Below are positions 1 to 64,000 of a stretch of DNA of 64,000 bases, in pieces (within the stretch, counting starts at the first letter, position 1; each line of letters starts with the position of its first letter). The notes under the pieces were generated by a model that saw only the letters and a program-made list of their open reading frames with translations, made no database searches and was not told the DNA's origin. Source of the stretch: Thalassomonas viridans. Lineage in GTDB: Bacteria; Pseudomonadota; Gammaproteobacteria; Enterobacterales; Alteromonadaceae. Both the position numbers and the translations under genes were made by a program. The stretch is from the NCBI RefSeq assembly GCF_000948985.2, contig NZ_CP059733.1:2170001-2234000 (forward strand), in the 5' to 3' direction.

Positions 1-1425
1 GACAGTTTGTTTACCGTAGCCGATACCGGGGCATTTGCCATCACCGCGAGTGAAGCTTATGACCAGGCCGTAAACCGCCTGGCGTTAACCCTGAAAGCTC
101 ACCTGCCGGGTAAAACCGTGGCCCTGCTGGAGTGGTTTGCCGATAAAAACAGCGCCGGCAATCTGGTGTTTGGGTTAATGATCGCCGCCGCCTTTTTGCT
201 GTTTATCTCCAGAATGCTAGATATCCATATGCTTTATTTTACTACCAGTGTCCGGACCGATTTGGCCGGCGAGCAGGCGGACCGGGTGATTGAACGCGAG
301 GGCGGGGTGCTGATGGCCTGGAACTGGTCTTTTGTGATCCTGGTGGTCATTCCCGCCATGACGCTTTTGTTCAGCAATACCTTGCGCCAGGGCAGGGAGC
401 TGCTCGAACACCTGCGCATCAGGAAGATGCTGTTTTTTGTCGGTCCTGACAACCTAATGATGCCTATGGCCTCAAGAGGGCTTTGGGACAATATTGTGCG
501 CCCGACCGCCGCCTGGTTCAGGTTCTTTGTGGTTCTAGGAGTCATACTGGCCATTGTGCAATGGTACCAATATTCCGGCCAGTGGTATTGGCAGGCATAT
601 TCAAGGGAGCTTTTTTTACGGGTCAGCACCGGGGAAGACTGGCATATTGCCTGGGCTTTGGGGTTGGATAATTTGGCCCACTCCGGTCCTTATATTATCT
701 CGTTCTCCCTGGTGATGTATTTGTTCTACACCATAAGTTCAGTAATCACCTATTCCTATTATGCCTTCTTGTTTAATTTTTTTTCGGAATTGTCGCAACT
801 TACCAGCAGTGCCGGCGCCCGCGGCAGCCAGGTGCTGAAAATGGATGTTAACGACAGGGAGAGCGGGGGTTTAGCCGCCTTCAGGCAAATCCAGTCCTGC
901 CATGCACAGTTTTGCCTGTGGAGCCTGGTTGCCATGTACCTGATGGCGCTGCGCAATGCCTATTTGCCCCATGTCTGCTATTTGCCGCAGGAGCTGCTGG
1001 CATATTTTGCCTCACCCGCGCAGGCCCTGGAGCAATGCGGCTCTATGGGGCGTTTTACCGCCAATATTTATCTCAGCTTTCAGTCTGTGATTCTTTCCCT
1101 GCTCAGGGGACAGCCGGACTTTTCCCTGTTGTTTTTTACCTATTCGGAGCCAAATTTATTTATTCTGGGATCGCTGTTTTATATGATCCTTATCGGCGGC
1201 TTTTTTTATCTGATCTCTTCCCGGATGCGTTCCATTGTCGAGTTGTCCCGGCGGCATGCCGGAGCCGGCACAGGAAATCGCCTGTTATCGGAGCTGAAAT
1301 CGGAAACCCGCAAAGTGCTGGTTATCCTGATGACAGGGGCCCTGTCTATCGTGTTTTTAAACCTTGGACCGCTTGTGTTATGTCTGGCAATGATATGGCT
1401 TTTTTTTAGGAGGAAAGCGCATTAA
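1..1425 (+). CDS. Incomplete multi-pass membrane protein, unknown function
   Basis: The reading frame is open to the left edge of the window, so the gene very probably starts upstream. The first start-like codon inside is a TTG at base 7, giving 472 residues. The visible part has about seven hydrophobic segments (near residues 53-68, 103-120, 170-190, 225-250, 300-320, 385-405 and 440-465). A soluble, charged loop near residues 265-295 lies between them. I do not recognise a family and see no catalytic motif. The C-terminus ends in a short basic tail after the last membrane segment. It is followed by a strong hairpin and then by the chromate transporter gene on the same strand, with no sign that the two are functionally linked. 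Confidence 0.7.
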   Translation, partial: DSLFTVADTGAFAITASEAYDQAVNRLALTLKAHLPGKTVALLEWFADKNSAGNLVFGLMIAAAFLLFISRMLDIHMLYFTTSVRTDLAGEQADRVIEREGGVLMAWNWSFVILVVIPAMTLLFSNTLRQGRELLEHLRIRKMLFFVGPDNLMMPMASRGLWDNIVRPTAAWFRFFVVLGVILAIVQWYQYSGQWYWQAYSRELFLRVSTGEDWHIAWALGLDNLAHSGPYIISFSLVMYLFYTISSVITYSYYAFLFNFFSELSQLTSSAGARGSQVLKMDVNDRESGGLAAFRQIQSCHAQFCLWSLVAMYLMALRNAYLPHVCYLPQELLAYFASPAQALEQCGSMGRFTANIYLSFQSVILSLLRGQPDFSLLFFTYSEPNLFILGSLFYMILIGGFFYLISSRMRSIVELSRRHAGAGTGNRLLSELKSETRKVLVILMTGALSIVFLNLGPLVLCLAMIWLFFRRKAH

Positions 1426-1459
1426 CGGCCTGTGTGACATTTTTGTCACCTTTTTTGTC

Positions 1460-1503
1460 ATACAATACTGCGCCGGGTAAATATGCCCGGCGCAGTATTG
1501 TAT
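1460..1503. terminator. Perfect 18-bp hairpin between two plus-strand genes
   Basis: The left arm 1460-1477 and right arm 1486-1503 are exact reverse complements, GC-rich in the core (GCGCCGGG/CCCGGCGC), around an 8-base loop. No run of T follows on the plus strand, so it is not a canonical intrinsic terminator. It could terminate the upstream gene or protect a 3' end. Confidence 0.55.
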
Positions 1504-1530
1504 TAGGTAGTAAATCAAAGGTAGCTGTTG

Positions 1531-2676
1531 ATGTTTGATGTATTCAGGCAATTTTTCCTGTTGGGGCTTTTTAGTTTTGGCGGACCTGCCGCTCATATAG
1601 GTTATTTTCATAAGGCATTTGTCGTAAAAAGAAAATGGCTGGCGGAAGAAGAATTTGCCAACCTGGTGGCCATCAGCCATTTATTGCCGGGACCCGGCTC
1701 CAGCCAGGTAGGTTTTGCCATTGGCTACCACAGGCGTGGCCTTGGCGGCGCCTTGTGTGCTTTTGTTGGTTTTACCTTGCCGTCTGTGTTGTTAATGATG
1801 GGTTTTGCCTATTTTAGCCGGGTATTCGAGCATCATTTTGTTGTCGATAAAGTGATCCACGGGTTAAAACTGTTGGCGGTTATCGTGGTTGCCGATGCCG
1901 TGTTCGGCATGTTTAAAAGTTTTTGCCGTTGCTGCCTGACCCAGACCCTTTGCGTCCTGACCGCGATTGCTTTGTTACTTTTCCAGTCCATGGCGGCGCA
2001 GATAGTGGCTATAGTGCTTGCCGGCATGGTGGGACACTTCAGACTGAGGCCCGGGCATAGCTCTGGCGCCGGTACCGGGCTCAGTGTTAACTATCCGTTA
2101 TTGCTGGTCTTTACCCTGTTGTTTGCGGTGAGCTTTTTTACCTTTGATAATGTGCTGCTTGATATGTTTGCCGGTTTTTTCCAGGCGGGCAGCCTGGTCT
2201 TTGGCGGCGGGCATGTGGTGATGCCCCTGCTGCAAAGCCTGACCGCCGGGAGCATAAGCACGGAAACCTTTTTAACCGGTTATGCCGCCGCCCAGGGCAT
2301 ACCCGGCCCTATGTTCACTTTTGCCACGTTTTTAGGGTTTCATAGTGACCCGCAAGCACCGGTGACCGCCGCTATAGCGGCAACCCTGGCGGTGTTTTTA
2401 CCCGGCTTTTTATTGCTGCTGAGTGTTAAGTCTGCCTGGGTGTCGGTAAAGGAAAACAATGTGTTAAGGGGGGTTATCTCAGGTATTAATGCCGCCGTGG
2501 TCGGCCTGCTGATGGTGGCCCTGTACCAGCCGATATTTTTAAGTGCGGTATTTAACGCTACGGATCTGGCGATAGTGCTGGGGGGCATCTTGTTGCTTAA
2601 GTCTTTTAATCTCTCGATTGTAAAACTAATCGTGCTGGTATTGGCGGTGAATGTCTGCCCACTGCTTTGGGTATAG
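1531..2676 (+). CDS. chrA: Chromate transporter, ChrA (CHR) family
   Basis: An inner-membrane protein of the CHR family, which exports chromate driven by the proton motive force; some members may carry other oxyanions. The 381-residue length fits the two-half form. The two halves show matching signatures: FGGPAAHIGYF near residue 14 with LLPGPGSSQVGFAIGY near residue 50, then FGGGHVVMPLL near residue 228 with GIPGPMFTFATF near residue 253. Ten or so hydrophobic segments are visible. I chose ATG 1531 rather than the TTG just before it, because AAAGGTAG lies at a normal distance upstream. It is the only transporter in its neighbourhood, and no chrB-like regulator is visible. The function in chromate resistance is inferred from the family. 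Confidence 0.88.
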   Translation: MFDVFRQFFLLGLFSFGGPAAHIGYFHKAFVVKRKWLAEEEFANLVAISHLLPGPGSSQVGFAIGYHRRGLGGALCAFVGFTLPSVLLMMGFAYFSRVFEHHFVVDKVIHGLKLLAVIVVADAVFGMFKSFCRCCLTQTLCVLTAIALLLFQSMAAQIVAIVLAGMVGHFRLRPGHSSGAGTGLSVNYPLLLVFTLLFAVSFFTFDNVLLDMFAGFFQAGSLVFGGGHVVMPLLQSLTAGSISTETFLTGYAAAQGIPGPMFTFATFLGFHSDPQAPVTAAIAATLAVFLPGFLLLLSVKSAWVSVKENNVLRGVISGINAAVVGLLMVALYQPIFLSAVFNATDLAIVLGGILLLKSFNLSIVKLIVLVLAVNVCPLLWV

Positions 2677-2785
2677 TGTACTTCACTTTAGCCTTAGTAT
2701 ACCGTCGTGACTTAGCCGTTAAACAGTTAGATAGACGGACCTGTAGCAGATGCTGTATAGCGGCACAGACTAGTATTACTGTGCC

Positions 2786-3739
2786 TTATGCTTCAACCGG
2801 TAAATATATGCTGAAGGTACTTCCCCGGCCCTCTTCACTGGTGACATCGATTTTTCCGCCATGCTTTTCAATAATGCCGAAAGAAATGGATAACCCCAGC
2901 CCGGTACCGACACCAACGGGCTTAGTGGTGTAAAAAGGATCGAATATTTTTTGTCTGAGCTTTTCGGAAATGCCTACACCGTTATCTGATATGTCGATTA
3001 CAACCCAGTCTTTTTTATGCCGGGTTTTAGTGCTGGTCCTGACCTTTAGCAGCCCCTGCGGGTTATCTTCGCAGGCATGGGCGGCATTGACATACATGTT
3101 GAGTAATACCTGATGCAGTTCATTACCGTGACACATGATCCGGGGGATAGGTTGTAGCTCTTTCTCTACCTCCATAGTGTATTTCAGCTCACTCCAGGCA
3201 ACCTTCAGTGATTCTTCGATAAAGGCGTTGATGTCACACCAGTCTTTTGTCATTTCTCCCTGGTAGCTGACTTTTTTTATATGGGTCACTATATCTTTGA
3301 CCCGGTTTAAACCATTTATGGTATCGGATAACAGCTTCTTGATGTCTTCCCTGATAAATTCAATATCTTCTTGCTTTTGCAGTTGTTGGTATTGTTCAAA
3401 GAATTTGGCGTCGTGATCGGTTGTCATGCGGGAACTGACAAGTTCATCCAGCTTCAAAAAGGACTCCACACACTTGGTCAGTGTTGCTAAGTTGCTGATG
3501 GAAAATCCAATCGGATTATTTATTTCATGGGCGATCCCGGCGGCCAGCTGGCCGATTGAAGCCATTTTCTCCGACTGGATAAGTTTTTCCTGGGTATCGT
3601 TTAATTCCGTGATGGTTTGCCGCAGCTGAAGCACATTGTTATATAAGGCACGGGTTTTTTCATCGAGTAAAGTTTCTGCATGCAGGCGGGCTTGGCGCTC
3701 CCTGGCATAGGCTACCTGATAGGGATTGTTATCGCTCAC
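2786..3739 (-). CDS. hnoK: Histidine kinase HnoK, partner of H-NOX
   Basis: A 317-residue soluble histidine kinase with no sensor domain or membrane segment of its own. An N-terminal coiled coil (about 10-55) precedes the H-box (MASIGQLAAGIAHEINNP, phosphoacceptor His71). An N-box (NELHQVLLNMYVNAAHA), the G1 box DNGVGI, the F box DPFYTTKPVG and the G2 box GTGLGLSIS follow, so all catalytic elements are intact. The start is GTG with AAGGAG upstream. It begins 3 bases after the stop of hnoX, in the same order as the H-NOX/HnoK pairs of Shewanella. In that system NO-bound H-NOX inhibits autophosphorylation of the kinase. Assignment as HnoK rests on this context as well as on the kinase motifs. 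Confidence 0.88.
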   Translation of the reverse strand: MSDNNPYQVAYARERQARLHAETLLDEKTRALYNNVLQLRQTITELNDTQEKLIQSEKMASIGQLAAGIAHEINNPIGFSISNLATLTKCVESFLKLDELVSSRMTTDHDAKFFEQYQQLQKQEDIEFIREDIKKLLSDTINGLNRVKDIVTHIKKVSYQGEMTKDWCDINAFIEESLKVAWSELKYTMEVEKELQPIPRIMCHGNELHQVLLNMYVNAAHACEDNPQGLLKVRTSTKTRHKKDWVVIDISDNGVGISEKLRQKIFDPFYTTKPVGVGTGLGLSISFGIIEKHGGKIDVTSEEGRGSTFSIYLPVEA

Positions 3740-3742
3740 GGC

Positions 3743-4288
3743 TTACTCCTTAAAGTGTATGATCAGCTTGCAACGCTCGGCTCCCTGATGCATGCACTGG
3801 GGGTGTTCAATGGTGATATCTTGGCCGAACCTGTTTGCAGCACCCTGTATCAGGCCTATGCTGGCATGGCATAATTTACGCTTGGAGCTGTAATACATAA
3901 TTAATTCGTTAGTTTCCCCGTGCTGGTATTCGAACTTAGGCAAATAGGCATGAGGATGCAGGCGCTTGACTTCCTTATGTATCACCTGGTCTATCGCCAA
4001 CAGGAAATCCCGCAAGTTATCTATGCATGAAACGTCTACCGGGCTGGTGTCATAAAGTTTGTCAAAAAGGTAGATGCCGAAAGCCTCTATCAGTTTTTCC
4101 GGCGCGTTGCCGGTTTTTTTTGAGAGTTCGGTCACCATATTAATGAGTTCGCTGTCTTCGTATTGCTCCCCTTTGGTGTAGATGCCTTTGGAAGGCGGTT
4201 GGGTTTTATCCAACAGCCGGTTCCACTGCTCCATGCCCATTTTTTCGATAACCATATCCGAAAAAGCCGTAAATATTGAACCTTGCAT
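3743..4288 (-). CDS. hnoX: H-NOX haem-based nitric oxide sensor
   Basis: A stand-alone haem NO/oxygen-binding protein of 181 residues, the usual length. It starts MQGSIFTAF as the family does. It has the proximal haem ligand His104 (QVIHKEV) and the propionate-binding YxSxR motif (Tyr133, Ser135, Arg137). Cys140, His162, Cys165 and Cys173 match the zinc site reported in Shewanella and Vibrio H-NOX proteins. I placed the start at ATG 4288 because GAAGGA lies about 8 bases upstream; the longer frame from TTG 4303 adds only five residues and overlaps the stop of hnoD. It is tightly spaced between hnoD and hnoK, so the three are probably one transcript. Its role is to report NO to HnoK. Confidence 0.93.
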   Translation of the reverse strand: MQGSIFTAFSDMVIEKMGMEQWNRLLDKTQPPSKGIYTKGEQYEDSELINMVTELSKKTGNAPEKLIEAFGIYLFDKLYDTSPVDVSCIDNLRDFLLAIDQVIHKEVKRLHPHAYLPKFEYQHGETNELIMYYSSKRKLCHASIGLIQGAANRFGQDITIEHPQCMHQGAERCKLIIHFKE

Positions 4289-4299
4289 AATATATTCCT

Positions 4300-5604
4300 T
4301 CAATTGATGAACAGGGTAACCTGGGTGGCATATTCTTTTTCGTAATGCCTCAATCTTGTGATCATGGCGTCATTGAGCTCCTGACCGGCCTTTAACATGG
4401 TATTGCCGTTATCCAGGGTTAAATCTTCCGTTAACACATCACCGGGCCTGACGGCTTCCAGGCCAACGCTGTATATCATTTCCATGTCCTGGTTATGGGA
4501 CTTGTTACTGATTATTTGAAGAAAGGCGTTTACCACATTCTTGTCGTATAACACTCCGGCTTGTTTTTGCAGCCAGATTTTGGCGCCGTTGACGGTTATT
4601 TTTTTATGGTTTTGTTTGCCGGCGATTAAATAGTCAAAGTCTTTTACTACCCGGATGATGCGTGCGCCGACGGGTATGTCATCACCGGCAAGGTGTTCCG
4701 GCAAACCGCTGCCGTCTATATTTTCATTCTGATGACGGATAGTGGCGGTTAACGGCTCAAAGCGCTTCACCTGGCCGATAATGTCTGCCCCGATCACGGG
4801 ATGGTTATCAAAGGTTTCATCTAAGTTTGTCCCGGATATATTGGGCTGTTTGAGCATGTCGTCGGTCAGGCCCACCGTGCCTATTTCATGTAGCAGGGCG
4901 CATAAGTGGATCCTGCGGCATTCACATTCATCCAGTTTTAGCTGCACAGCTAATGCTTTGGCTTGCAGGGCGATACGTTTGGTGTGGGCTGAGCCAAGTC
5001 CTGTACGGTACTCTATGGTGGCCGATATCATCTCCAGCACATCTTGAAACAGGTCCTGATGCCGGTTTAATGCCATGGCCAGTTTTTGTTTGCTGATCTG
5101 CAGGGCCTGGGTACGCTGGCTGACTTTCTGTTCCAGGCGCTGATTAAATTGTTCCAGCTCTTTGTTGGCATTGGCCAGACGTCCGGTGAGCCGCTGTTTT
5201 TCTATTTTTAGTTTATAGTGCTCGGCGGCTTTTGCCAGGGTGAGTTGCAGCGCTTCATTGTCCCAGGGTTTCTCTATATAGGTGTAGACGCCGCCCTGGT
5301 TAATGGCTTTTATGGTGGATTCTAAATCGCTATAACCTGTCAGCAGGATGCGTATTGCCTCCGGGATTATCGCTTTTGCCCGGCACAGGAATTCGGCACC
5401 GTCCATGTTCGGCATTCTCATGTCTGACATCACCATATCGACATGATTTTCTTCTAAATAAGCAAGAGCCTCCTGGCCTTGGGTAAAGGTGATCAGCCGG
5501 TAGTCTTTTCTGAGCAGGCGTTTTAGTGAGTCAAGAATGCATTGTTCATCGTCCAGCAGGAGCAAAGATAATGTCGGCGTATCTGTGCTGTTTTCGCTTG
5601 TCAT
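4300..5604 (-). CDS. hnoD: HnoD-like response regulator with degenerate HD-GYP domain
   Basis: A receiver domain (about 13-128; acidic pair Asp19/Asp20, phosphoacceptor Asp62, Thr90, Lys113) is joined by a coiled coil (135-180) to an HD-GYP-type domain (about 185-370). The c-di-GMP phosphodiesterase residues are lost. The HD pair reads HE (LLHEIG, 240-241), the later HHE reads QNE before DGSG, and GYP reads GLP. This matches HnoD of Shewanella oneidensis, which has an inactive HD-GYP domain and controls the EAL protein HnoB according to its phosphorylation state. Two adjacent Met codons open the frame; the second (5604) is better spaced from AAGGAG. A C-terminal extension of about 65 residues follows. 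The gene is first in the hnoD-hnoX-hnoK unit. Confidence 0.82.
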   Translation of the reverse strand: MTSENSTDTPTLSLLLLDDEQCILDSLKRLLRKDYRLITFTQGQEALAYLEENHVDMVMSDMRMPNMDGAEFLCRAKAIIPEAIRILLTGYSDLESTIKAINQGGVYTYIEKPWDNEALQLTLAKAAEHYKLKIEKQRLTGRLANANKELEQFNQRLEQKVSQRTQALQISKQKLAMALNRHQDLFQDVLEMISATIEYRTGLGSAHTKRIALQAKALAVQLKLDECECRRIHLCALLHEIGTVGLTDDMLKQPNISGTNLDETFDNHPVIGADIIGQVKRFEPLTATIRHQNENIDGSGLPEHLAGDDIPVGARIIRVVKDFDYLIAGKQNHKKITVNGAKIWLQKQAGVLYDKNVVNAFLQIISNKSHNQDMEMIYSVGLEAVRPGDVLTEDLTLDNGNTMLKAGQELNDAMITRLRHYEKEYATQVTLFIN

Positions 5605-5607
5605 CAT

Positions 5608-6129
5608 ATTTCTCCTTCACTAATTTATGTCCGTATGGTTACAAATTAGCACGAAACTTGAGAAGTTTTTATGGTTTAAGGCTTTACAGGAGCGATATTC
5701 AGGTAAAAAGTTGCAGTATTGTCTGTAAATGATTAGGGCCTGTTAATCCTTGGCTGTAAATTATCTTTTTGGCTGTTTTTCACCTGTCGGCGTTAGAAAA
5801 ATGTCATGTAGAATAACTACACGTCCATTTTTCTGCCTTGATATGTACAAAAACAGCTCAAAAATCTTAATTTCCTCCAAAGATAAGCAGGCCCTAATGT
5901 TTTGCTCCGAATCCGCTATCGCTGATTGCAGGGAAGTTATGCCGGCATACTGTCTTAGTGGCTATTCTCTTATCATCAATAAGTAACATTTCACCATACA
6001 TAATACATACCATCACCTTTGCCAAGCCTGTCAGTAACAAGAACAGGATTTTATTGTCTATATGACATTAGTGACATACATTAAAAGTATGCAAGATATG
6101 TAGATTAGTCAATTAAATCGGATTGAAAA
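5608..6129. other. Divergent intergenic region between hnoD and hnoC
   Basis: The promoters of the minus-strand hnoD-X-K unit and of plus-strand hnoC must lie here. It also holds the small inverted-repeat element at 5732-5898. Near the hnoC start there is an inverted repeat CATAC-N7-GTATG (6075-6091) and a doubled TGACAT (6063-6077). These could be an HnoC operator, since HnoC of Shewanella is a DNA-binding regulator; this is inference. No credible gene is seen. Confidence 0.5.
5732..5898. mobile_element. MITE-like element with about 20-bp terminal inverted repeats
   Basis: The left end starts ATTAGGGCCTGTTAATC and the reverse complement of the right end starts ATTAGGGCCTGCTTATC. They match at 17 of 20 positions, including the first 11. 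The 167-bp interior has no real coding sequence. It holds a second hairpin, GAAAAATG...CATTTTTC around TGTAG...CTACA. This is the structure of a non-autonomous element. No clear target-site duplication is visible. Confidence 0.6.
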
Positions 6130-6690
6130 ATGAACGATTCTTTGTCCAGCGGGCAGATAGCCAAGCTTTGCGGCGTTCACTTGCGTACGGTTATCAGGTG
6201 GATAGAACAGGGATATCTCAAAGGTTACAAACTTCCGGGAAGAGGGAATAACCGTGTTTTAAAACAAGACTTTATCCGCTTTTTACAAGAAAGCAACATG
6301 CCGATCCCCCAGGAACTGGCACGCAAGGAAAAATGTGTGCTTGTAGTCGATGACGATTCGCTGATGGCCCGGGCGATTTCCCTGGTTATGCGCTCGAACG
6401 GCTGGCAGACCCTGACTGCTGAAAATGGTTTTGAGGCGGGGTTTAAAGTCAACAAGTTTCCGGTTGACTTGATTACCCTGGATCTGGTGATGCCCACCCT
6501 GGATGGTTTTGATGTGCTGAAAGTCTTGAAGCAAGAGGAAAATTTACGGCATATCCCGGTTATCGTTATTTCAGCCAGCCCGGAGCAGGATTTAGCGAAA
6601 GCCAAAGCCTTAGGGGCGAGCGCGGTATTGTCTAAGCCCTTTGATAATAACCGTTTAACGGCGATAGCAACAAAACTGATGGAGCATTAG
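6130..6690 (+). CDS. hnoC: HnoC-like regulator: HTH plus receiver domain
   Basis: A 186-residue protein with an N-terminal MerR/excisionase-like helix-turn-helix (SSGQIAKLCGVHLRTVIRWIEQG, residues 6-28). A receiver domain follows from about residue 68, with acidic residues Asp74-76, phosphoacceptor Asp118 in TLDLVMP, a Ser-Ala-Ser at 148-150 and Lys169. This order, HTH first and receiver last, is unusual for response regulators. It is that of HnoC in the Shewanella NO network, where HnoK phosphorylates it. It is transcribed away from hnoD-X-K. The next gene converges on it with only 24 bases between. Assignment is by architecture and neighbourhood. Confidence 0.8.
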   Translation: MNDSLSSGQIAKLCGVHLRTVIRWIEQGYLKGYKLPGRGNNRVLKQDFIRFLQESNMPIPQELARKEKCVLVVDDDSLMARAISLVMRSNGWQTLTAENGFEAGFKVNKFPVDLITLDLVMPTLDGFDVLKVLKQEENLRHIPVIVISASPEQDLAKAKALGASAVLSKPFDNNRLTAIATKLMEH

Positions 6691-6714
6691 CCGTTTTTCC
6701 GGTTATTTTGCGGA

Positions 6715-7998
6715 TTAGTTATGCGGGTCTTGCTCCAGTATGCGGGCCAGCTCTTCGATGCCCGGGTTACGCCAGGGGGTGGTCAATATCTGCTCATAAA
6801 GCTGCCTGGCCTGGTCTGTTTTTCCGAGTTTCAGGTAACTTTTGGCCAGCAGGACTTTGCTGTCGGCATTGGGCCGGGTATTGAAATTTAACCGGGCGCT
6901 GCTTAACAGCGCCGGGTGCGCCTGTTCCAGGGTAAGCAAACGTTCGACAAAGTGTCCCGTTGCGGCTTCGGGATAGAGGCTTTGCCTGAGGTTGAATTCC
7001 GCCATGGCCTCATTGCGCAGCTGCTCGGCTTCCTCGTTATGGGCGTCCTGTGTGTGCAGCAGCTCTGCCAGCGCCAGCTTTAATTCCGGGTTAGGATTCT
7101 TATGCACTAACTCCCGGTACATGGTTTCTGCCTGCTGCTTTTTTCCCGTCAGGGTGAGCACTTCGGCAATATGCTCTTCGATCAGCCAGTATCCGGAATA
7201 GGCGCGGTCTGCTACCTGATAAAATTCAAGCGCCCGGGCATAGTTTTCCTGCTCCAGTTCCAGCAGCCCCTGTTGCAACTTGACCCAGGCATATTGATAC
7301 ATCTGTTTGGCGGAAAGCATTTCAGCGGCTTGCTGGTATAACTCCCTGGCCCGGGAAACCTTACCGGTATTGAGGGAGTAATGGGCAAGGCGCACCAGGG
7401 TTTCCCAGCCGGGGGCATCTGCCATCAGCGCCTGTAATTGCGCTTCTGCCTGCTGGTAGCGGCCAAGCTGCAGGGAGATATCCAGGCGCAGCGCCCGTAC
7501 CGGCGTGCTGGCTTCGATATGGGGCGGTAAAGTATCAAGCAGGGCGGCGGCGGTTTCCAGCCTGTGCATGCCGACATTAAAATTTGCCCTGGCATAGCGC
7601 AATGCCGGCGGGTGGTTTAGCTGACCGGACATCTTATTGAGCAACTGCTCCAGCTGCCGGTAATCCTGATACCGGCCGGTGAGTACGGCTTTTCTGTGGT
7701 AGAGTTCGCTGAGCCTGACCAGCAATTGCTCTTGGGCCTGTTCTTTGTGTTTGCCGTCGCCGGCATCGTTACCGGTATCTGTGCTGCCGTTATTGCCGGG
7801 GTCAAGCCCCAGCTGCTTGCCGATCCTGGTTATGCTTTGTTCCAGCTGCTGCATGTCCCGTTGATAGTCGCTGCTAACCGGGTCGCTGCAGGCGCCCAGC
7901 AATAGGCTGAGCAGGCCCGGCACTAACAGCTGAAACCCGCGGGCAATAAAGCCGGTTATTGACCGCGGTTTTTTTATGTTTATTGTTTTTTTAAGCAT
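6715..7998 (-). CDS. TPR-repeat lipoprotein, last gene of the five-gene cluster
   Basis: About 427 residues. The N-terminus is basic, then hydrophobic, and ends in a lipobox (LLLGACSD, Cys37), so the mature protein is probably membrane-anchored in the periplasm. The rest is helical with repeated TPR-like units from about residue 75 to the end, for example LHTLxxxPHIEAS, QLGRYQQAEAQLQALM and LKLGKTDQARQLYEQIL. Such proteins act as scaffolds. I chose ATG 7998 over the GTG at 8001, as AGGTAG lies upstream. It follows the DUF4331-like gene by 19 bases on the same strand. A specific function cannot be read from the sequence. Confidence 0.8.
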   Translation of the reverse strand: MLKKTINIKKPRSITGFIARGFQLLVPGLLSLLLGACSDPVSSDYQRDMQQLEQSITRIGKQLGLDPGNNGSTDTGNDAGDGKHKEQAQEQLLVRLSELYHRKAVLTGRYQDYRQLEQLLNKMSGQLNHPPALRYARANFNVGMHRLETAAALLDTLPPHIEASTPVRALRLDISLQLGRYQQAEAQLQALMADAPGWETLVRLAHYSLNTGKVSRARELYQQAAEMLSAKQMYQYAWVKLQQGLLELEQENYARALEFYQVADRAYSGYWLIEEHIAEVLTLTGKKQQAETMYRELVHKNPNPELKLALAELLHTQDAHNEEAEQLRNEAMAEFNLRQSLYPEAATGHFVERLLTLEQAHPALLSSARLNFNTRPNADSKVLLAKSYLKLGKTDQARQLYEQILTTPWRNPGIEELARILEQDPHN

Positions 7999-8017
7999 CA
8001 CTTGGCTACCTGCAGGC

Positions 8018-9733
8018 TTATCTGTTTATGTACTCATATTCTTCTTCCTGAATATCGCCGCCGGGCCAGGGGGGCGGCATATAGGGGAAGTCTTTGCTGA
8101 AGGGGGCGTCGTTAAACAGCGGATTTGGCGGGTTTTTCGGCATCACGGGGGCCTTGTCCCACAAGCTTAAGTCCCCCAGGGTTTCGACATTGCATTTTTG
8201 CCCGCCGCAGCCGCTTTCCATATCCAAAAAGGTGGACAGGAAACGGGTGGCCACCTGGTCTTCAAAGCGGCGGCCAAAGGGCCAGGTGCCTGTGGTGTCC
8301 ATATCTATGGAGGTCAGGTTGGGGATAAAGAGCTCGAAGGTGCGCCTGAGCGGGATGTCTTTGCCGGAATTGTTCCAGCTGTCATCCGGCATGTTCAGCT
8401 CCTGGAAAAAGCATTTTTTCGCCCGCGGGAAGGCCTTGGTGGCCAGCTTATAGGTTTTATAAACTGAAATCGGCGAGTTATCGTGGTCAAAGCAGGTATC
8501 TATGCCCAGCGCCGTTACCGACGGGCCAAAGCCCCAGCCCAGGTGGCCGAAACGTTTGACAAAATGCAGGGACAATTTCAGGTTATTGGCGCCGATATTC
8601 CTGTCGTCATAACGTTCGCTTAACCCGGCGTCGAGGAAGGGCACTCCCACGGTGTCCACCCGGTTGTAGTTGGCATCGTTATCGTTAAATTCCAGCGTGG
8701 TGGGATCATTGCCGAAAAAGCCGGCGATCCCAAGCCACAGGCTTTGCCAGAAGGAAGGGGCATAATGGGCGATTTTGCTCGACGCCTTGGACACCCAGCT
8801 TTCCCCCCAGATACGCACTATGCGGTCCTGCTGCGGTTTCTGGGTGATAAAGGCCAGCGGCACTTCAAAGACCAGGCCGTTGATGTTGCGGCCTTTTTGC
8901 GCGTCCCGGCCGCTGTAAACCAGGCGGTAGTTGCCCTGGTCATCGGTTTTATAACGTTTGGCGTCCAGGGTGATTTTGGCATCTTCCGGCAGGTAGAATT
9001 TGGTGGTGACACCGTGCCCCGGGTGTTCGGGATCATAATTGAACAGGGTGTTGCCTTCGATCTCCAGCAGGGTTTTCGGGATCGGCAGCTCGCGGTGGTC
9101 CATGGGATCGGTATCCGGGATACGGTAATATTGCGGGCCGTAGTTGATGGAGCGGAAAAATCCGGGCAGGTCGTTAAAGAAAGGGTCGTCGCGCCCGCCG
9201 AGGAAGCTTTTGATCTTATGGCCTGCCGGGGTGGTGATATCCAGGATTTTATTGGTGTCGACGACCTGGGAAAAATCCCCTTCGGGAAAGCCTAAAAAGT
9301 CCACCTTGGCGCGGTTGTCTGTGCTGAAGGTTACCCGGATCTCGGCGGCTTTCAGGCGCAGGTATTTATCCTTTAAACCGTCAACATAAGAGGCGATGCC
9401 TTGTAAACTGTGCTCTTCCAGCTTGATGGAATGCCTGGGTTCGGCATTGACCTTGATTTTATACAGCATGTCCCGGTCAAAGATGCCGGTTTTCGGCAGG
9501 GGGGCGAAGGTCAGGGCCAGCACCACTTTTTCACCGCCGGACTTGTCATCGCTGGGATAACCGAACATGCCGTAGAGATCTGCCGAGCTCACCGGGATGT
9601 TGGAAAAAATGGAGTTCACCGCATTCGGGTCATTATGATCGGCGGCCGGGGCGATAAAACTCCAGCCACTTAAGAGCAGCGCAATCAGTGCTGTGCTTGG
9701 GGTCAGGCTTTTAATCAAGGTTTTGAGTTTCAT
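8018..9733 (-). CDS. Exported DUF4331-like protein
   Basis: 571 residues with a signal peptide (hydrophobic 13-28, likely cut after PAA/ADHND near residue 31). The mature N-terminus ADHNDPNAVNS...SADLYGMFGY followed by LTFAPLP and DRDMLYKIKV matches the opening of DUF4331 proteins. That family has no assigned biochemical activity. Cysteines near the C-terminus (ESGCGGQKC) could form a disulfide. The gene sits between the patatin-like gene (47 bases upstream) and the TPR lipoprotein (19 bases downstream), all on the minus strand. Its being exported suggests the cluster works at least partly in the periplasm or outside. Confidence 0.75.
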   Translation of the reverse strand: MKLKTLIKSLTPSTALIALLLSGWSFIAPAADHNDPNAVNSIFSNIPVSSADLYGMFGYPSDDKSGGEKVVLALTFAPLPKTGIFDRDMLYKIKVNAEPRHSIKLEEHSLQGIASYVDGLKDKYLRLKAAEIRVTFSTDNRAKVDFLGFPEGDFSQVVDTNKILDITTPAGHKIKSFLGGRDDPFFNDLPGFFRSINYGPQYYRIPDTDPMDHRELPIPKTLLEIEGNTLFNYDPEHPGHGVTTKFYLPEDAKITLDAKRYKTDDQGNYRLVYSGRDAQKGRNINGLVFEVPLAFITQKPQQDRIVRIWGESWVSKASSKIAHYAPSFWQSLWLGIAGFFGNDPTTLEFNDNDANYNRVDTVGVPFLDAGLSERYDDRNIGANNLKLSLHFVKRFGHLGWGFGPSVTALGIDTCFDHDNSPISVYKTYKLATKAFPRAKKCFFQELNMPDDSWNNSGKDIPLRRTFELFIPNLTSIDMDTTGTWPFGRRFEDQVATRFLSTFLDMESGCGGQKCNVETLGDLSLWDKAPVMPKNPPNPLFNDAPFSKDFPYMPPPWPGGDIQEEEYEYINR

Positions 9734-9780
9734 ATGATGTCCATTTTTAAAAGTGTTGAAGTCCGGGTTTTTTATCTGAA

Positions 9781-12171
9781 TTAAGGCAGTTGCCGCATCG
9801 CCTGGTCGTCCTGTATAAATTGTTTGGTCAGCTGGTAGCCCAGCTCCCGGTAGGATTCGAATTGCCGCTCGTCAAAAAACTGATCTGAGGTCGGCTGGTT
9901 CGGATATTCCGGGTTGGCGGCCTTGTAAGCGTATAAATCCCGCGGCAGCTTATCTACCAAAGTGGCCTTGATGTACACCAGCTTGCCGACAAAGGCTTTA
10001 TTTTCCCCCACGGCGGGGTAGACGATATCCCCTATGGCATAACCGCGCTGGGCCAGCTGCTCCTTCTGCTCGCCGATAATATTGCTGTCTGCTTTGCTCT
10101 CCGGCGCGTCCAGGGCGGCGCTGCCGGGAGACATGCCCCAGAGATTAAATTCCGGATCGGGGAAACGGATGCGTACGCCGAAATCCACCCGGATACGTTC
10201 CACCGCATTGCCGAAATCATCATAATTGGCATCGGGATCGGCTGAGCCGTCCGACAGGATGATCACCGGCAGGCGGCGGCGCACCAGTTCATACAGGCCG
10301 GTATTGTCAAAATGGCCGCCGTCGGACAGTTCGATAAAAGTACTGGCTTCTTCATGCCCGAAACTCAGCAGGTTGGCGGCGCCGGGGCGGACATAGTTGG
10401 GTTTTTGTACCTGGATATCCATGTCGGTCCGGTTGGGGTTGAGGGCCCAAAAACCCAGGCGCATGCCGAAAAAGGCCAGCAGGTAAGACACCAGGGGAGT
10501 GGTGGTTTTGCCTATGCCGGAGACCCCGGACTGGGGGTTTAATGCCGCTCCGGAAATGGACATGGCGGTGGCCAGGGTCAGCTTGCCGTCGCTGAAGTCG
10601 CCGGTAGGTACATAACCTGTGGCATTGCTGCCGCAATAATAGGGGGAGAGCACAAAGCTGTCCCCCATGCGTCCCCGGTATTTGGGGTGGTTGGCGTTAT
10701 TGAGTATGACGTTGGTATTGATTAAATGGTACGGCGTCCAGTTGTTGTCCTGCTCTTCCCCTTCTTCCGGCACTAGTTCACTGAGCAGATAGGCATCGGC
10801 GGTTTGTCCCCGTGCCTGCAGATCTGATTGCGCGTGGACATCGGGATCTTTTAAGAAGGTTTCCATCAAACGGTCGCGGTACATCTTGTGGGGACTGATT
10901 TGATTGATATTGACCCCGAGGGCAAACAGCAGGGTTAAGCCCAGGGCGGGGAGCCAAAGCAGCAGGCCCCACCAGTTATTGACCGCTACTTCGAGTAAAA
11001 ACTCCGCCAGCAAATAGGAAGCCGTCAGCACCACTAAGATCAGGGTGATAACCACCAGGGAGCTGAGCAGGTTCTCTATGAGCCCCGGCGGTTTGTTGTT
11101 GTCGGAGTCGCTTTTCATTGTCCTCAGGGATACCAGCACCCCGAGGATACTGCTCAGGGAAGCGCCTCCTATCATGGAATCGTTCCATAAATCGCCGCTG
11201 CTCGGGTAAACCAATTCGGCGACAAAAGGCAAGGCGCACAATACCAGGGCGGCTGCCAGGGCTCGCACCAGGTTACCCAGCAGTTTTTGTATCTGTAACC
11301 TGAAGCTATATTTCAGCTCCTGGCCGCGCCAGGCAAAAGATCTCAGGCCGTAGGCTAAGGTGGCGGCGCCAAAGGCGAGTGCGGTTACAACAAGCAGGGT
11401 GACGGCACTGCCAAAAAACTCAGCGCGTGACTTACCATGCGGGGTCTGTGTGGAAAAATAACCCGGTTCGCAAAAATCAAACAGGCAAGGCACCAAGTTA
11501 AAGCCCAGCATTAACGCCATAAACAAAAAACAAATCAGCAGGGTATAGGCGGTCAGGGCATGGAAAATACTGAGCAGCACAGTACCTATAAGTGAAGCAC
11601 CTCCCAGCTGGTTCGGGGTCAGGTATTTTCCGTGCTGGCGGATATAGTTCAGGGTACGGTTTTCCCTGCAGCCGTTATGCTGGCTGCCGGCAAAGCTGCT
11701 GCGGTCGCCAAAAGGAAAAAAGTTGAACTTTCTCTGGTACCAGCTCAGGGCCGAACCGGCGTAACCACCGCCGGAAGCCGTGGACAGGTAGCTGAGCTTA
11801 TCGAAAATACTCGGGCTGTCTTTGCCTGGCTGGCGGTTCCTTAATCCCTGAATGACCCCTATGGCAAAAGATGCGGAGCGTATGCCGCCCCCCGAGATTG
11901 CCAGGGCATATTCCGGGTTTTCCTTTGCCGGGTAGTCGGCAGTATCAATATCGGGATATCGCTTATCCCCCTGAGTTTGCTTGTCGGGAGGGCCGCTGAC
12001 GGCAGTGCCGTCAAGCAGCTGCTGATAGCGGTTATCCAGGTATTCCCGGTACTCCGTCTCCAGGTATTTCCGGTTTCCTTCCGTGTTGAAATGGGCCCGG
12101 AACTGCTCCCTTACCCGGGCTTTTTCATTTTCTACAACTTGCTCGGCATCGAGCTTGGCGGCTGTGTCCAT
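9781..12171 (-). CDS. Patatin-like phospholipase with membrane segments
   Basis: 796 residues. The patatin catalytic parts are split by a membrane region. The oxyanion-hole motif GGGIRS is at 94-99 and the nucleophile Ser133 is in STASGGGY, where the first Gly of GxSxG is Thr. About six hydrophobic segments lie between residues 190 and 420. The catalytic Asp is in SDGGHFDNTGLYELVRRR near residue 620. This layout, with an inserted membrane region and a DGGHFDN motif, is known from predicted bacterial acylesterases. The N-terminal 60 residues are a charged helical stretch. The gene starts 2 bases after the GMC gene stops, so translation is probably coupled. The expected reaction is acyl-ester hydrolysis on lipids; the substrate is unknown. 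Confidence 0.85.
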   Translation of the reverse strand: MDTAAKLDAEQVVENEKARVREQFRAHFNTEGNRKYLETEYREYLDNRYQQLLDGTAVSGPPDKQTQGDKRYPDIDTADYPAKENPEYALAISGGGIRSASFAIGVIQGLRNRQPGKDSPSIFDKLSYLSTASGGGYAGSALSWYQRKFNFFPFGDRSSFAGSQHNGCRENRTLNYIRQHGKYLTPNQLGGASLIGTVLLSIFHALTAYTLLICFLFMALMLGFNLVPCLFDFCEPGYFSTQTPHGKSRAEFFGSAVTLLVVTALAFGAATLAYGLRSFAWRGQELKYSFRLQIQKLLGNLVRALAAALVLCALPFVAELVYPSSGDLWNDSMIGGASLSSILGVLVSLRTMKSDSDNNKPPGLIENLLSSLVVITLILVVLTASYLLAEFLLEVAVNNWWGLLLWLPALGLTLLFALGVNINQISPHKMYRDRLMETFLKDPDVHAQSDLQARGQTADAYLLSELVPEEGEEQDNNWTPYHLINTNVILNNANHPKYRGRMGDSFVLSPYYCGSNATGYVPTGDFSDGKLTLATAMSISGAALNPQSGVSGIGKTTTPLVSYLLAFFGMRLGFWALNPNRTDMDIQVQKPNYVRPGAANLLSFGHEEASTFIELSDGGHFDNTGLYELVRRRLPVIILSDGSADPDANYDDFGNAVERIRVDFGVRIRFPDPEFNLWGMSPGSAALDAPESKADSNIIGEQKEQLAQRGYAIGDIVYPAVGENKAFVGKLVYIKATLVDKLPRDLYAYKAANPEYPNQPTSDQFFDERQFESYRELGYQLTKQFIQDDQAMRQLP

Positions 12172-12173
12172 AA

Positions 12174-14153
12174 CTATTCTCTGGCGGCGCTGACCGGGGT
12201 TGCTTCTTCCTGGGGCGGGGCGGTTTTCGTTGCTGCCTGCCCCGGCACCTTAACCGCCTGCTGCCGGATCCCGGCTTTGTCCTGGGCCAGGATCACATCG
12301 GCGGCCTTTTCCCCTATCATGTAGATGGCGCTGACAATGAAAAATCCCGGAATTTTATGGAAGCTGGAAGCGTCCACCACCCTGAGGTTGGGGGTGCCGC
12401 GCACGATAAACTCGCTGTTGAGCACCGCTTTGGGATCCTCGTCCGTGCCTATCGGGCAGGTACAGGAGGCGTGATGTCCCCAGGCATGGTCGCGGACAAA
12501 CTTTTTCAGCTGCTCGTCGGTTTGTACGTCGGCGCCGGGCAGCTCTTCTTCGGCGATAATGCCTTTTTCGATCAGCGGTTGGGTCATTTTGCGGACAAAT
12601 TTGATCCCTTCCACCACAGAATCGAGGTCTTCCCCTTTAACGTCGTTGCCTTCTTCGAAATAACGGAAGTTGATATAGGGGGTGTCTGTGGGATCGCTCG
12701 ATCTCAGGGTGACTTCTCCGCCGGTGTTTTTGGTATGGGCCTTAAGCACCGCCCAGGTTAAATAGTTGAGGTTGTCTGCCAGCAGCTTGGAGTAAGTGGG
12801 GAAGTACCCCCGAAACAGGGCCAGCAGGGCAAAACAAAAGAGATCCGGCAACGGCCTTTCCTGCATGGATTTTTTGATCACCGCCAATACAGCGCCGTTG
12901 GTGGTATACACCCCCTTGCGCTCTTTTTCCCATTGCTCGTATTGGGGATCTCCCTTGGCGTATTTCACCCCTTCAAGCACTTCCCAGGTATCGAAGTTCA
13001 TGCGGTTGACCACGCCCACTTCGTACCTGTCCTGTAGGTTCTGGCCGACCCCTTCAAGGGGGATGCGCACCTTGATGCCGTGTTTTTCCAGGGTGGCTTT
13101 CGGCCCTATGCCGGAAAGCATCAGCAATTGCGGGCTGTTGAAGGCGCCGCCGGACAGGATTACTTCCTTGCTGGCATTGACTACCCTGAAATCGGAACTT
13201 TCATTGCGGGGCAGGGAATGGGCCTTGTACAGGCGGTTGCCTTTAAGGTATTCCACGCCGGTGGCGCGGTTGTTTTCGTCGAACAACACCCGGGTCACCA
13301 GGGCGTCGAGTTCGATATGCAGGTTATCCGGGTATTTCTCCTGGACTTCCAGCAGACGCTCGCGCGAGCCCATTCTTTGGTGGTTGCGGGTGGCCAGCGG
13401 CGGGTAACGCAGGCCGAAGGCATTGTCTTCCACCAGGCGCCAGTCGTTGGGATCTCCCAGCCCCTGCAGTTGCCACCAGTTGCGCTGCAGCGGCTCTTTG
13501 AGATCTTCGAAGGCGACCTTGGCGGATTTGACTATGGTTTTTACCAGGTCTTCATCTCCCAGGGCGCTTTTCGGTATGGCTTTTTCGGTTTGCAGCCAGC
13601 CGTCATAACCGTGGCGGCTGCCGTTGATGCCTAAGGTTTTGCCCAGGAAACGCTTAAACGGCCTGTGGTGGCAATTTTCCAGCTTCTGGAAATAATTGCG
13701 CATATTGTCGGCGTTCCAGGAATCATCGCCGGTGAGTTCGGCGATATCGTTCCAGTCGTCGTTATGGGGGTAGACAGTGATCATGGCATTGTGGGCGGTG
13801 CAGCCGCCTAGGCAGCCGGCCCTGGGGTAAAGTACGCCGTCGACCTTTTCCCCCTGGAATTCTTCCGTGTATTTGGGATCTTTTTTCTGCTGCTCGTCAT
13901 TGCCGTAATGGCGGACGAAATAATCCCATTTCATGGCATTGTTTTCCGTGCTGAAGGCATGGAAAACCGGTACCTGGTAGTCATCCGGCAGCCGGTTCTC
14001 GTCCGGTTTGACCGCATCGGAGCCGGACGAAGTCATGGGGTCGCTGCCGGACTCCAGCACCAATACCCGTTTGCCGTTTTCTGCCAGCCGGGCGGCCAGG
14101 GTGCCGCCGCCGGCCCCCGAGCCCACTACGATATATTCAAATTCTTCGGCCAT
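12174..14153 (-). CDS. GMC-family FAD oxidoreductase
   Basis: 659 residues of the glucose-methanol-choline family. The FAD-binding motif is at the N-terminus (YIVVGSGAGGGTLAARLAE, 8-25). The family signature around GVLYPRAGCLGGCTAHNAMI binds the flavin. The C-terminal catalytic region contains GHHASCTCPIG and VRGTPNLRVVDASSFHKIPG. These enzymes oxidise an alcohol or sugar hydroxyl. No Sec or Tat signal is visible, although its neighbours are exported. The last 35 residues are a Pro/Ala/Lys-rich tail beyond the usual family end. It lies 14 bases after the di-haem cytochrome gene, suggesting that electrons from the flavin may pass to that cytochrome, though the apparent compartments disagree. 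Confidence 0.88.
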   Translation of the reverse strand: MAEEFEYIVVGSGAGGGTLAARLAENGKRVLVLESGSDPMTSSGSDAVKPDENRLPDDYQVPVFHAFSTENNAMKWDYFVRHYGNDEQQKKDPKYTEEFQGEKVDGVLYPRAGCLGGCTAHNAMITVYPHNDDWNDIAELTGDDSWNADNMRNYFQKLENCHHRPFKRFLGKTLGINGSRHGYDGWLQTEKAIPKSALGDEDLVKTIVKSAKVAFEDLKEPLQRNWWQLQGLGDPNDWRLVEDNAFGLRYPPLATRNHQRMGSRERLLEVQEKYPDNLHIELDALVTRVLFDENNRATGVEYLKGNRLYKAHSLPRNESSDFRVVNASKEVILSGGAFNSPQLLMLSGIGPKATLEKHGIKVRIPLEGVGQNLQDRYEVGVVNRMNFDTWEVLEGVKYAKGDPQYEQWEKERKGVYTTNGAVLAVIKKSMQERPLPDLFCFALLALFRGYFPTYSKLLADNLNYLTWAVLKAHTKNTGGEVTLRSSDPTDTPYINFRYFEEGNDVKGEDLDSVVEGIKFVRKMTQPLIEKGIIAEEELPGADVQTDEQLKKFVRDHAWGHHASCTCPIGTDEDPKAVLNSEFIVRGTPNLRVVDASSFHKIPGFFIVSAIYMIGEKAADVILAQDKAGIRQQAVKVPGQAATKTAPPQEEATPVSAARE

Positions 14154-14167
14154 GGTTAACGTCCTTT

Positions 14168-16666
14168 TTAAAATGTCTTCAGGAACTGGATTAAATCCTG
14201 TTTCTGCTTATTGCTGAGGGCGACCGCGTTTTTATCGTATCTAGTGCCGAAGTAATGGCCCCTGTTGACCACATAGTCCGGGCATTTGCTGGCATCAATC
14301 AGGGGGTCTACCAGGTCTTTAAAGACCTCGCGCGCCTGCTCGTCGCTGGCGTCTTTTGGCAGGGCCTTAAGATCTTTTTTGATCTTCAGCAGCAGCTTGA
14401 GGACTTTTTTGCGCTGCTCCAGGTCGATATTGGATAGCATGGAAACCGGGGTGCCGCTCGGAATGGGGCCGATTTCTATGCCTTCGCCGCTAAACAGCCA
14501 GGGCAGCAGGTCGGCCAGGGTGCCTTCGAGTTTTTGCAAAAAGCCCGGCAGGTAACCGGAAGATACCCTGAGGTAGCTCTGCTCCGTGGTCTTGTCTATG
14601 ATGCCCGGGTGTTCTAATCCGGATTTGGTGACTACGGTAAAGTCGCCGTCGCGTCTTTCCGGCCACAACAGCTGTTCTATGGCATCGTCAAAGGCTTTCA
14701 TCCTGTCCTGTACGGTACCGCTGTATTCGAACTTGCCTAAGGTGTTGTTCAGCAGGAAGGGCGCCGTGCTCCACAGGCTCACCAGGGATGCCGGTCGGGT
14801 ATAACCCCGGCCGCCGCCGGGCATGTCATATTTGCTGACGGCGCCGCTATAGGGGTGTTGGATTTCAATCGAGCCGACGGACGGCAGGTTTTTATAGGTC
14901 TCGGAGGAGAAGTTATCCCAGATATTGTCTTTAAGGGCATTGGTGGCCAGCGGGCTGCAGGCATTGGTTTCCAGCTGGCTGACCGGGACGCGCATTTCCG
15001 TGGAGAGGAAGTTGTTGTCGAGAAAATCCGGGGCGTTGACGATTTTCCTCATCTGGTGCTTGAATTCGTCGGTCTGGGTCCAGTCCCAGTACTTGCCCCA
15101 GCAGCTCAGGTAGTCGCCGTTGTTACAGCCCTGATCCGGGAAGAAGCTTAAGGTCTTATCCGGGAACTTGCTGGAATGGCAGCGGGCGCAGGTGTCGGCA
15201 AAAACATTTTTACCATTGGTAAGCTCTTCCTCGCTGGCATTGAGATAAGCCTGGCCGCCGGGGGCATCTTTCAGGTAGTCCGGGGTGGCGGAGGCTAAAA
15301 AGAACAGCGCCAGATCGGGAGTCTGTGCCTCGTTGGCGTTCCAGAAGGAGGAGTTTTTCCTGGCGTCGCTGATTTTTATCGGCGTGATTTCCTTGCCCCC
15401 CACCAGAGGCATAAAGTGCTGCAGCCATTCGTCGCTGAACAGGCCGATATTGAGGTAAACCCGGTTTAAGGCGCCCAAGGCGCCGACAGAGTCCGCCCCG
15501 TCTTTAAGCACCCGGGGGGTGAATACCGTATCCGGCTCCTGGTAGAACTGGGTCAGGGGCGTACCCGCGGGCACGTATTCGTTAAGCTGGGCATTGTTGC
15601 TGCTGCCGCCCGCCAGTTTCTCCTTGCCGAACTTGGCCGCCAGTTCCATGCGCGCTCCCAGGTTGTAGATGGCATTCATGGTGCGCGGGTTATTGATGTA
15701 GTCGGTGGAGACGAAGGAGGTATCCAGCGCCCCCGGCCGTGAGGTATGGAATAGCTGGTAGGCGAAGTTAGAGGCGTCTGCCCCCCACATAAAGATACGG
15801 TCAATCCAGAAGTATTGCGCCCCCGGGTTGGAATTCAGGTTGGCCCATTCCGGGTTTTCATGGTCGGCGGGCGGATTGCTAGGATTGGGCCCTACATGGC
15901 AGAAACCGCAGGACATGCCGACCCGGTAAGGTTTCACCAGGTCTTTATTGAGGTAATAGTCGGGGTCGTTGTAATAGCGCTCCGGATCCCATTTCTTTTC
16001 CGCTTTGGCATCGAATGCCGGGTTGGGGAACAGTCTTAAGCCGATCACCCCAGTGCCGTAGCCGTAATAGGAGCCCAGGGGCATGTTATCGCCGCGGGCG
16101 CCTATCTTGATGCCGGGATATTTTTCTTCGTTTTCAAACGGATCCGGGGCACAGCCTTCGACCCTTTCATCCAGCCATAAGCCGTAGCGGTCCGCCCTGG
16201 GGCCCGTGGCCTTTTTATAGCAGGGTTCATTCACCAGGCCGAAATACGACCAGCGGTTGTCCCGGCTGAATTTGGTGAGGCTGGGGTGGGAAGATAGGGT
16301 TTTGAGAAAATCCAGATTGCCGACACTGGCTTTGGATAACTCGTCCCAGAGTGTGTCATTGCCGGCGGTCCAGACAATCCAGTTATTGCGTCCCTTAACG
16401 AAGGCGTCTACCGCCTGTTCCCGGGTGATCCCCGGAACATACGGCGCCAATCGGCTCTGGATAAGCGCGGGGTCTTTACTGACGCCATAATCCATGTCGG
16501 CGTAATAATCTTCATCGGCGCCGGCGAGGGAGTCGGCTTCCCGGCCTACGCATTTAGCTTCATCTAAGGTTTTTCCGATTCCCTTGCCACAAGGTGCCTG
16601 GCTGCATCCCTGAATAACGAGGAAAAAGACCACGAAAAGGGTTGAACTGGCTAAAAACCTTTTCAT
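14168..16666 (-). CDS. Di-haem cytochrome c lipoprotein, first gene of the five-gene cluster
   Basis: 832 residues with a lipoprotein signal (VIQGC, Cys21), so it should be anchored on the periplasmic side. Two haem c sites are visible: CGFCH at 253-257 and CARCH at 493-497. The second lies in a stretch typical of cytochrome c domains (NGKNVFADTCARCHSSKFP). The segments between are rich in Tyr, Trp and Asn and look like the large uncharacterised cytochrome proteins that accompany oxidoreductases. The C-terminal 60 residues contain CPDYVVNRGHYFGTRYD. It leads a minus-strand run of five genes with short gaps. A role as electron acceptor is inference. Confidence 0.82.
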   Translation of the reverse strand: MKRFLASSTLFVVFFLVIQGCSQAPCGKGIGKTLDEAKCVGREADSLAGADEDYYADMDYGVSKDPALIQSRLAPYVPGITREQAVDAFVKGRNNWIVWTAGNDTLWDELSKASVGNLDFLKTLSSHPSLTKFSRDNRWSYFGLVNEPCYKKATGPRADRYGLWLDERVEGCAPDPFENEEKYPGIKIGARGDNMPLGSYYGYGTGVIGLRLFPNPAFDAKAEKKWDPERYYNDPDYYLNKDLVKPYRVGMSCGFCHVGPNPSNPPADHENPEWANLNSNPGAQYFWIDRIFMWGADASNFAYQLFHTSRPGALDTSFVSTDYINNPRTMNAIYNLGARMELAAKFGKEKLAGGSSNNAQLNEYVPAGTPLTQFYQEPDTVFTPRVLKDGADSVGALGALNRVYLNIGLFSDEWLQHFMPLVGGKEITPIKISDARKNSSFWNANEAQTPDLALFFLASATPDYLKDAPGGQAYLNASEEELTNGKNVFADTCARCHSSKFPDKTLSFFPDQGCNNGDYLSCWGKYWDWTQTDEFKHQMRKIVNAPDFLDNNFLSTEMRVPVSQLETNACSPLATNALKDNIWDNFSSETYKNLPSVGSIEIQHPYSGAVSKYDMPGGGRGYTRPASLVSLWSTAPFLLNNTLGKFEYSGTVQDRMKAFDDAIEQLLWPERRDGDFTVVTKSGLEHPGIIDKTTEQSYLRVSSGYLPGFLQKLEGTLADLLPWLFSGEGIEIGPIPSGTPVSMLSNIDLEQRKKVLKLLLKIKKDLKALPKDASDEQAREVFKDLVDPLIDASKCPDYVVNRGHYFGTRYDKNAVALSNKQKQDLIQFLKTF

Positions 16667-17169
16667 AAATAATTTCCTTATTCGAACTGATTTATATTAT
16701 TTTTCTTCCCCGCCAAGGGGTTGTAATAAACTATAGGTGATAATAATCAGTTCGCAACAAAGTGGTGTTTTTTCATTAACATCAAAAAATAGTTTTTGTG
16801 CTTTAATCCCAGGGTAAAGGGGCGGTAATAAACACCTGAGATAATCCTCCGTTTTCCGTGAGCGAATCAGGCGCTGAATCGGGCGTAATGCAAAGGCATC
16901 ATGGCGCTAAATCTTACGGTTATGTCAGGGGGAAGGTGGCAGGAAATGAAATTAACCCGGCGATAACTATCAGAAATTGTGTAAGGGAAGAGGATGAAAA
17001 TATAAAAACAGACAATCTATGTTGCGTTGCATCAATAAAGGTTGACATGTTGAAATTTTCAACATAAATTAATCTCTGTTGCGGCGCAGCATGCAAGTGG
17101 TATCCATGTCGCTAAGGTTAGCAAGAATATTAGCAATAAAACTAATAAAATTTGATTTAAGGACAGATC
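16667..17169. other. Divergent intergenic region, cytochrome operon and phasin gene
   Basis: This 500-bp region separates the minus-strand five-gene cluster from the plus-strand phasin gene. The right half holds the phasin promoter and two TTGC-N3-GCA boxes. The left half (16680-16850) is AT-rich and should contain the promoter of the cluster, but I could not pick out a convincing -35/-10 pair. A plus-strand frame at 16858-17067 has no ribosome site and looks accidental. Confidence 0.5.
17022..17088 (+). promoter_or_regulatory. Phasin promoter with palindromic spacer and two candidate PhaR boxes
   Basis: A -35 TTGACA (17042-17047) and a -10 TAAATT (17065-17070) are exactly 17 bases apart. 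The spacer itself is a perfect palindrome (TGTTGAAA-T-TTTCAACA, 17048-17064). TTGC-N3-GCA boxes flank the promoter: TTGCGTTGCA at 17022-17031 and TTGCGGCGCA at 17079-17088. PhaR of Paracoccus recognises TGC-rich inverted sites of the type CTGC-N3-GCAG, so these are plausible operators for the PhaR encoded at 22634. Confidence 0.65.
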
Positions 17170-17826
17170 ATGAAAGATAACCAGACACCCTTTAACCAAC
17201 CCTTTTCTTTTCCTCTGGTTCAGGCTGCCACGCTTGGCCAGGCCTTCATCAGTGATTTGATCTCCAGTCAAAGCCAGTTCCTTGAAGCGAGCTTTAATAA
17301 TGCGGTAGAGCAGGTACAAAAAATTTCTGCCCTTGATGACAGCAAGGACTTTTGGCAGCTTCAGCAAAGTTACCTGCAAAAGCAAAACCAGCAGTTTTCT
17401 GATTTTGCCGGCAAGGTTGCTGAAAATATCAATAAGGTCCAGGCGGAATATCCGGCGATATTTAGTTTCACCCGTCCCGGCGAGCAGGAAAAAAACAGCG
17501 CTGTGGTGCCGGCTGCATTAGTGGCGAAAAAGCCGAAAAAAGCGGCGGAGAAAAAGCCCCGGGCGGCAAGCAAAAAAACCGCGGCTAAAAAAGGGACGGC
17601 GACGAAGGCGGCTGCCAAACCAGCAGCAAAAGCTGCTAAAGCCAAAGCGGCAACTAAACCGGCGGCTAAACCCGCAGCTAAAGCGAAGCCGGCGGCTAAG
17701 GCAAAACCGGCCGCAGCTGCCAAACCCGCGGCGCAGTCCCAGCTTGTTATTCCCCAGGTAGATAAGAGTAACGGTGCAGGTACAAACTCGTCATTAAGTC
17801 CGGCTACGGCCCCGGCTAAATCATAA
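17170..17826 (+). CDS. phaP: Phasin with histone-like Ala/Lys/Pro tail
   Basis: 218 residues. The N-terminal part (about 15-95) is helical and amphipathic, as in phasins that coat PHA granules (QFLEASFNNAVEQVQKIS, FWQLQQSYLQKQNQQFSDFAGK). From about residue 117 to 192 the protein becomes a low-complexity tail of AAKP, KAAAKP and KKTAAKK repeats, strongly basic. Tails of this kind in PhaF and PhaM type phasins bind DNA and help share granules between daughter cells, so a link between granule and nucleoid is likely here; this is inference. It is the first gene of the cluster, 170 bases upstream of phaC. A long minus-strand frame over the tail is only its shadow. Confidence 0.85.
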   Translation: MKDNQTPFNQPFSFPLVQAATLGQAFISDLISSQSQFLEASFNNAVEQVQKISALDDSKDFWQLQQSYLQKQNQQFSDFAGKVAENINKVQAEYPAIFSFTRPGEQEKNSAVVPAALVAKKPKKAAEKKPRAASKKTAAKKGTATKAAAKPAAKAAKAKAATKPAAKPAAKAKPAAKAKPAAAAKPAAQSQLVIPQVDKSNGAGTNSSLSPATAPAKS

Positions 17827-17839
17827 TTTTCTTTGTTTG

Positions 17840-17875
17840 CCGCCAAAAGCCCGACAGCCGTTGGGCTTTTGGCGG
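17840..17875 (+). terminator. Hairpin after the phasin gene
   Basis: A 13-bp perfect stem (CCGCCAAAAGCCC / GGGCTTTTGGCGG) with a 10-base loop lies 14 bases after the stop. No T run follows, so termination is likely partial or bidirectional, and phaC may still be reached by read-through. Confidence 0.55.
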
Positions 17876-17995
17876 TTGACCCCGTGTAAATTTGCGCTAT
17901 TTCGGTGTTCACACAATACTGACTAGTGCTTAGTTTTATTTGTCTTAAGATTTTTGCCTGAAAAATCAGGTGCAGCGGAGTAGCGGAGTAGTTTT

Positions 17996-19750
17996 ATGGG
18001 TAGCGGTAAGGCAGTAGGTCAGGATTTTATCCAATATTTAAACGATGAAACCAGCAAGATGCTGGCAAATTTTTCTTCCACGGAAACCAAGCAGGCGATT
18101 GACGATTTCAGCCGGCAATGGTTCAAACTCACCCAGGATGCGATAAAAGATCCGGCGTCCTGGTTAAGCCTGGTGGAGCAGTATCAGCAGCAACATATGA
18201 AACTGTGGACCGCCCTGGTTGGCGGTCAGCCGTCTTCGGCAGCCGAGAGCGCGAGGCAATTGGGCGCTTCGATGGAGCAGTACCAGAACAATCCGGTATT
18301 CGAGTATATCAAACAGTCCTATCTGATGACGTCCAAGCTGCTGAACGAAACGGCGGCTAATGCCGGCCTCGATGATGCCGAGCAGGAAAAGCTGGTATTT
18401 TATACCCGGCAGTTTATCGATGCCATGTCGCCGGATAATTTTGCCATGACCAATCCGGATGTGATCAAAGAAGCGGTTGAAACCAATGGCCAGAGCCTGG
18501 TAAACGGCTTAAATAACCTGCTTTCGGATATGGATAAGGGGCGCATCAGTATGACGGATGAAAGCGCCTTTGTACTCGGGGAGAACCTGGCGGTCACCGA
18601 AGGGGCCGTGGTCTATGAAAATGAGCTGTTCCAGCTGATCCATTATAAGCCGCTGACAAAGCAGGTTTACCAGCAGCCTGTGCTGATAGTGCCTCCCTGT
18701 ATCAATAAATATTATATTCTTGATTTACAAAAGCATAATTCTTTTGTCCGCTATTGCCTTGAGCAGGAGCAAAACACCTTTTTGATCTCCTGGGTGAATC
18801 CTGACAAAACCCAGGGAGGGCTGAGCTGGGATGATTATGTGGAACTCGGGGTGATAAATGCCGTTAACCGGGTGAAAGAAATTACCGGCCGGGAGTCCCT
18901 GCATGCTTTGTCCTGGTGTGTCGGCGGTACCTTGCTGGCCTGCGCCCAGGCGGTATTAACCGATCGTAAGGACAAGTCTGTGGCATCGGCGACGTTTTTA
19001 ACCACCCTGGTGGACTTTGAAGAGCCGGGGGATATTTCGGTCTTTATCGATCCCCAGCAAATAGAGTCTTTGCTGGCCCAGGCAAAGCAAAAAGGGGTGC
19101 TCAGCGGCAGGAACCTGGCGGTGGCCTTTAATATGCTCAGGGCCAATGATTTGATCTGGTCGTATGTGGTGAGAAACTACCTTAAGGGCAAGCAACCGGC
19201 GCCTTTTGATATTTTATACTGGAACGGCGACTCCACTAACCTGCCTTATGAAATGTACCGGTTTTACATCACCCAGATGTACCTGGAAAACAATTTGAGC
19301 AAACCCAATGCCCTGAACATCTGCGGCAGCGATATCGACCTGGGCAATATCGACATCCCCTGTTATTTTCTTTCCACCATAGGGGACCATATCGCCCCGT
19401 GGCAAAGCACCTATAAAGGCATGGAGCTGTTTGGCGGCAACAAGGAGTTTGTCTTGGGGGCCAGCGGTCATGTCGCCGGGGTGATCAACCCGGTGAGCAA
19501 AAACCGCCGCCATTACTGGATAGACGGCAACCAGGAGCAGGGGGCCGAGCACTGGCTGGCCACGGCGGAGAAAAAAGAAGGCTCCTGGTGGTCGCACTGG
19601 AGCGGTTGGGTCAAGAAAAGCGCCGGTAAGAAAATACCGGCCCCTGAACCCGGCAGCAAGCAATATCCCGTGATTGAGGCAGCGCCGGGGCGTTATGTTA
19701 AGGTGAAGCTGGAGGATCTTGACAATCCGCCGTTAAACGAAGCGGTATAG
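17996..19750 (+). CDS. phaC: Class I poly(3-hydroxyalkanoate) synthase PhaC
   Basis: Polymerises (R)-3-hydroxyacyl-CoA into PHA at the granule surface. The 584 residues fit class I, which needs no PhaE or PhaR subunit. The catalytic triad can be placed at Cys308 (LSWCVGGT), Asp464 (TIGDHIAPW) and His492 (ASGHVAG). The lipase-like box reads SWCVG, not the usual GxCxG, because the first Gly is Ser (codon TCC). The N-terminal 190 residues are the helical PhaC N domain. ATG 17996 is preceded only by weak GGAG-like bases. It follows the phasin gene and converges on phaZ. The C-terminal 40 residues are Lys/Pro/Trp-rich and less conserved. Confidence 0.93.
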   Translation: MGSGKAVGQDFIQYLNDETSKMLANFSSTETKQAIDDFSRQWFKLTQDAIKDPASWLSLVEQYQQQHMKLWTALVGGQPSSAAESARQLGASMEQYQNNPVFEYIKQSYLMTSKLLNETAANAGLDDAEQEKLVFYTRQFIDAMSPDNFAMTNPDVIKEAVETNGQSLVNGLNNLLSDMDKGRISMTDESAFVLGENLAVTEGAVVYENELFQLIHYKPLTKQVYQQPVLIVPPCINKYYILDLQKHNSFVRYCLEQEQNTFLISWVNPDKTQGGLSWDDYVELGVINAVNRVKEITGRESLHALSWCVGGTLLACAQAVLTDRKDKSVASATFLTTLVDFEEPGDISVFIDPQQIESLLAQAKQKGVLSGRNLAVAFNMLRANDLIWSYVVRNYLKGKQPAPFDILYWNGDSTNLPYEMYRFYITQMYLENNLSKPNALNICGSDIDLGNIDIPCYFLSTIGDHIAPWQSTYKGMELFGGNKEFVLGASGHVAGVINPVSKNRRHYWIDGNQEQGAEHWLATAEKKEGSWWSHWSGWVKKSAGKKIPAPEPGSKQYPVIEAAPGRYVKVKLEDLDNPPLNEAV

Positions 19751-19763
19751 CTGTTGGCGATAT

Positions 19764-19787
19764 GGGGAAGCAGCAAGGCGCTTCCCC
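19764..19787. terminator. Bidirectional hairpin between phaC and phaZ
   Basis: GGGGAAGC (19764-19771) pairs exactly with GCTTCCCC (19780-19787) around an 8-base loop in the 57 bases between two convergent genes. No strong T run is present on either side, so efficiency is uncertain. Confidence 0.45.
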
Positions 19788-19807
19788 TGACTTGTCCTAA
19801 GCGGTGT

Positions 19808-21061
19808 TTAAACTTCCAACTCCATAGGCTGCTCGTACTCCACCGCCTGGTCATAAGTGTTAACAAAGCGCCTGATCAAAGGGCCTATTTCCTGGCGGAA
19901 GCGGCGGCCGTTAAAGACGCCATAATGGCCGACATCTTCCTGTACATAATGAAACTTCATGTCTTCGGGAATGCCGGTTAATATCCGGTGTGCCGCCTCT
20001 GTCTGTCCTACCCCGGTGATATCATCGTTTTCGCCTTCTATGGTCAGCAGCGCCACCCGTTTGACTTTGGAGCAGTCGATAACTTTGCCCTTGTATTCCA
20101 TTTTTCCCTGGGGCAACTGGTGCTCGATAAAGACACGGCGTATGGTGTCGAGGTAATAGTCGGCGGGCATGTCCATTACCGCCAGGTATTCGTTATAAAA
20201 TTTCCTGTGGTTTTCGGCGCTGTCGCCGTCTCCTTTGATCAGGTCGCCGAAAAAGGTGAAATGCTTATGGACATGGCTGTTGTAGTTCATGCTTAAAAAG
20301 CCGGTGAGTTGGATAAACCCCGGGTAGACCTTTTGTCCGGCGCCGGGATAATTGTCGGGGACGGTACAGATCACATTTTCCTCAAACCATTGCAGCTCTT
20401 TGGAAATGGCATAGTCATTGACATCTGTCGGGCTGATGCGGGTGTCTATCGGCCCGCCGAGCAAGCTTATGGACTTGGGCTGGAAGTCGACCTCCCTTTC
20501 TGCCATTACGGTGGTGGCCACTATGGTGGGTACGGTTGCCTGGCAAATAGCCACTATATGGACATCAGACAGGAATTCGCAAAAATCTATCAGGTAGCTG
20601 ATGTAGTCATCCAGGGAAAAGCCCCCCTGGCTTACCGGCACATCCCGGACATTTTCCCAGTCGGTAATATAAACTTCATGATCGGAAATCAGGTGGGCTA
20701 CCGTGCCCCTTAACAGGGTGGCATGGTGCCCGGATAAAGGGGCGACCACCAGGAGTTTCGGCTGGTTGAAGGTGGCGTTGCGTTTGAAGTGGCGTAGTTT
20801 GCAATAGGTTTTTTCGACCACGACTTCTTCTGTTATCGCTATTTTATTGCCGCCGATGTCGGCATACTCAATGCCGAATTCCGGTTTATGGTAATTTTCG
20901 GTGACCCGCTCTATTACTTCAGCAGCGGCGGCTATGGTTTTGCCTGTCATGGTGTAACTGAGCGGGGACCATGGCTGGGTGCAAAAATTTCGCATATGCT
21001 GCATATACGCATTAATAGGGGCCACTGTCTGGGTATAGGCCTGGTGTAGTTGATAGAGCAT
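19808..21061 (-). CDS. phaZ: Intracellular PHA depolymerase PhaZ
   Basis: 417 residues of the intracellular PHB depolymerase family, an alpha/beta hydrolase with a Cys nucleophile. Cys173 lies in VAICQATVP, the degenerate lipase-like box of the family. PKLLVVAPLSGHHATLLRGT and YITDWENVRDVPVSQGGFSLDDYI are also characteristic, and His in EDVGHYGVFNGRRFR near residue 387 is the likely catalytic His. There is no signal peptide, so it acts on cytoplasmic granules and releases stored monomers. Start ATG 21061 has AGAGGTGA upstream. It is the only minus-strand gene inside the pha cluster, converging on phaC and divergent from phaB. Confidence 0.92.
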   Translation of the reverse strand: MLYQLHQAYTQTVAPINAYMQHMRNFCTQPWSPLSYTMTGKTIAAAAEVIERVTENYHKPEFGIEYADIGGNKIAITEEVVVEKTYCKLRHFKRNATFNQPKLLVVAPLSGHHATLLRGTVAHLISDHEVYITDWENVRDVPVSQGGFSLDDYISYLIDFCEFLSDVHIVAICQATVPTIVATTVMAEREVDFQPKSISLLGGPIDTRISPTDVNDYAISKELQWFEENVICTVPDNYPGAGQKVYPGFIQLTGFLSMNYNSHVHKHFTFFGDLIKGDGDSAENHRKFYNEYLAVMDMPADYYLDTIRRVFIEHQLPQGKMEYKGKVIDCSKVKRVALLTIEGENDDITGVGQTEAAHRILTGIPEDMKFHYVQEDVGHYGVFNGRRFRQEIGPLIRRFVNTYDQAVEYEQPMELEV

Positions 21062-21707
21062 ATAATAATCACCTCTGCAAAATTACTGGTAACGAAAAAG
21101 CGGCTTATGACGTCAGCGAGTATTTCTTGTAGCGATACTATGTTTTCATCAATTAAGTCACAAAACTTTCATAAATCATAAGTAAACTTCCCTTTAAGTT
21201 GACTGGCGCAGGACAAGCCCCCGAATGTTGCTTTGCAGCAAATAAATCTATAGATGAGTTTTTTTGCAATGTAAAGTTGCCTTAACGCCTGCCGGGCCGG
21301 GGATTGCTGTCGTTTTGGCTGGAACTTTATAAAATTGATAAAAATATCAATGTCATACGAAAAAATAGCAGCTAATTTTCCTTAGTTACTGGTATTTGTA
21401 AAATAATGAAATACAATGGTTATTCTTTATCCGAAAATAGAACTGGGATGTTATTTTCGATAAAGCCAAAAGTAGCCGTTGAGTTAGTGGTTTGGGTATA
21501 AATAAATAGCCGGAAACTTTTTTACCCGAAGGTATTCCGGTTTTTGACCGTAAGCAGGATTTTCAATCCGCTGTATTTATACCCGGGAGCAAATACCGGG
21601 ATAAAAGGTTGAATCTAGTGTAGCGCGGTCATTAAGGCCCGTTGTTAATCACAGCTATACTCAGAAAAGATTTTTTTAACAACCATAGAAAACACAAGGA
21701 AAGGTTT
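21062..21707. other. Divergent intergenic region between phaZ and phaB
   Basis: About 650 bp without a gene. It must hold the promoters of phaZ (minus) and phaB (plus). One TTGC-N3-GCA box (TTGCTTTGCA) is at 21228-21237. A TTGACT at 21199-21204 has no good -10 partner. The right half is AT-rich, with a small inverted repeat near 21580-21602 (TACCCGG...CCGGGATA). No RNA gene is recognised. Confidence 0.5.
21228..21237. promoter_or_regulatory. Candidate PhaR box between phaZ and phaB
   Basis: TTGCTTTGCA fits the TTGC-N3-GCA pattern found at the three phasin promoters and is followed by G, giving TTGC-N3-GCAG. Its position could control phaZ, phaB or both. No experimental evidence is implied. 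Confidence 0.45.
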
Positions 21708-22457
21708 ATGACTCAAAAAGTAGCTTTAGTAACCGGTGGTACAGGTGGTATAGGTACCGCAATTTGCCAGTCTCTGGTAAAAAGCGGATATCGTGTTGTT
21801 GCCGGTTATAATAGAGGTGGTGATCATGAACAGGCCAGAGCATGGCAGGCCGCCCAGCGTGAGCAGGGCTTTGAAATCGATATCAGTTATGGCGATGTGA
21901 CCGATTTTAGATCCTGTGCCATATGTATCGCTGATGTCAAAGAAAAAACCCGCAGCAATATCAGTGTCCTCGTAAACAATGCCGGCATCACCCGGGATAC
22001 CCAGTTCAAAAAAATGGATCAGGATGACTGGCGTGACGTCATCACCACTAACCTGGACAGTGTTTATAATATGACCCGACAGGTGATCAATGACATGATC
22101 AGTGATGGTTACGGGCGTATCGTTAACATTTCATCGGTTAATGGCCAGAAAGGCCAGTTCGGCCAGACGAACTACTCGGCGGCCAAAGCCGGTTTGCACG
22201 GTTTCACCAAAGCGCTGGCACAGGAGGTTGCCCGCAAGGGGATTACGGTAAACACCCTTTCTCCCGGTTATGTCTTAACGCCTATGGTGGCCAAGATTGC
22301 GCCGGAAATTCAGCAAAAAATTATTGACGGTATTCCTGTAGGCCGTATGGGGACAGTGGAGGAAATAGCCGCCGCGGTTGCTTATTTAACTTCCCCCGAT
22401 TCCGGCTATATTACCGGCTCTAACCTGGCCATTAACGGCGGCCAGCACATGTATTAA
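21708..22457 (+). CDS. phaB: Acetoacetyl-CoA reductase PhaB
   Basis: A 249-residue short-chain dehydrogenase that reduces acetoacetyl-CoA with NADPH to (R)-3-hydroxybutyryl-CoA, the monomer for PhaC. The cofactor motif is TGGTGGIG (9-16), followed by NNAG (90-93). The catalytic residues are Ser142/143, Tyr156 and Lys160 (TNYSAAKAG). GYNRGGD near residue 33 is where phosphate-binding residues for NADPH sit in this family. I start at ATG 21708 because AAGGAAAGG lies just upstream; an upstream in-frame ATG at 21642 has no such site. A terminator follows at 22499. No thiolase gene (phaA) is in the window. Confidence 0.93.
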   Translation: MTQKVALVTGGTGGIGTAICQSLVKSGYRVVAGYNRGGDHEQARAWQAAQREQGFEIDISYGDVTDFRSCAICIADVKEKTRSNISVLVNNAGITRDTQFKKMDQDDWRDVITTNLDSVYNMTRQVINDMISDGYGRIVNISSVNGQKGQFGQTNYSAAKAGLHGFTKALAQEVARKGITVNTLSPGYVLTPMVAKIAPEIQQKIIDGIPVGRMGTVEEIAAAVAYLTSPDSGYITGSNLAINGGQHMY

Positions 22458-22498
22458 GGCTGGTAACAGGCCCGCAGTCAGGGCATAGCAGTTAAATC

Positions 22499-22531
22499 AA
22501 GGCCGGTGGGGTTGCTGACACCGGCCTTTTT
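22499..22531 (+). terminator. Intrinsic terminator after phaB
   Basis: AAGGCCGGTG (22499-22508) pairs with CACCGGCCTT (22519-22528), a 10-bp stem with a 10-base loop, followed by a T run to 22531. This is a standard Rho-independent terminator 42 bases after the phaB stop. Confidence 0.85.
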
Positions 22532-22633
22532 CGTATCCCAGCCTCACTCCCGGATATCAATTTATGCCAATCCTAGGTACACTTACTGGCAAATGATGAA
22601 AATTTAGTGAAATAAAGAATAAGGTTTTCAATT

Positions 22634-23095
22634 ATGTCAGTAACCAGGATTATCAAAAAATATCCTAACCGCCGTTTATACGATACCGGCGAAAGCCGTT
22701 ATATTACCCTGAGCGATATCCGCAGCCTGGTGTTGACCGGGGTTGAATTTCAGGTGCAGGACAGCAATACCGGCGAGGATCTGACCCGGTCGATTTTACT
22801 GCAGATCATTATGGAAGAAGAGTCTAACGACAAACCTATTTTCAGTGTCGCGGTACTGTCGCAATTGATACGTTTTTATGGCGGTACGGTACAGGGAGTC
22901 TTTGCCCAATACCTGGAAGAAAGCCTGTCCATGTTTGCCAAACAGCAAAGTATGTTTACGCCTGCGGCGGGGCAAGATCCGCTGCAAAATGTCAGCAAGC
23001 TGGCACAGCAAAACATGAAGATGTGGTCTGATATGCAAAAGGCATTTTTACAATCGGCAGGCCTGGGTGACAGGGATGATAAGGGCGGCAAATAA
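22634..23095 (+). CDS. phaR: PHA synthesis repressor PhaR
   Basis: A 153-residue regulator that binds both DNA and PHA. In known systems it represses phasin genes until granules form and draw it away. The N-terminal PHB_acc_N domain is clear (VTRIIKKYPNRRLYDTGESRYITLSDIR split over residues 3-30). The PHB_acc domain follows (LTRSILLQIIMEEE, then LIRFYGGTVQGVFAQYLEESLSMF), then a Gln/Met-rich helix. ATG 22634 has a modest upstream site (AATAAGG). It has its own position after the phaB terminator. The repeated TTGC-N3-GCA boxes in the cluster are candidate targets. Confidence 0.92.
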   Translation: MSVTRIIKKYPNRRLYDTGESRYITLSDIRSLVLTGVEFQVQDSNTGEDLTRSILLQIIMEEESNDKPIFSVAVLSQLIRFYGGTVQGVFAQYLEESLSMFAKQQSMFTPAAGQDPLQNVSKLAQQNMKMWSDMQKAFLQSAGLGDRDDKGGK

Positions 23096-23143
23096 CGGGC
23101 CAGGTATACCTTAAATGCCGGTAAAAAAACTGGCTGAATGCGT

Positions 23144-23194
23144 TTGACACAGGCTAAAAAATAACCCATTATGCAGAGGGAATGTTGCGGCGCA
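23144..23194 (+). promoter_or_regulatory. Promoter of second phasin gene with candidate PhaR box
   Basis: TTGACA (23144-23149) and CATTAT (23167-23172) are 17 bases apart. TTGCGGCGCA (23185-23194) lies 12 bases downstream of the -10, close to the expected transcript start. This is the same box, base for base, as at 17079-17088 in the first phasin promoter. Confidence 0.6.
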
Positions 23195-23240
23195 CAATTG
23201 CCGGCACAAGGTTTACTTTATAGCAACAGGAGCGGCTATT

Positions 23241-23603
23241 ATGGTTAATTTCACAGATAACATGGGCATATATAAAGAAGTCGGCGAGAAAAGCTTTAAA
23301 AGGATAAGTTCACTCGGGCAGATCCATTTAAATGCCTGGCAGAAACTGGCCCAGAAGCAAATGGAAATCTTTTCCCTGGCAACCGAAGCTGGGATCAGCA
23401 GTTTAAAATCTTTAGGTGATAAGCCGGATTTTCAACAGCTCTCTTCAAAGCAGGCAGAAATCACCAAACAGCTGGGTGAAGAAATCAACAGCAAAAACCA
23501 GGAGTTGTTAGAACTGACCACAGAATTGCGTGACGAGTATATAGCCTTTACGGAAGAACAAATATCCGGCATCAATTTTAATTTTACCAAACCTAACTCC
23601 TGA
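23241..23603 (+). CDS. Phasin family protein
   Basis: 120 residues, no signal peptide, and almost entirely helical and amphipathic. It carries the pattern of phasin_2 proteins (LGQIHLNAWQKLAQKQMEIF, LATEAGISSLKSL, then KQLGEEINSKNQELLELTTE). It should bind the PHA granule surface and control granule size and number. ATG 23241 is preceded by AACAGGAG. It has its own promoter, downstream of phaR, carrying a candidate PhaR box. Confidence 0.82.
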   Translation: MVNFTDNMGIYKEVGEKSFKRISSLGQIHLNAWQKLAQKQMEIFSLATEAGISSLKSLGDKPDFQQLSSKQAEITKQLGEEINSKNQELLELTTELRDEYIAFTEEQISGINFNFTKPNS

Positions 23604-23924
23604 GTCGGGTATTCATGCGGTTTGCCGTTTTATATGGCAAAAGGCGTATGTTCAGTAAGCTCTTCCCGGGTAAATAGCCGGCAGTTTATTTGCCCGGAGA
23701 AGGCACAGGAGATAACAGTTTTTTCTCATATTTTCCTAACCCCTGCCTGAATCACAAGTTTCTATCGCTATAAAAACTCCTTTTAAATCAATCTAAAACC
23801 TTAATCCTTTAATTTTTGTTGCGCTGCACAAAAATAGTGGTGGCTTTTCTTTTTATTAGCGGGTACACTTAGTTCGAACTCAATTGCTGCAGTGCAGCGT
23901 AACAGTGGAAGAGGGAACTGAAAT
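23604..23924. other. Intergenic region between two phasin genes
   Basis: About 320 bp. The left half shows no structure I can name. The right half carries the promoter of the third phasin and two TTGC/CTGC-N3-GCA boxes. No coding sequence is seen. Confidence 0.5.
23819..23897 (+). promoter_or_regulatory. Third phasin promoter flanked by two candidate PhaR boxes
   Basis: TTGCGCTGCA (23819-23828) and CTGCAGTGCAG (23887-23897) bracket a plausible -10 TACACT (23864-23869). The second box is an exact CTGC-N3-GCAG, the form described for Paracoccus PhaR. The -35 is poor. Flanking of the promoter repeats the arrangement at the first phasin gene. Confidence 0.55.
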
Positions 23925-24236
23925 ATGTTTAATCAATTTAACCAACAATTTACTAACGTAATGAAACCTTTCAATACTCTGGCTGATATCAATGCAAAAG
24001 CAGCAGAGCAGCTGGTGAATCAACAGGCTTCGTTTGTCACTTCACTTATGCAGGAAAGTGTCGCCCATACCAAGGAAATGGCGACGAAAAGTGATATTGC
24101 CAGTGCGGTGGAATCCCACAAGGCTTTTGTCGAAACTTTCCAGTCGAAGATCACTAAATCGGCAACAGACGCCTATGCTATCGTTACGAAAACGACGGAA
24201 GAGGTGAGCAACCTCTGGCAAAGTAACCTGGCGTAA
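23925..24236 (+). CDS. Small phasin family protein
   Basis: 103 residues. It opens MFNQFNQQFTNVMKPFNTL and continues as amphipathic helices (INAKAAEQLVNQQASFVTSLMQES, ESHKAFVETFQSKITKSATDAY), the pattern of short phasins found beside phaC/phaB in marine gammaproteobacteria. ATG 23925 has GAGGGA upstream. The cluster ends here with a good terminator. Together with the genes at 17170 and 23241 it makes three phasins, which differ in length and in tail. Confidence 0.82.
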   Translation: MFNQFNQQFTNVMKPFNTLADINAKAAEQLVNQQASFVTSLMQESVAHTKEMATKSDIASAVESHKAFVETFQSKITKSATDAYAIVTKTTEEVSNLWQSNLA

Positions 24237-24256
24237 GCCCCGGGAATTGTCAAAAG

Positions 24257-24285
24257 AAACGGCGCTAAAGTAAGGCGCCGTTTTT
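24257..24285 (+). terminator. Intrinsic terminator closing the pha cluster
   Basis: AAACGGCGC (24257-24265) pairs with GCGCCGTTT (24275-24283), with a 9-base loop and a T run to 24285. It lies 21 bases after the third phasin gene and just before the convergent DUF3300 gene, so it may work both ways. Confidence 0.85.
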
Positions 24286-24307
24286 ATTTAACCTGAGTCC
24301 GGGTTGT

Positions 24308-25702
24308 TTATCTTTCCTTGATGTTTCTGTTGCGCCTGTCCTGACGGCTGCGTTGGTACGGATGACTTTTGCGCTTGGCGTGATGCTTGGCGACAGAAGG
24401 ATTTTTTGTAGTGGTGACCGCGCGGTTATAGCTCTTATTTGAACGGCTCGGCTGTATGCGGGCCTTAGTGCTTTTATATGCCTTAGGTTTTGCCTGATAG
24501 GGGGAGACGTGCCGATTTTTTACCTGGGCTTTATGCCGGGTAGCGGCTATGGCTTGCTGGCGTTTGCTGCTTTGATAACCGGCTTTGGTGGCGGTTAATC
24601 CTTTGCTTTCCCTGAACTGGTTTGCCTGTAGCTGACGGGTGAGCTTTTGCTGCCGGCTGACATGCACCGCCTTGTTTTTCACCAGATGCCGTGTGTTTTT
24701 ATAACCCTGGCCGGCGACTAGCTGGCGTTCATGCTGACGCTCCCGGATAGTGTAGTGTTTGCTGGGGCGGCTGCTGTGATAGCGCTCTTTGACTATATGG
24801 CTGCGATAAGCGGCGCCTCTGCGGTGCACCGGATTATGATACCAGCGCCGGCTGCCATGATGATGAATTATGTCTCTCCTGTGGTAATAACCCCGGGTGT
24901 AATGACGCCGCTTTAATACCACCAGGTGGTTGTGGTGCCAGTTAACGGCGCTGAAGTAATGGTGGAAGGAGATATGCACTCCCGGATGCCAGGAAAAGAG
25001 CCCGTGATGCCCGTGGTAATAACCATAGTGGCCGTGGTGATGGCCATGGCCTATGTGCCAGTTAAAGTTCCAGTGAACCGGCGGATGGTGCGCCCAGTGC
25101 CAGTTGCCGTAAACCACCCGGGTATCGTAATAGGGCACGTAAACCACTTCTTTTTCTACCGGCTGTATGATGATCTTCTTGTCTTCCCGGCTGACCTCCA
25201 TGTTTTCCATGTTATCCAGGCTGCCTGCCTGCTCGGCCTGCTGTCTTAAGTTTTGTATGCCGGCCAGCACTTTGGCTTCATCCTGTAAAAAAGCGTCGCC
25301 GAGTTTTTCGGTCCAGTCGAGATCGTCGCTTAAACGCTCTAAGATCTGCGGAAAGGGGATCAGGGCCTTAACGCTGGGATCCCAGGGCTTATCCTCCACC
25401 TGCTCCAGGCTTTCTTCGGCGCTGAGATCGGCATTTTCACTCACCCAGCGCTCGGCCTGGATCACTTCCAACGGATAAGTGGCGGCAATGAGAATATGGC
25501 TCAATATCGTATCCGGGTATAAGGCGATGGGGGCCAGGATCTGTGCCAGCTCGGCTTCGGTGAAGGCTTTTGCCGTTTCAGTCTGGACATCGGCAGTTTC
25601 CTGGTTTTCACTATTTTCACCGGCATAAGCCAGGGACCAGGCCGGGGCGAGCAGCAGTGTCAGGCTCACCAGGGGATAAATCATCGGGCTCAGGGTTTTC
25701 AT
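24308..25702 (-). CDS. DUF3300 protein with His-rich and basic C-terminal region
   Basis: 464 residues with a signal peptide (hydrophobic 8-25). The DUF3300 domain spans about 45-200 and is easily recognised (LAPIALYPDTILSHILIAAT, DLDWTEKLGDAFL, VYVPYYDTRVVYG). A remarkable stretch rich in His, Tyr, Trp and Gly follows (residues 207-260), then a long basic tail rich in Arg, Lys, His and Gln to the end. The family has no known activity. The His-rich part could bind metals and the tail nucleic acid or cell-wall polymers, but this is speculation. AGGTGA precedes the ATG. Confidence 0.85.
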   Translation of the reverse strand: MKTLSPMIYPLVSLTLLLAPAWSLAYAGENSENQETADVQTETAKAFTEAELAQILAPIALYPDTILSHILIAATYPLEVIQAERWVSENADLSAEESLEQVEDKPWDPSVKALIPFPQILERLSDDLDWTEKLGDAFLQDEAKVLAGIQNLRQQAEQAGSLDNMENMEVSREDKKIIIQPVEKEVVYVPYYDTRVVYGNWHWAHHPPVHWNFNWHIGHGHHHGHYGYYHGHHGLFSWHPGVHISFHHYFSAVNWHHNHLVVLKRRHYTRGYYHRRDIIHHHGSRRWYHNPVHRRGAAYRSHIVKERYHSSRPSKHYTIRERQHERQLVAGQGYKNTRHLVKNKAVHVSRQQKLTRQLQANQFRESKGLTATKAGYQSSKRQQAIAATRHKAQVKNRHVSPYQAKPKAYKSTKARIQPSRSNKSYNRAVTTTKNPSVAKHHAKRKSHPYQRSRQDRRNRNIKER

Positions 25703-25862
25703 AAATTCACCTGTATTGTTATGTAAATGGCCAGCAAAAATAAAAACCAGTTTTGCTGTTATTGGTGATCATAGAAAAAGTAAACTGAACCTAAGCTGAA
25801 CAAAGGGGAAAATGGCGAAAATAAGTGAGATATTTGGGGTTATGCCTAAGGCGGGGGCGTCG

Positions 25863-25884
25863 GGGCGCTATAAAAATAGCGCCC
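25863..25884. terminator. Short hairpin downstream of the antiporter gene
   Basis: GGGCGCTAT (25863-25871) pairs with ATAGCGCCC (25876-25884) around AAAA. It lies 36 bases past the stop of the minus-strand antiporter gene. No T run follows on that strand, so the terminator call is weak. Confidence 0.35.
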
Positions 25885-25890
25885 GCACTG

Positions 25891-25934
25891 TCAGGCAAAA
25901 AAAGTCAGGCAAAGAAAAATCAGGCAAAGAAAAA
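25891..25934. repeat. Three tandem copies of a 14-15 bp unit at the antiporter stop codon
   Basis: TCAGGCAAA recurs at 25891, 25905 and 25920, each followed by A-rich sequence. Read on the minus strand the unit is TTTTTCTTTGCCTGA, and the first copy supplies the last codons and the TGA stop of the antiporter gene. The copies look like slippage duplications. Confidence 0.6.
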
Positions 25935-27644
25935 CACCGTCAGGGTCCATAGTACGGCGGCAATTGCCGCCGCCAAAGTGGCGGGCACCAGCTGGGATTT
26001 GACATGGTCCATCAAATCGCATCCCGTGGTCATGGCGCTCAGGATAGTGGTATCGGAAATCGGCGAGCATTGGTCGCCGTAGACACTGCCGTTAAGCACA
26101 GTGGCAAAACATACCATCATAAACAGCTCGGGGTTGGCCAGTCCCTGGGACTGGGCCACGGCCCAGGCCAGCGGCAGGGCCAGGGGAAAGGCGATGGCAT
26201 AGGTGCCCCAGCTGGTGCCGGTGGAAAAGGCGATCAGCATGGTAATCAGCTGCAACAGCACCGGCAGACACCAGAAAGGCAGACTCTCCCCCAGCTGTGA
26301 AACCAGATATAAACCGCCGCCGATTTCCTTGCTCAGGCTGCCGATAGTGACCGCCAGCATCAGGATCATGGACGCCAGCACCACGCCTTTTAAGCCGTTG
26401 CCGAAACCCTCGATTAAATCCGTCAGTGACATGCCTTTGCCCAGGGCGATAAAGGCCGACAGCAGTAACGCCGCCCCGAACGCCCAGTTGACCTTGGGGG
26501 AGCCGAGGGCGATAAAAGTAAACACGGCGATGCCGATCAAGGTGGTCAGCGGCAGCACAAATTCCAGTACATGGGGGCGGTAACCGGCAGGCACCTCGCT
26601 GCTTTGTAATTCCCTGGCGCTTAACGGCTGGGCCCCTTCGGCATCCAGCTGGCCTGTGGTCAATGCCCTGTGGCGGGCGTTGCGGATGCGGGCCCCGGAA
26701 AAGCGGGTGATATTTAAACTTAATAACAGGGTGCCCGTAACTGCGAGTATGCCGTAAAAGCTAAAGGGAATGCTGGCAAAAAAGAAGGCGATGCGGTCGG
26801 CTTCCGTGGCTAAAAAAGAAACCCCGGGGATAAAGATCAGTGCCTGTACATAAGCGGGCCAGGCATTAAAGGCCAGTACCGAAGCTATGGGGGAGGCGGT
26901 GGAATCAACGATATAACTCATTTCTTCATGGCTGACCTTGGCCTTGTCCGCCAGCGGCCGCACTGTGGTGCCTACAAGTACGGTACTCATAGTGCCCCCC
27001 TGGAAAAAAAGCACCCCTAAAAACCAGGATACCAGCTTGGCGGAGCGCTGCCCCTTGACAAAATGTCTGGTCATAAAAAGGGCAAAGGCCTGCGCTGCGC
27101 CGGTTTTCGACCAGATGCCGAGCAGGCCGCCGAGGAGCCAGAGATAAAGCACCAGCAAGGCGGCGGTGCCTTCGGTGGCTATGGTGGGGATGATCACCTT
27201 ATCGGTCAGGTCGTACTGCCCCAGGATCAAGGCCCCGGTGACTATGCCGCTAAACAGGGCGGTTAACGGCTCCCGGGTCAGCAAACACAGGGCAATGGTG
27301 ACCAATGCCGGCAACAGCGACCAGAGGCCGTAATGAAAGGCGGGCTTTAACAGTTTCAGCTGGCCCTCTTCATCCCGCACCCATTGCTGGCTGAGGGCCG
27401 GTGCTTCACCGGTTTGGTTTAGGCTGGCCTGGTTTAATACCGAGTCCCGGTAAGGCACTATTTCGCCGATAAGGACTTCCTTGCCTTTGTATTTATAGGC
27501 GGTTTGCCCGGCCGTAGTGGTATAGGTGTCGTAAATATGGCTTTGCTCCAGCCAGACGGGTTGAACGTTATGATGCACATATACGGCGGCGCACAGGCCC
27601 AGGATTAAGATAAACAAGGCAATGCTGTTATTATTTTTTGGCAT
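25920..27644 (-). CDS. NhaC-type Na+/H+ antiporter family protein
   Basis: 574 residues, inner membrane, about eleven hydrophobic segments. Family features include [27 protein letters not shown] residues near 470-490 ([11 protein letters not shown]) and [21 protein letters not shown] near 525-545, both diagnostic of NhaC-type antiporters. An N-terminal membrane anchor and about 90 residues of periplasmic sequence (residues 25-105) come before the transport core, longer than in NhaC itself. Such proteins exchange Na+ for H+ or couple organic acids. No ribosome site is obvious. The gene is divergent from the disrupted peptidase gene. Confidence 0.85.
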
Positions 27645-28133
27645 TTTGTAGGTTGTTCCAGTAACTAAGCGCAGAATGCTGCCTACGTTAACACTTAATG
27701 GCCCCTGTTGGCATCCGTGAATAATTTTTTCCCGGGCGGAAATGCGCTCGTATACGTATCTGTCTTACTGGCGGCCATGAAAACCGCTTGTAATCAAACA
27801 TGGGATAGGGGAGTATCAGCTATTCTTTTTATTGGCTGATTTTTATAAAGCGGGTTGAAAATGAAGCACTTACTCATTTTACTGGTATTGATGTTATCCG
27901 GACCGGCTGCTGTTGCCGCCAGCATCAGCGCAACCGAAACCAGGATAGTGAACCAGGTAAAACAGGACTTGCCGCAAGCTTTAACCGAGCTGGAGCAGGT
28001 GGTTAATATCAACAGCGGCACCATGAATTTCCCCGGGGTGGAAAAGGTAGGCAAAATATTTTTACAGCAGCTTGCCGGGCTGGGTTTTGAAACACAATGG
28101 CTTGACGGACAGGCCTTTAACCGCGCCGGCCAC

Positions 28134-28137
28134 CTAG
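28134..28137. repeat. CTAG target-site duplication, left copy
   Basis: CTAG here and at 29818-29821 flank the insertion. Keeping one copy restores the reading frame of the peptidase gene. Confidence 0.85.
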
Positions 28138-29817
28138 AGGGCCGATCAGTTTAAATTATAACCGGCTCGACATTACCCTCAATTCATGATCAAATATAAC
28201 CAATTTCTGTTTAGTTAATGATTGGATTATGACTAACAATCGCCACTGGGAATGCCCGGTATCACTGAGTAAAAAAGAAAAGTTAATTTGTAGTAAGCTC
28301 AAAAATCACGGAAAACTCTTTGTTTTTCTACGTAATCATCGACACGCTATTTTTAACGATGAAATTAATCAACAGCTCATTGCTATGTATGCCGATCACC
28401 CTAAAGGTAAACCACCAGTACCTGCAGCACAGCTGGCCATGGCGACGTTGTTACAAAGTTATGAGCAAAAATCAGATGCAGGAGCGACCCTTGATGCAAT
28501 GTTTGATATGCGCTGGAAAATGGTACTTAATTGCTTAAGTGATGAGACTGCCCCCTTTTCCCAGGGAACACTTTGTGATTTCAGACATCGTCTAATCAAA
28601 CATAATATGGACGTCATATTACTCGAACATACCGTTAATATAGCCAAAGAATTTGGTGGGTTCGGGCATCAGCAATTACGGATTGCGTTAGATTCTGCAC
28701 CATTACAAGGTGCTGGTCGCGTTGAAGATACGTTTAATTTAGTTGGGCATGCGCTTGAATTGCTTATCGACTGTGTTGCTCATATTAAGCAAACCAGTGA
28801 AGAAAAAATTATTGCACAAACAAGGGTTAAACTGATCGGAAAAAGCAGTATTAAGGCCGCACTGGATATTGACTGGTCAGATCCTAACGAAAAGTATGAG
28901 GCAATTAATACCTTATTGTTAGATGTTGAGCGACTACAGCAATGGCTTGAGGCCCAACCTAATGATATTCGTGAACACAAAGCGTTAAAAGAATGCCTGT
29001 TATTGCTAGAAACCGTATTGGAACAAAATATTGAGCCTGACCCTGATGGCGGCAGTCGCATTAAACAAGGCACAGCGGCGGAGCGGCGGATTTCTGTTTC
29101 AGACAAAGATATGCGACATGGCCGTAAGTCTAGTTCCCGTACTATCAATGGATTTAAGCAACATATTGCCGTTGATTTAGAGAGTAAGCTCATTCTTGCT
29201 ACTTGTGTTCGGCCAGCTAACGAACCAGAGCATAAAGCCAGTAGGTTGCTAAAACCTAAAGTCTTAAATTATGGCTCGGTGTCTGAATTAAGCATCGACC
29301 GAGGGTATTTAGCCGCCGACTGGACAGTCGAGTTATATCATGAGGGAAAAAACGTCGTTGCTAAACCTTGGACAGCCCCAGCCGCTCCAGGCAAGTTTAG
29401 TAAGAAATCTTTTTCCATAGATTTAGTTGGCTTATCTGTAACATGTCCTAATGATATTGCGGTGCCAATTAAGGGAAAAAAACAAAAACAAGCAAAGTTT
29501 CCGGTAAATCAATGCAATGAGTGTATGTATAAATCAAAATGTACTGATGCTCGCAATGGTAGAGTGGTATCAATACATGCCAATGAGAGGATGATGCAAG
29601 ATCTCGCCTATTATGTTGAAACTACACCCGGGCGAGCAGATGCTAGAGAGCGAGTCAAAGTAGAGCACTCTCTGGCATCTGTTTGCAATCGAAAAGGGCC
29701 AAGAGCCAGATACAGAGGGTTACGATTAAATGAATTCGATTTAAATCGGACGGCAATGATCACTAATTTGCATATTTCATTAAATCTGGCTGCTTAGTTT
29801 TTAAACTATATGGTGCT
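28138..29817 (+). mobile_element. IS1182-family insertion sequence, 1680 bp
   Basis: The boundaries come from the CTAG duplication and from the repaired host gene. The ends are imperfect inverted repeats. The left end begins AGGGCC and the right end, read inward, AGCACC; both share AGTTTAAA at 11-18 bases in. One transposase gene fills the element. Codon use is more AT-rich than in the neighbouring genes, which fits acquisition. Confidence 0.88.
28229..29797 (+). CDS. IS1182-family transposase
   Basis: 522 residues, intact. The N-terminal region (YADHPKGKPPVPAAQLAMATLLQSYE, APFSQGTLCDFRHRLI) and the DDE core are typical of the IS1182 group. The first acid is in LRIALDSAPLQGAGRVEDT. The second lies in the strand around LSIDRGYLAAD, and the final E is in the VKVEHSLASVCNRKGPRARYRGLRLNEFDL region. 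A four-Cys cluster, CNECMYKSKC, lies near residue 430. The element looks complete and potentially active. Start ATG 28229 lies 91 bases inside the left end. Confidence 0.9.
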   Translation: MTNNRHWECPVSLSKKEKLICSKLKNHGKLFVFLRNHRHAIFNDEINQQLIAMYADHPKGKPPVPAAQLAMATLLQSYEQKSDAGATLDAMFDMRWKMVLNCLSDETAPFSQGTLCDFRHRLIKHNMDVILLEHTVNIAKEFGGFGHQQLRIALDSAPLQGAGRVEDTFNLVGHALELLIDCVAHIKQTSEEKIIAQTRVKLIGKSSIKAALDIDWSDPNEKYEAINTLLLDVERLQQWLEAQPNDIREHKALKECLLLLETVLEQNIEPDPDGGSRIKQGTAAERRISVSDKDMRHGRKSSSRTINGFKQHIAVDLESKLILATCVRPANEPEHKASRLLKPKVLNYGSVSELSIDRGYLAADWTVELYHEGKNVVAKPWTAPAAPGKFSKKSFSIDLVGLSVTCPNDIAVPIKGKKQKQAKFPVNQCNECMYKSKCTDARNGRVVSIHANERMMQDLAYYVETTPGRADARERVKVEHSLASVCNRKGPRARYRGLRLNEFDLNRTAMITNLHISLNLAA

Positions 29818-29821
29818 CTAG
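29818..29821. repeat. CTAG target-site duplication, right copy
   Basis: Second copy of the 4-bp CTAG that flanks the IS. CTAG is itself palindromic, in line with the palindromic targets of this IS group. Confidence 0.85.
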
Positions 29822-30990
29822 TGGCCAGCTACGGCGATCGCGGTCCTAAAATTTTAATGATAGGGCATTTGGATACGGTTTTCGCCAAAGAAGACGATTT
29901 CCAGCGTTTTCATAAACTCTCCGAGACGCAAATTGCCGGTCCCGGGATCACGGATATGAAAGGCGGGGACGTTATCATAGTTTCTGCCCTCAGGGCGTTG
30001 AAAAGCTCGGCTTGCTCGATAATGTCCGCATTCGGGTAGTGATGACGGGGGATGAGGAAAGCAGTGGCCGCCCCTTGTCGTTATCGAAAAAAGCGCTGAT
30101 CGACGCCGCGAAATGGGCGGACATCGCCCTGGGGTTTGAAGATGGCGACAGTAATATCAAAACCGCGGTCACCACCCGGCGCGGCGCCGGCGGCTGGACC
30201 CTGGATATCGGCGGCAGGGCCGCCCATTCTTCACAAATCTTTACCCCGGATGTCGGTGACGGCGCCATTTATGAAGCGGCGCGCATCCTCGAAGCCTTCC
30301 GGCAGCAACTTAGCGGCCTGGAAAATTTAACCTTTAACCCCGGGCTGATTATCGGCGGTACCCGGATAGAGGAGCAGGGAGAAAAATCCCGGGCCAGCGC
30401 CTTTGGCAAAAGCAATGTTGTCGCGCAAACCGTGAAAGTGAAAGGGGATATACGCGCGGTGTCGTCGCAGCAGCTGGAGCAGGCGAAAAAGATCATGCAG
30501 GCAATCGTTGCCGATAATCTCCGTCATACCACGGCAAGTTTGCATTTCGATGAAGGCTACCCGCCGATGGCGGACACACAGGGCAATCGCAAGCTGTTAA
30601 ACCTGTACAGCAATATCAGCGAGCAGCTGGGTTATGGCCCTGTGGTGGCGGTGAACCCGAGAAAGGCGGGGGCGGCGGATATTTCTTTTGTCGCCGATCA
30701 TGTTGCTATGGCCCTTGACGGTTTAGGCCTGATGGGTAAAGGCGGCCATACCAGGGATGAAGTGGCGGATATCACCAGCCTGGGGAAAAATATCGAAAAG
30801 GCCGCCCTGTTGATCTACCGCCTGGGGCAAATGCAGCCGCTGCAGTAAAGGCTGGGACGGCAAGAACCAAAAAGCATCTAACTTGCTGATAACTGAAGGT
30901 TAGTCCAAACGGTTTTTTTTCAATTCGCTGTTATACTTGAGTTGAATAAAAAAACTCAGTTATTCGACACGACGGATTAAGGATGCTTTT

Positions 30991-31734
30991 ATGCTGACCT
31001 TCACCAGATTCATGTTAACGCCTGTCCTGATATTGTTTACCTGCCTGCTGCTGACAGACCTTGCCGCCAAAGAATGGCAGTTCGTAAAAGGGGAGCGTTC
31101 TGCCAGCGATCTGGAGCAGGATATCAACCGTAAAGGCCAGCAGGTGCTTGAGCTGGTGGATTTAAAGCCCGGCATGGTAGTGGCGGATATCCTGGGGGGC
31201 GGGGGCTACTACAGCGAGCTGATCGCCAGAAAAGTCGCTCCCTATGGCCGGGTATACTTACATAACAACCAGGCCTACCTGCCCCATGTGGGGAAAGAAG
31301 TGGCGGCCCGTTTAAAAGACAACCGGCTGGAAAACGTGATTCGCCATGACAAGGAAACCGAGGATCTGGCCTTTATCGACCAGAGCCTGGACATGATTTT
31401 TTTTGTGCTGGGTTATCACGACCTTTACCATGTCGATAAAAACTGGAAAATCGATAAGGACGATTTTATCCGCCAGTTAAAAACCGCATTAAAACCCGGC
31501 GGGTATTTGCTGATCATCGACCATTCGGCCCCGGACGGCAGCGGCACCGAATACAGCCAGGATCTGCACCGTATCGATAAGGCTTATGTGATTAACGAGC
31601 TTAAGCGCAAAGGCTTTAAGCTTATCAAGCAAAGCGATTTACTGGTGAACGATAAGGATAGCCGGGAGATCTCGCCTTTCCACCCGGACATCCGCCGCAG
31701 GACAGACAGGTTTATTCTGCTGTTTCAAAAATAA
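30991..31734 (+). CDS. Exported class I methyltransferase-like protein
   Basis: 247 residues. A hydrophobic N-terminal segment (residues 9-24) looks like a signal peptide or anchor. The rest has a Rossmann-type methyltransferase fold: ADILGGGGYYSELIA (about 61-75) for SAM, then HDKETEDLAFIDQSLDMIFFVLGYHDLYH and ALKPGGYLLIIDHSAPDGSG. Secreted predicted methyltransferases of this type occur widely in marine gammaproteobacteria, with no proven substrate. AAGGATG precedes the ATG. It stands alone between the peptidase pseudogene and the RND genes. Confidence 0.82.
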   Translation: MLTFTRFMLTPVLILFTCLLLTDLAAKEWQFVKGERSASDLEQDINRKGQQVLELVDLKPGMVVADILGGGGYYSELIARKVAPYGRVYLHNNQAYLPHVGKEVAARLKDNRLENVIRHDKETEDLAFIDQSLDMIFFVLGYHDLYHVDKNWKIDKDDFIRQLKTALKPGGYLLIIDHSAPDGSGTEYSQDLHRIDKAYVINELKRKGFKLIKQSDLLVNDKDSREISPFHPDIRRRTDRFILLFQK

Positions 31735-31984
31735 AAGTTAACTGCGTGCTATTTTAATAATTCTTTTTTATCAGGTGGTTAGTTTGTCTTTGCCCCCTGC
31801 CTGAGTTAAACCTGCCGGGCTCTTCGGCGGCAAGTATGTCAAAGTATGTCTGCCCATTGCAAAGTCTTTCCCTTTGGCCATTCACCGTATTTTAGTCTCC
31901 GTTAGTCGTACAATAAGTTTCGTATTTCCCTCTCCTTGCTATGTTTTATTGCAAATTAACAATAATTCCAACCCGGAGTCCGAC

Positions 31985-34900
31985 ATGAAACTTACCTCCA
32001 CTGCATTAACCAGTCCGGCAGCCGTTGCGGTTGCGGTGGCGTTAATTTTGTTGGTGGGCATACTCAGCCTGTTCAAATTGCCGGTGCAGCTTTTTCCCGA
32101 TATCGAGCGGCCCCGCATCAGCATTCAGACGTTTTGGCGGGCGGCGTCTCCCCAGGAGATAGAGTCCCAGATCATCGAACCCCAGGAGCAGGTTTTGCGC
32201 GGCATTCCCGGCCTGAGATCTATGAATGCTTTCGCCAACCGCGGCGGCTCTTTTTTCAACCTGGAATTCGGCGTCGAAACCGACATGGACCAGACCCTGA
32301 TCGAAGTGATCAGCAGAATGACCCGGGTGGAAAACCTGCCCCGGGATGCCACGCCGCCGCGCATCATGTTGGGGGGCTTTGGCGGCGGCACCCCGGCGCT
32401 GACCTTTTTCTTTTTGCAGGCATTGCCGGGCAACGAGCAATCCATTTATGAATATATAGATTTTACCAATGACGTGATCCGCCCCAGGCTGGAAGCGGTA
32501 GAAGGCGTTTCCAGCGTGCAGACCTTTACCGACCAGAACAGGGAAGAGCTGCAAATCCGTTACGATCCGGTAAAAGCGGCGCAATACGGTATCCAGATCC
32601 CGGACTTGATCGCCCTGGTCTCGGAAAGCAATGATGTTTCCGGCGGTTTTATCGATGTCGGCCGCCGCCAGTATACCTTAAGGTTTAACGGCAAATACCA
32701 GGTGGACGAACTGGAAAACTTGTTGCTGGCCTCGCGAAACGGCAGCAATATCCGCCTCAGCGATGTCGCCACGGTAGAGATAAGCAGGAACGACAGGCAA
32801 AACCTGGCAATACAAAACGGCAACCCGGCTTTTTCCATGCGCATCGACCGGGTAAACGGCGCCAATGTCCTGGATACCCTGAACCGGGTCAAAGCTGAAG
32901 TCGAGCAGATCAACAGCGAACTGCTGGCGGAGAAAAAACTGGTGATGGTGCAATCCTTCGATGCTTCCGTGTTTATCTACCGGGCCATCAACCTGGTTAC
33001 CAGCAATCTGTTTGCCGGGGTCGTTTTGTCTTTGTCTGTGCTGTGGTTCTTTATCCGTCGCATGCGGGCAACCCTGATCATAGCCACCGCGATCCCGGTT
33101 TGCCTGCTGACCACCTTTATTGTCCTGCATATTACCGGGCGCTCGTTAAATGTTATTTCCCTGGCGGGTCTGGCTTTTGCCGTCGGTATGGTGCTCGACG
33201 CCGCCATAGTGGTGCTGGAGAATATCCTGCGGCTGCGGGATAAGGGGGAGGATCGCCACCGCAGCGCCGAAAAAGGGGCAAAACAGGTTTGGGGAGCACT
33301 GCTCGCTTCCACCGCAACCACAGTCGCCATTTTCCTGCCGGTGTTTTTCCTGAAGGATATCGAAGGCCAGCTGTTTGGCGACCTGGCGCTAACCATCGCC
33401 ATTGCCGTCTCCGTATCCCTGATAGTCGCTGTGGTGCTCTTGCCGGTATTGGCAAAATATTTTCTCAAACAGCAAAGCATGAACGATCCCAATGAAAAGC
33501 TGTGGCAAGGCATTACCGCCAAAGTGATGGCACTGACGAATTCCGGCAAAAAGCGCTTACTGGTGTCGGTGAGCCTGTTAACCATTCCTCTGGTGGCGAC
33601 TTACCTGGCGATGCCGTCCCTGGATTACCTGCCGCCGGTGAAGCGGGATGCGGTGGATGCCAATTTACGTTTTCCTCCCGGCGCCAATATCAATACCATA
33701 GAGGAAGAGGTAGTCAAACCCATAGTCGAGCGGTTAAAGCCCTATATGGACGGCACCAAAGAGCCGGCGTTGAAAAACTATTATCTGTTCAGCGGCCCGT
33801 TCGGCGGTAACATGGGCATACGGGCCAAAGACCAGAGCCAGGTGAACGAGCTGCTGGACCTGGTGCGCAATGAAATTTTGGTTGACCTGCCGGATACCCG
33901 GGTGTTTGCCAACCAGGGCAATTTGTTCGGCGGCTTCGGCGGCGGCCGCCAGGTGGAAGTTAATTTGCAATCCAAAGATACCCAGGGCCTGCAACAGGCG
34001 GCCCGTCAGGGGCTGGACTGGGTGCGCGAAGCCATACCGGGGGCCACGGTACAGGCAAACCCGGGCACGGAAATGAACGAGCCGGAATTAAGGCTAACCC
34101 CCAATGACCGCAATATCCTGGAGCAGGACTGGAACCGCAGGGACTTGGGGCGTGTGGTGCGCACCCTGGGGGACGGCCTGTATGTCGGCGAATACTTTAA
34201 CGGCAGCAAACGCCTGGACATGATTTTAAGGGCCGACGGCTGGGATGATCCCGACAACCTGGCGGACGTACCCCTGGTAACGGGCACCGGCTCTGTGATG
34301 CAGTTATCGGAGCTTCTGGACATCAGCCGCACCGTAGGACCGACCCGGTTAACCCGTATCGACGGTAACCGCACCATCACCTTAAATATCAACCCGCCCA
34401 GCGGCTGGTCGCTGGAGCAAACCATAGCCGCGTTAAAAGAGCAGGTGGAGCCGAAACTCAGGCAAGTGATGCCGGCCGACGGCAATATCATCTATGGCGG
34501 CAGCGCCGACCAGCTGGAAAAAGCCATCGGCATTATGGCGGAGAATTTTGCCTTTGCCCTGGTGATCTTATTCCTGTTGATGGCGGCGCTGTTTAAATCC
34601 GTCAAAGACAGCCTGCTGGTGGTGATCACTATTCCGCTGGCGACCGTTGGGGGCATACTGGCGCTGCAAACCTTAAACCTGTTTGTGTTCCAGCCGCTGG
34701 ATCTGCTGACCATGATAGGTTTTGTTATCCTGCTGGGGTTAGTGGTGAACAACGCCATCTTACTGGTGCACCAAACCCGCCAGGCCCAGCTGTCAGGGCT
34801 GGACCGGATTGCCGCGGTGGAGCAGGCGCTGGCCTTAAGGCTCAGGCCGATTTTTATGAGCACCGCCACCAGCTTCTTCGGCATGTTGCCTTTGCTGTTA

Positions 34901-35077
34901 ACCCCGGGAACCGGCAGCGCCATCTACCGCGGGCTGGCGGCGGTGATTGTCGGCGGCCTGGCGGTGAGTACCATTTTTACCATTATCTTATTGCCTTGTT
35001 TGCTGCGCTTAACTGCAAAAGATTTCAGCGTTAAATCTTTATCTTTAAGCCCGGCCAGGCGTGCCCTGAGCAATTAA
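31985..35077 (+). CDS. RND efflux transporter, inner-membrane permease
   Basis: 1030 residues, with the usual two halves of six membrane segments and two large periplasmic loops. It starts KLTSTALTSPAAVAVAVALILLVG (split here) and has the porter-domain sequence PVQLFPDIERPRI. In TM4 the acidic pair of the HAE1 group is reduced to one Asp (GMVLDAAIVVLEN), and TM10 reads GLVVNNAILLVHQ. Glycine-rich porter loops occur (GGFGGGTPAL, GNLFGGFGGGRQ). I use ATG 31985 with GGAG at the right distance; the open frame extends 37 codons upstream without support. The adaptor gene follows, the reverse of the common order. No outer-membrane channel gene is nearby. Confidence 0.9.
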   Translation: MKLTSTALTSPAAVAVAVALILLVGILSLFKLPVQLFPDIERPRISIQTFWRAASPQEIESQIIEPQEQVLRGIPGLRSMNAFANRGGSFFNLEFGVETDMDQTLIEVISRMTRVENLPRDATPPRIMLGGFGGGTPALTFFFLQALPGNEQSIYEYIDFTNDVIRPRLEAVEGVSSVQTFTDQNREELQIRYDPVKAAQYGIQIPDLIALVSESNDVSGGFIDVGRRQYTLRFNGKYQVDELENLLLASRNGSNIRLSDVATVEISRNDRQNLAIQNGNPAFSMRIDRVNGANVLDTLNRVKAEVEQINSELLAEKKLVMVQSFDASVFIYRAINLVTSNLFAGVVLSLSVLWFFIRRMRATLIIATAIPVCLLTTFIVLHITGRSLNVISLAGLAFAVGMVLDAAIVVLENILRLRDKGEDRHRSAEKGAKQVWGALLASTATTVAIFLPVFFLKDIEGQLFGDLALTIAIAVSVSLIVAVVLLPVLAKYFLKQQSMNDPNEKLWQGITAKVMALTNSGKKRLLVSVSLLTIPLVATYLAMPSLDYLPPVKRDAVDANLRFPPGANINTIEEEVVKPIVERLKPYMDGTKEPALKNYYLFSGPFGGNMGIRAKDQSQVNELLDLVRNEILVDLPDTRVFANQGNLFGGFGGGRQVEVNLQSKDTQGLQQAARQGLDWVREAIPGATVQANPGTEMNEPELRLTPNDRNILEQDWNRRDLGRVVRTLGDGLYVGEYFNGSKRLDMILRADGWDDPDNLADVPLVTGTGSVMQLSELLDISRTVGPTRLTRIDGNRTITLNINPPSGWSLEQTIAALKEQVEPKLRQVMPADGNIIYGGSADQLEKAIGIMAENFAFALVILFLLMAALFKSVKDSLLVVITIPLATVGGILALQTLNLFVFQPLDLLTMIGFVILLGLVVNNAILLVHQTRQAQLSGLDRIAAVEQALALRLRPIFMSTATSFFGMLPLLLTPGTGSAIYRGLAAVIVGGLAVSTIFTIILLPCLLRLTAKDFSVKSLSLSPARRALSN

Positions 35078-35190
35078 TCCTGTACTTGCCCGGTCTCCCT
35101 GTTGTTAAAGGCGGCAGGAAAACCGGGTAGCCAGATAAATTCATTGAAAAAGACAAAAAGAAGTTGTCAGCAACAACTAAGGTGTATCAT

Positions 35191-36261
35191 ATGAAAAAGT
35201 TTATTCCTGCAGTATTAACCACTTGTCTGCTATCTGCTGCCGCCATTACCTGGCAGGTACAGGCCGCCGATGACAGTGCCCGGCTGGTGAGTGTCGAAAC
35301 GGCAAAAAGCGAGCAGGTCAGCCCCACCATGTGGCTGCCGGGCAATGTGGTGAGCCGCACCAATGCGCCGATTTCCGCCGAGCAAACCGGCCAGTTATTA
35401 TGGATTGCCGAGGCAGGCACACAAGTGGAAAAAGGCCAGGTGATCGCCAGGCTGGATAAACGCCATTTAGAGCTGCAGCTGGCCGGGCAGCAGGCCAGGG
35501 TAAGGCAGTACCAGGCGGATGTCGCCTACCTGAGCAAGCAAAAAAAGCGCATGTCGGCGTTAAACCAGAAAAACAATACCGCGTTAAGTGAGCTGGAGCG
35601 TATCATCAAAGACCTGGCGGTGGCGGAAAGTGAAGTGACCGCCATGGAAATCATGGTACAGCAAACCTTGCTGGACATAGAAAAAAGCACGGTCGTGGCG
35701 CCCTTTAGCGGCAATATCAGCGAACGTTTTGCCCACCTGGGGGAGTTAATCGAGGTGGGCCGGCCCCTGGTGCAGTTGGTGGATACCCAACATCTGGACA
35801 TCCGGGTGGCGGCGCCTATCGCGATCGCTTCCTATCTGCAGGACGATGCCAAGGTGCTGGTAAAATGGCAGGATAAGCTGGTGGAGCTGCCGATCCGCAG
35901 CTGGAGCAGGGCCGGCGAGCAGGCATCGCGCACTTTTGACGTGCGCCTGGCGGCGGATAACCTTGACCTGCTGGCGGGCTCGGCGGTGACTGTGTCTTTG
36001 CCTAAGCAAAAGGCGGGTATGGCGACCTTAGTGCCCCGGGATGCCCTGGTGCTCAGGGAAAAAGAAACCTTTGTCCTGACTCTGGCGGATGACAATACCG
36101 CCAACAAGGTGAATGTACTGGTGGGGCAGGGAGTTGGCCGCTGGATTTCGGTTTCCGGCGGCATCAGCTCAGGCGATAACGTGATTGTCCGTGGCGGCGA
36201 AACCTTGCGCCAGGGAGAAAAAGTGCGGGTGGAAAATGCCCTGATTGCGAAAAATAATTAA
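35191..36261 (+). CDS. RND periplasmic adaptor (membrane fusion protein)
   Basis: 356 residues with a signal peptide (about 1-24, cut after VQA). A lipoyl half-motif (QTGQLLWIAEAGTQVEKGQVIARLD), a short coiled-coil hairpin (about 75-155), the second lipoyl half (TVVAPFSGNISERFAHLGELIEVG split here), beta-barrel and membrane-proximal domains follow in the HlyD/AcrA order. It bridges the RND permease to an outer-membrane channel. ATG 35191 has AAGGTG upstream; an upstream in-frame start has none. It lies 113 bases after the permease gene and 26 bases before the DUF3750 lipoprotein gene, so the three may be co-transcribed. Confidence 0.9.
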   Translation: MKKFIPAVLTTCLLSAAAITWQVQAADDSARLVSVETAKSEQVSPTMWLPGNVVSRTNAPISAEQTGQLLWIAEAGTQVEKGQVIARLDKRHLELQLAGQQARVRQYQADVAYLSKQKKRMSALNQKNNTALSELERIIKDLAVAESEVTAMEIMVQQTLLDIEKSTVVAPFSGNISERFAHLGELIEVGRPLVQLVDTQHLDIRVAAPIAIASYLQDDAKVLVKWQDKLVELPIRSWSRAGEQASRTFDVRLAADNLDLLAGSAVTVSLPKQKAGMATLVPRDALVLREKETFVLTLADDNTANKVNVLVGQGVGRWISVSGGISSGDNVIVRGGETLRQGEKVRVENALIAKNN

Positions 36262-36287
36262 GAACGGGTTTACAACAGGAAGTACTT

Positions 36288-37091
36288 TTGAAGAAATTAT
36301 TCAGGATTTTATTGGCCGGTATTGCCGTCATTCTATTTTCCGGCTTTATCAGCAGTTGCAGCAGTAACAGCGAGCAAACCCGGGGATTGCTTGCCCCTAA
36401 ACCCGGGCAATATTCCGGGGCGGTGATCCAGGTTTATGCGGCGCGTACCTGGGGGGCGAAACAGGCGGTTTCCGTGCATACCTGGATCAGCACCAAGCGC
36501 AGCGGCGAAAGTCATTATACCAGCTATGAAATTATCGGCTGGCGCTTAAGGCGCAGCAATTCGGCTTTGGTGGTGCGGAAGAACCTGCCGGACCGGGACT
36601 GGTGGGGACACCAGCCGCAACTTTTACTCGACTACCGTCTGCAAGATGCCGATGAGCTGATTGGCAAGATAGAAGCTGCGGTGGCGGCTTATCCCTTTAA
36701 ACACGAGTACCAGGCTTATCCCGGTCCCAACAGCAATACCTTCACCGCCAGCATTGCCCGCGCCGTGCCTGAGTTGGGGCTGGATCTGCCGTCTACGGCA
36801 ATCGGCAAAGATTATTCCCCCCTCACTGAAGTTGTCGGGCCTTCCCCCAGCGGCAGCGGTTATCAGTTTTCCCTGCTGGGGCTGCTTGGCCTTACCATCG
36901 GCGTGGAAGAAGGGCTGGAGCTGAACCTGCTGGGGCTTAATTTTGAACTGGATGTTTTTGACCTGGCGATTGAATTGCCGGGGATCGGCCGTATCGGTGC
37001 GGATCAGGTGAGCAGCGAAAGTCTGGAGCAGCAAAACCGAAACTTAGTAGCTGACAAAGGAAAGAAACCGGCGGAGGATAGTGGCGAATAA
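36288..37091 (+). CDS. DUF3750 family lipoprotein
   Basis: 267 residues. The start is TTG with AGGAAG seven bases upstream. The N-terminus is basic then hydrophobic and runs to SSCSSNSEQ, giving a lipoprotein-like end near Cys24. The DUF3750 core can be recognised by VQVYAARTWGAKQAVSVHTW-like residues 48-66, WRLRRSNSALVV, DRDWWG and PGPNSNTFTASIARAVPELGL. A hydrophobic Gly/Leu-rich C-terminal half follows. No activity is known for the family; its PNSNTF motif resembles an active-site loop of papain-like folds, but I cannot show this. It follows the RND adaptor gene closely. Confidence 0.78.
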   Translation: MKKLFRILLAGIAVILFSGFISSCSSNSEQTRGLLAPKPGQYSGAVIQVYAARTWGAKQAVSVHTWISTKRSGESHYTSYEIIGWRLRRSNSALVVRKNLPDRDWWGHQPQLLLDYRLQDADELIGKIEAAVAAYPFKHEYQAYPGPNSNTFTASIARAVPELGLDLPSTAIGKDYSPLTEVVGPSPSGSGYQFSLLGLLGLTIGVEEGLELNLLGLNFELDVFDLAIELPGIGRIGADQVSSESLEQQNRNLVADKGKKPAEDSGE

Positions 37092-37098
37092 TATCGGG

Positions 37099-37132
37099 GC
37101 AAGAGAATAGTTGCGAAAAAGCAATCTCTTGC
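37099..37132 (+). terminator. Hairpin after the DUF3750 gene
   Basis: GCAAGAGA (37099-37106) pairs with TCTCTTGC (37125-37132). Inside, TTGC and GCAA can pair again around GAAAAA. It lies 8 bases after the stop, and a mixed C/T tail follows. Confidence 0.4.
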
Positions 37133-37194
37133 TCTTGAACCTATGCCTGCATCTATTTTAATATGCCGCCAGATAATTTGAGCCCGGCACTTTT

Positions 37195-37713
37195 ATGAAA
37201 ACACGTTTTGACAGCCTAACCCCCCGGTTGATAGCGCAGCGTCAGCAGGTACATGAAATCTGCCGCCAGTTTGGCCGCAGCCCGAGCAAGGGCAATTTAA
37301 AGCGCCTTAAGCAGCTGTTTAAAACCTGCGGCGAGCAGGTGGTGATCGAGTCGGGATTTTATTGTGATTACGGCGATAAAATCAGCCTGGGGGACCGGGT
37401 ATTTATCAACATCAACTGCACTATTTTAGACGGCGGGCAAGTGGTGCTGGGAGATGACTGTTTAGTGGGTCCCAATGTCCAGCTGATGGCGGTCAGCCAT
37501 GACACAGACCCCGCCCTGAGGCTGGAAAAACATAACTATGCTCAGGATATCACCATCGGCAAGAATGTCTGGCTCGGCGCCGGGGTGATCATCATCGGCG
37601 GCATCAATATCGGGGATAACAGCGTTATCGGCGCCGGTAGCGTGGTTACTAAAGATGTCGAAAGCGGTTATCTGTATGCGGGCAACCCGGCAAGGAAAAT
37701 AAAAAAGCTGTAA
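37195..37713 (+). CDS. Hexapeptide-repeat acetyltransferase, LacA/Maa type
   Basis: 172 residues. An N-terminal helical segment precedes a left-handed beta-helix of hexapeptide repeats (ISLGDRVFININCTILDGGQVVLGDDCLVGPNV split over 60-95). Catalytic His115 lies in MAVSHDTDP, where the sugar O-acetyltransferases have their active His. A second repeat set, ITIGKNVWLGAGVIIIGGINIGDNSVIGAGSVV (130-160), closes the helix. It should transfer acetyl from acetyl-CoA to a sugar hydroxyl, such as maltose or galactoside. It ends AGNPARKIKKL, typical for the family. No ribosome site is strong. It is followed by a strong hairpin. Confidence 0.85.
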   Translation: MKTRFDSLTPRLIAQRQQVHEICRQFGRSPSKGNLKRLKQLFKTCGEQVVIESGFYCDYGDKISLGDRVFININCTILDGGQVVLGDDCLVGPNVQLMAVSHDTDPALRLEKHNYAQDITIGKNVWLGAGVIIIGGINIGDNSVIGAGSVVTKDVESGYLYAGNPARKIKKL

Positions 37714-37721
37714 TCGTTATT

Positions 37722-37760
37722 AGGCAGGCAGGAAGTTAGCTTCATACTTCCTGCCTGCCT
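37722..37760. terminator. Strong hairpin between convergent genes
   Basis: AGGCAGGCAGGAAGT (37722-37736) is the exact complement of ACTTCCTGCCTGCCT (37746-37760), with a 9-base loop. It sits between the acetyltransferase gene and the convergent cytochrome gene and probably ends both transcripts, although no long T run is present. Confidence 0.65.
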
Positions 37761-37779
37761 CATTCTTAGCTGTAACGGC

Positions 37780-39465
37780 TTATAAACCTATGTTCGGATT
37801 GGCCGGACTCCTTAACGACCCCAAAAACACCAGCAAATTGTGCTGCTCGGCAGCGCTTAACCCGGCAAAATTCGCCTTGGCGTTTGCCCCTGCACCGTCG
37901 TGGAATAAAATGGCGTCGCGCAGGGTTAAGGCCCGGCTGTCGTGCATATAGGGGGCGCTGTCGGAAACTCCCCAGAGCCTGGCGGTAGTAAAGCGGCTGT
38001 TGCCGTTGGCTTCCGCCAGTCCCGGCCCCATGTCATGGATTTTCAGGTCGGAAAAAAGGTCTACCCGAACCCCTGAGCCGAAACCCGATGCGGGAAAGCC
38101 GTGGTTTTGCAGGTTCAATACCCGGTAGATATTTTGCAGCGGATCTGAGTCCACCTGGGGGAAACTAAACGGCAGGAAACGGTTGCGGGTGATCAGGGTG
38201 GGAATATGACAGTCGGCACAGCCGATAGCGTTAAAGGTTTCTTTGCCGGCGCTGGCCTCATCGCTTAACGGGCTGGTTATTTCCGGCGGCTCTATGCCTT
38301 CCAGATACAAAGACATGGCGCTGAGTTCGCCGACAAACAATTCGTTGCTGACGCCGTCACCGTCGGGGTCGGTGAAATAATCGACTTCTTCCACCGGCTG
38401 CATACCCATATGAAACTTGGTGGCTTCGAGATCAAAGGCGCGCGAGGTGGTAAAAGAGCCCTTGCGGCTGAACGGCCTGACGATCAAAATCTCGGTAAGA
38501 TCCTGCAAGGCGGCACCGGGGTCCTGGGTATCCAGGTTGTTGGTCAAGCCTTCGATATTTTGCCCGTTGCAGCTGCCGGGACCGGTGCAGACAATAGTGC
38601 CGAAATTAATGCCGTGGGAATTCAGGGCCACGACATTGCCCGGGTTGGCTTCCGCCGTATCCAGGAGGTTTTGCAGGTCCAGGGTAATTTCCTTGGCAAG
38701 CAGGGCGATGCCGCCGGCGCCGAACATGCCGGGCGGATTGATGGCCCGGGCGCTTTCATTAAGCTCGGCCGGGGCTTCCACCACCCCGCTGGTATCCGGG
38801 TCTGTGCCGTCGTATCGGGTCATCATAGGGAAGGGGCTGGCGGATGATGGCCCCGAGCCGCCGACGGCAAAAGTGGCGGGAATGACCCGGTTGGATTTTA
38901 CGTTATGGCATTCCAGGCAGGCCTGGGCATCCAGGCCGTGCAAACGTAAAAACGGGGTTTGCGGGTTTTGCAGAACCGGCCGGTTGCCCAGCAGGGTTCT
39001 GTCGTCCAGGGGATTGATGGGGCCGTCGCCGTAACCGTCGCACAGGGTCATGGGGCTGGCAAACAGCCTTAATCCGGCGCGGCGGATAACTGTGGTACTG
39101 GAGAAGATGGCTTCAAACTGCAGCACCCTGTCTTGCAACACGCAATTATCCAGGGGCACGGGTGTGCTTGAGCTTGCCTGGCTGACGGCGGCATTTCTCG
39201 GCTGAGGCGGCGGGTTGCCTTCCAAATCGACACTGCCGGGGTCCTGCCCTTCAAACAGGGCCTTGTCTACCTGGGAATAATCGTCGGGTGGCACGGGGTT
39301 TTCCAGGTGCCTGAACTGGTCGAACTCGGCGGGCAGTTCATTGCCGGGGTCGCTTATATCCAGGGTGGTATTGGCGCTGATGTTGTGGCTGGTTAAGGTT
39401 AACAGTACGGCAAAACCTGAAGAAAAAAGTGATGATAATGTGACAGCTTTTGTTAATAGCGGCAT
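37780..39465 (-). CDS. Di-haem oxidoreductase-like cytochrome c (DHOR type)
   Basis: 561 residues, signal peptide at the N-terminus (hydrophobic 12-25). Two haem c motifs are visible: CLECH near residue 187 and CADCH near residue 418. The C-terminal pattern DLKIHDMGPGLAE, TARLWGVSDSAPYMHDSRALTLRDAILFH (split) and LVFLGSLRSP is that of the putative di-haem oxidoreductases (DHOR family), related to thiol oxidoreductase-like proteins. It should be periplasmic. AAGGAA precedes the ATG. The reaction is unknown; some relatives sit beside imelysin-type iron proteins, but no such gene is visible here. Confidence 0.85.
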   Translation of the reverse strand: MPLLTKAVTLSSLFSSGFAVLLTLTSHNISANTTLDISDPGNELPAEFDQFRHLENPVPPDDYSQVDKALFEGQDPGSVDLEGNPPPQPRNAAVSQASSSTPVPLDNCVLQDRVLQFEAIFSSTTVIRRAGLRLFASPMTLCDGYGDGPINPLDDRTLLGNRPVLQNPQTPFLRLHGLDAQACLECHNVKSNRVIPATFAVGGSGPSSASPFPMMTRYDGTDPDTSGVVEAPAELNESARAINPPGMFGAGGIALLAKEITLDLQNLLDTAEANPGNVVALNSHGINFGTIVCTGPGSCNGQNIEGLTNNLDTQDPGAALQDLTEILIVRPFSRKGSFTTSRAFDLEATKFHMGMQPVEEVDYFTDPDGDGVSNELFVGELSAMSLYLEGIEPPEITSPLSDEASAGKETFNAIGCADCHIPTLITRNRFLPFSFPQVDSDPLQNIYRVLNLQNHGFPASGFGSGVRVDLFSDLKIHDMGPGLAEANGNSRFTTARLWGVSDSAPYMHDSRALTLRDAILFHDGAGANAKANFAGLSAAEQHNLLVFLGSLRSPANPNIGL

Positions 39466-39765
39466 AATGAAATTCCTTTTTAAAGAGTCAATCCATACTG
39501 CAAAAGTAGTCAGAAATCACAGAAGTTAGAAGTATAGAAGAGCAGGGCGTTTGCGCTAATGTTTCAGGCGGGAATTGCCGCTGTTTGCCCCGGGAAATCT
39601 GGCAGTTTATTGTTTAAAAAAGTATTTTTCCGGTAAAAAAATTAAGGCTTTTTGGGCGGGGAAAAGCGGTGCCCTGACAGGACGGAAGTCGCCTTTGGCG
39701 GCTAATGGTAAATGCCGGTCAGCCTTCTATAATAAAGGTGAGCCATATAATGTGTGGAGGCTAAT
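39466..39765. other. Divergent intergenic region before the YbaK-type gene
   Basis: 300 bp between a minus-strand cytochrome gene and a plus-strand deacylase gene. It should hold both promoters. I see no clear -35/-10 pair, no hairpin of note and no RNA gene. A short plus-strand frame at 39575-39769 has no support. Confidence 0.4.
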
Positions 39766-40245
39766 ATGACTATTTCTACTCGGCTTGATACCTATTTGAC
39801 AGAGCACAATATTCCCTATCAAACCGTTCCTCATTATCACAGTAACAGTTCAATCGGCAGTGCGGTGGCAGCACAGATCCCACTGAACCAGATTGCTAAA
39901 GCTGTTGTATTAGTCGACCATGAGGGGCGCAAGATGATGGCGGTGTTGCCGGCCAATAACAAGGTCAGCTTATCGGCGTTAAACGATGAACTGCGCGGCA
40001 GCTATCAACTGGTGAAGGAAAGCGATGTTTATCAGATGTTCAGCGATTGCGACCATGGCGCGGTTCCCCCTATCGGTGAAGCTTATAATATGCCCGTGGT
40101 GTGCGATCAACAGTTAGACCAGCTCGATGAAGTGTATATCGAAGCCGGCGATCACCAGACCTTGCTACGTTTGGATCATGATGCCTTTGAGAAAATGATG
40201 AGCAAAGGCAGGCATATCCGTTTCAGCAGGGAAGTGATCCACTAG
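39766..40245 (+). CDS. YbaK/EbsC-type aminoacyl-tRNA deacylase
   Basis: 159 residues of the YbaK/ProX superfamily, which clears mischarged tRNAs in trans. It opens TISTRLDTYLTEHNIPYQTV and has IAKAVVLVDHEGRKMMAVLPANNKVSLSAL-like core residues 44-73, with the conserved Lys in AKAV and the Gly-Ala-Val-Pro-Pro loop (DHGAVPPIGEAY) near 100-111. I start at ATG 39766 because GGAGG lies six bases upstream; a GTG four codons earlier overlaps that site. The specificity (Cys-tRNA-Pro, Ala-tRNA-Pro or another) cannot be told. An intrinsic terminator follows. Confidence 0.85.
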   Translation: MTISTRLDTYLTEHNIPYQTVPHYHSNSSIGSAVAAQIPLNQIAKAVVLVDHEGRKMMAVLPANNKVSLSALNDELRGSYQLVKESDVYQMFSDCDHGAVPPIGEAYNMPVVCDQQLDQLDEVYIEAGDHQTLLRLDHDAFEKMMSKGRHIRFSREVIH

Positions 40246-40284
40246 GTGATTTAGCATTAACTGATTTTAACTCTGTCTGTTGAT

Positions 40285-40314
40285 AAAAAGCGATGGCACC
40301 GCCATCGCTTTTTT
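40285..40314. terminator. Intrinsic terminator after the deacylase gene
   Basis: AAAAAGCGATGGC (40285-40297) pairs with GCCATCGCTTTTT (40301-40313) around a 3-base loop, with T run to 40314 on the plus strand and A run on the other side. It can act in both directions. Confidence 0.88.
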
Positions 40315-40564
40315 ATGCACGGATGCATTTATCCTGCGAGGTCACGGACGACCAGGAGCCGGGCTTATGCACGGATGCATTTCAGCATACATGCTCCGGG
40401 CGTATGCTAAGTACTTACGTCCTGTAAGTAATCCAGCGAGCCCATGGATGGGCAAGAGCAGGGTTTATGCACGGATGCATTTCAGCATACGGGCTCCGGG
40501 CGTATGCTAAGTACTTACGTCCTGTAAGTAATCCAGCGGCCCCATGGATGGGGAAGAGTCGGGA
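40313..40564. repeat. Two 100-bp tandem repeats plus a partial copy, rich in small palindromes
   Basis: TTATGCACGGATGCATTTCAGC begins at 40365 and again at 40465 (22 bases, shown as TTATGCACGG then ATGCATTTCAGC), an exact 100-base period. The second copy ends near 40564. A shorter third copy of the start lies at 40313. Each full unit holds four inverted repeats: ATGCA/TGCAT, AGCATAC/GTATGCT, ACTTAC/GTAAGT and CCCAT/ATGGG. This resembles a REP/BIME-type element. Confidence 0.8.
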
Positions 40565-40572
40565 GTGATAAC

Positions 40573-40641
40573 TTGAGATGAAGATGCAGAATCAAATGCT
40601 CCTGTTGGGAGCAAGAGCACCTTATCTGCACAACATCTCAA
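40573..40641. other. Three-part hairpin next to the tandem repeats
   Basis: TTGAGATG (40573) pairs with CATCTCAA (ending 40641), GCAGA (40586) with TCTGC (40625-40629), and TGCTCC (40597) with GGAGCA (40608-40613) around TGTTG. The three nested stems would make one long structured arm. It lies 17 bases beyond the stop of the minus-strand MauG-like gene, so it may end that transcript or be part of the repeat array. Confidence 0.5.
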
Positions 40642-40657
40642 AACACTTCAGCCTTGG

Positions 40658-42358
40658 TTAAAGTGCGTTATTGTCCCTGTCGTGGGCGATTAGCGGGTTG
40701 TTGTCCGGGAACTCGGCTTCATTACTCTCATCCACTATCCAGGGAGCCAGGCAGTCGCGGTTTTCAACACAAGGGTCGGTCAGGGCATTTAAGAAGGCCA
40801 CAACCTGGGCGACCACTTCTGGGGACAGGTTTGGCGAGCCGCGCAGCGCTCCGCTGGCTTCCACTTCGTCGTTTCTTGCCGCTTCCAGGTGTTCAACCGC
40901 GGCAATAGAATTGGCATAGGCATCCGGGTAGAGGCTTTCACAGGTCTGGTTATTTTTCTGCATCAGGTCGACAATTTGCGGCAGCTGGCAGAAGGGGGCT
41001 TCGCCGTCGACAAAGGCTTCATTGCCCTGGGCGGCGAACAGGGTATTGATAGACTCACGCGGATTGGAGTAGTGGTCGACTACTTCTTCCAGGGTCTGGA
41101 AGGCGCCGGTGTGGCCATAGGGGCCGGTAACAGCTATGTTCAGCAGGGTTGGCGGGCGGAAATGCATTCTGTCTTCGATGTCGCCGGTGATATTCTCCCG
41201 GCCAAAGTCATGGGGGGTGTCCGTGGTGCTGGCATTGCCTTTACCCGGTCCGAACTGCGGGAAAGCCACCAGGTTGTGCCTGCCGCCGGAGAAGGTATCG
41301 CCACGGTGGCAGCCGGCACAACCTGCACCGCCGTCACGTCTTGAGCGGAAAAATACCAGGGCGCCGGCTTTTTGCTGGTCGGTCAGGGCATCGCTGTCGC
41401 CGTTCAGGTAGGCTTGCCACGGGTTGTCGATAAACACCATGGAACGCTCGTATTCTCCCAGGGCATCGGCAATGCGGTCAAAGGTTACATTTGTGTCGCC
41501 ATAGGCCTGGGCGAATAATGCCGGCCAGTTGCTGACATAGTCGCCGTCGCTGTTGTCAAACCTGGTGGTCAGCTGGGCCCTTAAGTCCTGGTTGTCGCTG
41601 CCGGAGGCGAAATCGCCGCGCATTTCTTCTACCGAAGTTACCGGGAATCTTGCCTGCGCCGCGGCTAAGGTGGCGCCGGCGGGCAAGTTAGGATCTGCCA
41701 GGCGGTCACCGTCTTCACTCAGGGGGGAGTCCGGGGTCAGTATGCCCTGGTTGCGGCGGCGTTCCACCCGACCGTCCCAGAACATGCGGCGGTTGTTCAG
41801 GCCCAGGTTAAATACCGTGGGGGCGTTGCGGGGCACGGCGGGCAGGTTATTGGCGTCGTTATCGTTAAACCTTCCCAGTCCCAGCAAGTCATGGCTGCTG
41901 ATATCGAGTTCATTGACGGCATCCACCCCCACAGACAGGGACAGGTTATCGCCGCCTCCTAAGGTGGGATGGTGGCAGGAAACGCAGGCGGAGCTGTTTT
42001 CACCGCCGAGGTTTTTGGCAAAGAATAATTGTTTACCCAGCTGGGCCTTTGCGTCTGTGATCCCCGGTAAATCCAGGTCTTCAACATCTATCGGCGATAT
42101 TTCGCGCTCGGCGATCAGTGCCTGCAGGTTTTCTTCGGCATTGACCAGGTTGGCATCGGCATCGATATTGCCCCTGCCGCCCCGGCCATCGCCATTTCTG
42201 CCACGGCCGTCACCGTTTCTGCCCTGGCCGTCATTTGGCCTTTCGCCTCGCTGGCCATCTGCCCCGGGACCGCCCCGCGGCGGGGCTTCCTGTGCCTGGG
42301 ACGGTATTATCATCGCGCTACTGAGTACTAGCATGCTTATCCAAACGGCTTTATTCAT
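40658..42358 (-). CDS. Di-haem cytochrome c peroxidase/MauG family protein
   Basis: 566 residues with a signal peptide (1-22, cut after SQA). A low-complexity stretch follows, with repeats of RNGDGRG between about residues 33 and 60. The core has two haem sites, CVSCH near 128 and CAGCH near 351. It also has the family stretches PRNAPTVFNLGLNNRRMFWDGRVE (split) and FRPPTLLNIAVTGPYGHTGAFQTLEEVVDHY (split). These proteins reduce peroxide or oxidise protein residues using two haems. I start at ATG 42358, with GAGGTG seven bases upstream, instead of the frame opening six codons earlier. The repeat region between signal and core is unusual for the family. Confidence 0.88.
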   Translation of the reverse strand: MNKAVWISMLVLSSAMIIPSQAQEAPPRGGPGADGQRGERPNDGQGRNGDGRGRNGDGRGGRGNIDADANLVNAEENLQALIAEREISPIDVEDLDLPGITDAKAQLGKQLFFAKNLGGENSSACVSCHHPTLGGGDNLSLSVGVDAVNELDISSHDLLGLGRFNDNDANNLPAVPRNAPTVFNLGLNNRRMFWDGRVERRRNQGILTPDSPLSEDGDRLADPNLPAGATLAAAQARFPVTSVEEMRGDFASGSDNQDLRAQLTTRFDNSDGDYVSNWPALFAQAYGDTNVTFDRIADALGEYERSMVFIDNPWQAYLNGDSDALTDQQKAGALVFFRSRRDGGAGCAGCHRGDTFSGGRHNLVAFPQFGPGKGNASTTDTPHDFGRENITGDIEDRMHFRPPTLLNIAVTGPYGHTGAFQTLEEVVDHYSNPRESINTLFAAQGNEAFVDGEAPFCQLPQIVDLMQKNNQTCESLYPDAYANSIAAVEHLEAARNDEVEASGALRGSPNLSPEVVAQVVAFLNALTDPCVENRDCLAPWIVDESNEAEFPDNNPLIAHDRDNNAL

Positions 42359-42778
42359 TGTAATCACCTCTGACATCTCTTCTATGTGTTAAACAGAAAA
42401 CAAACAGGCTAAATAATGAAATGGGGGCTGATGACAATTTAACGGTGTGCTGGTTATTGCCTGGCTTTTTCAGCTGGCTTTTGTTGTACACGCCGGGTCA
42501 CTTTTCGTTATTTAGGTCTTCCTTTACCCTAGAACGCATAAGTTCCGCTTAGGTTGACATTAAATGTAAAGAAAAGTAAAGAAAAGTCAAAAAAGATCAG
42601 GATTGTAACTTATGTGTCCGGTGGGAATTCTGATTTTACTGTTTGATATTGTTAAAGTTTTGCCTTTAATTGTTTTCTGGTCTGATATGTGGTTTTTTCT
42701 TTACTTTTTTAGCAAAGACTGGAAATAGAAGCAGGTGCGGGAGGAAAAACTTAGCCGGATAAGCGTTCATTTTCGGAG
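42359..42778. other. Intergenic region upstream of the MauG-like gene
   Basis: About 420 bp between two minus-strand genes. It should hold the promoter of the MauG-like gene. A short tandem of GTAAAGAAAA lies near 42566-42585. No gene, no strong hairpin and no riboswitch-like structure was recognised. Confidence 0.4.
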
Positions 42779-45151
42779 TTAATCTTTGCTCTCTGGCGAT
42801 AATAAAGCTTCAAACTGCCCGACGGATAAAGGTTTTGCCAGCCAGTACCCTTGCCCGTACTGGCAGTCCATTGCGGCTAACAGCTGCATCTGCTCCCCGG
42901 TTTCTATGCCCTCGGCAATCACTTTAATGCCGAGTTTACCGGCCATGACCACCATAGCTTCACAGATGATGAGGTCGTCGCTGCCTTTTGACATTTTCTG
43001 GACGAAACTTTTATCTATTTTTAAGTAGTCGATGTGGAATTTCTTCAGATAAGACAGGGAAGAATAACCTGTGCCGAAGTCGTCGATGGAGATTTCCATA
43101 CCGGCGCGGCGCAGCTGTGCCAGGCGTTTGTTGACCTTGTCATAGTCGTTCATCAACAGGTTTTCGGTGATCTCCAGGGTCAGGGCTGCGGCGTCGATCT
43201 TGTGCTCCGCCAGCCAGGCAAGCCAGTCGGCCGGGCTGTCGGTATTGTTCCTGTACTGCAGCGGGGAAGTATTGATACTGATCTGAAAATTGCCGGCATA
43301 GCGGCTGCGCCATTTGGCCGCCTGCAGCGAGGCCTGCTCAAACACCCAGTTGCCGATCTCGATAATCAGGCCAGACTCTTCCGCCAGCGGGATAAAATCT
43401 GCCGGGGCTATAATGCCGCGGCGCGGATGGTGCCAGCGTAGCAGGGCTTCGGCCTTATGGATTTTCCCGCTGGCTATTTCTACAATCGGCTGGTAAACCA
43501 AAGTTAATTCCCGGTTGCTGATGGCCTTCCTTAAATCGTTGATAAGGGCGATGCGGTTTTGTATCGAGGCCTGCATACCTGAGGTAAAGTAATGGAAGCA
43601 GCCGCGACCGCCCGATTTGGCGCTGTACATGGCCTGATCGGCATTTTTCAGCAGTTGCTCCAGATCGGCGGCATCATCGGGAAAGAGTGCAATCCCCAGG
43701 CTGGCGGAAACATAGACCAGCTCTTGTTGCAACCGGAACGGCTGCGACAGGGAGGAGAGTATTTTTCCCGCCAGCTGCTCTATCGCCGCTTCATGAGCAA
43801 TATTCGGCAGCAGGATTAAAAACTCATCGCCGCCGAGGCGGGCCAGGGTGTCGCTTTCCCGGATACAGCCCTGGATGCGTTCGCCACAGGCGATTAGCAG
43901 TTTATCGCCGATATCATGGCCGAGGGAGTCGTTCACCGCCTTAAAATGATCCAGGTCCAGGCAGATAACCGCCAGCCGATGCCGGTTTCGCCTGGCGTTT
44001 TTCAGGGCGGTTTTCAGCAGCTCCCGCATCAGGTTGCGGTTGGTCAAGCCGGTCAGGCTGTCAAAATTCGCCTGGCGCCAGATCAACTTGTTCGCCCGCG
44101 CCCTTTCGATGGAAATACTGGCTAATGCCGCCGACTGCTCTATCAGGTAAAAATCCCGGCTTGTTGGCGCCGATTTTTCTTTATGGTAAATGGCAAAGGT
44201 GCCGAGCACTTCTCCCCCGGCATCGACAATGGGCTCTGACCAACAGCTGCCGAGTTGTGCCCGGGCGGCCAGTTCAGTATAAGGCGCCCAATAGGGATGG
44301 CTGGCGATATCTTCCACCACCACCCGCTTCCCGGTATGGGCGCAGGTGCCGCAGGAGCCTATGCCCGGGCCAATGGCTATGCCTTCAATGGCGGCATTAT
44401 AAAAGTCCGGCAGGCTGGGGGCTGCGCCTAAGGTCAGTTTGCTGCTGCTGTCATCCGTTAATAAAATGCTGCACAGCATGCCGGGGTATTCCAGCTCCAC
44501 CCCGGTGACTATGGCGGTAAGTATTTCCGTTAACGGCTCCGAGCGGGCGATTAATTCCAGTACCTGGTTGCGCAGCCGGTTAAGCTGTTCGTTTTGCCGT
44601 AACCGGGTAACGGCCTGGTGCAGCTGTTTTCTCGACTGGATAAGTTGCGCCGTGACCTGGCTTAAGTCGGCGGCGTTGACTTCGGACTCCGCCACTTTGG
44701 CCAGCTCGGTTAATATGTTTATTTGCTCCGGGGTTAATTTTCTCGGCTTGTGATCTAAAATGCTCAACGTGCCGATGTTAAAGCCGCGGTTGTCCTTGAT
44801 GGCGATACCGGCATAAAAACGTAGCCGGGGCTCCCCCGTGACCCAGGGCTTATCCGCCGAACGAGGGTCGAGCAGGGTGTCTTCGACCATCAAGACTTCA
44901 TCGCTTAAAATGGTATAGGCGCACAGGCTTTGCGATCTGGCGGTTTCCGTTAAATAGAATCCCGGGGAGGATTTAAACCACAGGCGCTTGGCATCCACCA
45001 GGCTCACCATGGCAAAGGGCACGTTAAATACCTGCATGGCGATACGGGTGATACGGTCAAACCGCTCTTCCGGCGGGGTATCTAAAATATTAAGCGCCTG
45101 CAACGCCAGCAGTCTTTGTGCTTCATCTTTAAATAAGGTCAAATCAGGCAA
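42779..45151 (-). CDS. GAF-GAF-GGDEF-EAL cyclic di-GMP protein
   Basis: About 790 residues, soluble. A first GAF domain of the type beginning LLALQALNILDTPPEERFDRITR (split) is followed by a second GAF (about 180-340). A GGDEF domain has an intact RLGGDEF near residue 440 and an RxxD inhibitory site five residues before it (RESDTLARLGGDEF). An EAL domain has EALLRW near 567, ITENLL, DDFGTGYSSLSYL and KIDKSFV. Both catalytic domains keep their key residues, so the protein may make and degrade c-di-GMP. I start at TTG 45151, as GGAGA lies seven bases upstream and MPDLTLFKDEAQR opens the first domain; the frame is open to 45244. It could act with the hno system, but its architecture is not that of HnoB. 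Confidence 0.88.
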   Translation of the reverse strand: MPDLTLFKDEAQRLLALQALNILDTPPEERFDRITRIAMQVFNVPFAMVSLVDAKRLWFKSSPGFYLTETARSQSLCAYTILSDEVLMVEDTLLDPRSADKPWVTGEPRLRFYAGIAIKDNRGFNIGTLSILDHKPRKLTPEQINILTELAKVAESEVNAADLSQVTAQLIQSRKQLHQAVTRLRQNEQLNRLRNQVLELIARSEPLTEILTAIVTGVELEYPGMLCSILLTDDSSSKLTLGAAPSLPDFYNAAIEGIAIGPGIGSCGTCAHTGKRVVVEDIASHPYWAPYTELAARAQLGSCWSEPIVDAGGEVLGTFAIYHKEKSAPTSRDFYLIEQSAALASISIERARANKLIWRQANFDSLTGLTNRNLMRELLKTALKNARRNRHRLAVICLDLDHFKAVNDSLGHDIGDKLLIACGERIQGCIRESDTLARLGGDEFLILLPNIAHEAAIEQLAGKILSSLSQPFRLQQELVYVSASLGIALFPDDAADLEQLLKNADQAMYSAKSGGRGCFHYFTSGMQASIQNRIALINDLRKAISNRELTLVYQPIVEIASGKIHKAEALLRWHHPRRGIIAPADFIPLAEESGLIIEIGNWVFEQASLQAAKWRSRYAGNFQISINTSPLQYRNNTDSPADWLAWLAEHKIDAAALTLEITENLLMNDYDKVNKRLAQLRRAGMEISIDDFGTGYSSLSYLKKFHIDYLKIDKSFVQKMSKGSDDLIICEAMVVMAGKLGIKVIAEGIETGEQMQLLAAMDCQYGQGYWLAKPLSVGQFEALLSPESKD

Positions 45152-45678
45152 GACTACATCTCCACTACGCCGGGGCCGTGATAACTGCTGTTTGCCGGAC
45201 ATAAGCCTATGTCTGCAAAGGCAAGTTATCTGCACACAAGACACATATCTTGAAGAGTAAAATTTACTATCAAAGCCATTTTGATACCAGTGAAATCTAT
45301 AAAAGCGGCGTTATTGTGCGTTTATCGTACAAAAAGATGTAGGCGATTAAAGTGAGCTGAATCAAAAATTTAACCTTTCTGCTGCCGAGACTGCTTAGCC
45401 GGCGGGGCTTTCAGGCTAGTTATTCCCGGCAAGTTGTCGTATAGTGGTTGAATCTTAACCAGCCGGGAATTGCCTGTCGGTAAACCAAGCTGATCTGGTT
45501 TGTACTACAGATCCCGGGTGAGTAAAGATAAAAGTGATAGAAGAATAAGCATTTTTGATGGCAAAAAGAGCTTGTTGTTTTGAAGTCAATGCCGCTCCCG
45601 GGCGGATAAATTGACGGAAAAAAGTTTGGCTTGGAAATTGTATAGCCAAAGTAAAGAATCAATCAAAAGTGCTGTATT
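45152..45678. other. Divergent intergenic region
   Basis: About 430-530 bp, depending on the start chosen for the GGDEF-EAL gene. It lies between that minus-strand gene and the plus-strand SPOR lipoprotein gene. AT-rich in the middle. I see no RNA gene and no clear repeat; two small minus-strand frames at 45420-45662 have no ribosome site. Confidence 0.4.
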
Positions 45679-46473
45679 ATGAACTTACATCGATTACTTA
45701 CTTCAATTTGTCTTATTGTATTGATCAGCGGCTGTGCCAGCCTGGATGTGCTGATGGTTTCCGCCACGGGTATCAGTTACCTGGTCAGCGGTAAATCTAT
45801 CTCAGATAATATTGTTTCCGCCGTGATCGATGAAGACTGTGCTGCCCACAGGTTCTTGTTAAATAAAGAGATATGCGTACCCACCAATAAACCTCTTGAT
45901 ATGCTCAATGATCCTGAAACCCGGATCGCCTCGAACACATTGCCTGAGAAAAAAGTCGAACATCCGGTAGCACCACCTGAGGTTTATCAACCGGATAATC
46001 ATACGGTTATTGCCCGGGCGCTGGATCGCAGCGAACAGTTTGAACAGATCTTGCCGAAAGCCGCTACCGGCCTGGTTCAACCCCCGAAATCGCATCCGTC
46101 AGCTTCCGGTGATGTGATTGCCGCCGATGAAATCGCCAAAAATATGACACCACCGCATGCACCATCCGAGCACAATCACTATATCGAAAACCCGCAAACC
46201 TTTGTTGTTATCGGCAGCTTTAATGAACTGGCTTTTGCCCGGGAACGGCAAATTTCCCACCTGGCGTTTAATGCCGAAGTGGTCAGTAATCTACATAATG
46301 ACAAGACAAAATTCCGTGTGGTGGTCGGCCCCTATAATGACCTGGATTCCGAGGAGTCCTTGAACCAGTTGCCCGAGCTGGAAAAATTCTCTCCCTGGCG
46401 CATTAATCTATGTGCCAGCTCTATGGCGCCGCCGCCGTGTGAAAGTTCGGTGGTTGCCCGGGTTGATTTTTAA
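45679..46473 (+). CDS. SPOR-domain-like lipoprotein
   Basis: 264 residues. The signal ends in a lipobox (VLISGCAS, Cys19). The middle (60-165) is Pro-rich and poorly structured. The last 95 residues resemble a SPOR domain, which binds glycan strands stripped of peptides: FVVIGSFNELAFARERQISHL, then TKFRVVVGPYNDLDSEESL. Two Cys near the C-terminus (CASS, CESS) may pair. The expected place is the outer or inner membrane facing the periplasm, at the septum or cell pole. Identification of SPOR is by pattern and not certain. No neighbour suggests a partner; it converges on rlmJ. Confidence 0.72.
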   Translation: MNLHRLLTSICLIVLISGCASLDVLMVSATGISYLVSGKSISDNIVSAVIDEDCAAHRFLLNKEICVPTNKPLDMLNDPETRIASNTLPEKKVEHPVAPPEVYQPDNHTVIARALDRSEQFEQILPKAATGLVQPPKSHPSASGDVIAADEIAKNMTPPHAPSEHNHYIENPQTFVVIGSFNELAFARERQISHLAFNAEVVSNLHNDKTKFRVVVGPYNDLDSEESLNQLPELEKFSPWRINLCASSMAPPPCESSVVARVDF

Positions 46474-46558
46474 GCCTCTTAACCAGAGCAGTGCCGCGGC
46501 CAGAGAAGTGCCGCGGTCGGTTGTTGCAGATAAGAGCGCCGCGGCAGATAAGGAAAAC

Positions 46559-47422
46559 CTATTCTTCTACCAGCTGCTTAAGCCGGTAACTGGCGGTATA
46601 TTCTTCTTTATTAAGCCGGGTTTTCAGATAAGGTAATATTTCGGCCAGCTGGTCTTTTAGTTGCCAGGGCGGATTAACGATAAACAAACCTGTGCCTGTC
46701 ATGCCGTATTCTTCCGTGTCCGGGCGCTGGCTAAATTCCACCTGGAGAATGTTTTTTACTCCGCTTGCGCTGAAGGTCTCTTCCATTTCGGTTACTAAAG
46801 CGCGTTTTACCACAGGATACCAGAGCATATAGGTGCCGGTGGTGAACTTGTCACAGGCCTTGATAATGGTTTTTACCGCCTTGGGGTAATCTTCCTTTAA
46901 TTCATAAGGCGGGTCTATCAGCACGACACCGCGCCTGCTTGGCGGTGGCAGTAAAGATAAGACACCCTGGTAGCCGTCACTCTGTTTGATATGGGCCTTG
47001 CGCCAGCGCTGGCAAAAATCGTTGAGGTAGCCGATATCCGTAGGGTGCAATTCGAATAAATGGGCGCTGTCCTGGCGTCTTAAAATGGCCTTAGCGATAC
47101 CGGGAGAGCCGGGATAAAGGCTTAGCTCGCCTTGTGCGCTATCCCGGTTGAGGTTTTCAATCAGCTCCAGGTAGGGCTGCAGAGGGGCAGGCGTTGCTTG
47201 CCTGGTGTCGGCGGCCAGCAGCCTGGCGATGCCTTCTTTATATTCGCCGGTTTTCTGGGCATAGCTGTCGGTGAGCTGGTACATGCCGGCGCCGGAATGG
47301 CTGTCGATATAGCTGAAGCCTTTTTCCTTGCGGGTCATGTAATCGAGTACCAGGGTCAGGACCGAGTGTTTTAAAACATCGGCAAAGTTGCCGGCGTGAA
47401 AGGCATGGCGATAACTAAGCAA
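46559..47422 (-). CDS. rlmJ: 23S rRNA (adenine2030-N6)-methyltransferase RlmJ
   Basis: 287 residues. The N-terminus LSYRHAFHAGNFADVLKH is diagnostic, followed by IDSHSGAGMY (SAM site) and the catalytic VLIDPPYE motif near residue 165, the D/N-PP-Y of N6-adenine methyltransferases. It methylates A2030 in 23S rRNA. The start is TTG, with AGAGGTGA just upstream, as the next in-frame ATG would remove the conserved opening. It stands alone on the minus strand. Confidence 0.93.
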   Translation of the reverse strand: MLSYRHAFHAGNFADVLKHSVLTLVLDYMTRKEKGFSYIDSHSGAGMYQLTDSYAQKTGEYKEGIARLLAADTRQATPAPLQPYLELIENLNRDSAQGELSLYPGSPGIAKAILRRQDSAHLFELHPTDIGYLNDFCQRWRKAHIKQSDGYQGVLSLLPPPSRRGVVLIDPPYELKEDYPKAVKTIIKACDKFTTGTYMLWYPVVKRALVTEMEETFSASGVKNILQVEFSQRPDTEEYGMTGTGLFIVNPPWQLKDQLAEILPYLKTRLNKEEYTASYRLKQLVEE

Positions 47423-47466
47423 GGCTCACCTCTTTAATCTGTTTGTTGTTTTGCCTGAGTGGGTAA

Positions 47467-47529
47467 AGCCAGGTTATTTCTCTTGCCCCGGGAAAAGGAT
47501 TAGCCGGGGCAGGGGAAATAAACCTGGCT
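47467..47529 (-). terminator. Long imperfect hairpin after the ABC-F gene
   Basis: The arms 47467-47491 and 47504-47529 pair over about 25 positions with two small mismatches (ends AGCCAGGTT.../...AACCTGGCT, inner TGCCCCGG/CCGGGGCA). It lies 7 bases beyond the stop of the minus-strand ABC-F gene and before rlmJ. The length is greater than usual for a terminator. Confidence 0.65.
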
Positions 47530-47535
47530 CAGCGG

Positions 47536-49128
47536 TTAAGCCTGTGACGCCAGGTACTCTTCATAGGTACCGGCAAAGTCAACGTAACCGTCTTCTTTAA
47601 GCTCGATAATACGGGTTGCCAGGCTGGAAACGAATTCCCGGTCGTGACTGACAAACACTAAAGTGCCTTCGTACTTATCCAGCGCCATGTTCAGCGACTC
47701 GATAGACTCCATATCCATGTGGTTGGTAGGTTCGTCCATCACCAGGATATTAGGCTTTTGCATCATCAGCTTGCCGAACAGCATACGGCCCTGCTCACCA
47801 CCGGATAATACCTTGACCGACTTTTTAATGTCGTCGGCAGAGAACAATAAACGTCCCAGGTAGCCGCGCACCACCTGCTCGTCGTCGCCTTCTTTGCGCC
47901 ACTGGCTCATCCAGTCGAACAGGTTCATGTCATTTTCAAATTCATGGGCATGATCCTGTGCGTAATAACCTATGTTAGAATTTTCAGACCAGTTAAATTC
48001 ACCGGTATCTGTCTGGTAGCCGGCTTCCCCCATCAGCAAACGCAGGAAGGTGGTTTTACCTATACCGTTTTCCCCGATAATTGCGATACGCTCGCCTACT
48101 TCCGCCATCAGCGAGATGTCTTTCAGTACATGGTTATCGTCAAAGCTCTTGTTGATGTTCTCCATCACCAGGGCATTACGGAATAACTTCTTCTCCTGCT
48201 CGAAGCGGATAAACGGATTCACCCGGCTGGAAGCTTTCACTTCATCCAGCTGGATTTTATCTATCTGTTTGGCGCGCGAGGTTGCCTGTTTGGCTTTTGA
48301 CGCATTGGCGGAGAAGCGGGCAACGAATTCTTTTAATTCGCTGATTTGTGCTTTTTTCTTGGCGTTGTCTGCCAGCAGTTGAGCCCGTGCTTGAGTGGCT
48401 GCCAGCATGTATTCGTCATAGTTACCCGGATAAACCCTAAGTTCACCGTAATCCAGGTCGGCCATATGGGTACAAACACTGTTGAGGAAGTGCCTGTCGT
48501 GGGAAATAATGATCATGGTGGAGTCACGTTCGTTCAGGGTGTCTTCCAGCCATTGAATGGTATGGATATCCAGGTTGTTGGTGGGCTCGTCCAGCAGTAA
48601 TACGTCCGGATCCGAGAATAGCGCCTGGGCTAATAATACACGTAATTTCCAGCCGGGAGCGACTTCGCTCATTTTGCCGTAGTGCTGTTCAATTGGAATA
48701 CCAACCCCCATTAGCAGTTCACCGGCGCGGCTTTCGGCGCTGTAGCCGTCCATTTCCGCGTACTGGGATTCCAGATCGCCGACCCGCATGCCGTCTTCTT
48801 CACTCATTTCTGGCAGGGCATAGATGCGGTCACGTTCTTCTTTTACCGCCCACAGTTCGGTATGGCCCATGATCACGGTATCGATAACGGAATATTCTTC
48901 GAAACCGAACTGATCCTGGCGCAGCTTACCTAAGCGCTCGTTGGGATCCAGGCTGATATTGCCAGAGGTCGGCTCAAGGTCGCCGCCTAAGATTTTCATC
49001 AGGGTAGATTTACCGCAGCCGTTGGCGCCGATCAGGCCGTAACGGTTGCCGCCGCCAAATTTCTGGGAGATATTTTCAAACAGCGGCTTGGCACCGAACT
49101 GTTGGGTAATATTATTTGCTTGTAACAA
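47536..49128 (-). CDS. ybiT: ABC-F ribosome-associated ATPase, YbiT type
   Basis: About 530 residues with two ABC domains and no membrane part. Walker A motifs are GANGCGKST and GENGIGKTT. Walker B motifs are [14 protein letters not shown] and [14 protein letters not shown]; the second signature is LSGGEQGRM. The linker between (about 230-320) is long, Lys/Ala-rich and helical, as in ABC-F proteins that act at the ribosomal E site. The start is uncertain. TTG 49128 gives [11 protein letters not shown], matching the opening of YbiT, with AAAGGA upstream. The GTG at 49155 adds nine residues. It ends EEYLASQA, as YbiT does. Confidence 0.88.
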
Positions 49129-49235
49129 AGGTTTATCCTTTCGTATTTGATTCACCCTGAACCTTCAGGCCATAAAGCCGGTCTGGACAAGGTGTGAGTT
49201 AATTAAAAAACTTTTCTGCTGAGCCGTTATGCTGG

Positions 49236-51575
49236 TTATTGTCCCTGCCTGCGGCCCGGTTTCGACCCCGGTCCCTTGCGGTCATTAAACTGGTTATTGC
49301 TGAACCGGGTTAAACCCGGATTGGCTTTGCCTCTGCCTTTTGCTTGGGGTTTTCCCTGGTTCGAGCGGTTTGTGCGCCCGTGTACTTTTTGTCCCGGCGA
49401 GGTTTTATTGCCCTTGGCGTTATTTTTGCCTTTGGTATATTGCATGCTCTTTTCAGCGCGGCTTTCTGCCGGTACCAGACAACCTTCTTTTGAACCGATA
49501 AGTTTGCGTGCCAGCCCCATTTTCGTTAGGGCTTCACGGATAATCGGCCAGTTGGCGGGATCATGGTAGCGTAAAATGGCCTTGTGCAGGCGGCGCTGGC
49601 GTCCGCCTTTGGGTACGGTCACGGCGGCGCTGTTCTTTTTGACGTTCTTCAACGAGTCAAGTTCGGTGTGGTACAAAGTGGTGGCATTGGCCAGCGGTGA
49701 CGGATAAAAGTTCTGCACCTGATCCAGCTTGAAGTTATTTTCCTTGAGCCACAGCGCCATATTGATCATATCCATGTCTGTGGTGCCGGGGTGGGCAGAG
49801 ATAAAGTAGGGGATCAGGTACTGCTTTTTACCGGCTTCCTTGGAGTAGAAGTCGAACATTTCCTTGAACTTGTAATAGCTGCCCATGCCGGGTTTCATCA
49901 TCTTGCTCAGCGGGCCTTCTTCGGTGTGCTCGGGAGCAATTTTCAGGTAACCGCCGACATGGTGGCGGGCCAGCTCTTTAACATAGTTGGGATCTTCCAC
50001 CGCGAGATCGTAACGTACCCCGGAAGCGATCAGCACCTTTTTAATGCCTTTAACCTTACGGGCCTTGCGGTATAACTCTATGGTAGGGGTATGGTCGGTA
50101 TCTAAATGGCCGCAGATGGTGGGCCAGACACAGGACGGCTTGCGGCAGGTAGCCTCGGCCTTGGGGCTTTTACAGTTTAACTTGTACATATTGGCGGTAG
50201 GGCCGCCGAGATCGGAAATGACGCCGGTAAAGCCGGGCACCTTTTCCTTGATGTCTTCAATTTCTTCTATGATAGATTCCTGCGAGCGGCTCTGGATAAT
50301 ACGGCCTTCGTGCTCGGTAATGGAGCAGAAGGTACAGCCGCCGAAACAGCCGCGCATAATATTGATGGAGGTTTTGATCATATCATAGGCCGGTATTTTG
50401 GCATCGCCATAGACCGGGTGCGGCACCCTTTGATAGGGCAGGCCGAAAACGCCGTCCATTTCTTCCGTACTGAGCGGGTAGGCCGGCGGGTTTAACCAGA
50501 TAATGCGGTCGCCGTGGTTTTGTACCAAAGGCTTGGCGGAGCCGGGGTTCACTTCCTGATGGAAAATACGCGAGGCATGGGCGTACAGCACCTTGTTACT
50601 TTTTACCTGATCATAGGTTGGCAAATTAATATAGGTGGTGAGCCAGGGCTTGGCTTTGTTATCCCAGTCTTTGTTGCGGACTTTGCTGCTGATATGCTCG
50701 GATATTTCGATTACCTGCGGGGTTTTGGAAACATCTTTTTTGGCATCTGCCGCAGTGCTTTCGATATTCGCTGCGGCGCTGTTTTCTTTGTTGCTGTCGC
50801 AGCTGGCCGCCGACATGTCCTGGTAAGGGCTGGGGATAGGGTCAATTTTTCCCGGCTTGTCGATACTGCGCGAGTCTATGCCTTTCCAGCCGGGCAGGGG
50901 CTGTTTGGCAAGAAAGGCGCTGCCGCGGACATCGGTAATGGTTTTTACATCTTCGCCCTTGGCGATGCGGTGGGCGATTTCCACCAGCGGGCGTTCGGCG
51001 TTGCCGTAGATCAGCAGGTCTGCCTTGGCATCGAATAAAATCGAGCGGCGCACTTTATCGGACCAGTAGTCGTAATGGGCGATGCGGCGCAGGCTGGCTT
51101 CGATGCCGCCGATCACCACAGGCACGTCTTTGTAGGCTTCTTTACAGCGCTGGCTGTATACCAGTACCGCGCGGTCGGGACGTTTGCCGCCTTCGTTATT
51201 CGGGGTATAGGCATCGTCGTGGCGCAGGCGGCGTTCGGCGGTATAGCGGTTGATCATCGAATCCATGTTGCCTGCGGTGACGCCGTAAAAGAGGTTGGGT
51301 TTGCCAAGGCCCATAAAGGCGTCTTTGGAATGCCAGTCGGGCTGGGAGATGATGCCGACCCGAAAGCCCTGGGCTTCAAGCATACGGCCGATGACTGCCA
51401 TGCCGAAACTGGGGTGGTCAACATAGGCGTCGCCGGTAACCAGAATAATGTCGCAGCTGTCCCAGCCCAGTTGATCCATTTCCTGGCGCGACATAGGTAA
51501 AAATGGCGCAGAGCCATAACATTCCGCCCAGTATTTGGGATATTCGAATAACTTTACTTGCGGTAACGGGATCAT
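49236..51575 (-). CDS. ygiQ: YgiQ family radical SAM protein
   Basis: 779 residues. The opening ([31 protein letters not shown], split) and the radical SAM motif [10 protein letters not shown] (CxxxCxxC, around residues 405-415) identify the family. A B12-like N-terminal half and DUF3362-like C-terminal part ([30 protein letters not shown], split) also match. The last 75 residues are Lys/Gly/Asn-rich and unstructured. A Ser/Ala/Lys-rich insertion sits near residues 250-285. The biochemical role is not firmly known. It is divergent from the S9 peptidase gene. Confidence 0.9.
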
Positions 51576-51955
51576 ATTTTTCGCTCTGGCTCTGCGGGCA
51601 ACTCAGCTAACCGGGCTGCCTGTGTTCTGTAAATTTTACTGTTTTACGGACCGACCATAAAACAAGCGTTAATACCCGCCGCTGCTTGCTGCTTACCTAT
51701 ACACGGACTTACAGTGAAGCCGTAAAAAACCAGCAAACCAAAACGGGCGCGCGATTATAGCAAAATCCGCTGCGATTGGCATGTTAATTTTAATCGTACA
51801 TATATGCTTACAGGGCTTGGGCTTTCTTTGATAACGGCGGGGAAAAGTACTGCTATTTGCCGTATACATTGGCGGCGAATACTTTTATTATTGAGCGCAC
51901 TGAATTTTTCCCAAACACCGGATGTTATTTTAATAACAATAAGCATTTAAATCTT
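51576..51955. other. Divergent intergenic region between ygiQ and the S9 peptidase gene
   Basis: About 380 bp. It should hold promoters for both genes. The open frame of the peptidase extends 33 codons into it, but its sequence (NTFIIERTEFF...) precedes a perfect lipoprotein signal and has no start support. No repeat or RNA gene was recognised. Confidence 0.4.
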
Positions 51956-54421
51956 ATGAAATTACAATTACTCGCCGCTGCAATCAGTTTTTCCCTGGTT
52001 GCCTGTGCCGCCAATCAAACTCCGTCTTCGCCTGCCGGTCAACCGGCAAAAGCTGCCGAAGTGGTTAAAGCTACGCCTGCTGCAGGTACTGACAGCAGTG
52101 ATATCATCACATTAAAACAGATCATGGCAGATCCCGACTGGATAGGGCGTGCGCCCGAGTCCTGGTACTGGGGAGATGACAACCAGACGGTATATTTTAA
52201 ACAAAAACGCGAAGGCTCCCCGATAAGGGACCTGTACCGCAAAAGTACCGGGGCAAAAGGCAATGGCGAGCAGGTGGCATTAGCCGACATGCACGCCGCT
52301 GCCGACATGTACGCGGTAACCAACAATGACGGCACGTTAGAAGCCTATGAATTTGAAGGTAATGTTTTTGTAAAAGACCTTGCCGGCAAAAAGATCCGCC
52401 AGCTGACCTTTACCTCGGCCTACGAATATTCGGTAATGTTTCTTGCCGACGGCAATGTCGCCTACCGGGCGGGCAATGCCTTTTACCGTCACGACCTTGA
52501 TACCAACCAGGTAACCGAACTGGCCAACTTATTGATTGCCGACGAGCCGGAAGGCATCAAAGAGCCGGATACCTATATAGGTAAAGAACAGCACAAGCTA
52601 ATCGACTATGTTGCCTTGCAACACAGAAATGCCAAGTTAGCCAAACAGCAAAAAGACGCGCTGGAAAAGGGCAACAAGGGCATTACCAAAACAGACTTTT
52701 ATTTAGGCGAAGGCAATAAAATTGTCCATGCCAGCCTGTCGCCTGCCGGGGATAAGATTTTTGTCAGTATCGCTGACGACGTACCGGACCGTTACCCCAG
52801 CGATATCATGCCCAACTATATTGCCGGTGATGCTGAAATTAAGGCCCAGCAGGTACGTTCCAGGGTGTCTGACAACCGCAAATACAGCGAAACCCTGTTT
52901 GTCTTAGATTTAAACACCATGGAAAAATCCGAGCTGAGCTATGAGACTCTGCCCGGTTTTGACCAGGACGTGCTGGCCGAAGTGCGTAAAGAAAACTTTA
53001 AGCGCGAAGGCAAGGAATATACCTCGGAAAAAACTCCGCGTGATATTCATGTGATCCGCGCCAATTTCCCGATCCAGTGGCATAAAAACGGCCAGCAGCT
53101 GGCAGTAATGCTTGAAGCCTGGGATAACAAAGACCGCTGGATTGCCACGGTAGATTTTAATGAAAACAGCCTGGTTTCCCAGCACAGATTACATGACGAT
53201 GCCTGGATCAACTGGTCGTTTAACGAGTTCGGCTGGTTAAGCAACAGCGACAAGCTTTACTACCTGTCGGAAGAAAGCGGCTACTCCCATGTTTATGTGA
53301 AATCCCCGGGTGAAAAAGCCACCCAGATCACCAGCGGCAAATATGAAGTGCGGGATTTGACCTTATCCAGGGACGAACAAACCCTGTACTTTAAAGGCAA
53401 TAAAAAGCACCCGGGCATATATGAAATCTACTCATTAGATATTGCCAAAGGCGAAGTGACGGCATTGACCGACCTTGGCGGTAAGAACGATTACCAGCTG
53501 AGCAATGACGAGTCTAAACTGCTGATTGAACACTCCGAAATTACCATGCCGCCGGAATTATACGTGCAGGACGCCACTCCAGGCGCCACTGCGGTGCGTT
53601 TAACCCATACGGTTTCAGAGAAATTCCTGAGCCTGCCGTGGACTGCCCCTTCAGTGGTAGCTGTTCCTTCAAGCCACCAGGAAGACCCTGTTTACACCAA
53701 GGTATATCTGCCGAAGAATTTCGACAAAAGCGCTGAAAAACATCGTGCGGTAATGTTCACCCACGGCGCAGGCTACCTGCAAAATGCACATTTGGGCTGG
53801 TCGGTATATTTCCGTGAATTTATGTTTAATAGCATGCTGGCCCAGCAAGGCTACGTGGTGTTAGACCCCGACTATCGGGCATCGGAAGGTTACGGCCGCG
53901 ACTGGCGTACTTCCATTTACCGCCATATGGGTAAACCTGAAGTGCAGGATATGCGCGACGCGGTAGAATGGGCAGTAAAAAATGCCAATGTTGATAAAGA
54001 CAGGGTAGGGACGTACGGCGGTTCATACGGCGGCTTCCTGACCCTGATGTCGCTCTTTACCGATCCGGATTTGTTCCAGACCGGTGCGGCAATCCGTTTA
54101 GTGTCTGACTGGGCGCATTATAACCACGGCTACACTTCCAATATTCTAAACACCCCGGAAGATGACGCCATTGCCTATGAGCGCAGCTCGCCGATTTATT
54201 TTGCCGAAGGTTTGACCAAGCCACTGCTTATCAATGCGCCTATGGTGGATGACAATGTATTTTTCCAGGATACCGTGCGTTTGGTGCAAAGGTTAATTGA
54301 GCTGGAAAAACAAGACTTTGAAACTGCGATATACCCGGTGGAGCCTCATGGCTTTGTTCAGCCGAGTTCCTGGTTGGATGAATATCGCCGTATTTATAAG
54401 TTGTTTGAAACTAGGCTGTAA
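51956..54421 (+). CDS. S9 family prolyl oligopeptidase-like lipoprotein
   Basis: 821 residues. I start at ATG 51956 because KLQLLAAAISFSLVACAANQ is a lipoprotein signal (Cys17). A beta-propeller-like region (about 60-560) is followed by the hydrolase domain. Ser690 is in GTYGGSYGGF, Asp765/766 in APMVDDNVFFQ, and His798 in VEPHGFVQPSSW, so the triad is complete. It should cleave short peptides, probably dipeptidyl-peptidase-like, in the periplasm. No clear ribosome site is visible. A terminator follows. Confidence 0.9.
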   Translation: MKLQLLAAAISFSLVACAANQTPSSPAGQPAKAAEVVKATPAAGTDSSDIITLKQIMADPDWIGRAPESWYWGDDNQTVYFKQKREGSPIRDLYRKSTGAKGNGEQVALADMHAAADMYAVTNNDGTLEAYEFEGNVFVKDLAGKKIRQLTFTSAYEYSVMFLADGNVAYRAGNAFYRHDLDTNQVTELANLLIADEPEGIKEPDTYIGKEQHKLIDYVALQHRNAKLAKQQKDALEKGNKGITKTDFYLGEGNKIVHASLSPAGDKIFVSIADDVPDRYPSDIMPNYIAGDAEIKAQQVRSRVSDNRKYSETLFVLDLNTMEKSELSYETLPGFDQDVLAEVRKENFKREGKEYTSEKTPRDIHVIRANFPIQWHKNGQQLAVMLEAWDNKDRWIATVDFNENSLVSQHRLHDDAWINWSFNEFGWLSNSDKLYYLSEESGYSHVYVKSPGEKATQITSGKYEVRDLTLSRDEQTLYFKGNKKHPGIYEIYSLDIAKGEVTALTDLGGKNDYQLSNDESKLLIEHSEITMPPELYVQDATPGATAVRLTHTVSEKFLSLPWTAPSVVAVPSSHQEDPVYTKVYLPKNFDKSAEKHRAVMFTHGAGYLQNAHLGWSVYFREFMFNSMLAQQGYVVLDPDYRASEGYGRDWRTSIYRHMGKPEVQDMRDAVEWAVKNANVDKDRVGTYGGSYGGFLTLMSLFTDPDLFQTGAAIRLVSDWAHYNHGYTSNILNTPEDDAIAYERSSPIYFAEGLTKPLLINAPMVDDNVFFQDTVRLVQRLIELEKQDFETAIYPVEPHGFVQPSSWLDEYRRIYKLFETRL

Positions 54422-54782
54422 TTAGGTAAGTTTCTTTAAGAATAAAGCTGGCAATGTCGGCTTTATTTTTTTAGGGTTGATATTTTACACAGTTATGTTC
54501 GGGTTGATGAAACTGTTTTGTTAGATGGAAAAATTCCGTATTTTCTGAGTTTTTTAATATTCGAAATATAGGAAAAGCAATTGATATAATGAGGGGGAAA
54601 TGATTATTTTACATTTTATTAAATTCTGCAAAGACGGAAAAAAGCTGTGTTTAAACATGGAATTTTTCCGTCTATTAAGCTGTTGTTATACGGCATTGAA
54701 ATCGCGTCCACTTGCAACTCATGCGGGCTAAACAAATTAAATAATCTGAATTCATGATTATCGCTCACTAAAAGGAGTAACT
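54422..54782. other. AT-rich boundary region with repeated GGAAAAATTCC palindromes
   Basis: Base composition drops to AT-rich after the terminator, marking the start of the accessory region. TAGATGGAAAAATTCC (54522-54537) and its inverted near-copy (54658-54674) each contain the 11-bp palindrome GGAAAAATTCC/GGAATTTTTCC. They lie 120-250 bases before the large gene and could be operators. No gene is seen. Confidence 0.5.
54441..54472 (+). terminator. Intrinsic terminator after the S9 peptidase gene
   Basis: AATAAAGC (54441-54448) pairs with GCTTTATT (54460-54467), with an 11-base loop and a T run to 54472. Confidence 0.78.
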
Positions 54783-57700
54783 ATGTCTGGTTGGCATGTC
54801 ACGGAGAATGATATAAAAAACTGGACTGCGACAGATAAGCGCAGGTCAGAAGAGTTACTTCCTCAGCTTATATATAAACTTATACTGGCTTCATCCAATC
54901 CAATAAAAATTGATTTTCCATTTGGGGACTCTGTATCCACCGGTGGTTGGGATGGCGAGCTTGAAGTTGATCAGGGTAGTCTATTTGTACCATCGGGATT
55001 GTCAGCTTGGGAGTTTGGAACTGATAAAAGCGTTAACTCTAAAGCTAATGATGATTATGAAAAGAGAACCAAGGCTCCTGATCCGTTTGATAAAAAAAAC
55101 ACTACCTATGTTTTTGTAACATCGAGGCATTGGAAAGATAGATCAAAGTGGGAAGCCGAAAAAAACCTTGAAGAAGAATGGTGTAGTGTAAAAGCAATTA
55201 ATGCAAAAGTTTTGTGTGACTGGCTGGAGCAGTGCCCGGCGGTACATCGTTGGTTTGCAGAGTTAATCGGTAAACGGTGCCCTAATTTATGGGATATTGA
55301 ACAGAGCTGGTCAAAGTTTTCCAATATCACAGAGATTTCACTCACTGGTGATTTTTTCCTCCATAGTAGGGATGAGCAAGCCGACCGTTTAAAAGATTCT
55401 TTAATGGGTGACCCTGCCAGTTATACAGTATGCGCCAAGTCTATTAATGAATCTCAGGGTTTTATTCTTTCAGTCATATTAAATGGTGATTCACTAAGCT
55501 CAAAATTTCTAACAGTACTCGACCAGTCGGCTTGGGATGATATTGCTTCATCTAAATCTCCGCTCATATTAATGCCAATCAATTTCCAGCCAAACGGTGT
55601 CGGTGATGCAGTCAGTAATGGGCACACTGCTATATTGCCTACAGATGAATCAAGCCAGCAAACCCCGCTCATCCGTTTAGATAAGCGGCCTCGGTTGGTT
55701 CAGCAGGAGGCGATACAAAAGCTCGGCTTTAATGATAGCCAGGCCTCTAAGTTATATTCTGATACTAAAGGCTATTTGGAGCCGCTGCTGAGACATGAAA
55801 TTTTAAGGCCCAGAGAATATATTGCACCAAAGTGGCCAGCAGAGGTTGATGCAGATGTATTATTTGCAGCTTTTCTTGCTACGGAGTGGAATTCGAGTAA
55901 TGACAATGACAAAGATATTTTGTCCGCTTTATCGGGAATGGATTACGACCAGCTTGAAAAGCAACTAGATAAGCTGTCCACTTATTCTGATACGCCTATC
56001 CGTAGAGTTGGTGCGGTTTGGCAAGTGGTATCCAAAATTGACTTTTGGTTGAACATTAGAAGCTTAATGTCAGTTTCCCATATCGATAGACTTGGTGACA
56101 TTTGTGGCAAGGTATTAGGAGATACTGATCCATCATATAACCTAGATCCAGATGAAAGATGGATGGCTTCTGTTAAGGGTAATACACCAAAATACTCTGG
56201 GCTATTGAAAAGAGATATAGCTGATACTTTAGCCTTACTATCAACTTATAATGATGATCATGTATCTCAGCTTGGTGGGGTGTCGGTTAAGAATAAGATT
56301 GATACCTGGTTGTGTCATCTTTTCAAAGATAATAATACGACGGAGTTTTGGTATTCACTTGGCAGATCCACATCCCCTTTAGCTGAAGCTGCGCCAGAGG
56401 TTTTTCTAGATGCGGTAGATAACTCCTCGTTAGGTGAAAATTCACCATTGCTCGGTCTATTTAACTCGGAAGCCGAAGATAGTTTTACTGGTGGGTGTTA
56501 CCACTCTGATCTTTTATGGGCTTTAGAAACTATATCCTGGAATAAAAACTACCTCACTAGAGTCTGCCAGGCTTTAGCAAGGCTTTCGGAAATAGATCCT
56601 GGCGGCAGATACTGTAATAGGCCATTTTCTTCGTTAGTCGACATTTTTATTGGATGGGTTACATATAGCTCCGCTACGCATGATGAACGGGCTAACCTTA
56701 TTAAAGAAGTCCTCTTGAAACAGTATCCTGAAGTTGCCTGGAGATTGATGCGTGAATTGTTGGTTGGTAATACGAGAACAACAAGCGGGTTAGCTAGTCC
56801 AGATTATCAAGATTGGGCTGAAGGGGTTGATAAAGCTACTAAACAAAGCGACTACTTTTCATATGTCGGAAAGATTGTTGATATGATGATCGCTGAAGCC
56901 GACAAAGACCCAGATAATAGATACATTGATTTGGCGAGTAACTTTGATTCCTATACTGTAGGCCAGCGCGGAATTATCATTGATAAATTGCTGTCAGTTG
57001 ACATTGATAAGTTATCGGAAGATTCTCGCAAAAAATTACTGAAGCGTTTAAGGGATTTAATCTCTAGGCATAGAGAGTTCTCAGATGCCGATTGGGTATG
57101 GCCAGATGAAGTAATAACCAAATTGGAAGAGGTTTATCTGCGCCTTGATTTTGATAGCCCCGTACTCAATGCGAAATATCTTTTTGATGATCATTGGCCT
57201 GATCTGATTGATCCTGTAAAAAGAAGAAAGGTGCCATATGATGAAAGGCAGGAATACTTAGAATCTTTGCGAGTTGAAAAACTAGAGGAATTATATGAAG
57301 AGTCTGGGGTTGACGGCTTTAAAGAGTTGTTAGAGAGCTGCAAATTTCCTAGGCTGGTGGGTTGTTCATTATATAAGTCTAAACTAAAAGATTTATTCGT
57401 TGATGAGTTGGTTGTTTGGCTGGGGCAAGATGGCGGCTATCAGGAATGTTCAAATGGATATTTTTCAGTAATGGCACACTTCGACTTTGCTAGTGCCAAG
57501 AAAATATTTAGCGAACATCACTTGATGGATGAAAGCATTAAAAGCCAGATGCTAGTAAATTTCCCTGTTACCCAAGAAACATTCGATATTCTTGAAGGGT
57601 GTGAAGAATCTGTACAAGAGAGCTATTGGCATAAAGTCACGTATTACTTTGTTCAAGATAAAGATTCGTCTTTGGTAGAGTATATTTCTAGCAGCCTGTT

Positions 57701-58553
57701 GAAGAATGGCAGGCCTCTGGCTGCCGTTGATGCCTTTGCCCAATCTCTCCATCGGGGAACAAGTGCGGGAGATTTGGATGCCAAGCTTGCTCATCAAATA
57801 CTTATAAAAGTCGCTACTAACCCTGAAGATATAGATAGGGTTTCAATACAGGCTGTAAGTCATGATATTACTCAGGCGATAAAGTTTATTCAGGATTCTG
57901 GCCAGTGCAGTGATGAAGAGGTGTTGCAGGTCGAATGGCTATATGTAAAGGCATTTCGCCATCATGATTTCTCCCCAACTTTTATTCATAAATCAATTGC
58001 AAAAGATCCATCGAATTTTATTCAATTAATAAAGTGGGTGTTTTTAAGGAAAGATGGTGTTGAAGAAGAGGAGACCATGTCGGAGGAACAAGCCAAACAA
58101 GTAGCCAGTGCCGCGTGGGATATACTCGATACTTTACACCTTTTGCCAGAAGATGATTTTGCCCATGAATGGGTTTCACTGGTTAGGGGGCAGTTAATTG
58201 AATGCGGCAGGTTAGAAATTGGTGACTTGTATATAGGGAAATACCTATCCAGATGTCAGCCAGATGAAGAGGATGGTATATGGCCTAAAAAATCTGTTAG
58301 AGGTGTTATAGAATCTCTAAAGAGTGAGTCTTTTGAAGAAGGTATAGTCAATGGAAAACTAAATTCCAGGGGGGTTACCACAAGGCATCCATATGCTGGT
58401 GGAGAACAAGAGAGGACTTTGGCCGAAGGATATCAAACGGACTCAGAGTCAGTGCAGTTGATATATCCACGAACAGCTAAAATATTAAGGGTGCTTGCAG
58501 ATCATTATCGTTCAGATGCCAATCGTCATGATCAAACAGTAGATTTGAATTAG
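54783..58553 (+). CDS. Large PD-(D/E)xK-like protein, candidate defence gene
   Basis: 1256 residues, no signal peptide or membrane segment. The N-terminal 165 residues have a nuclease-like pattern: GGWDGELEV (Asp57), SGLSAWEFGTDKSVNSKANDDYEKRT (split; Glu77, Lys82/87/94), YVFVTSRHWKDR. I recall this pattern from proteins with a restriction-endonuclease-like fold. The middle (185-360) resembles a helical or STAND-like module, but I find no Walker A motif. The remainder is long and helical (repeat-like). The C-terminus TTRHPYAGGEQERTLAEGY and PRTAKILRVLADHY looks like a conserved end motif. ATG 54783 has AAAGGAG upstream. Codon use is more AT-rich than in the core genes. An attC-like hairpin lies 75 bases downstream. 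Function in defence is inference. Confidence 0.6.
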   Translation: MSGWHVTENDIKNWTATDKRRSEELLPQLIYKLILASSNPIKIDFPFGDSVSTGGWDGELEVDQGSLFVPSGLSAWEFGTDKSVNSKANDDYEKRTKAPDPFDKKNTTYVFVTSRHWKDRSKWEAEKNLEEEWCSVKAINAKVLCDWLEQCPAVHRWFAELIGKRCPNLWDIEQSWSKFSNITEISLTGDFFLHSRDEQADRLKDSLMGDPASYTVCAKSINESQGFILSVILNGDSLSSKFLTVLDQSAWDDIASSKSPLILMPINFQPNGVGDAVSNGHTAILPTDESSQQTPLIRLDKRPRLVQQEAIQKLGFNDSQASKLYSDTKGYLEPLLRHEILRPREYIAPKWPAEVDADVLFAAFLATEWNSSNDNDKDILSALSGMDYDQLEKQLDKLSTYSDTPIRRVGAVWQVVSKIDFWLNIRSLMSVSHIDRLGDICGKVLGDTDPSYNLDPDERWMASVKGNTPKYSGLLKRDIADTLALLSTYNDDHVSQLGGVSVKNKIDTWLCHLFKDNNTTEFWYSLGRSTSPLAEAAPEVFLDAVDNSSLGENSPLLGLFNSEAEDSFTGGCYHSDLLWALETISWNKNYLTRVCQALARLSEIDPGGRYCNRPFSSLVDIFIGWVTYSSATHDERANLIKEVLLKQYPEVAWRLMRELLVGNTRTTSGLASPDYQDWAEGVDKATKQSDYFSYVGKIVDMMIAEADKDPDNRYIDLASNFDSYTVGQRGIIIDKLLSVDIDKLSEDSRKKLLKRLRDLISRHREFSDADWVWPDEVITKLEEVYLRLDFDSPVLNAKYLFDDHWPDLIDPVKRRKVPYDERQEYLESLRVEKLEELYEESGVDGFKELLESCKFPRLVGCSLYKSKLKDLFVDELVVWLGQDGGYQECSNGYFSVMAHFDFASAKKIFSEHHLMDESIKSQMLVNFPVTQETFDILEGCEESVQESYWHKVTYYFVQDKDSSLVEYISSSLLKNGRPLAAVDAFAQSLHRGTSAGDLDAKLAHQILIKVATNPEDIDRVSIQAVSHDITQAIKFIQDSGQCSDEEVLQVEWLYVKAFRHHDFSPTFIHKSIAKDPSNFIQLIKWVFLRKDGVEEEETMSEEQAKQVASAAWDILDTLHLLPEDDFAHEWVSLVRGQLIECGRLEIGDLYIGKYLSRCQPDEEDGIWPKKSVRGVIESLKSESFEEGIVNGKLNSRGVTTRHPYAGGEQERTLAEGYQTDSESVQLIYPRTAKILRVLADHYRSDANRHDQTVDLN

Positions 58554-59062
58554 CTAAAATTTCGGTAGACACTTAAGTGCTATTTTCTATGGTTCCTCCA
58601 GGTGTCGAGCGACAAGAATCTAAGTGCCGTATAACAAGCGCATGTTGTCGGACTGGTTTTCCGCTGCGCTCCAAACTAGCCGCAAATGCGGGCGTTGGTA
58701 TCGCACGATGGAAAACCCGGAGACAGCTTCCAACTCTTTGTCACAGGCAGTAAAGTCTTTAAACAGCTGCGCGGCGATTTGGAACATAGCCCGGTAACCG
58801 GTGCTTTGCTCGCGTCAGATGGCGGCTCTGAGTTGATAGAGCAAGGCAATACTCGTTGTGCTTATATCTGAATTAGTTTGGGGGGAGGCACTAGTTGGTA
58901 CTGTCTGCACACATCTTTAGCAAAGTGTTTTTCATTGTTTGAAATATGTACTATTGCTCGGAAGTAATGCTATAGATGAAAGTTCAACAGATATTGATAT
59001 GTGTTTGAGGTTTTCGCACAAGGAAAAGTGTTATACAGCTAAATTAGGCAAAGGAGAAGGCA
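58554..59062. other. Intergenic region with an attC-like site and a possible gene remnant
   Basis: About 500 bp. It contains the hairpin at 58629-58700. After it, GC-richer sequence with an open plus-strand frame (58686-58871, about 60 residues) has no ribosome site and could be a remnant of a cassette gene. The last 150 bp are AT-rich and lead to the toxin gene. Confidence 0.45.
58629..58700 (+). other. attC-like recombination site
   Basis: GTATAAC at 58629-58635 and GTTGGTA at 58694-58700 are in the positions of R'' and R'. Between them the arms pair: AAC, CGCAT, TTG, CGG, CT, GTTT on the left match AAAC, AG, CCG, CAA, ATGCG, GTT on the right. Single unpaired G, T and A bases on the left arm resemble the extra-helical bases of attC. 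The right core is degenerate. It sits directly after the large gene, in the orientation expected for the end of an integron cassette. Confidence 0.55.
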
Positions 59063-59722
59063 ATGCCAGACCTCTTAATTCCAATCGTATTCCCTGACTA
59101 TATAATCACGGTAGAAACCCCTGGCGCACGAATAACGATCCCGGATTATCTCCCCTATGTCGATATATTGCCTAATGAAATTCGTGTTCCCCATACAAAA
59201 AATAAAATAAGTGACTTAGGACATGCAGGGGTGTTATTTATCAATGGTAAATCAGGTGTTACTAGATATTATGAATATGGGCGATATGATCCACAGAAAT
59301 TAGGTTGGGTTAAGAAAATACTTAATTTGCCTGATGTGAAAGTTGATGCACAGGGAAAGATAATCGAATCTAGTTTATTAAAGGTTTTACAAATAATATC
59401 TAGTAAAGCGGGGAAAGGGGGAAGAATAAGTGCGGCATATATTAAAGCAGATAACAAATATGAAGCCATGCTGGAATATGCCCAAATTAGGATGGCGTTG
59501 AATTCTAACCCTAACAGGGAGCGGTACGATATTACTTCTTATAGTTGTGTCCACTTTATAAAAGGGGTTATGGATTCCGCAGGTATTGATACTCCCTGGA
59601 TGTTTGATCCTAGACCTACATCATATATTAAAGAAATTCAGGATGATTACCCTATTTTGGAATATGACCCGTCAGATAATAAGTTAATCATTAAAGAATC
59701 CGATTCTGTATTTGGCTTTTAA
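59063..59722 (+). CDS. Permuted NlpC/P60-like toxin, candidate secreted effector
   Basis: 219 residues, no signal peptide. It opens PDLLIPIVFPDYIITVETPG and has LGHAGVLFINGKSGVTRYYEYGRYD (split), with His54, and later ITSYSCVHFIKGVMDSAG with Cys162. A His before the Cys is the order of circularly permuted NlpC/P60 (papain-like) enzymes. I recall similar proteins encoded beside type VI secretion genes in Pseudomonas and Vibrio as effectors. AAAGGAGAAGGCA precedes the ATG. A membrane-anchored small protein follows after 2 bases, fitting an immunity gene. No secretion gene is in the window, so delivery is inference. Confidence 0.68.
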   Translation: MPDLLIPIVFPDYIITVETPGARITIPDYLPYVDILPNEIRVPHTKNKISDLGHAGVLFINGKSGVTRYYEYGRYDPQKLGWVKKILNLPDVKVDAQGKIIESSLLKVLQIISSKAGKGGRISAAYIKADNKYEAMLEYAQIRMALNSNPNRERYDITSYSCVHFIKGVMDSAGIDTPWMFDPRPTSYIKEIQDDYPILEYDPSDNKLIIKESDSVFGF

Positions 59723-59724
59723 TT

Positions 59725-60126
59725 ATGAAAAAAATATTGTTAATTTTATTAAGCATTTTAGTCCTTTTCTTTGTGCTTATAGCTATAAATCCACCAGAGA
59801 TCGTTTTTGAAGATAGGAAAATCGTTTATCCTGAAAAGCCTGAAAGTATTCCTAATAACGTTTTTTGGGCTGGCGGGATTGATGGCGGTAATTTTATTTA
59901 TGTTGAGCCATATAAGGACACGGGGACGTTGTATTATGTACAAATATATAACGACTTTACCGGCGATATTGAGTACAAAGGTTTATTGAAGTACTCAGGG
60001 AGGGGGAGTCTGAAACAGCCCTTGAATGACGCTGCTTTATATCAAGGATGGGATGGTACTAAGTTACATCTTGTTAGTGGCGAAAGCATGACTATATATG
60101 ATAATCAAAGCTCAAACGGAAGTTAG
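59725..60126 (+). CDS. Membrane-anchored small protein, candidate immunity protein
   Basis: 133 residues. An N-terminal hydrophobic segment (4-22, ILLILLSILVLFFVLIAIN) is followed by a soluble, charged, beta-rich part with several Tyr and Asp residues, which should face the periplasm. It begins 2 bases after the toxin stop and has no ribosome site of its own, so its translation is probably coupled. This is the usual arrangement for the immunity partner of a cell-wall or periplasm-acting toxin. I recognise no named family. Confidence 0.62.
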   Translation: MKKILLILLSILVLFFVLIAINPPEIVFEDRKIVYPEKPESIPNNVFWAGGIDGGNFIYVEPYKDTGTLYYVQIYNDFTGDIEYKGLLKYSGRGSLKQPLNDAALYQGWDGTKLHLVSGESMTIYDNQSSNGS

Positions 60127-60250
60127 CATCAGGGGAGCTAGGGGGCTTGCTTTTTGCAGAATGGTTATAGGTAGATCCACATAGTTTTTTTATGTTTTTT
60201 TGGTCTTAAACCTCTATTGGATATGAAGTAAACCATAATTACCAACAAAT

Positions 60251-60499
60251 ATGGTTTTGGCGGATTATACAATGAAATATATCACGGCACTTATTATGGG
60301 CTGTATATTTGTCATAGCATTAACTGTGTTTATTACTCCTTATGCAAATGACGTGTATATGTCATTTTATCAGCTCAGTTCCGGGCCAGATACCGAGACA
60401 ATATTGCTCGATAAGCTGATTTTTATTCATATTCCAATCTATTTCATATTAGGGTTCATCGCCGGTATATTTTTACATAAAAAATGCCTGGCAAGGTAA
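60251..60499 (+). CDS. Small two-helix membrane protein, unknown
   Basis: Up to 82 residues; a second start (ATG 60272) gives 75. Two hydrophobic helices (YITALIMGCIFVIALTVFI and FIHIPIYFILGFIAGIFL) flank a short loop. The C-terminus is basic (HKKCLAR), suggesting it stays in the cytoplasm. It lies 124 bases downstream of the immunity candidate and could be a second immunity gene or an orphan. No convincing ribosome site is seen. Confidence 0.5.
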   Translation: MVLADYTMKYITALIMGCIFVIALTVFITPYANDVYMSFYQLSSGPDTETILLDKLIFIHIPIYFILGFIAGIFLHKKCLAR

Positions 60500-60613
60500 A
60501 GCAACAGATGGTGGTTTTCTCCCGCTTTAACGGACAGCAAAATCATAACTAAAAATGAGGCGTCCAATGCCCCGATACAAGAATCAACAAAGGTAATTTA
60601 CGTACACAGGTTT

Positions 60614-60652
60614 GGGCGGTGGAAACTACTAATAAGCCCATTAACACCGCCC
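60614..60652. terminator. Weak hairpin before the Ser-rich small gene
   Basis: GGGCGGTG (60614-60621) pairs with CACCGCCC (60645-60652) over a 23-base loop. No T run follows. Listed as structure only. Confidence 0.3.
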
Positions 60653-60717
60653 GGCAAGCTGGGTTGGACTCGTAATAAATTGCTCGCCTGTTATGGCAGC
60701 GTTAACGGTATAAGAGT

Positions 60718-61023
60718 ATGTCGATAGAGTTATTTGAATTAAAGGGAAGTAGAGCTGGAAAGTTTCTATTTTATGCCGACTCCAAAAGATACGAAGACTT
60801 AGTAGATGTTTTTGAATTGTATCGCTCAAAAACGGGAATTTTTATTGATAAGTACAGGGATACAAAACTAAGTTCAGGTTTGTCAGTTTTAATTGAGTGT
60901 GTGCAGGAAGTAATGGCTTCAAGCTCAAGCTCAAGCTCAAGCTCAAAAGTACGTGAAGAATTTTTGGCGGTGTTAGTTACAGCAGATGCCGAAGGTAAAA
61001 ATGTTATTTTTCTTGGCGAGTAG
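60718..61023 (+). CDS. Small protein with a Ser tract encoded by a hexanucleotide repeat
   Basis: 101 residues, soluble, no signal. It opens SIELFELKGSRAGKFLFYADSK and has a run of nine Ser near residues 68-76. The run is coded by TCAAGC repeated four and two-thirds times (60919-60946). Because the unit is six bases, changes in copy number keep the frame and would only lengthen or shorten the Ser run. No family is recognised. The ribosome site is weak. It is in the accessory region, after the toxin pair. Confidence 0.5.
   Translation: MSIELFELKGSRAGKFLFYADSKRYEDLVDVFELYRSKTGIFIDKYRDTKLSSGLSVLIECVQEVMASSSSSSSSSKVREEFLAVLVTADAEGKNVIFLGE
60919..60946 (+). repeat. TCAAGC microsatellite, 28 bp
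   Basis: Four full copies of TCAAGC and a partial fifth, inside the coding sequence of the small Ser-rich protein. Confidence 0.85.
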
Positions 61024-61124
61024 TACTGCTAACAAATGACGAAAGTGTTAATTTCTCATTCTTAACTCATTTTAGCTGTACAGGGGCGGGCCAATACGCC
61101 AAGAAATCGCCCGCCCCTTTACTT

Positions 61125-61418
61125 TTATTCGTCCTCGCTATTCAGGTTCACTTTGAGGGCGCGCAGGCCCTGGTGGACCTCGTCGATTTGGTCCCGGTAG
61201 GTTCTGATCTGTATTTTCAGCTTATAACAGACATACCATATGCCTTCGCTGGTTTCCGGCGTGATGCAAGCGGGGTCGCGCGCCACCGCGGCGAAAGCAT
61301 CACAAAGGAAGGAGCATTCGTCACTGAATTTATTAAAGTCATCGCACAGTTCCAGGCTCTCGCTTGCCAGCTGAGATCTTTTGGCTTCAAATTCCCGGAG
61401 TCTTGTTGATTCAGACAT
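61125..61418 (-). CDS. Small helical protein with several Cys, unknown
   Basis: 97 residues from ATG 61418, which has GGAGG nine bases upstream; a longer frame to 61448 has none. It is charged and helical. Five Cys are spread over ELCDDF, DECSFLCDAF, PACITP and WYVCYK. It overlaps the stop of the gene before it by 8 bases, so the two are probably translated together. I know of no family match. Confidence 0.55.
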   Translation of the reverse strand: MSESTRLREFEAKRSQLASESLELCDDFNKFSDECSFLCDAFAAVARDPACITPETSEGIWYVCYKLKIQIRTYRDQIDEVHQGLRALKVNLNSEDE

Positions 61419-61650
61419 GATACCGGCCTCCCATGTTAGTTGAGTCATTTAAGCTGGTTAACAACGCACAGCCGCAGGAAAAAGTGCTGCCGGTGGTGTT
61501 GGCGGCATTAGCTGCCGGCGGGTGCTTATGTTGTTGAGGAATGCGCTTAGGAGTGAGCTCAGGTACAAGCCCAGGTAGGGGGGCAGGTATATTTTCTGTT
61601 AAATAAACTTTAACCGAGTGAAACTCTGGCATATCATTAGGTTTAGCCAT
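61411..61650 (-). CDS. Small Pro-rich protein with Cys/Ser/Thr-rich C-terminus
   Basis: 79 residues. ATG 61650 has AGAGGTATCC upstream, a good site. The N-terminal half is charged, with Pro/Leu runs (NIPAPLPGLVPELTPKRIP); the C-terminal half is small-residue-rich (AANAANTTGSTFSCGCALL, then TSLNDSTNMGG). The shape, a leader-like front and a Cys/Ser/Thr core, resembles precursors of modified peptides, but no modifying enzyme is visible in the window. It is followed by an overlapping small gene. Confidence 0.5.
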   Translation of the reverse strand: MAKPNDMPEFHSVKVYLTENIPAPLPGLVPELTPKRIPQQHKHPPAANAANTTGSTFSCGCALLTSLNDSTNMGGRYHV

Positions 61651-62425
61651 AATGGATACCTCTTAGGTTTGTATCTATTTTGGTTAGCTACCTCTGAGTG
61701 TCACCATCACTTGGGGGTAGCGCCTTGTCGTTTGCGCTTTGCTTGCGCTTTGTTTGCGGGTAAAGAAACACCTCCTCTGCTTGTTAATAACCACCTTTAG
61801 TTTTAGTACAAAATGGGGGATAAATCCGGTTTTTCCGGCAAATAATATTGCTGATATTTTTTAATACTGTACGGATAACTATACAGGCAGAAAACGCTAT
61901 TAAAAATAACAGGTTACCCGGTTAAAGTTGGTTGTTTTTGCTCCATTAAAACAAGCAAAAGATTATTGGTGATAAATATGGCTAACCGAGCGTTAACCGG
62001 CAAAGTGAATCGGCCAGAGTCACCCGGATATTTTCTTGATTGATAAAGTAGCTTCTATCCTAGTCTGGTGGATTCAGGGATTAGCTGAAGGCTTAATTTC
62101 GTTTGGGTTTAAAGCAGCAATCTCAGTTGGTGAAATTGACTGTTATGGTTCAATGCATTGTTTTTTCGCATGCGGCGAAAGAAGATTTATGAGCCCGTGG
62201 CGGGGGGAAGAAGGGGTTGGCGCAGCAGAGAAGCAAACAGGAACAATAAGCAATATTTACGGTTTTTTTATTCTTTGTCACCGAGTTAAGCGGGTTTAGT
62301 CACTTAGCCAGGTGTTTAAAACTGTTGGCTCAAATAATAGACTGTTGTATGATGTTTTTTGAACTTACATATGTTTATGTAGTTCATTTTATTACAATTA
62401 AAATAATCGATAAAAGGAATTTTAT
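61651..62425. other. Gene-poor region in the accessory end
   Basis: About 775 bp. A plus-strand frame at 62036-62299 (87 residues) has no ribosome site and no family; it may be a decayed gene. The small inverted repeat TTTTGCT/AGCAAAA lies near 61937-61962. No RNA gene was recognised. Confidence 0.4.
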
Positions 62426-62626
62426 ATGACCTCCAAAGTAAAAGCATTCTTGGCTGCGGCTTTCATTTCTCTGTTGAATGTTTCTATGCCTGTTCAGGCT
62501 GAGACTATTTCATGCACATTCGATGACGGCAGTGGCCATTTTGAGGCGGTTACTGATGATTATGAGCAAGGCAGTCGGCTCATAGAGCTTTGTATAGGTC
62601 TTGGGGGAACCCCAAGCTTCAGATAG
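62426..62626 (+). CDS. Small secreted protein with two Cys
   Basis: 66 residues. AAAAGGAATTTTAT precedes the ATG. A clear signal peptide (residues 1-25, cut after VQA) leaves a mature peptide of about 41 residues: ETISCTFDDGSGHFEAV, then YEQGSRLIELCIGLGG. The two Cys could form a disulfide. It is acidic. No family is recognised. A hairpin follows the stop. It could be a small exported factor or immunity-like peptide. Confidence 0.6.
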   Translation: MTSKVKAFLAAAFISLLNVSMPVQAETISCTFDDGSGHFEAVTDDYEQGSRLIELCIGLGGTPSFR

Positions 62627-62647
62627 CATCATTAGTTCATTTCAAGC

Positions 62648-62676
62648 GTTCACCGTACCCGTTGAGTACGGTGAAC
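62648..62676. terminator. Hairpin between convergent genes
   Basis: GTTCACCGTAC (62648-62658) is the exact complement of GTACGGTGAAC (62666-62676), with a 7-base loop. It lies between the small secreted gene and the kinase-like gene and may end both transcripts. Confidence 0.65.
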
Positions 62677-62688
62677 TGTTGCAATTCA

Positions 62689-63993
62689 TTATTTAGCTAA
62701 TGCAAATTCACCCAAGGTACGCTGGTGAGCGATAATCTTGGCGAGCAGGTTATCGGTTTCACTGTCAGAGGTTTCCAGTGCCTGCAGGTAAACATCATCA
62801 TGCACACATTCCTTCATACTCTGGATCATGTCCTGCACCAGGGCGTCAACTCCGCCATCGAGTTTTTCCAGCACACTGTCAAATGTTTCCAGGAGAGATT
62901 CTTTGACGGTGTCCGGGCTAATGGCATAAGCATAAGACGTTTTTGGCCCGCTTGCTAAAGTGCTTTTTGAGTCGTTATCAATAAAAACTAAGGTATTGCC
63001 GCTGGTGATCATAATATTGCCTGAGTTTGCAAGGCTCTCGTCATCGATGTAAAACCTGTCGCAGTTACCCATTATTCTGTCCAGCAGGAATGCCTTACCT
63101 AAATCTTGCCGGTTTAGGGGAGAGTTTAGGGCTTTAATGATTTGCTGCTCTTCGGCATCTTCTATCGAGGTGCCGTCCACCATATCTTGCATAGTGCATT
63201 CCATTCCTTTGAGCGAGTGGGGTTTGGCGACCTCCATGGACGATTGGGCTTCTTGTATCGCTGTATCTATTCTAGAAAAAAATCCCATATGGCTATAGGT
63301 TATAGAGTTATCATCTTTGACTGCAGCGAGTAAGGCGTTAAAGCACCCCAAAGGAGACTCGGAATTCCGATCTTCTGTTAATACTTTAGCGACATCATCA
63401 ATTGAGAGGCTACTGGCTGCCATTTCTTCGGCAAGCAGGGGAGCGGCGGATAATAATATATCTTTGATATTATCGTTTTTACTTGTCACGCCTATTTCGC
63501 TAAAGGCGTGATCTACGGCCAGCCTGGTATCTTTGGGTATTGATTTTTCATTGGCTGTGGCTAAGCCTGCTTTTTTCAGTATGTCGCCGCCCCGAATAGC
63601 ATCGTCGGCCTTATCCTGGTCGCCATATGGCTTTATTGTTAAACCGCCCTGGTCATTGTGGATGAAGTATACGCCACTGGCACTTGCGCTTTTAGCGCTT
63701 GAATGGGTGATCTTGGATACGGTGCCCAGCACCGAATCGTCGATTTTGGCTTCGTCACCGCTTAGTGACGGCGCATCTATATCGGCATTCTGCACAGAAC
63801 TCGCGTCTTGGGCTGAAAAGCTATTGCTTATATGTGTAGCGTCCTGAGCGTGTTTTGAGTTGTCGGGGGCTAGCGTATGCTCTTTTGTTATGCCGTCTGT
63901 TAAGTCATGTTGAGAATGGTTTGCCTTATCAAGCGTTAAAGGTGGTATGTCGCCGTGGCTGGCGTTAGCAGCTTTTGAGAGTGGAGATTCCAT
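62689..63993 (-). CDS. PI3/4-kinase or actin-fragmin-kinase-like protein, candidate effector
   Basis: 434 residues, complete; an in-frame stop lies just before ATG 63993. Residues 1-100 are low-complexity, Ser/Asp/His-rich and unstructured, as in secreted effectors. The kinase-like part begins SGVYFIHNDQGGLTIKPYG, with likely ATP-binding Lys121. It has FLLDRIMGNCDRFYID (Asp305, Asn310, Asp312) and SGNIMI (Asn326), then LVFIDNDSKS with Asp339/341 in the place of the metal-binding Asp. This order is found in actin-fragmin-kinase-like and PI3/4-kinase-like proteins. No signal peptide or membrane segment is present. Activity and delivery are inferred from the pattern only. Confidence 0.65.
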   Translation of the reverse strand: MESPLSKAANASHGDIPPLTLDKANHSQHDLTDGITKEHTLAPDNSKHAQDATHISNSFSAQDASSVQNADIDAPSLSGDEAKIDDSVLGTVSKITHSSAKSASASGVYFIHNDQGGLTIKPYGDQDKADDAIRGGDILKKAGLATANEKSIPKDTRLAVDHAFSEIGVTSKNDNIKDILLSAAPLLAEEMAASSLSIDDVAKVLTEDRNSESPLGCFNALLAAVKDDNSITYSHMGFFSRIDTAIQEAQSSMEVAKPHSLKGMECTMQDMVDGTSIEDAEEQQIIKALNSPLNRQDLGKAFLLDRIMGNCDRFYIDDESLANSGNIMITSGNTLVFIDNDSKSTLASGPKTSYAYAISPDTVKESLLETFDSVLEKLDGGVDALVQDMIQSMKECVHDDVYLQALETSDSETDNLLAKIIAHQRTLGEFALAK

Positions 63994-64000
63994 GTTTTAT

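Follow-up and report, generated by a model that had tools for sequence, protein, structure and literature searches.

A probable STAND-like immune receptor lacking a P-loop, carried on an integron gene cassette in Thalassomonas viridans

A 1256-residue protein encoded in a 64,000-nucleotide stretch of the Thalassomonas viridans genome (here called the window, whose numbering is used throughout) is probably a P-loop-less STAND-like immune receptor with a nuclease effector and a helical sensor, acting in abortive-infection defence. Its coding sequence (54783..58553, + strand) specifies, in order, a PD-(D/E)xK nuclease-like domain, a P-loop-less STAND-like domain and a helical C-terminal module. 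We favour, with reasonable confidence, a nuclease-STAND-sensor immune receptor that is encoded by one gene and in which the NTP switch has decayed. An earlier reading of the sequence alone (the sequence-only reading) had proposed that a nuclease fused to a large sensor-like body would fit an anti-phage role. The nuclease head and the sensor-like body are now supported by predicted structure, by the invariance of D57, E77 and K87, and by full-length homology to the anti-phage protein PD-lambda-4_A, and from these we infer the role itself.

The open reading frame was present as originally described, with an ATG start and no internal stops. The start codon is immediately preceded by AAAAGGAG, with a ribosome-binding site, AAGGAG (54772..54777, + strand), 5 bases ahead of the ATG. 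The frame occurs a single time in the whole T. viridans genome; Marinobacterium, Photobacterium, Marinomonas and Vibrio each hold a copy that shares 91-94% amino acid identity with it. The dN/dS ratio is 0.09-0.10 for the window gene against each of these copies and 0.09-0.19 across all ten pairs among the five genes. Together with the relatives found on 23 plasmid records (24-29% identity), these values identify an intact real gene under purifying selection rather than a chance reading frame.

Structure prediction and fold searches assign residues 1-165 (54783..55277, + strand) to a PD-(D/E)xK nuclease-like domain, and the core fold is strongly predicted. Its fold matches (Foldseek and VIA) are MspJI and FokI, both restriction enzymes. 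Across the 31 aligned rows that carry the window-type N-terminus (including L056, which runs off its contig), three candidate catalytic residues on the + strand are invariant: D57 (54951-54953), E77 (55011-55013) and K87 (55041-55043). Position 79, where the canonical lysine of the (D/E)xK motif is expected, is Gly in 27 rows (among them the window protein), Ser in three and Thr in one, and K87 is a candidate for a shifted lysine of the motif. The sequence-only reading had recognised a PD-(D/E)xK-like N-terminus and suggested AlphaFold modelling of the first 170 residues; the model gives a nuclease-type fold over residues 1-165, and the predicted fold (AlphaFold, Foldseek, VIA) and the invariant residues agree. 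A single-sequence search of the PDB returned no meaningful match, and PDB profile searches with the N-terminal alignment and with an alignment of QxK-type nucleases from relatives returned matches at chance level only.

Modelling of the next region, which had been suggested for residues 185-360, strongly predicts a STAND/AAA+-type NTPase fold without a Walker A motif over residues 166-345 (55278..55817, + strand), placed between the effector and the proposed sensor. The best Foldseek matches of the N-terminal model are Avs3, Avs4 and Avs5; Avs chains are absent among its best 50 VIA matches. In the alignment, the P-loop position (residues 213-222; 55419-55448, + strand) reads YTVCAKSINE, and a Walker A motif occurs there in none of the 31 rows, so the earlier observation that the motif is missing extends from the window protein to every aligned row. 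The Walker B acid is absent from the window protein and is not conserved across the family, an Asp after the Walker B strand being found in 5 of the 31 rows (L009, L011, L015, L063 and L064). Independence from NTP is predicted. Plain membership of STAND/Avs is rejected because Walker A is missing. The earlier statement that this is "not a plain STAND/Avs protein" is therefore right about the P-loop but too exclusive as to class: since the middle domain is modelled with a STAND/AAA+ fold, the protein is better placed inside the STAND class, as a P-loop-less relative.

The remainder of the protein, residues 346-1256 (55818..58550, + strand), is predicted by the model and its fold matches to be an almost wholly helical, HEAT/ARM-like C-terminal module (pLDDT 82.7), in keeping with the long helical body noted previously, and is the proposed sensor. 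The matches listed by the fold search were generic helical repeats (HEAT/ARM), including condensin Ycg1, with no informative relative among them. The ~900 residues at the C-terminus are also found joined to different N-termini, namely another nuclease type (QxK), a HEPN-like protein and a HetE-N protein. Additionally, 16 of 30 relatives have an N-terminal extension, which the remaining 14 and the window protein lack; a Pfam HTH was found in all six extended N-termini scanned. In this architecture tally, same-place duplicates were removed, L016, L031 and L033 were set aside as broken or incomplete, and only the first piece of L071, which is split by a frame break, was classed.

Judging by its sharp boundaries and a 3' attC-like site, the gene is the cargo of an integron gene cassette of ~4.0 kb (54685..58696, + strand), which runs from G|TTATACGG through the end of that site. 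In BLAST comparisons, the Marinobacterium and Marinomonas copies match over exactly 54685-58696, with unrelated flanks, and the matches to the Vibrio (54683-58636) and Photobacterium (54705-58638) copies stop at the start of attC. The attC-like site, TATAACAAGCGC...GTCGGACT...CGCTGCGCTCCA...GCGGGCGTT, had been noticed beside the gene in the sequence-only reading and was located at about 58629..58696 (+ strand) by alignment with related loci: it aligns with the sites of two other copies, with two that lie upstream in the Marinomonas locus and with one in the Photobacterium locus. The site was called by sequence signature and boundaries, independently of a curated attC model, and these carry the claim because bottom-strand folding was not clearly better than that of shuffled sequences (z -0.78). 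A strict R-box scan missed the window's site, and a looser one recovered some attC-like sites of related loci and again missed the window's own. An intact IntI (387 bits; cut-off 265) lies ~0.8 Mb away in the genome; no integrase was found within the 64-kb window, and in T. viridans the cassette is not in an array beside the integrase. Directly 5' of the cassette is a dispersed repeat of the genus (54471..54684, + strand), most copies of which elsewhere end at the same base: with the query extended to 54720, the end fell at 54684-54687 in 10 of the 11 copies examined, and the sequence beyond it was unrelated. Rfam gave no match over 54000-64000 up to E 1. Of the "toxin pair" previously placed beside the gene, the ORF at 59063-59722 matches the Pfam TseH-like T6SS effector family (E 1.3e-29), and no family could be assigned to the next ORF (59725-60126), so the pairing is a guess.

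The family is found in Proteobacteria, Actinomycetota and Bacteroidota, and its spread is patchy and highly mobile. A phylum scan with the alignment matched 41 of 398 genomes; by our own reading of these matches, T. viridans and ten further genomes hold the main part of the family, one (G486) holds an N-terminal fragment and 29 match the HTH columns only. Viral scans yielded 12 contigs with a match, and further viral scans added none. Neighbourhoods were read for 12 of the 23 plasmid records (one without annotation), of which eight were paired with control regions, and product names were judged by eye. Enrichment in defence islands, a check put forward with the original proposal, emerged as a weak signal: defence-type neighbours were present in 5 of 8 relative regions versus 2 of 8 controls, where the relative flanks were 10 kb in six cases and 8 kb in two and the controls 23.7-23.8 kb, with one of 19.7 kb.

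If the protein is an immune receptor, the helical C-terminal module would recognise a phage product, and binding would release or reorient the N-terminal nuclease via the middle domain, which may act as a nucleotide-free scaffold or an oligomerisation hinge. The freed nuclease would cut phage and/or host DNA, most likely resulting in abortive infection; in relatives with a fused HTH, transcriptional autoregulation was presumably added. The same parts could also be read as a restriction-type enzyme (type IV-like), in which foreign or modified DNA is bound directly by the middle domain and helical arm and cut by the PD-(D/E)xK head, with no protein trigger or cell death. The matches to MspJI and FokI and the single-gene cassette are consistent with this, as is the fact that HEAT-like solenoids include DNA binders such as the condensin Ycg1 found among the generic C-terminal matches. 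However, the C-terminal module is also joined to parts of HEPN-like and HetE-N type, neither of them known to be a DNA nuclease, a pairing that fits a signalling sensor more readily than a restriction enzyme; moreover, a Pfam search up to E 1 revealed no domain that reads modified bases. We regard a restriction-type enzyme as rather unlikely.

Carriage on plasmids and in integrons, the HTH fused in many relatives and the divergent AbiE genes that adjoin two of them would suit a toxin-antitoxin-like or autoregulated addiction module, in which a large toxin kept in check by neighbours or its own HTH stabilises plasmids, prophages or cassette arrays. This is very improbable, as the window protein and 14 of the 30 relatives have no such extension, no recurring antitoxin partner was seen in the regions read, and the usual addiction toxins are far smaller than 1256 residues. 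It is also quite improbable that the protein serves mobile elements in DNA processing or regulation outside defence, its nuclease-like domain perhaps being inactive. Gly79 at the canonical lysine position and the weak neighbourhood enrichment point in that direction, but the invariance of the three candidate catalytic residues in all 31 rows, the full-length homology to PD-lambda-4_A, the fold match to Avs proteins and the patchy, highly mobile spread argue against it.

The STAND/NLR-type receptors of bacteria, plants and animals are established as NTP-driven switches. As an immune receptor, a family that keeps this build and remains under selection yet lacks the P-loop would naturally test whether the switch needs nucleotide, and it adds an unnamed candidate defence family across three phyla. 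More tentatively, and short of an even chance in our estimation, it may represent a widespread class of STAND-like receptors without nucleotide switching, in which a shared C-terminal sensor module is linked to a nuclease through a conserved pseudo-NTPase hinge and is joined elsewhere to a second nuclease type, HEPN-like or HetE-N parts. Target binding alone would then activate defence, and one form would spread across bacterial orders in an integron cassette of unusually large size.

In comparison with catalogued families, the window protein has no named family in Pfam, NCBIfam or PADLOC, as its description as possibly undescribed implied, but PHROGs v4 already holds it as phrog_18693, with the function left blank (E 2.4e-150 over residues 6-1253). 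The same entry matches the relatives linked to the QxK nuclease and to HetE-N, over the C-terminal module only. No paper on the family was among those listed when the open-licence PMC literature was searched with general terms; as far as searched, the assignment of its domains, the loss of the P-loop and the exchange of effectors are new for phrog_18693. The closest described relative is PD-lambda-4_A (PADLOC PD-Lambda-4_A, PDLC03991), to which the window family is, by profile comparison, a full-length distant relative: the alignment is colinear over 1067 columns (hhalign probability 99, E 2.9e-18), versus E 0.4-0.94 for reversed (including self-reversed) and shuffled controls. Both proteins have a PD-(D/E)xK-like N-terminus, an NTPase-fold middle and a long C-terminus, and they are of similar size (1283 versus 1256 residues). 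In contrast, Walker A is intact in all eight PD-lambda-4_A relatives examined and missing in the window family, and the five PD-lambda-4_A relatives aligned carry a QxK-type nuclease motif that the window family lacks. The PADLOC PD-Lambda-4_A model matches one relative, L011 (E 5e-4), and finds no match in the window protein at E values up to 1; with the P-loop also absent, membership of PD-lambda-4, a system in which PD-Lambda-4_B is the partner gene, is not claimed. The anti-phage status of PD-lambda-4 is given in a table of PMC10952713, under P-loop NTPase and credited to Vassallo et al. 2022, the main text of which (PMC9519451) does not contain the term "lambda-4".

The effector-STAND-sensor order is shared with Avs3, Avs4 and Avs5 (AVAST, STAND NTPases), and a passage of PMC12724215 describes Avs2 as an N-terminal effector, a STAND ATPase and a C-terminal sensor. 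According to a statement in PMC12931631, Avs5 immunity requires Walker A, whereas the window family is without it; as to a repeat sensor of the Avs type, the C-terminal model is of helical repeats, and the matches listed for it were generic HEAT/ARM ones only. Anti-phage integron cassettes (Darracq 2025 and Kieffer 2025, as cited in the review PMC12409362) resemble the window gene in being attC-bounded candidate defence cargo in Vibrio and other marine bacteria. A passage of that review reports integron defence systems to be streamlined to small size, in contrast to the 4-kb window cassette, which shows that integrons can move a candidate defence protein of 1256 residues.

The open reading frame at 54783-58553 (+), predicted by the sequence-only reading, is intact, has a good ribosome-binding site ahead of its start, and is present as a single copy in the 7.9-Mb genome (two contigs). 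A search of three other genomes from the genus gave no match. Its 1256-residue product gave nothing above cut-off in Pfam or NCBIfam and no PADLOC match up to E 1, and it belongs in PHROGs to phrog_18693 (E 2.4e-150), of unknown function there. A genome-contig scan with exact peptide patterns, which detects close relatives only, found four copies that are 91-94% identical, in Marinobacterium stanieri, Photobacterium aquimaris, Marinomonas ostreistagni, and Vibrio hannami.

DNA homology with the Marinobacterium and Marinomonas copies spans 54685 to 58696, and the flanks are unrelated. The 5' border in the window is G|TTATACGG, and integron cassettes are cut at G|TT; in two copies this border, with a base change in one of them, comes directly after another attC-like end. 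The 3' border coincides with the attC-like site noticed earlier, which is of the TATAACAAG...GTCGGACT...CGCTCCA...GCGTT kind. In the Photobacterium and Vibrio copies, homology is lost at the start of attC, where other ends are found. Because the homology borders are sharp and the 3' site is attC-like, the gene is, as judged from sequence, carried as cargo by a ~4.0-kb integron cassette. An intact integron integrase (387 bits; cut-off 265) is encoded ~0.8 Mb from the gene; a search of the window and of the copies' four 23.8-kb loci found none.

Immediately before the cassette, the window has a dispersed repeat of the genus (54471-54684), and 10 of 11 copies of this repeat examined elsewhere end at most 3 bases from the position of the cassette junction. 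The repeat contains a hairpin, extends up to ~210 bp, and has many copies in three other genomes of the genus; those examined mostly terminate in AAGCTGTT, beyond which the sequence is unrelated. The repeat may serve the genus as an attC-like cassette boundary of its own, or may be another mobile repeat. A short attC-like outline at 60640-60712 (TTAACACCGCC...GCAGCGTTAAC), just ahead of a 101-residue ORF that includes a short repeat coding for serine, aligns poorly with other attC-like sites and may mark a second, smaller cassette.

Residues D57, E77, K87, A88, and D91 of the nuclease-type N-terminus are invariant in 31/31 aligned rows (the window protein and 30 others with the same type of N-terminus, several near-identical). 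The lysine of (D/E)xK would be expected at position 79, which is Gly in 27/31, Ser in 3/31, and Thr in 1/31. The middle domain (residues 166-345) has a predicted STAND/AAA+-like fold and has lost its P-loop: GxxxxGK[ST] is present at that position in 0/31 rows, in agreement with the lack of a Walker A motif remarked on earlier, and in most rows the strand runs into a short A-x-S-x-E-E-like turn. The window protein lacks the Walker B acid, which is unconserved, with an Asp after the strand in 5/31 rows (loci L009, L011, L015, L063, and L064). In one relative (L055), a GxxxxGKT string occurs at that protein's residue 76, within the nuclease domain.

The C-terminal module recurs with different partners, as tallied over fetched loci after duplicates and three loci that were broken or incomplete had been excluded. 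The PD-(D/E)xK and pseudo-NTPase N-terminus is found at 30 loci besides the window, of which 16 are extended at the N-terminus and 14 are not; a helix-turn-helix was found in 6/6 extended N-termini scanned with Pfam. Nine loci have a different N-terminus, with a D...QxK pattern conserved in five aligned rows (alignment A7) and no Pfam family found, which we take to resemble DUF4297/Cap4-type nucleases. At two loci a separate gene lies upstream, and its product has an RNEHYH motif and resembles HEPN ribonucleases; the one protein scanned had no Pfam or PADLOC match. Two others have a HetE-N-type gene upstream, assigned by Pfam in L018 (E 1.5e-40) and by resemblance in L059. In this two-gene form (L059:5555-8688 and L018:7570-10664), the small protein is directly upstream of the C-terminal module, and a similar H(S/T)G(T/A)GxN stretch is found at the small protein's end and the large protein's start. 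Since only the C-terminal ~860-920 residues are common to all architectures, a role as sensor suits this module. The C-terminal arm would sense phage, the nuclease would be activated without nucleotide, and the outcome would be abortive infection.

By Nei-Gojobori counting (scripted), dN/dS is 0.09-0.10 when the window gene is compared with each of its four copies; all ten pairs span 0.09-0.19. The last 156 codons (1101-1256) differ in dS pattern from the gene middle: L003 against L004 or L005 has dS of 0-0.04 over residues 346-1100 and ~0.4 in these codons (for L003-L004, 0.04 over 346-700, 0.02 over 701-1100, and 0.41 over 1101-1256). This jump points to recombination within the gene, which would have swapped the end of the putative sensor in these loci.

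Relatives were found in 23/72,556 plasmid records (18 matching across 80% or more of the length), including those of Rhizobium, Arthrobacter, Cupriavidus, Shewanella, and Adhaeribacter; in 1/50,697 phage records, partially; and in 12 viral-collection contigs. Among genomes, they occur in 3/59 nearer and 6/369 of the class (own genome counted), and in the own genome plus 10 of 398 of the phylum, judged by reading of the matches. The form with the D...QxK nuclease is present in 8/5,426 complete E. coli genomes by near-identity search, 7 of them with 80% or more of the query covered. One such locus was read (L127:7007-10549, isolate SC418); the gene, annotated 'hypothetical protein', adjoins prophage tail-fibre genes and is convenient for tests in E. 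coli.

Clear defence or toxin-antitoxin neighbours in the 12/23 plasmid neighbourhoods read include a type I restriction-modification system, AbiE, and Abi, SIR2, and RES-Xre genes. Enrichment near defence genes, a check proposed by the sequence-only reading, is suggestive at best: such genes lie near relatives in 5/8 plasmid regions versus 2/8 controls taken elsewhere in the same eight plasmid records, or in 6/8 versus 4/8 with borderline genes counted. In the window, a TseH-like T6SS effector candidate (59063-59722; PF25218, E 1.3e-29) is directly followed by a 133-residue ORF (59725-60126), for which no Pfam family was found and which could be its immunity protein.

The PADLOC model PD-Lambda-4_A matched one relative weakly and in register (599-740 versus 596-738, E 5e-4). 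Relatives of PD-Lambda-4_A were matched in 11/339 genomes; eight loci were kept, and five of the eight were aligned. For the whole protein, profile comparison with PD-Lambda-4_A gave probability 99 and E 2.9e-18 across 1067 columns (reversed template, E 0.94; column-shuffled controls, n=3, E 0.4-0.77). The C-terminal module reached E 8.1e-16 (reversed template, E 0.58), and the N-terminal part probability 92.9 and E 3.6e-7 (reversed template, E 0.11). When the C-terminal profile was compared with its own reverse, E was 7.9e-4; thus, helical content alone can raise the score to that level, which is far weaker than the PD-Lambda-4_A matches. By subset, the two closest PD-Lambda-4_A sequences gave E 7.9e-13 and three distant ones 2.3e-6. 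PD-lambda-4 is listed as anti-phage in a table of PMC10952713. Whereas PD-Lambda-4_A relatives have Walker A in 8/8 cases, the window family has it in 0/31; given this and the profile homology, the family is best described as a P-loop-less distant relative of this reported anti-phage protein.
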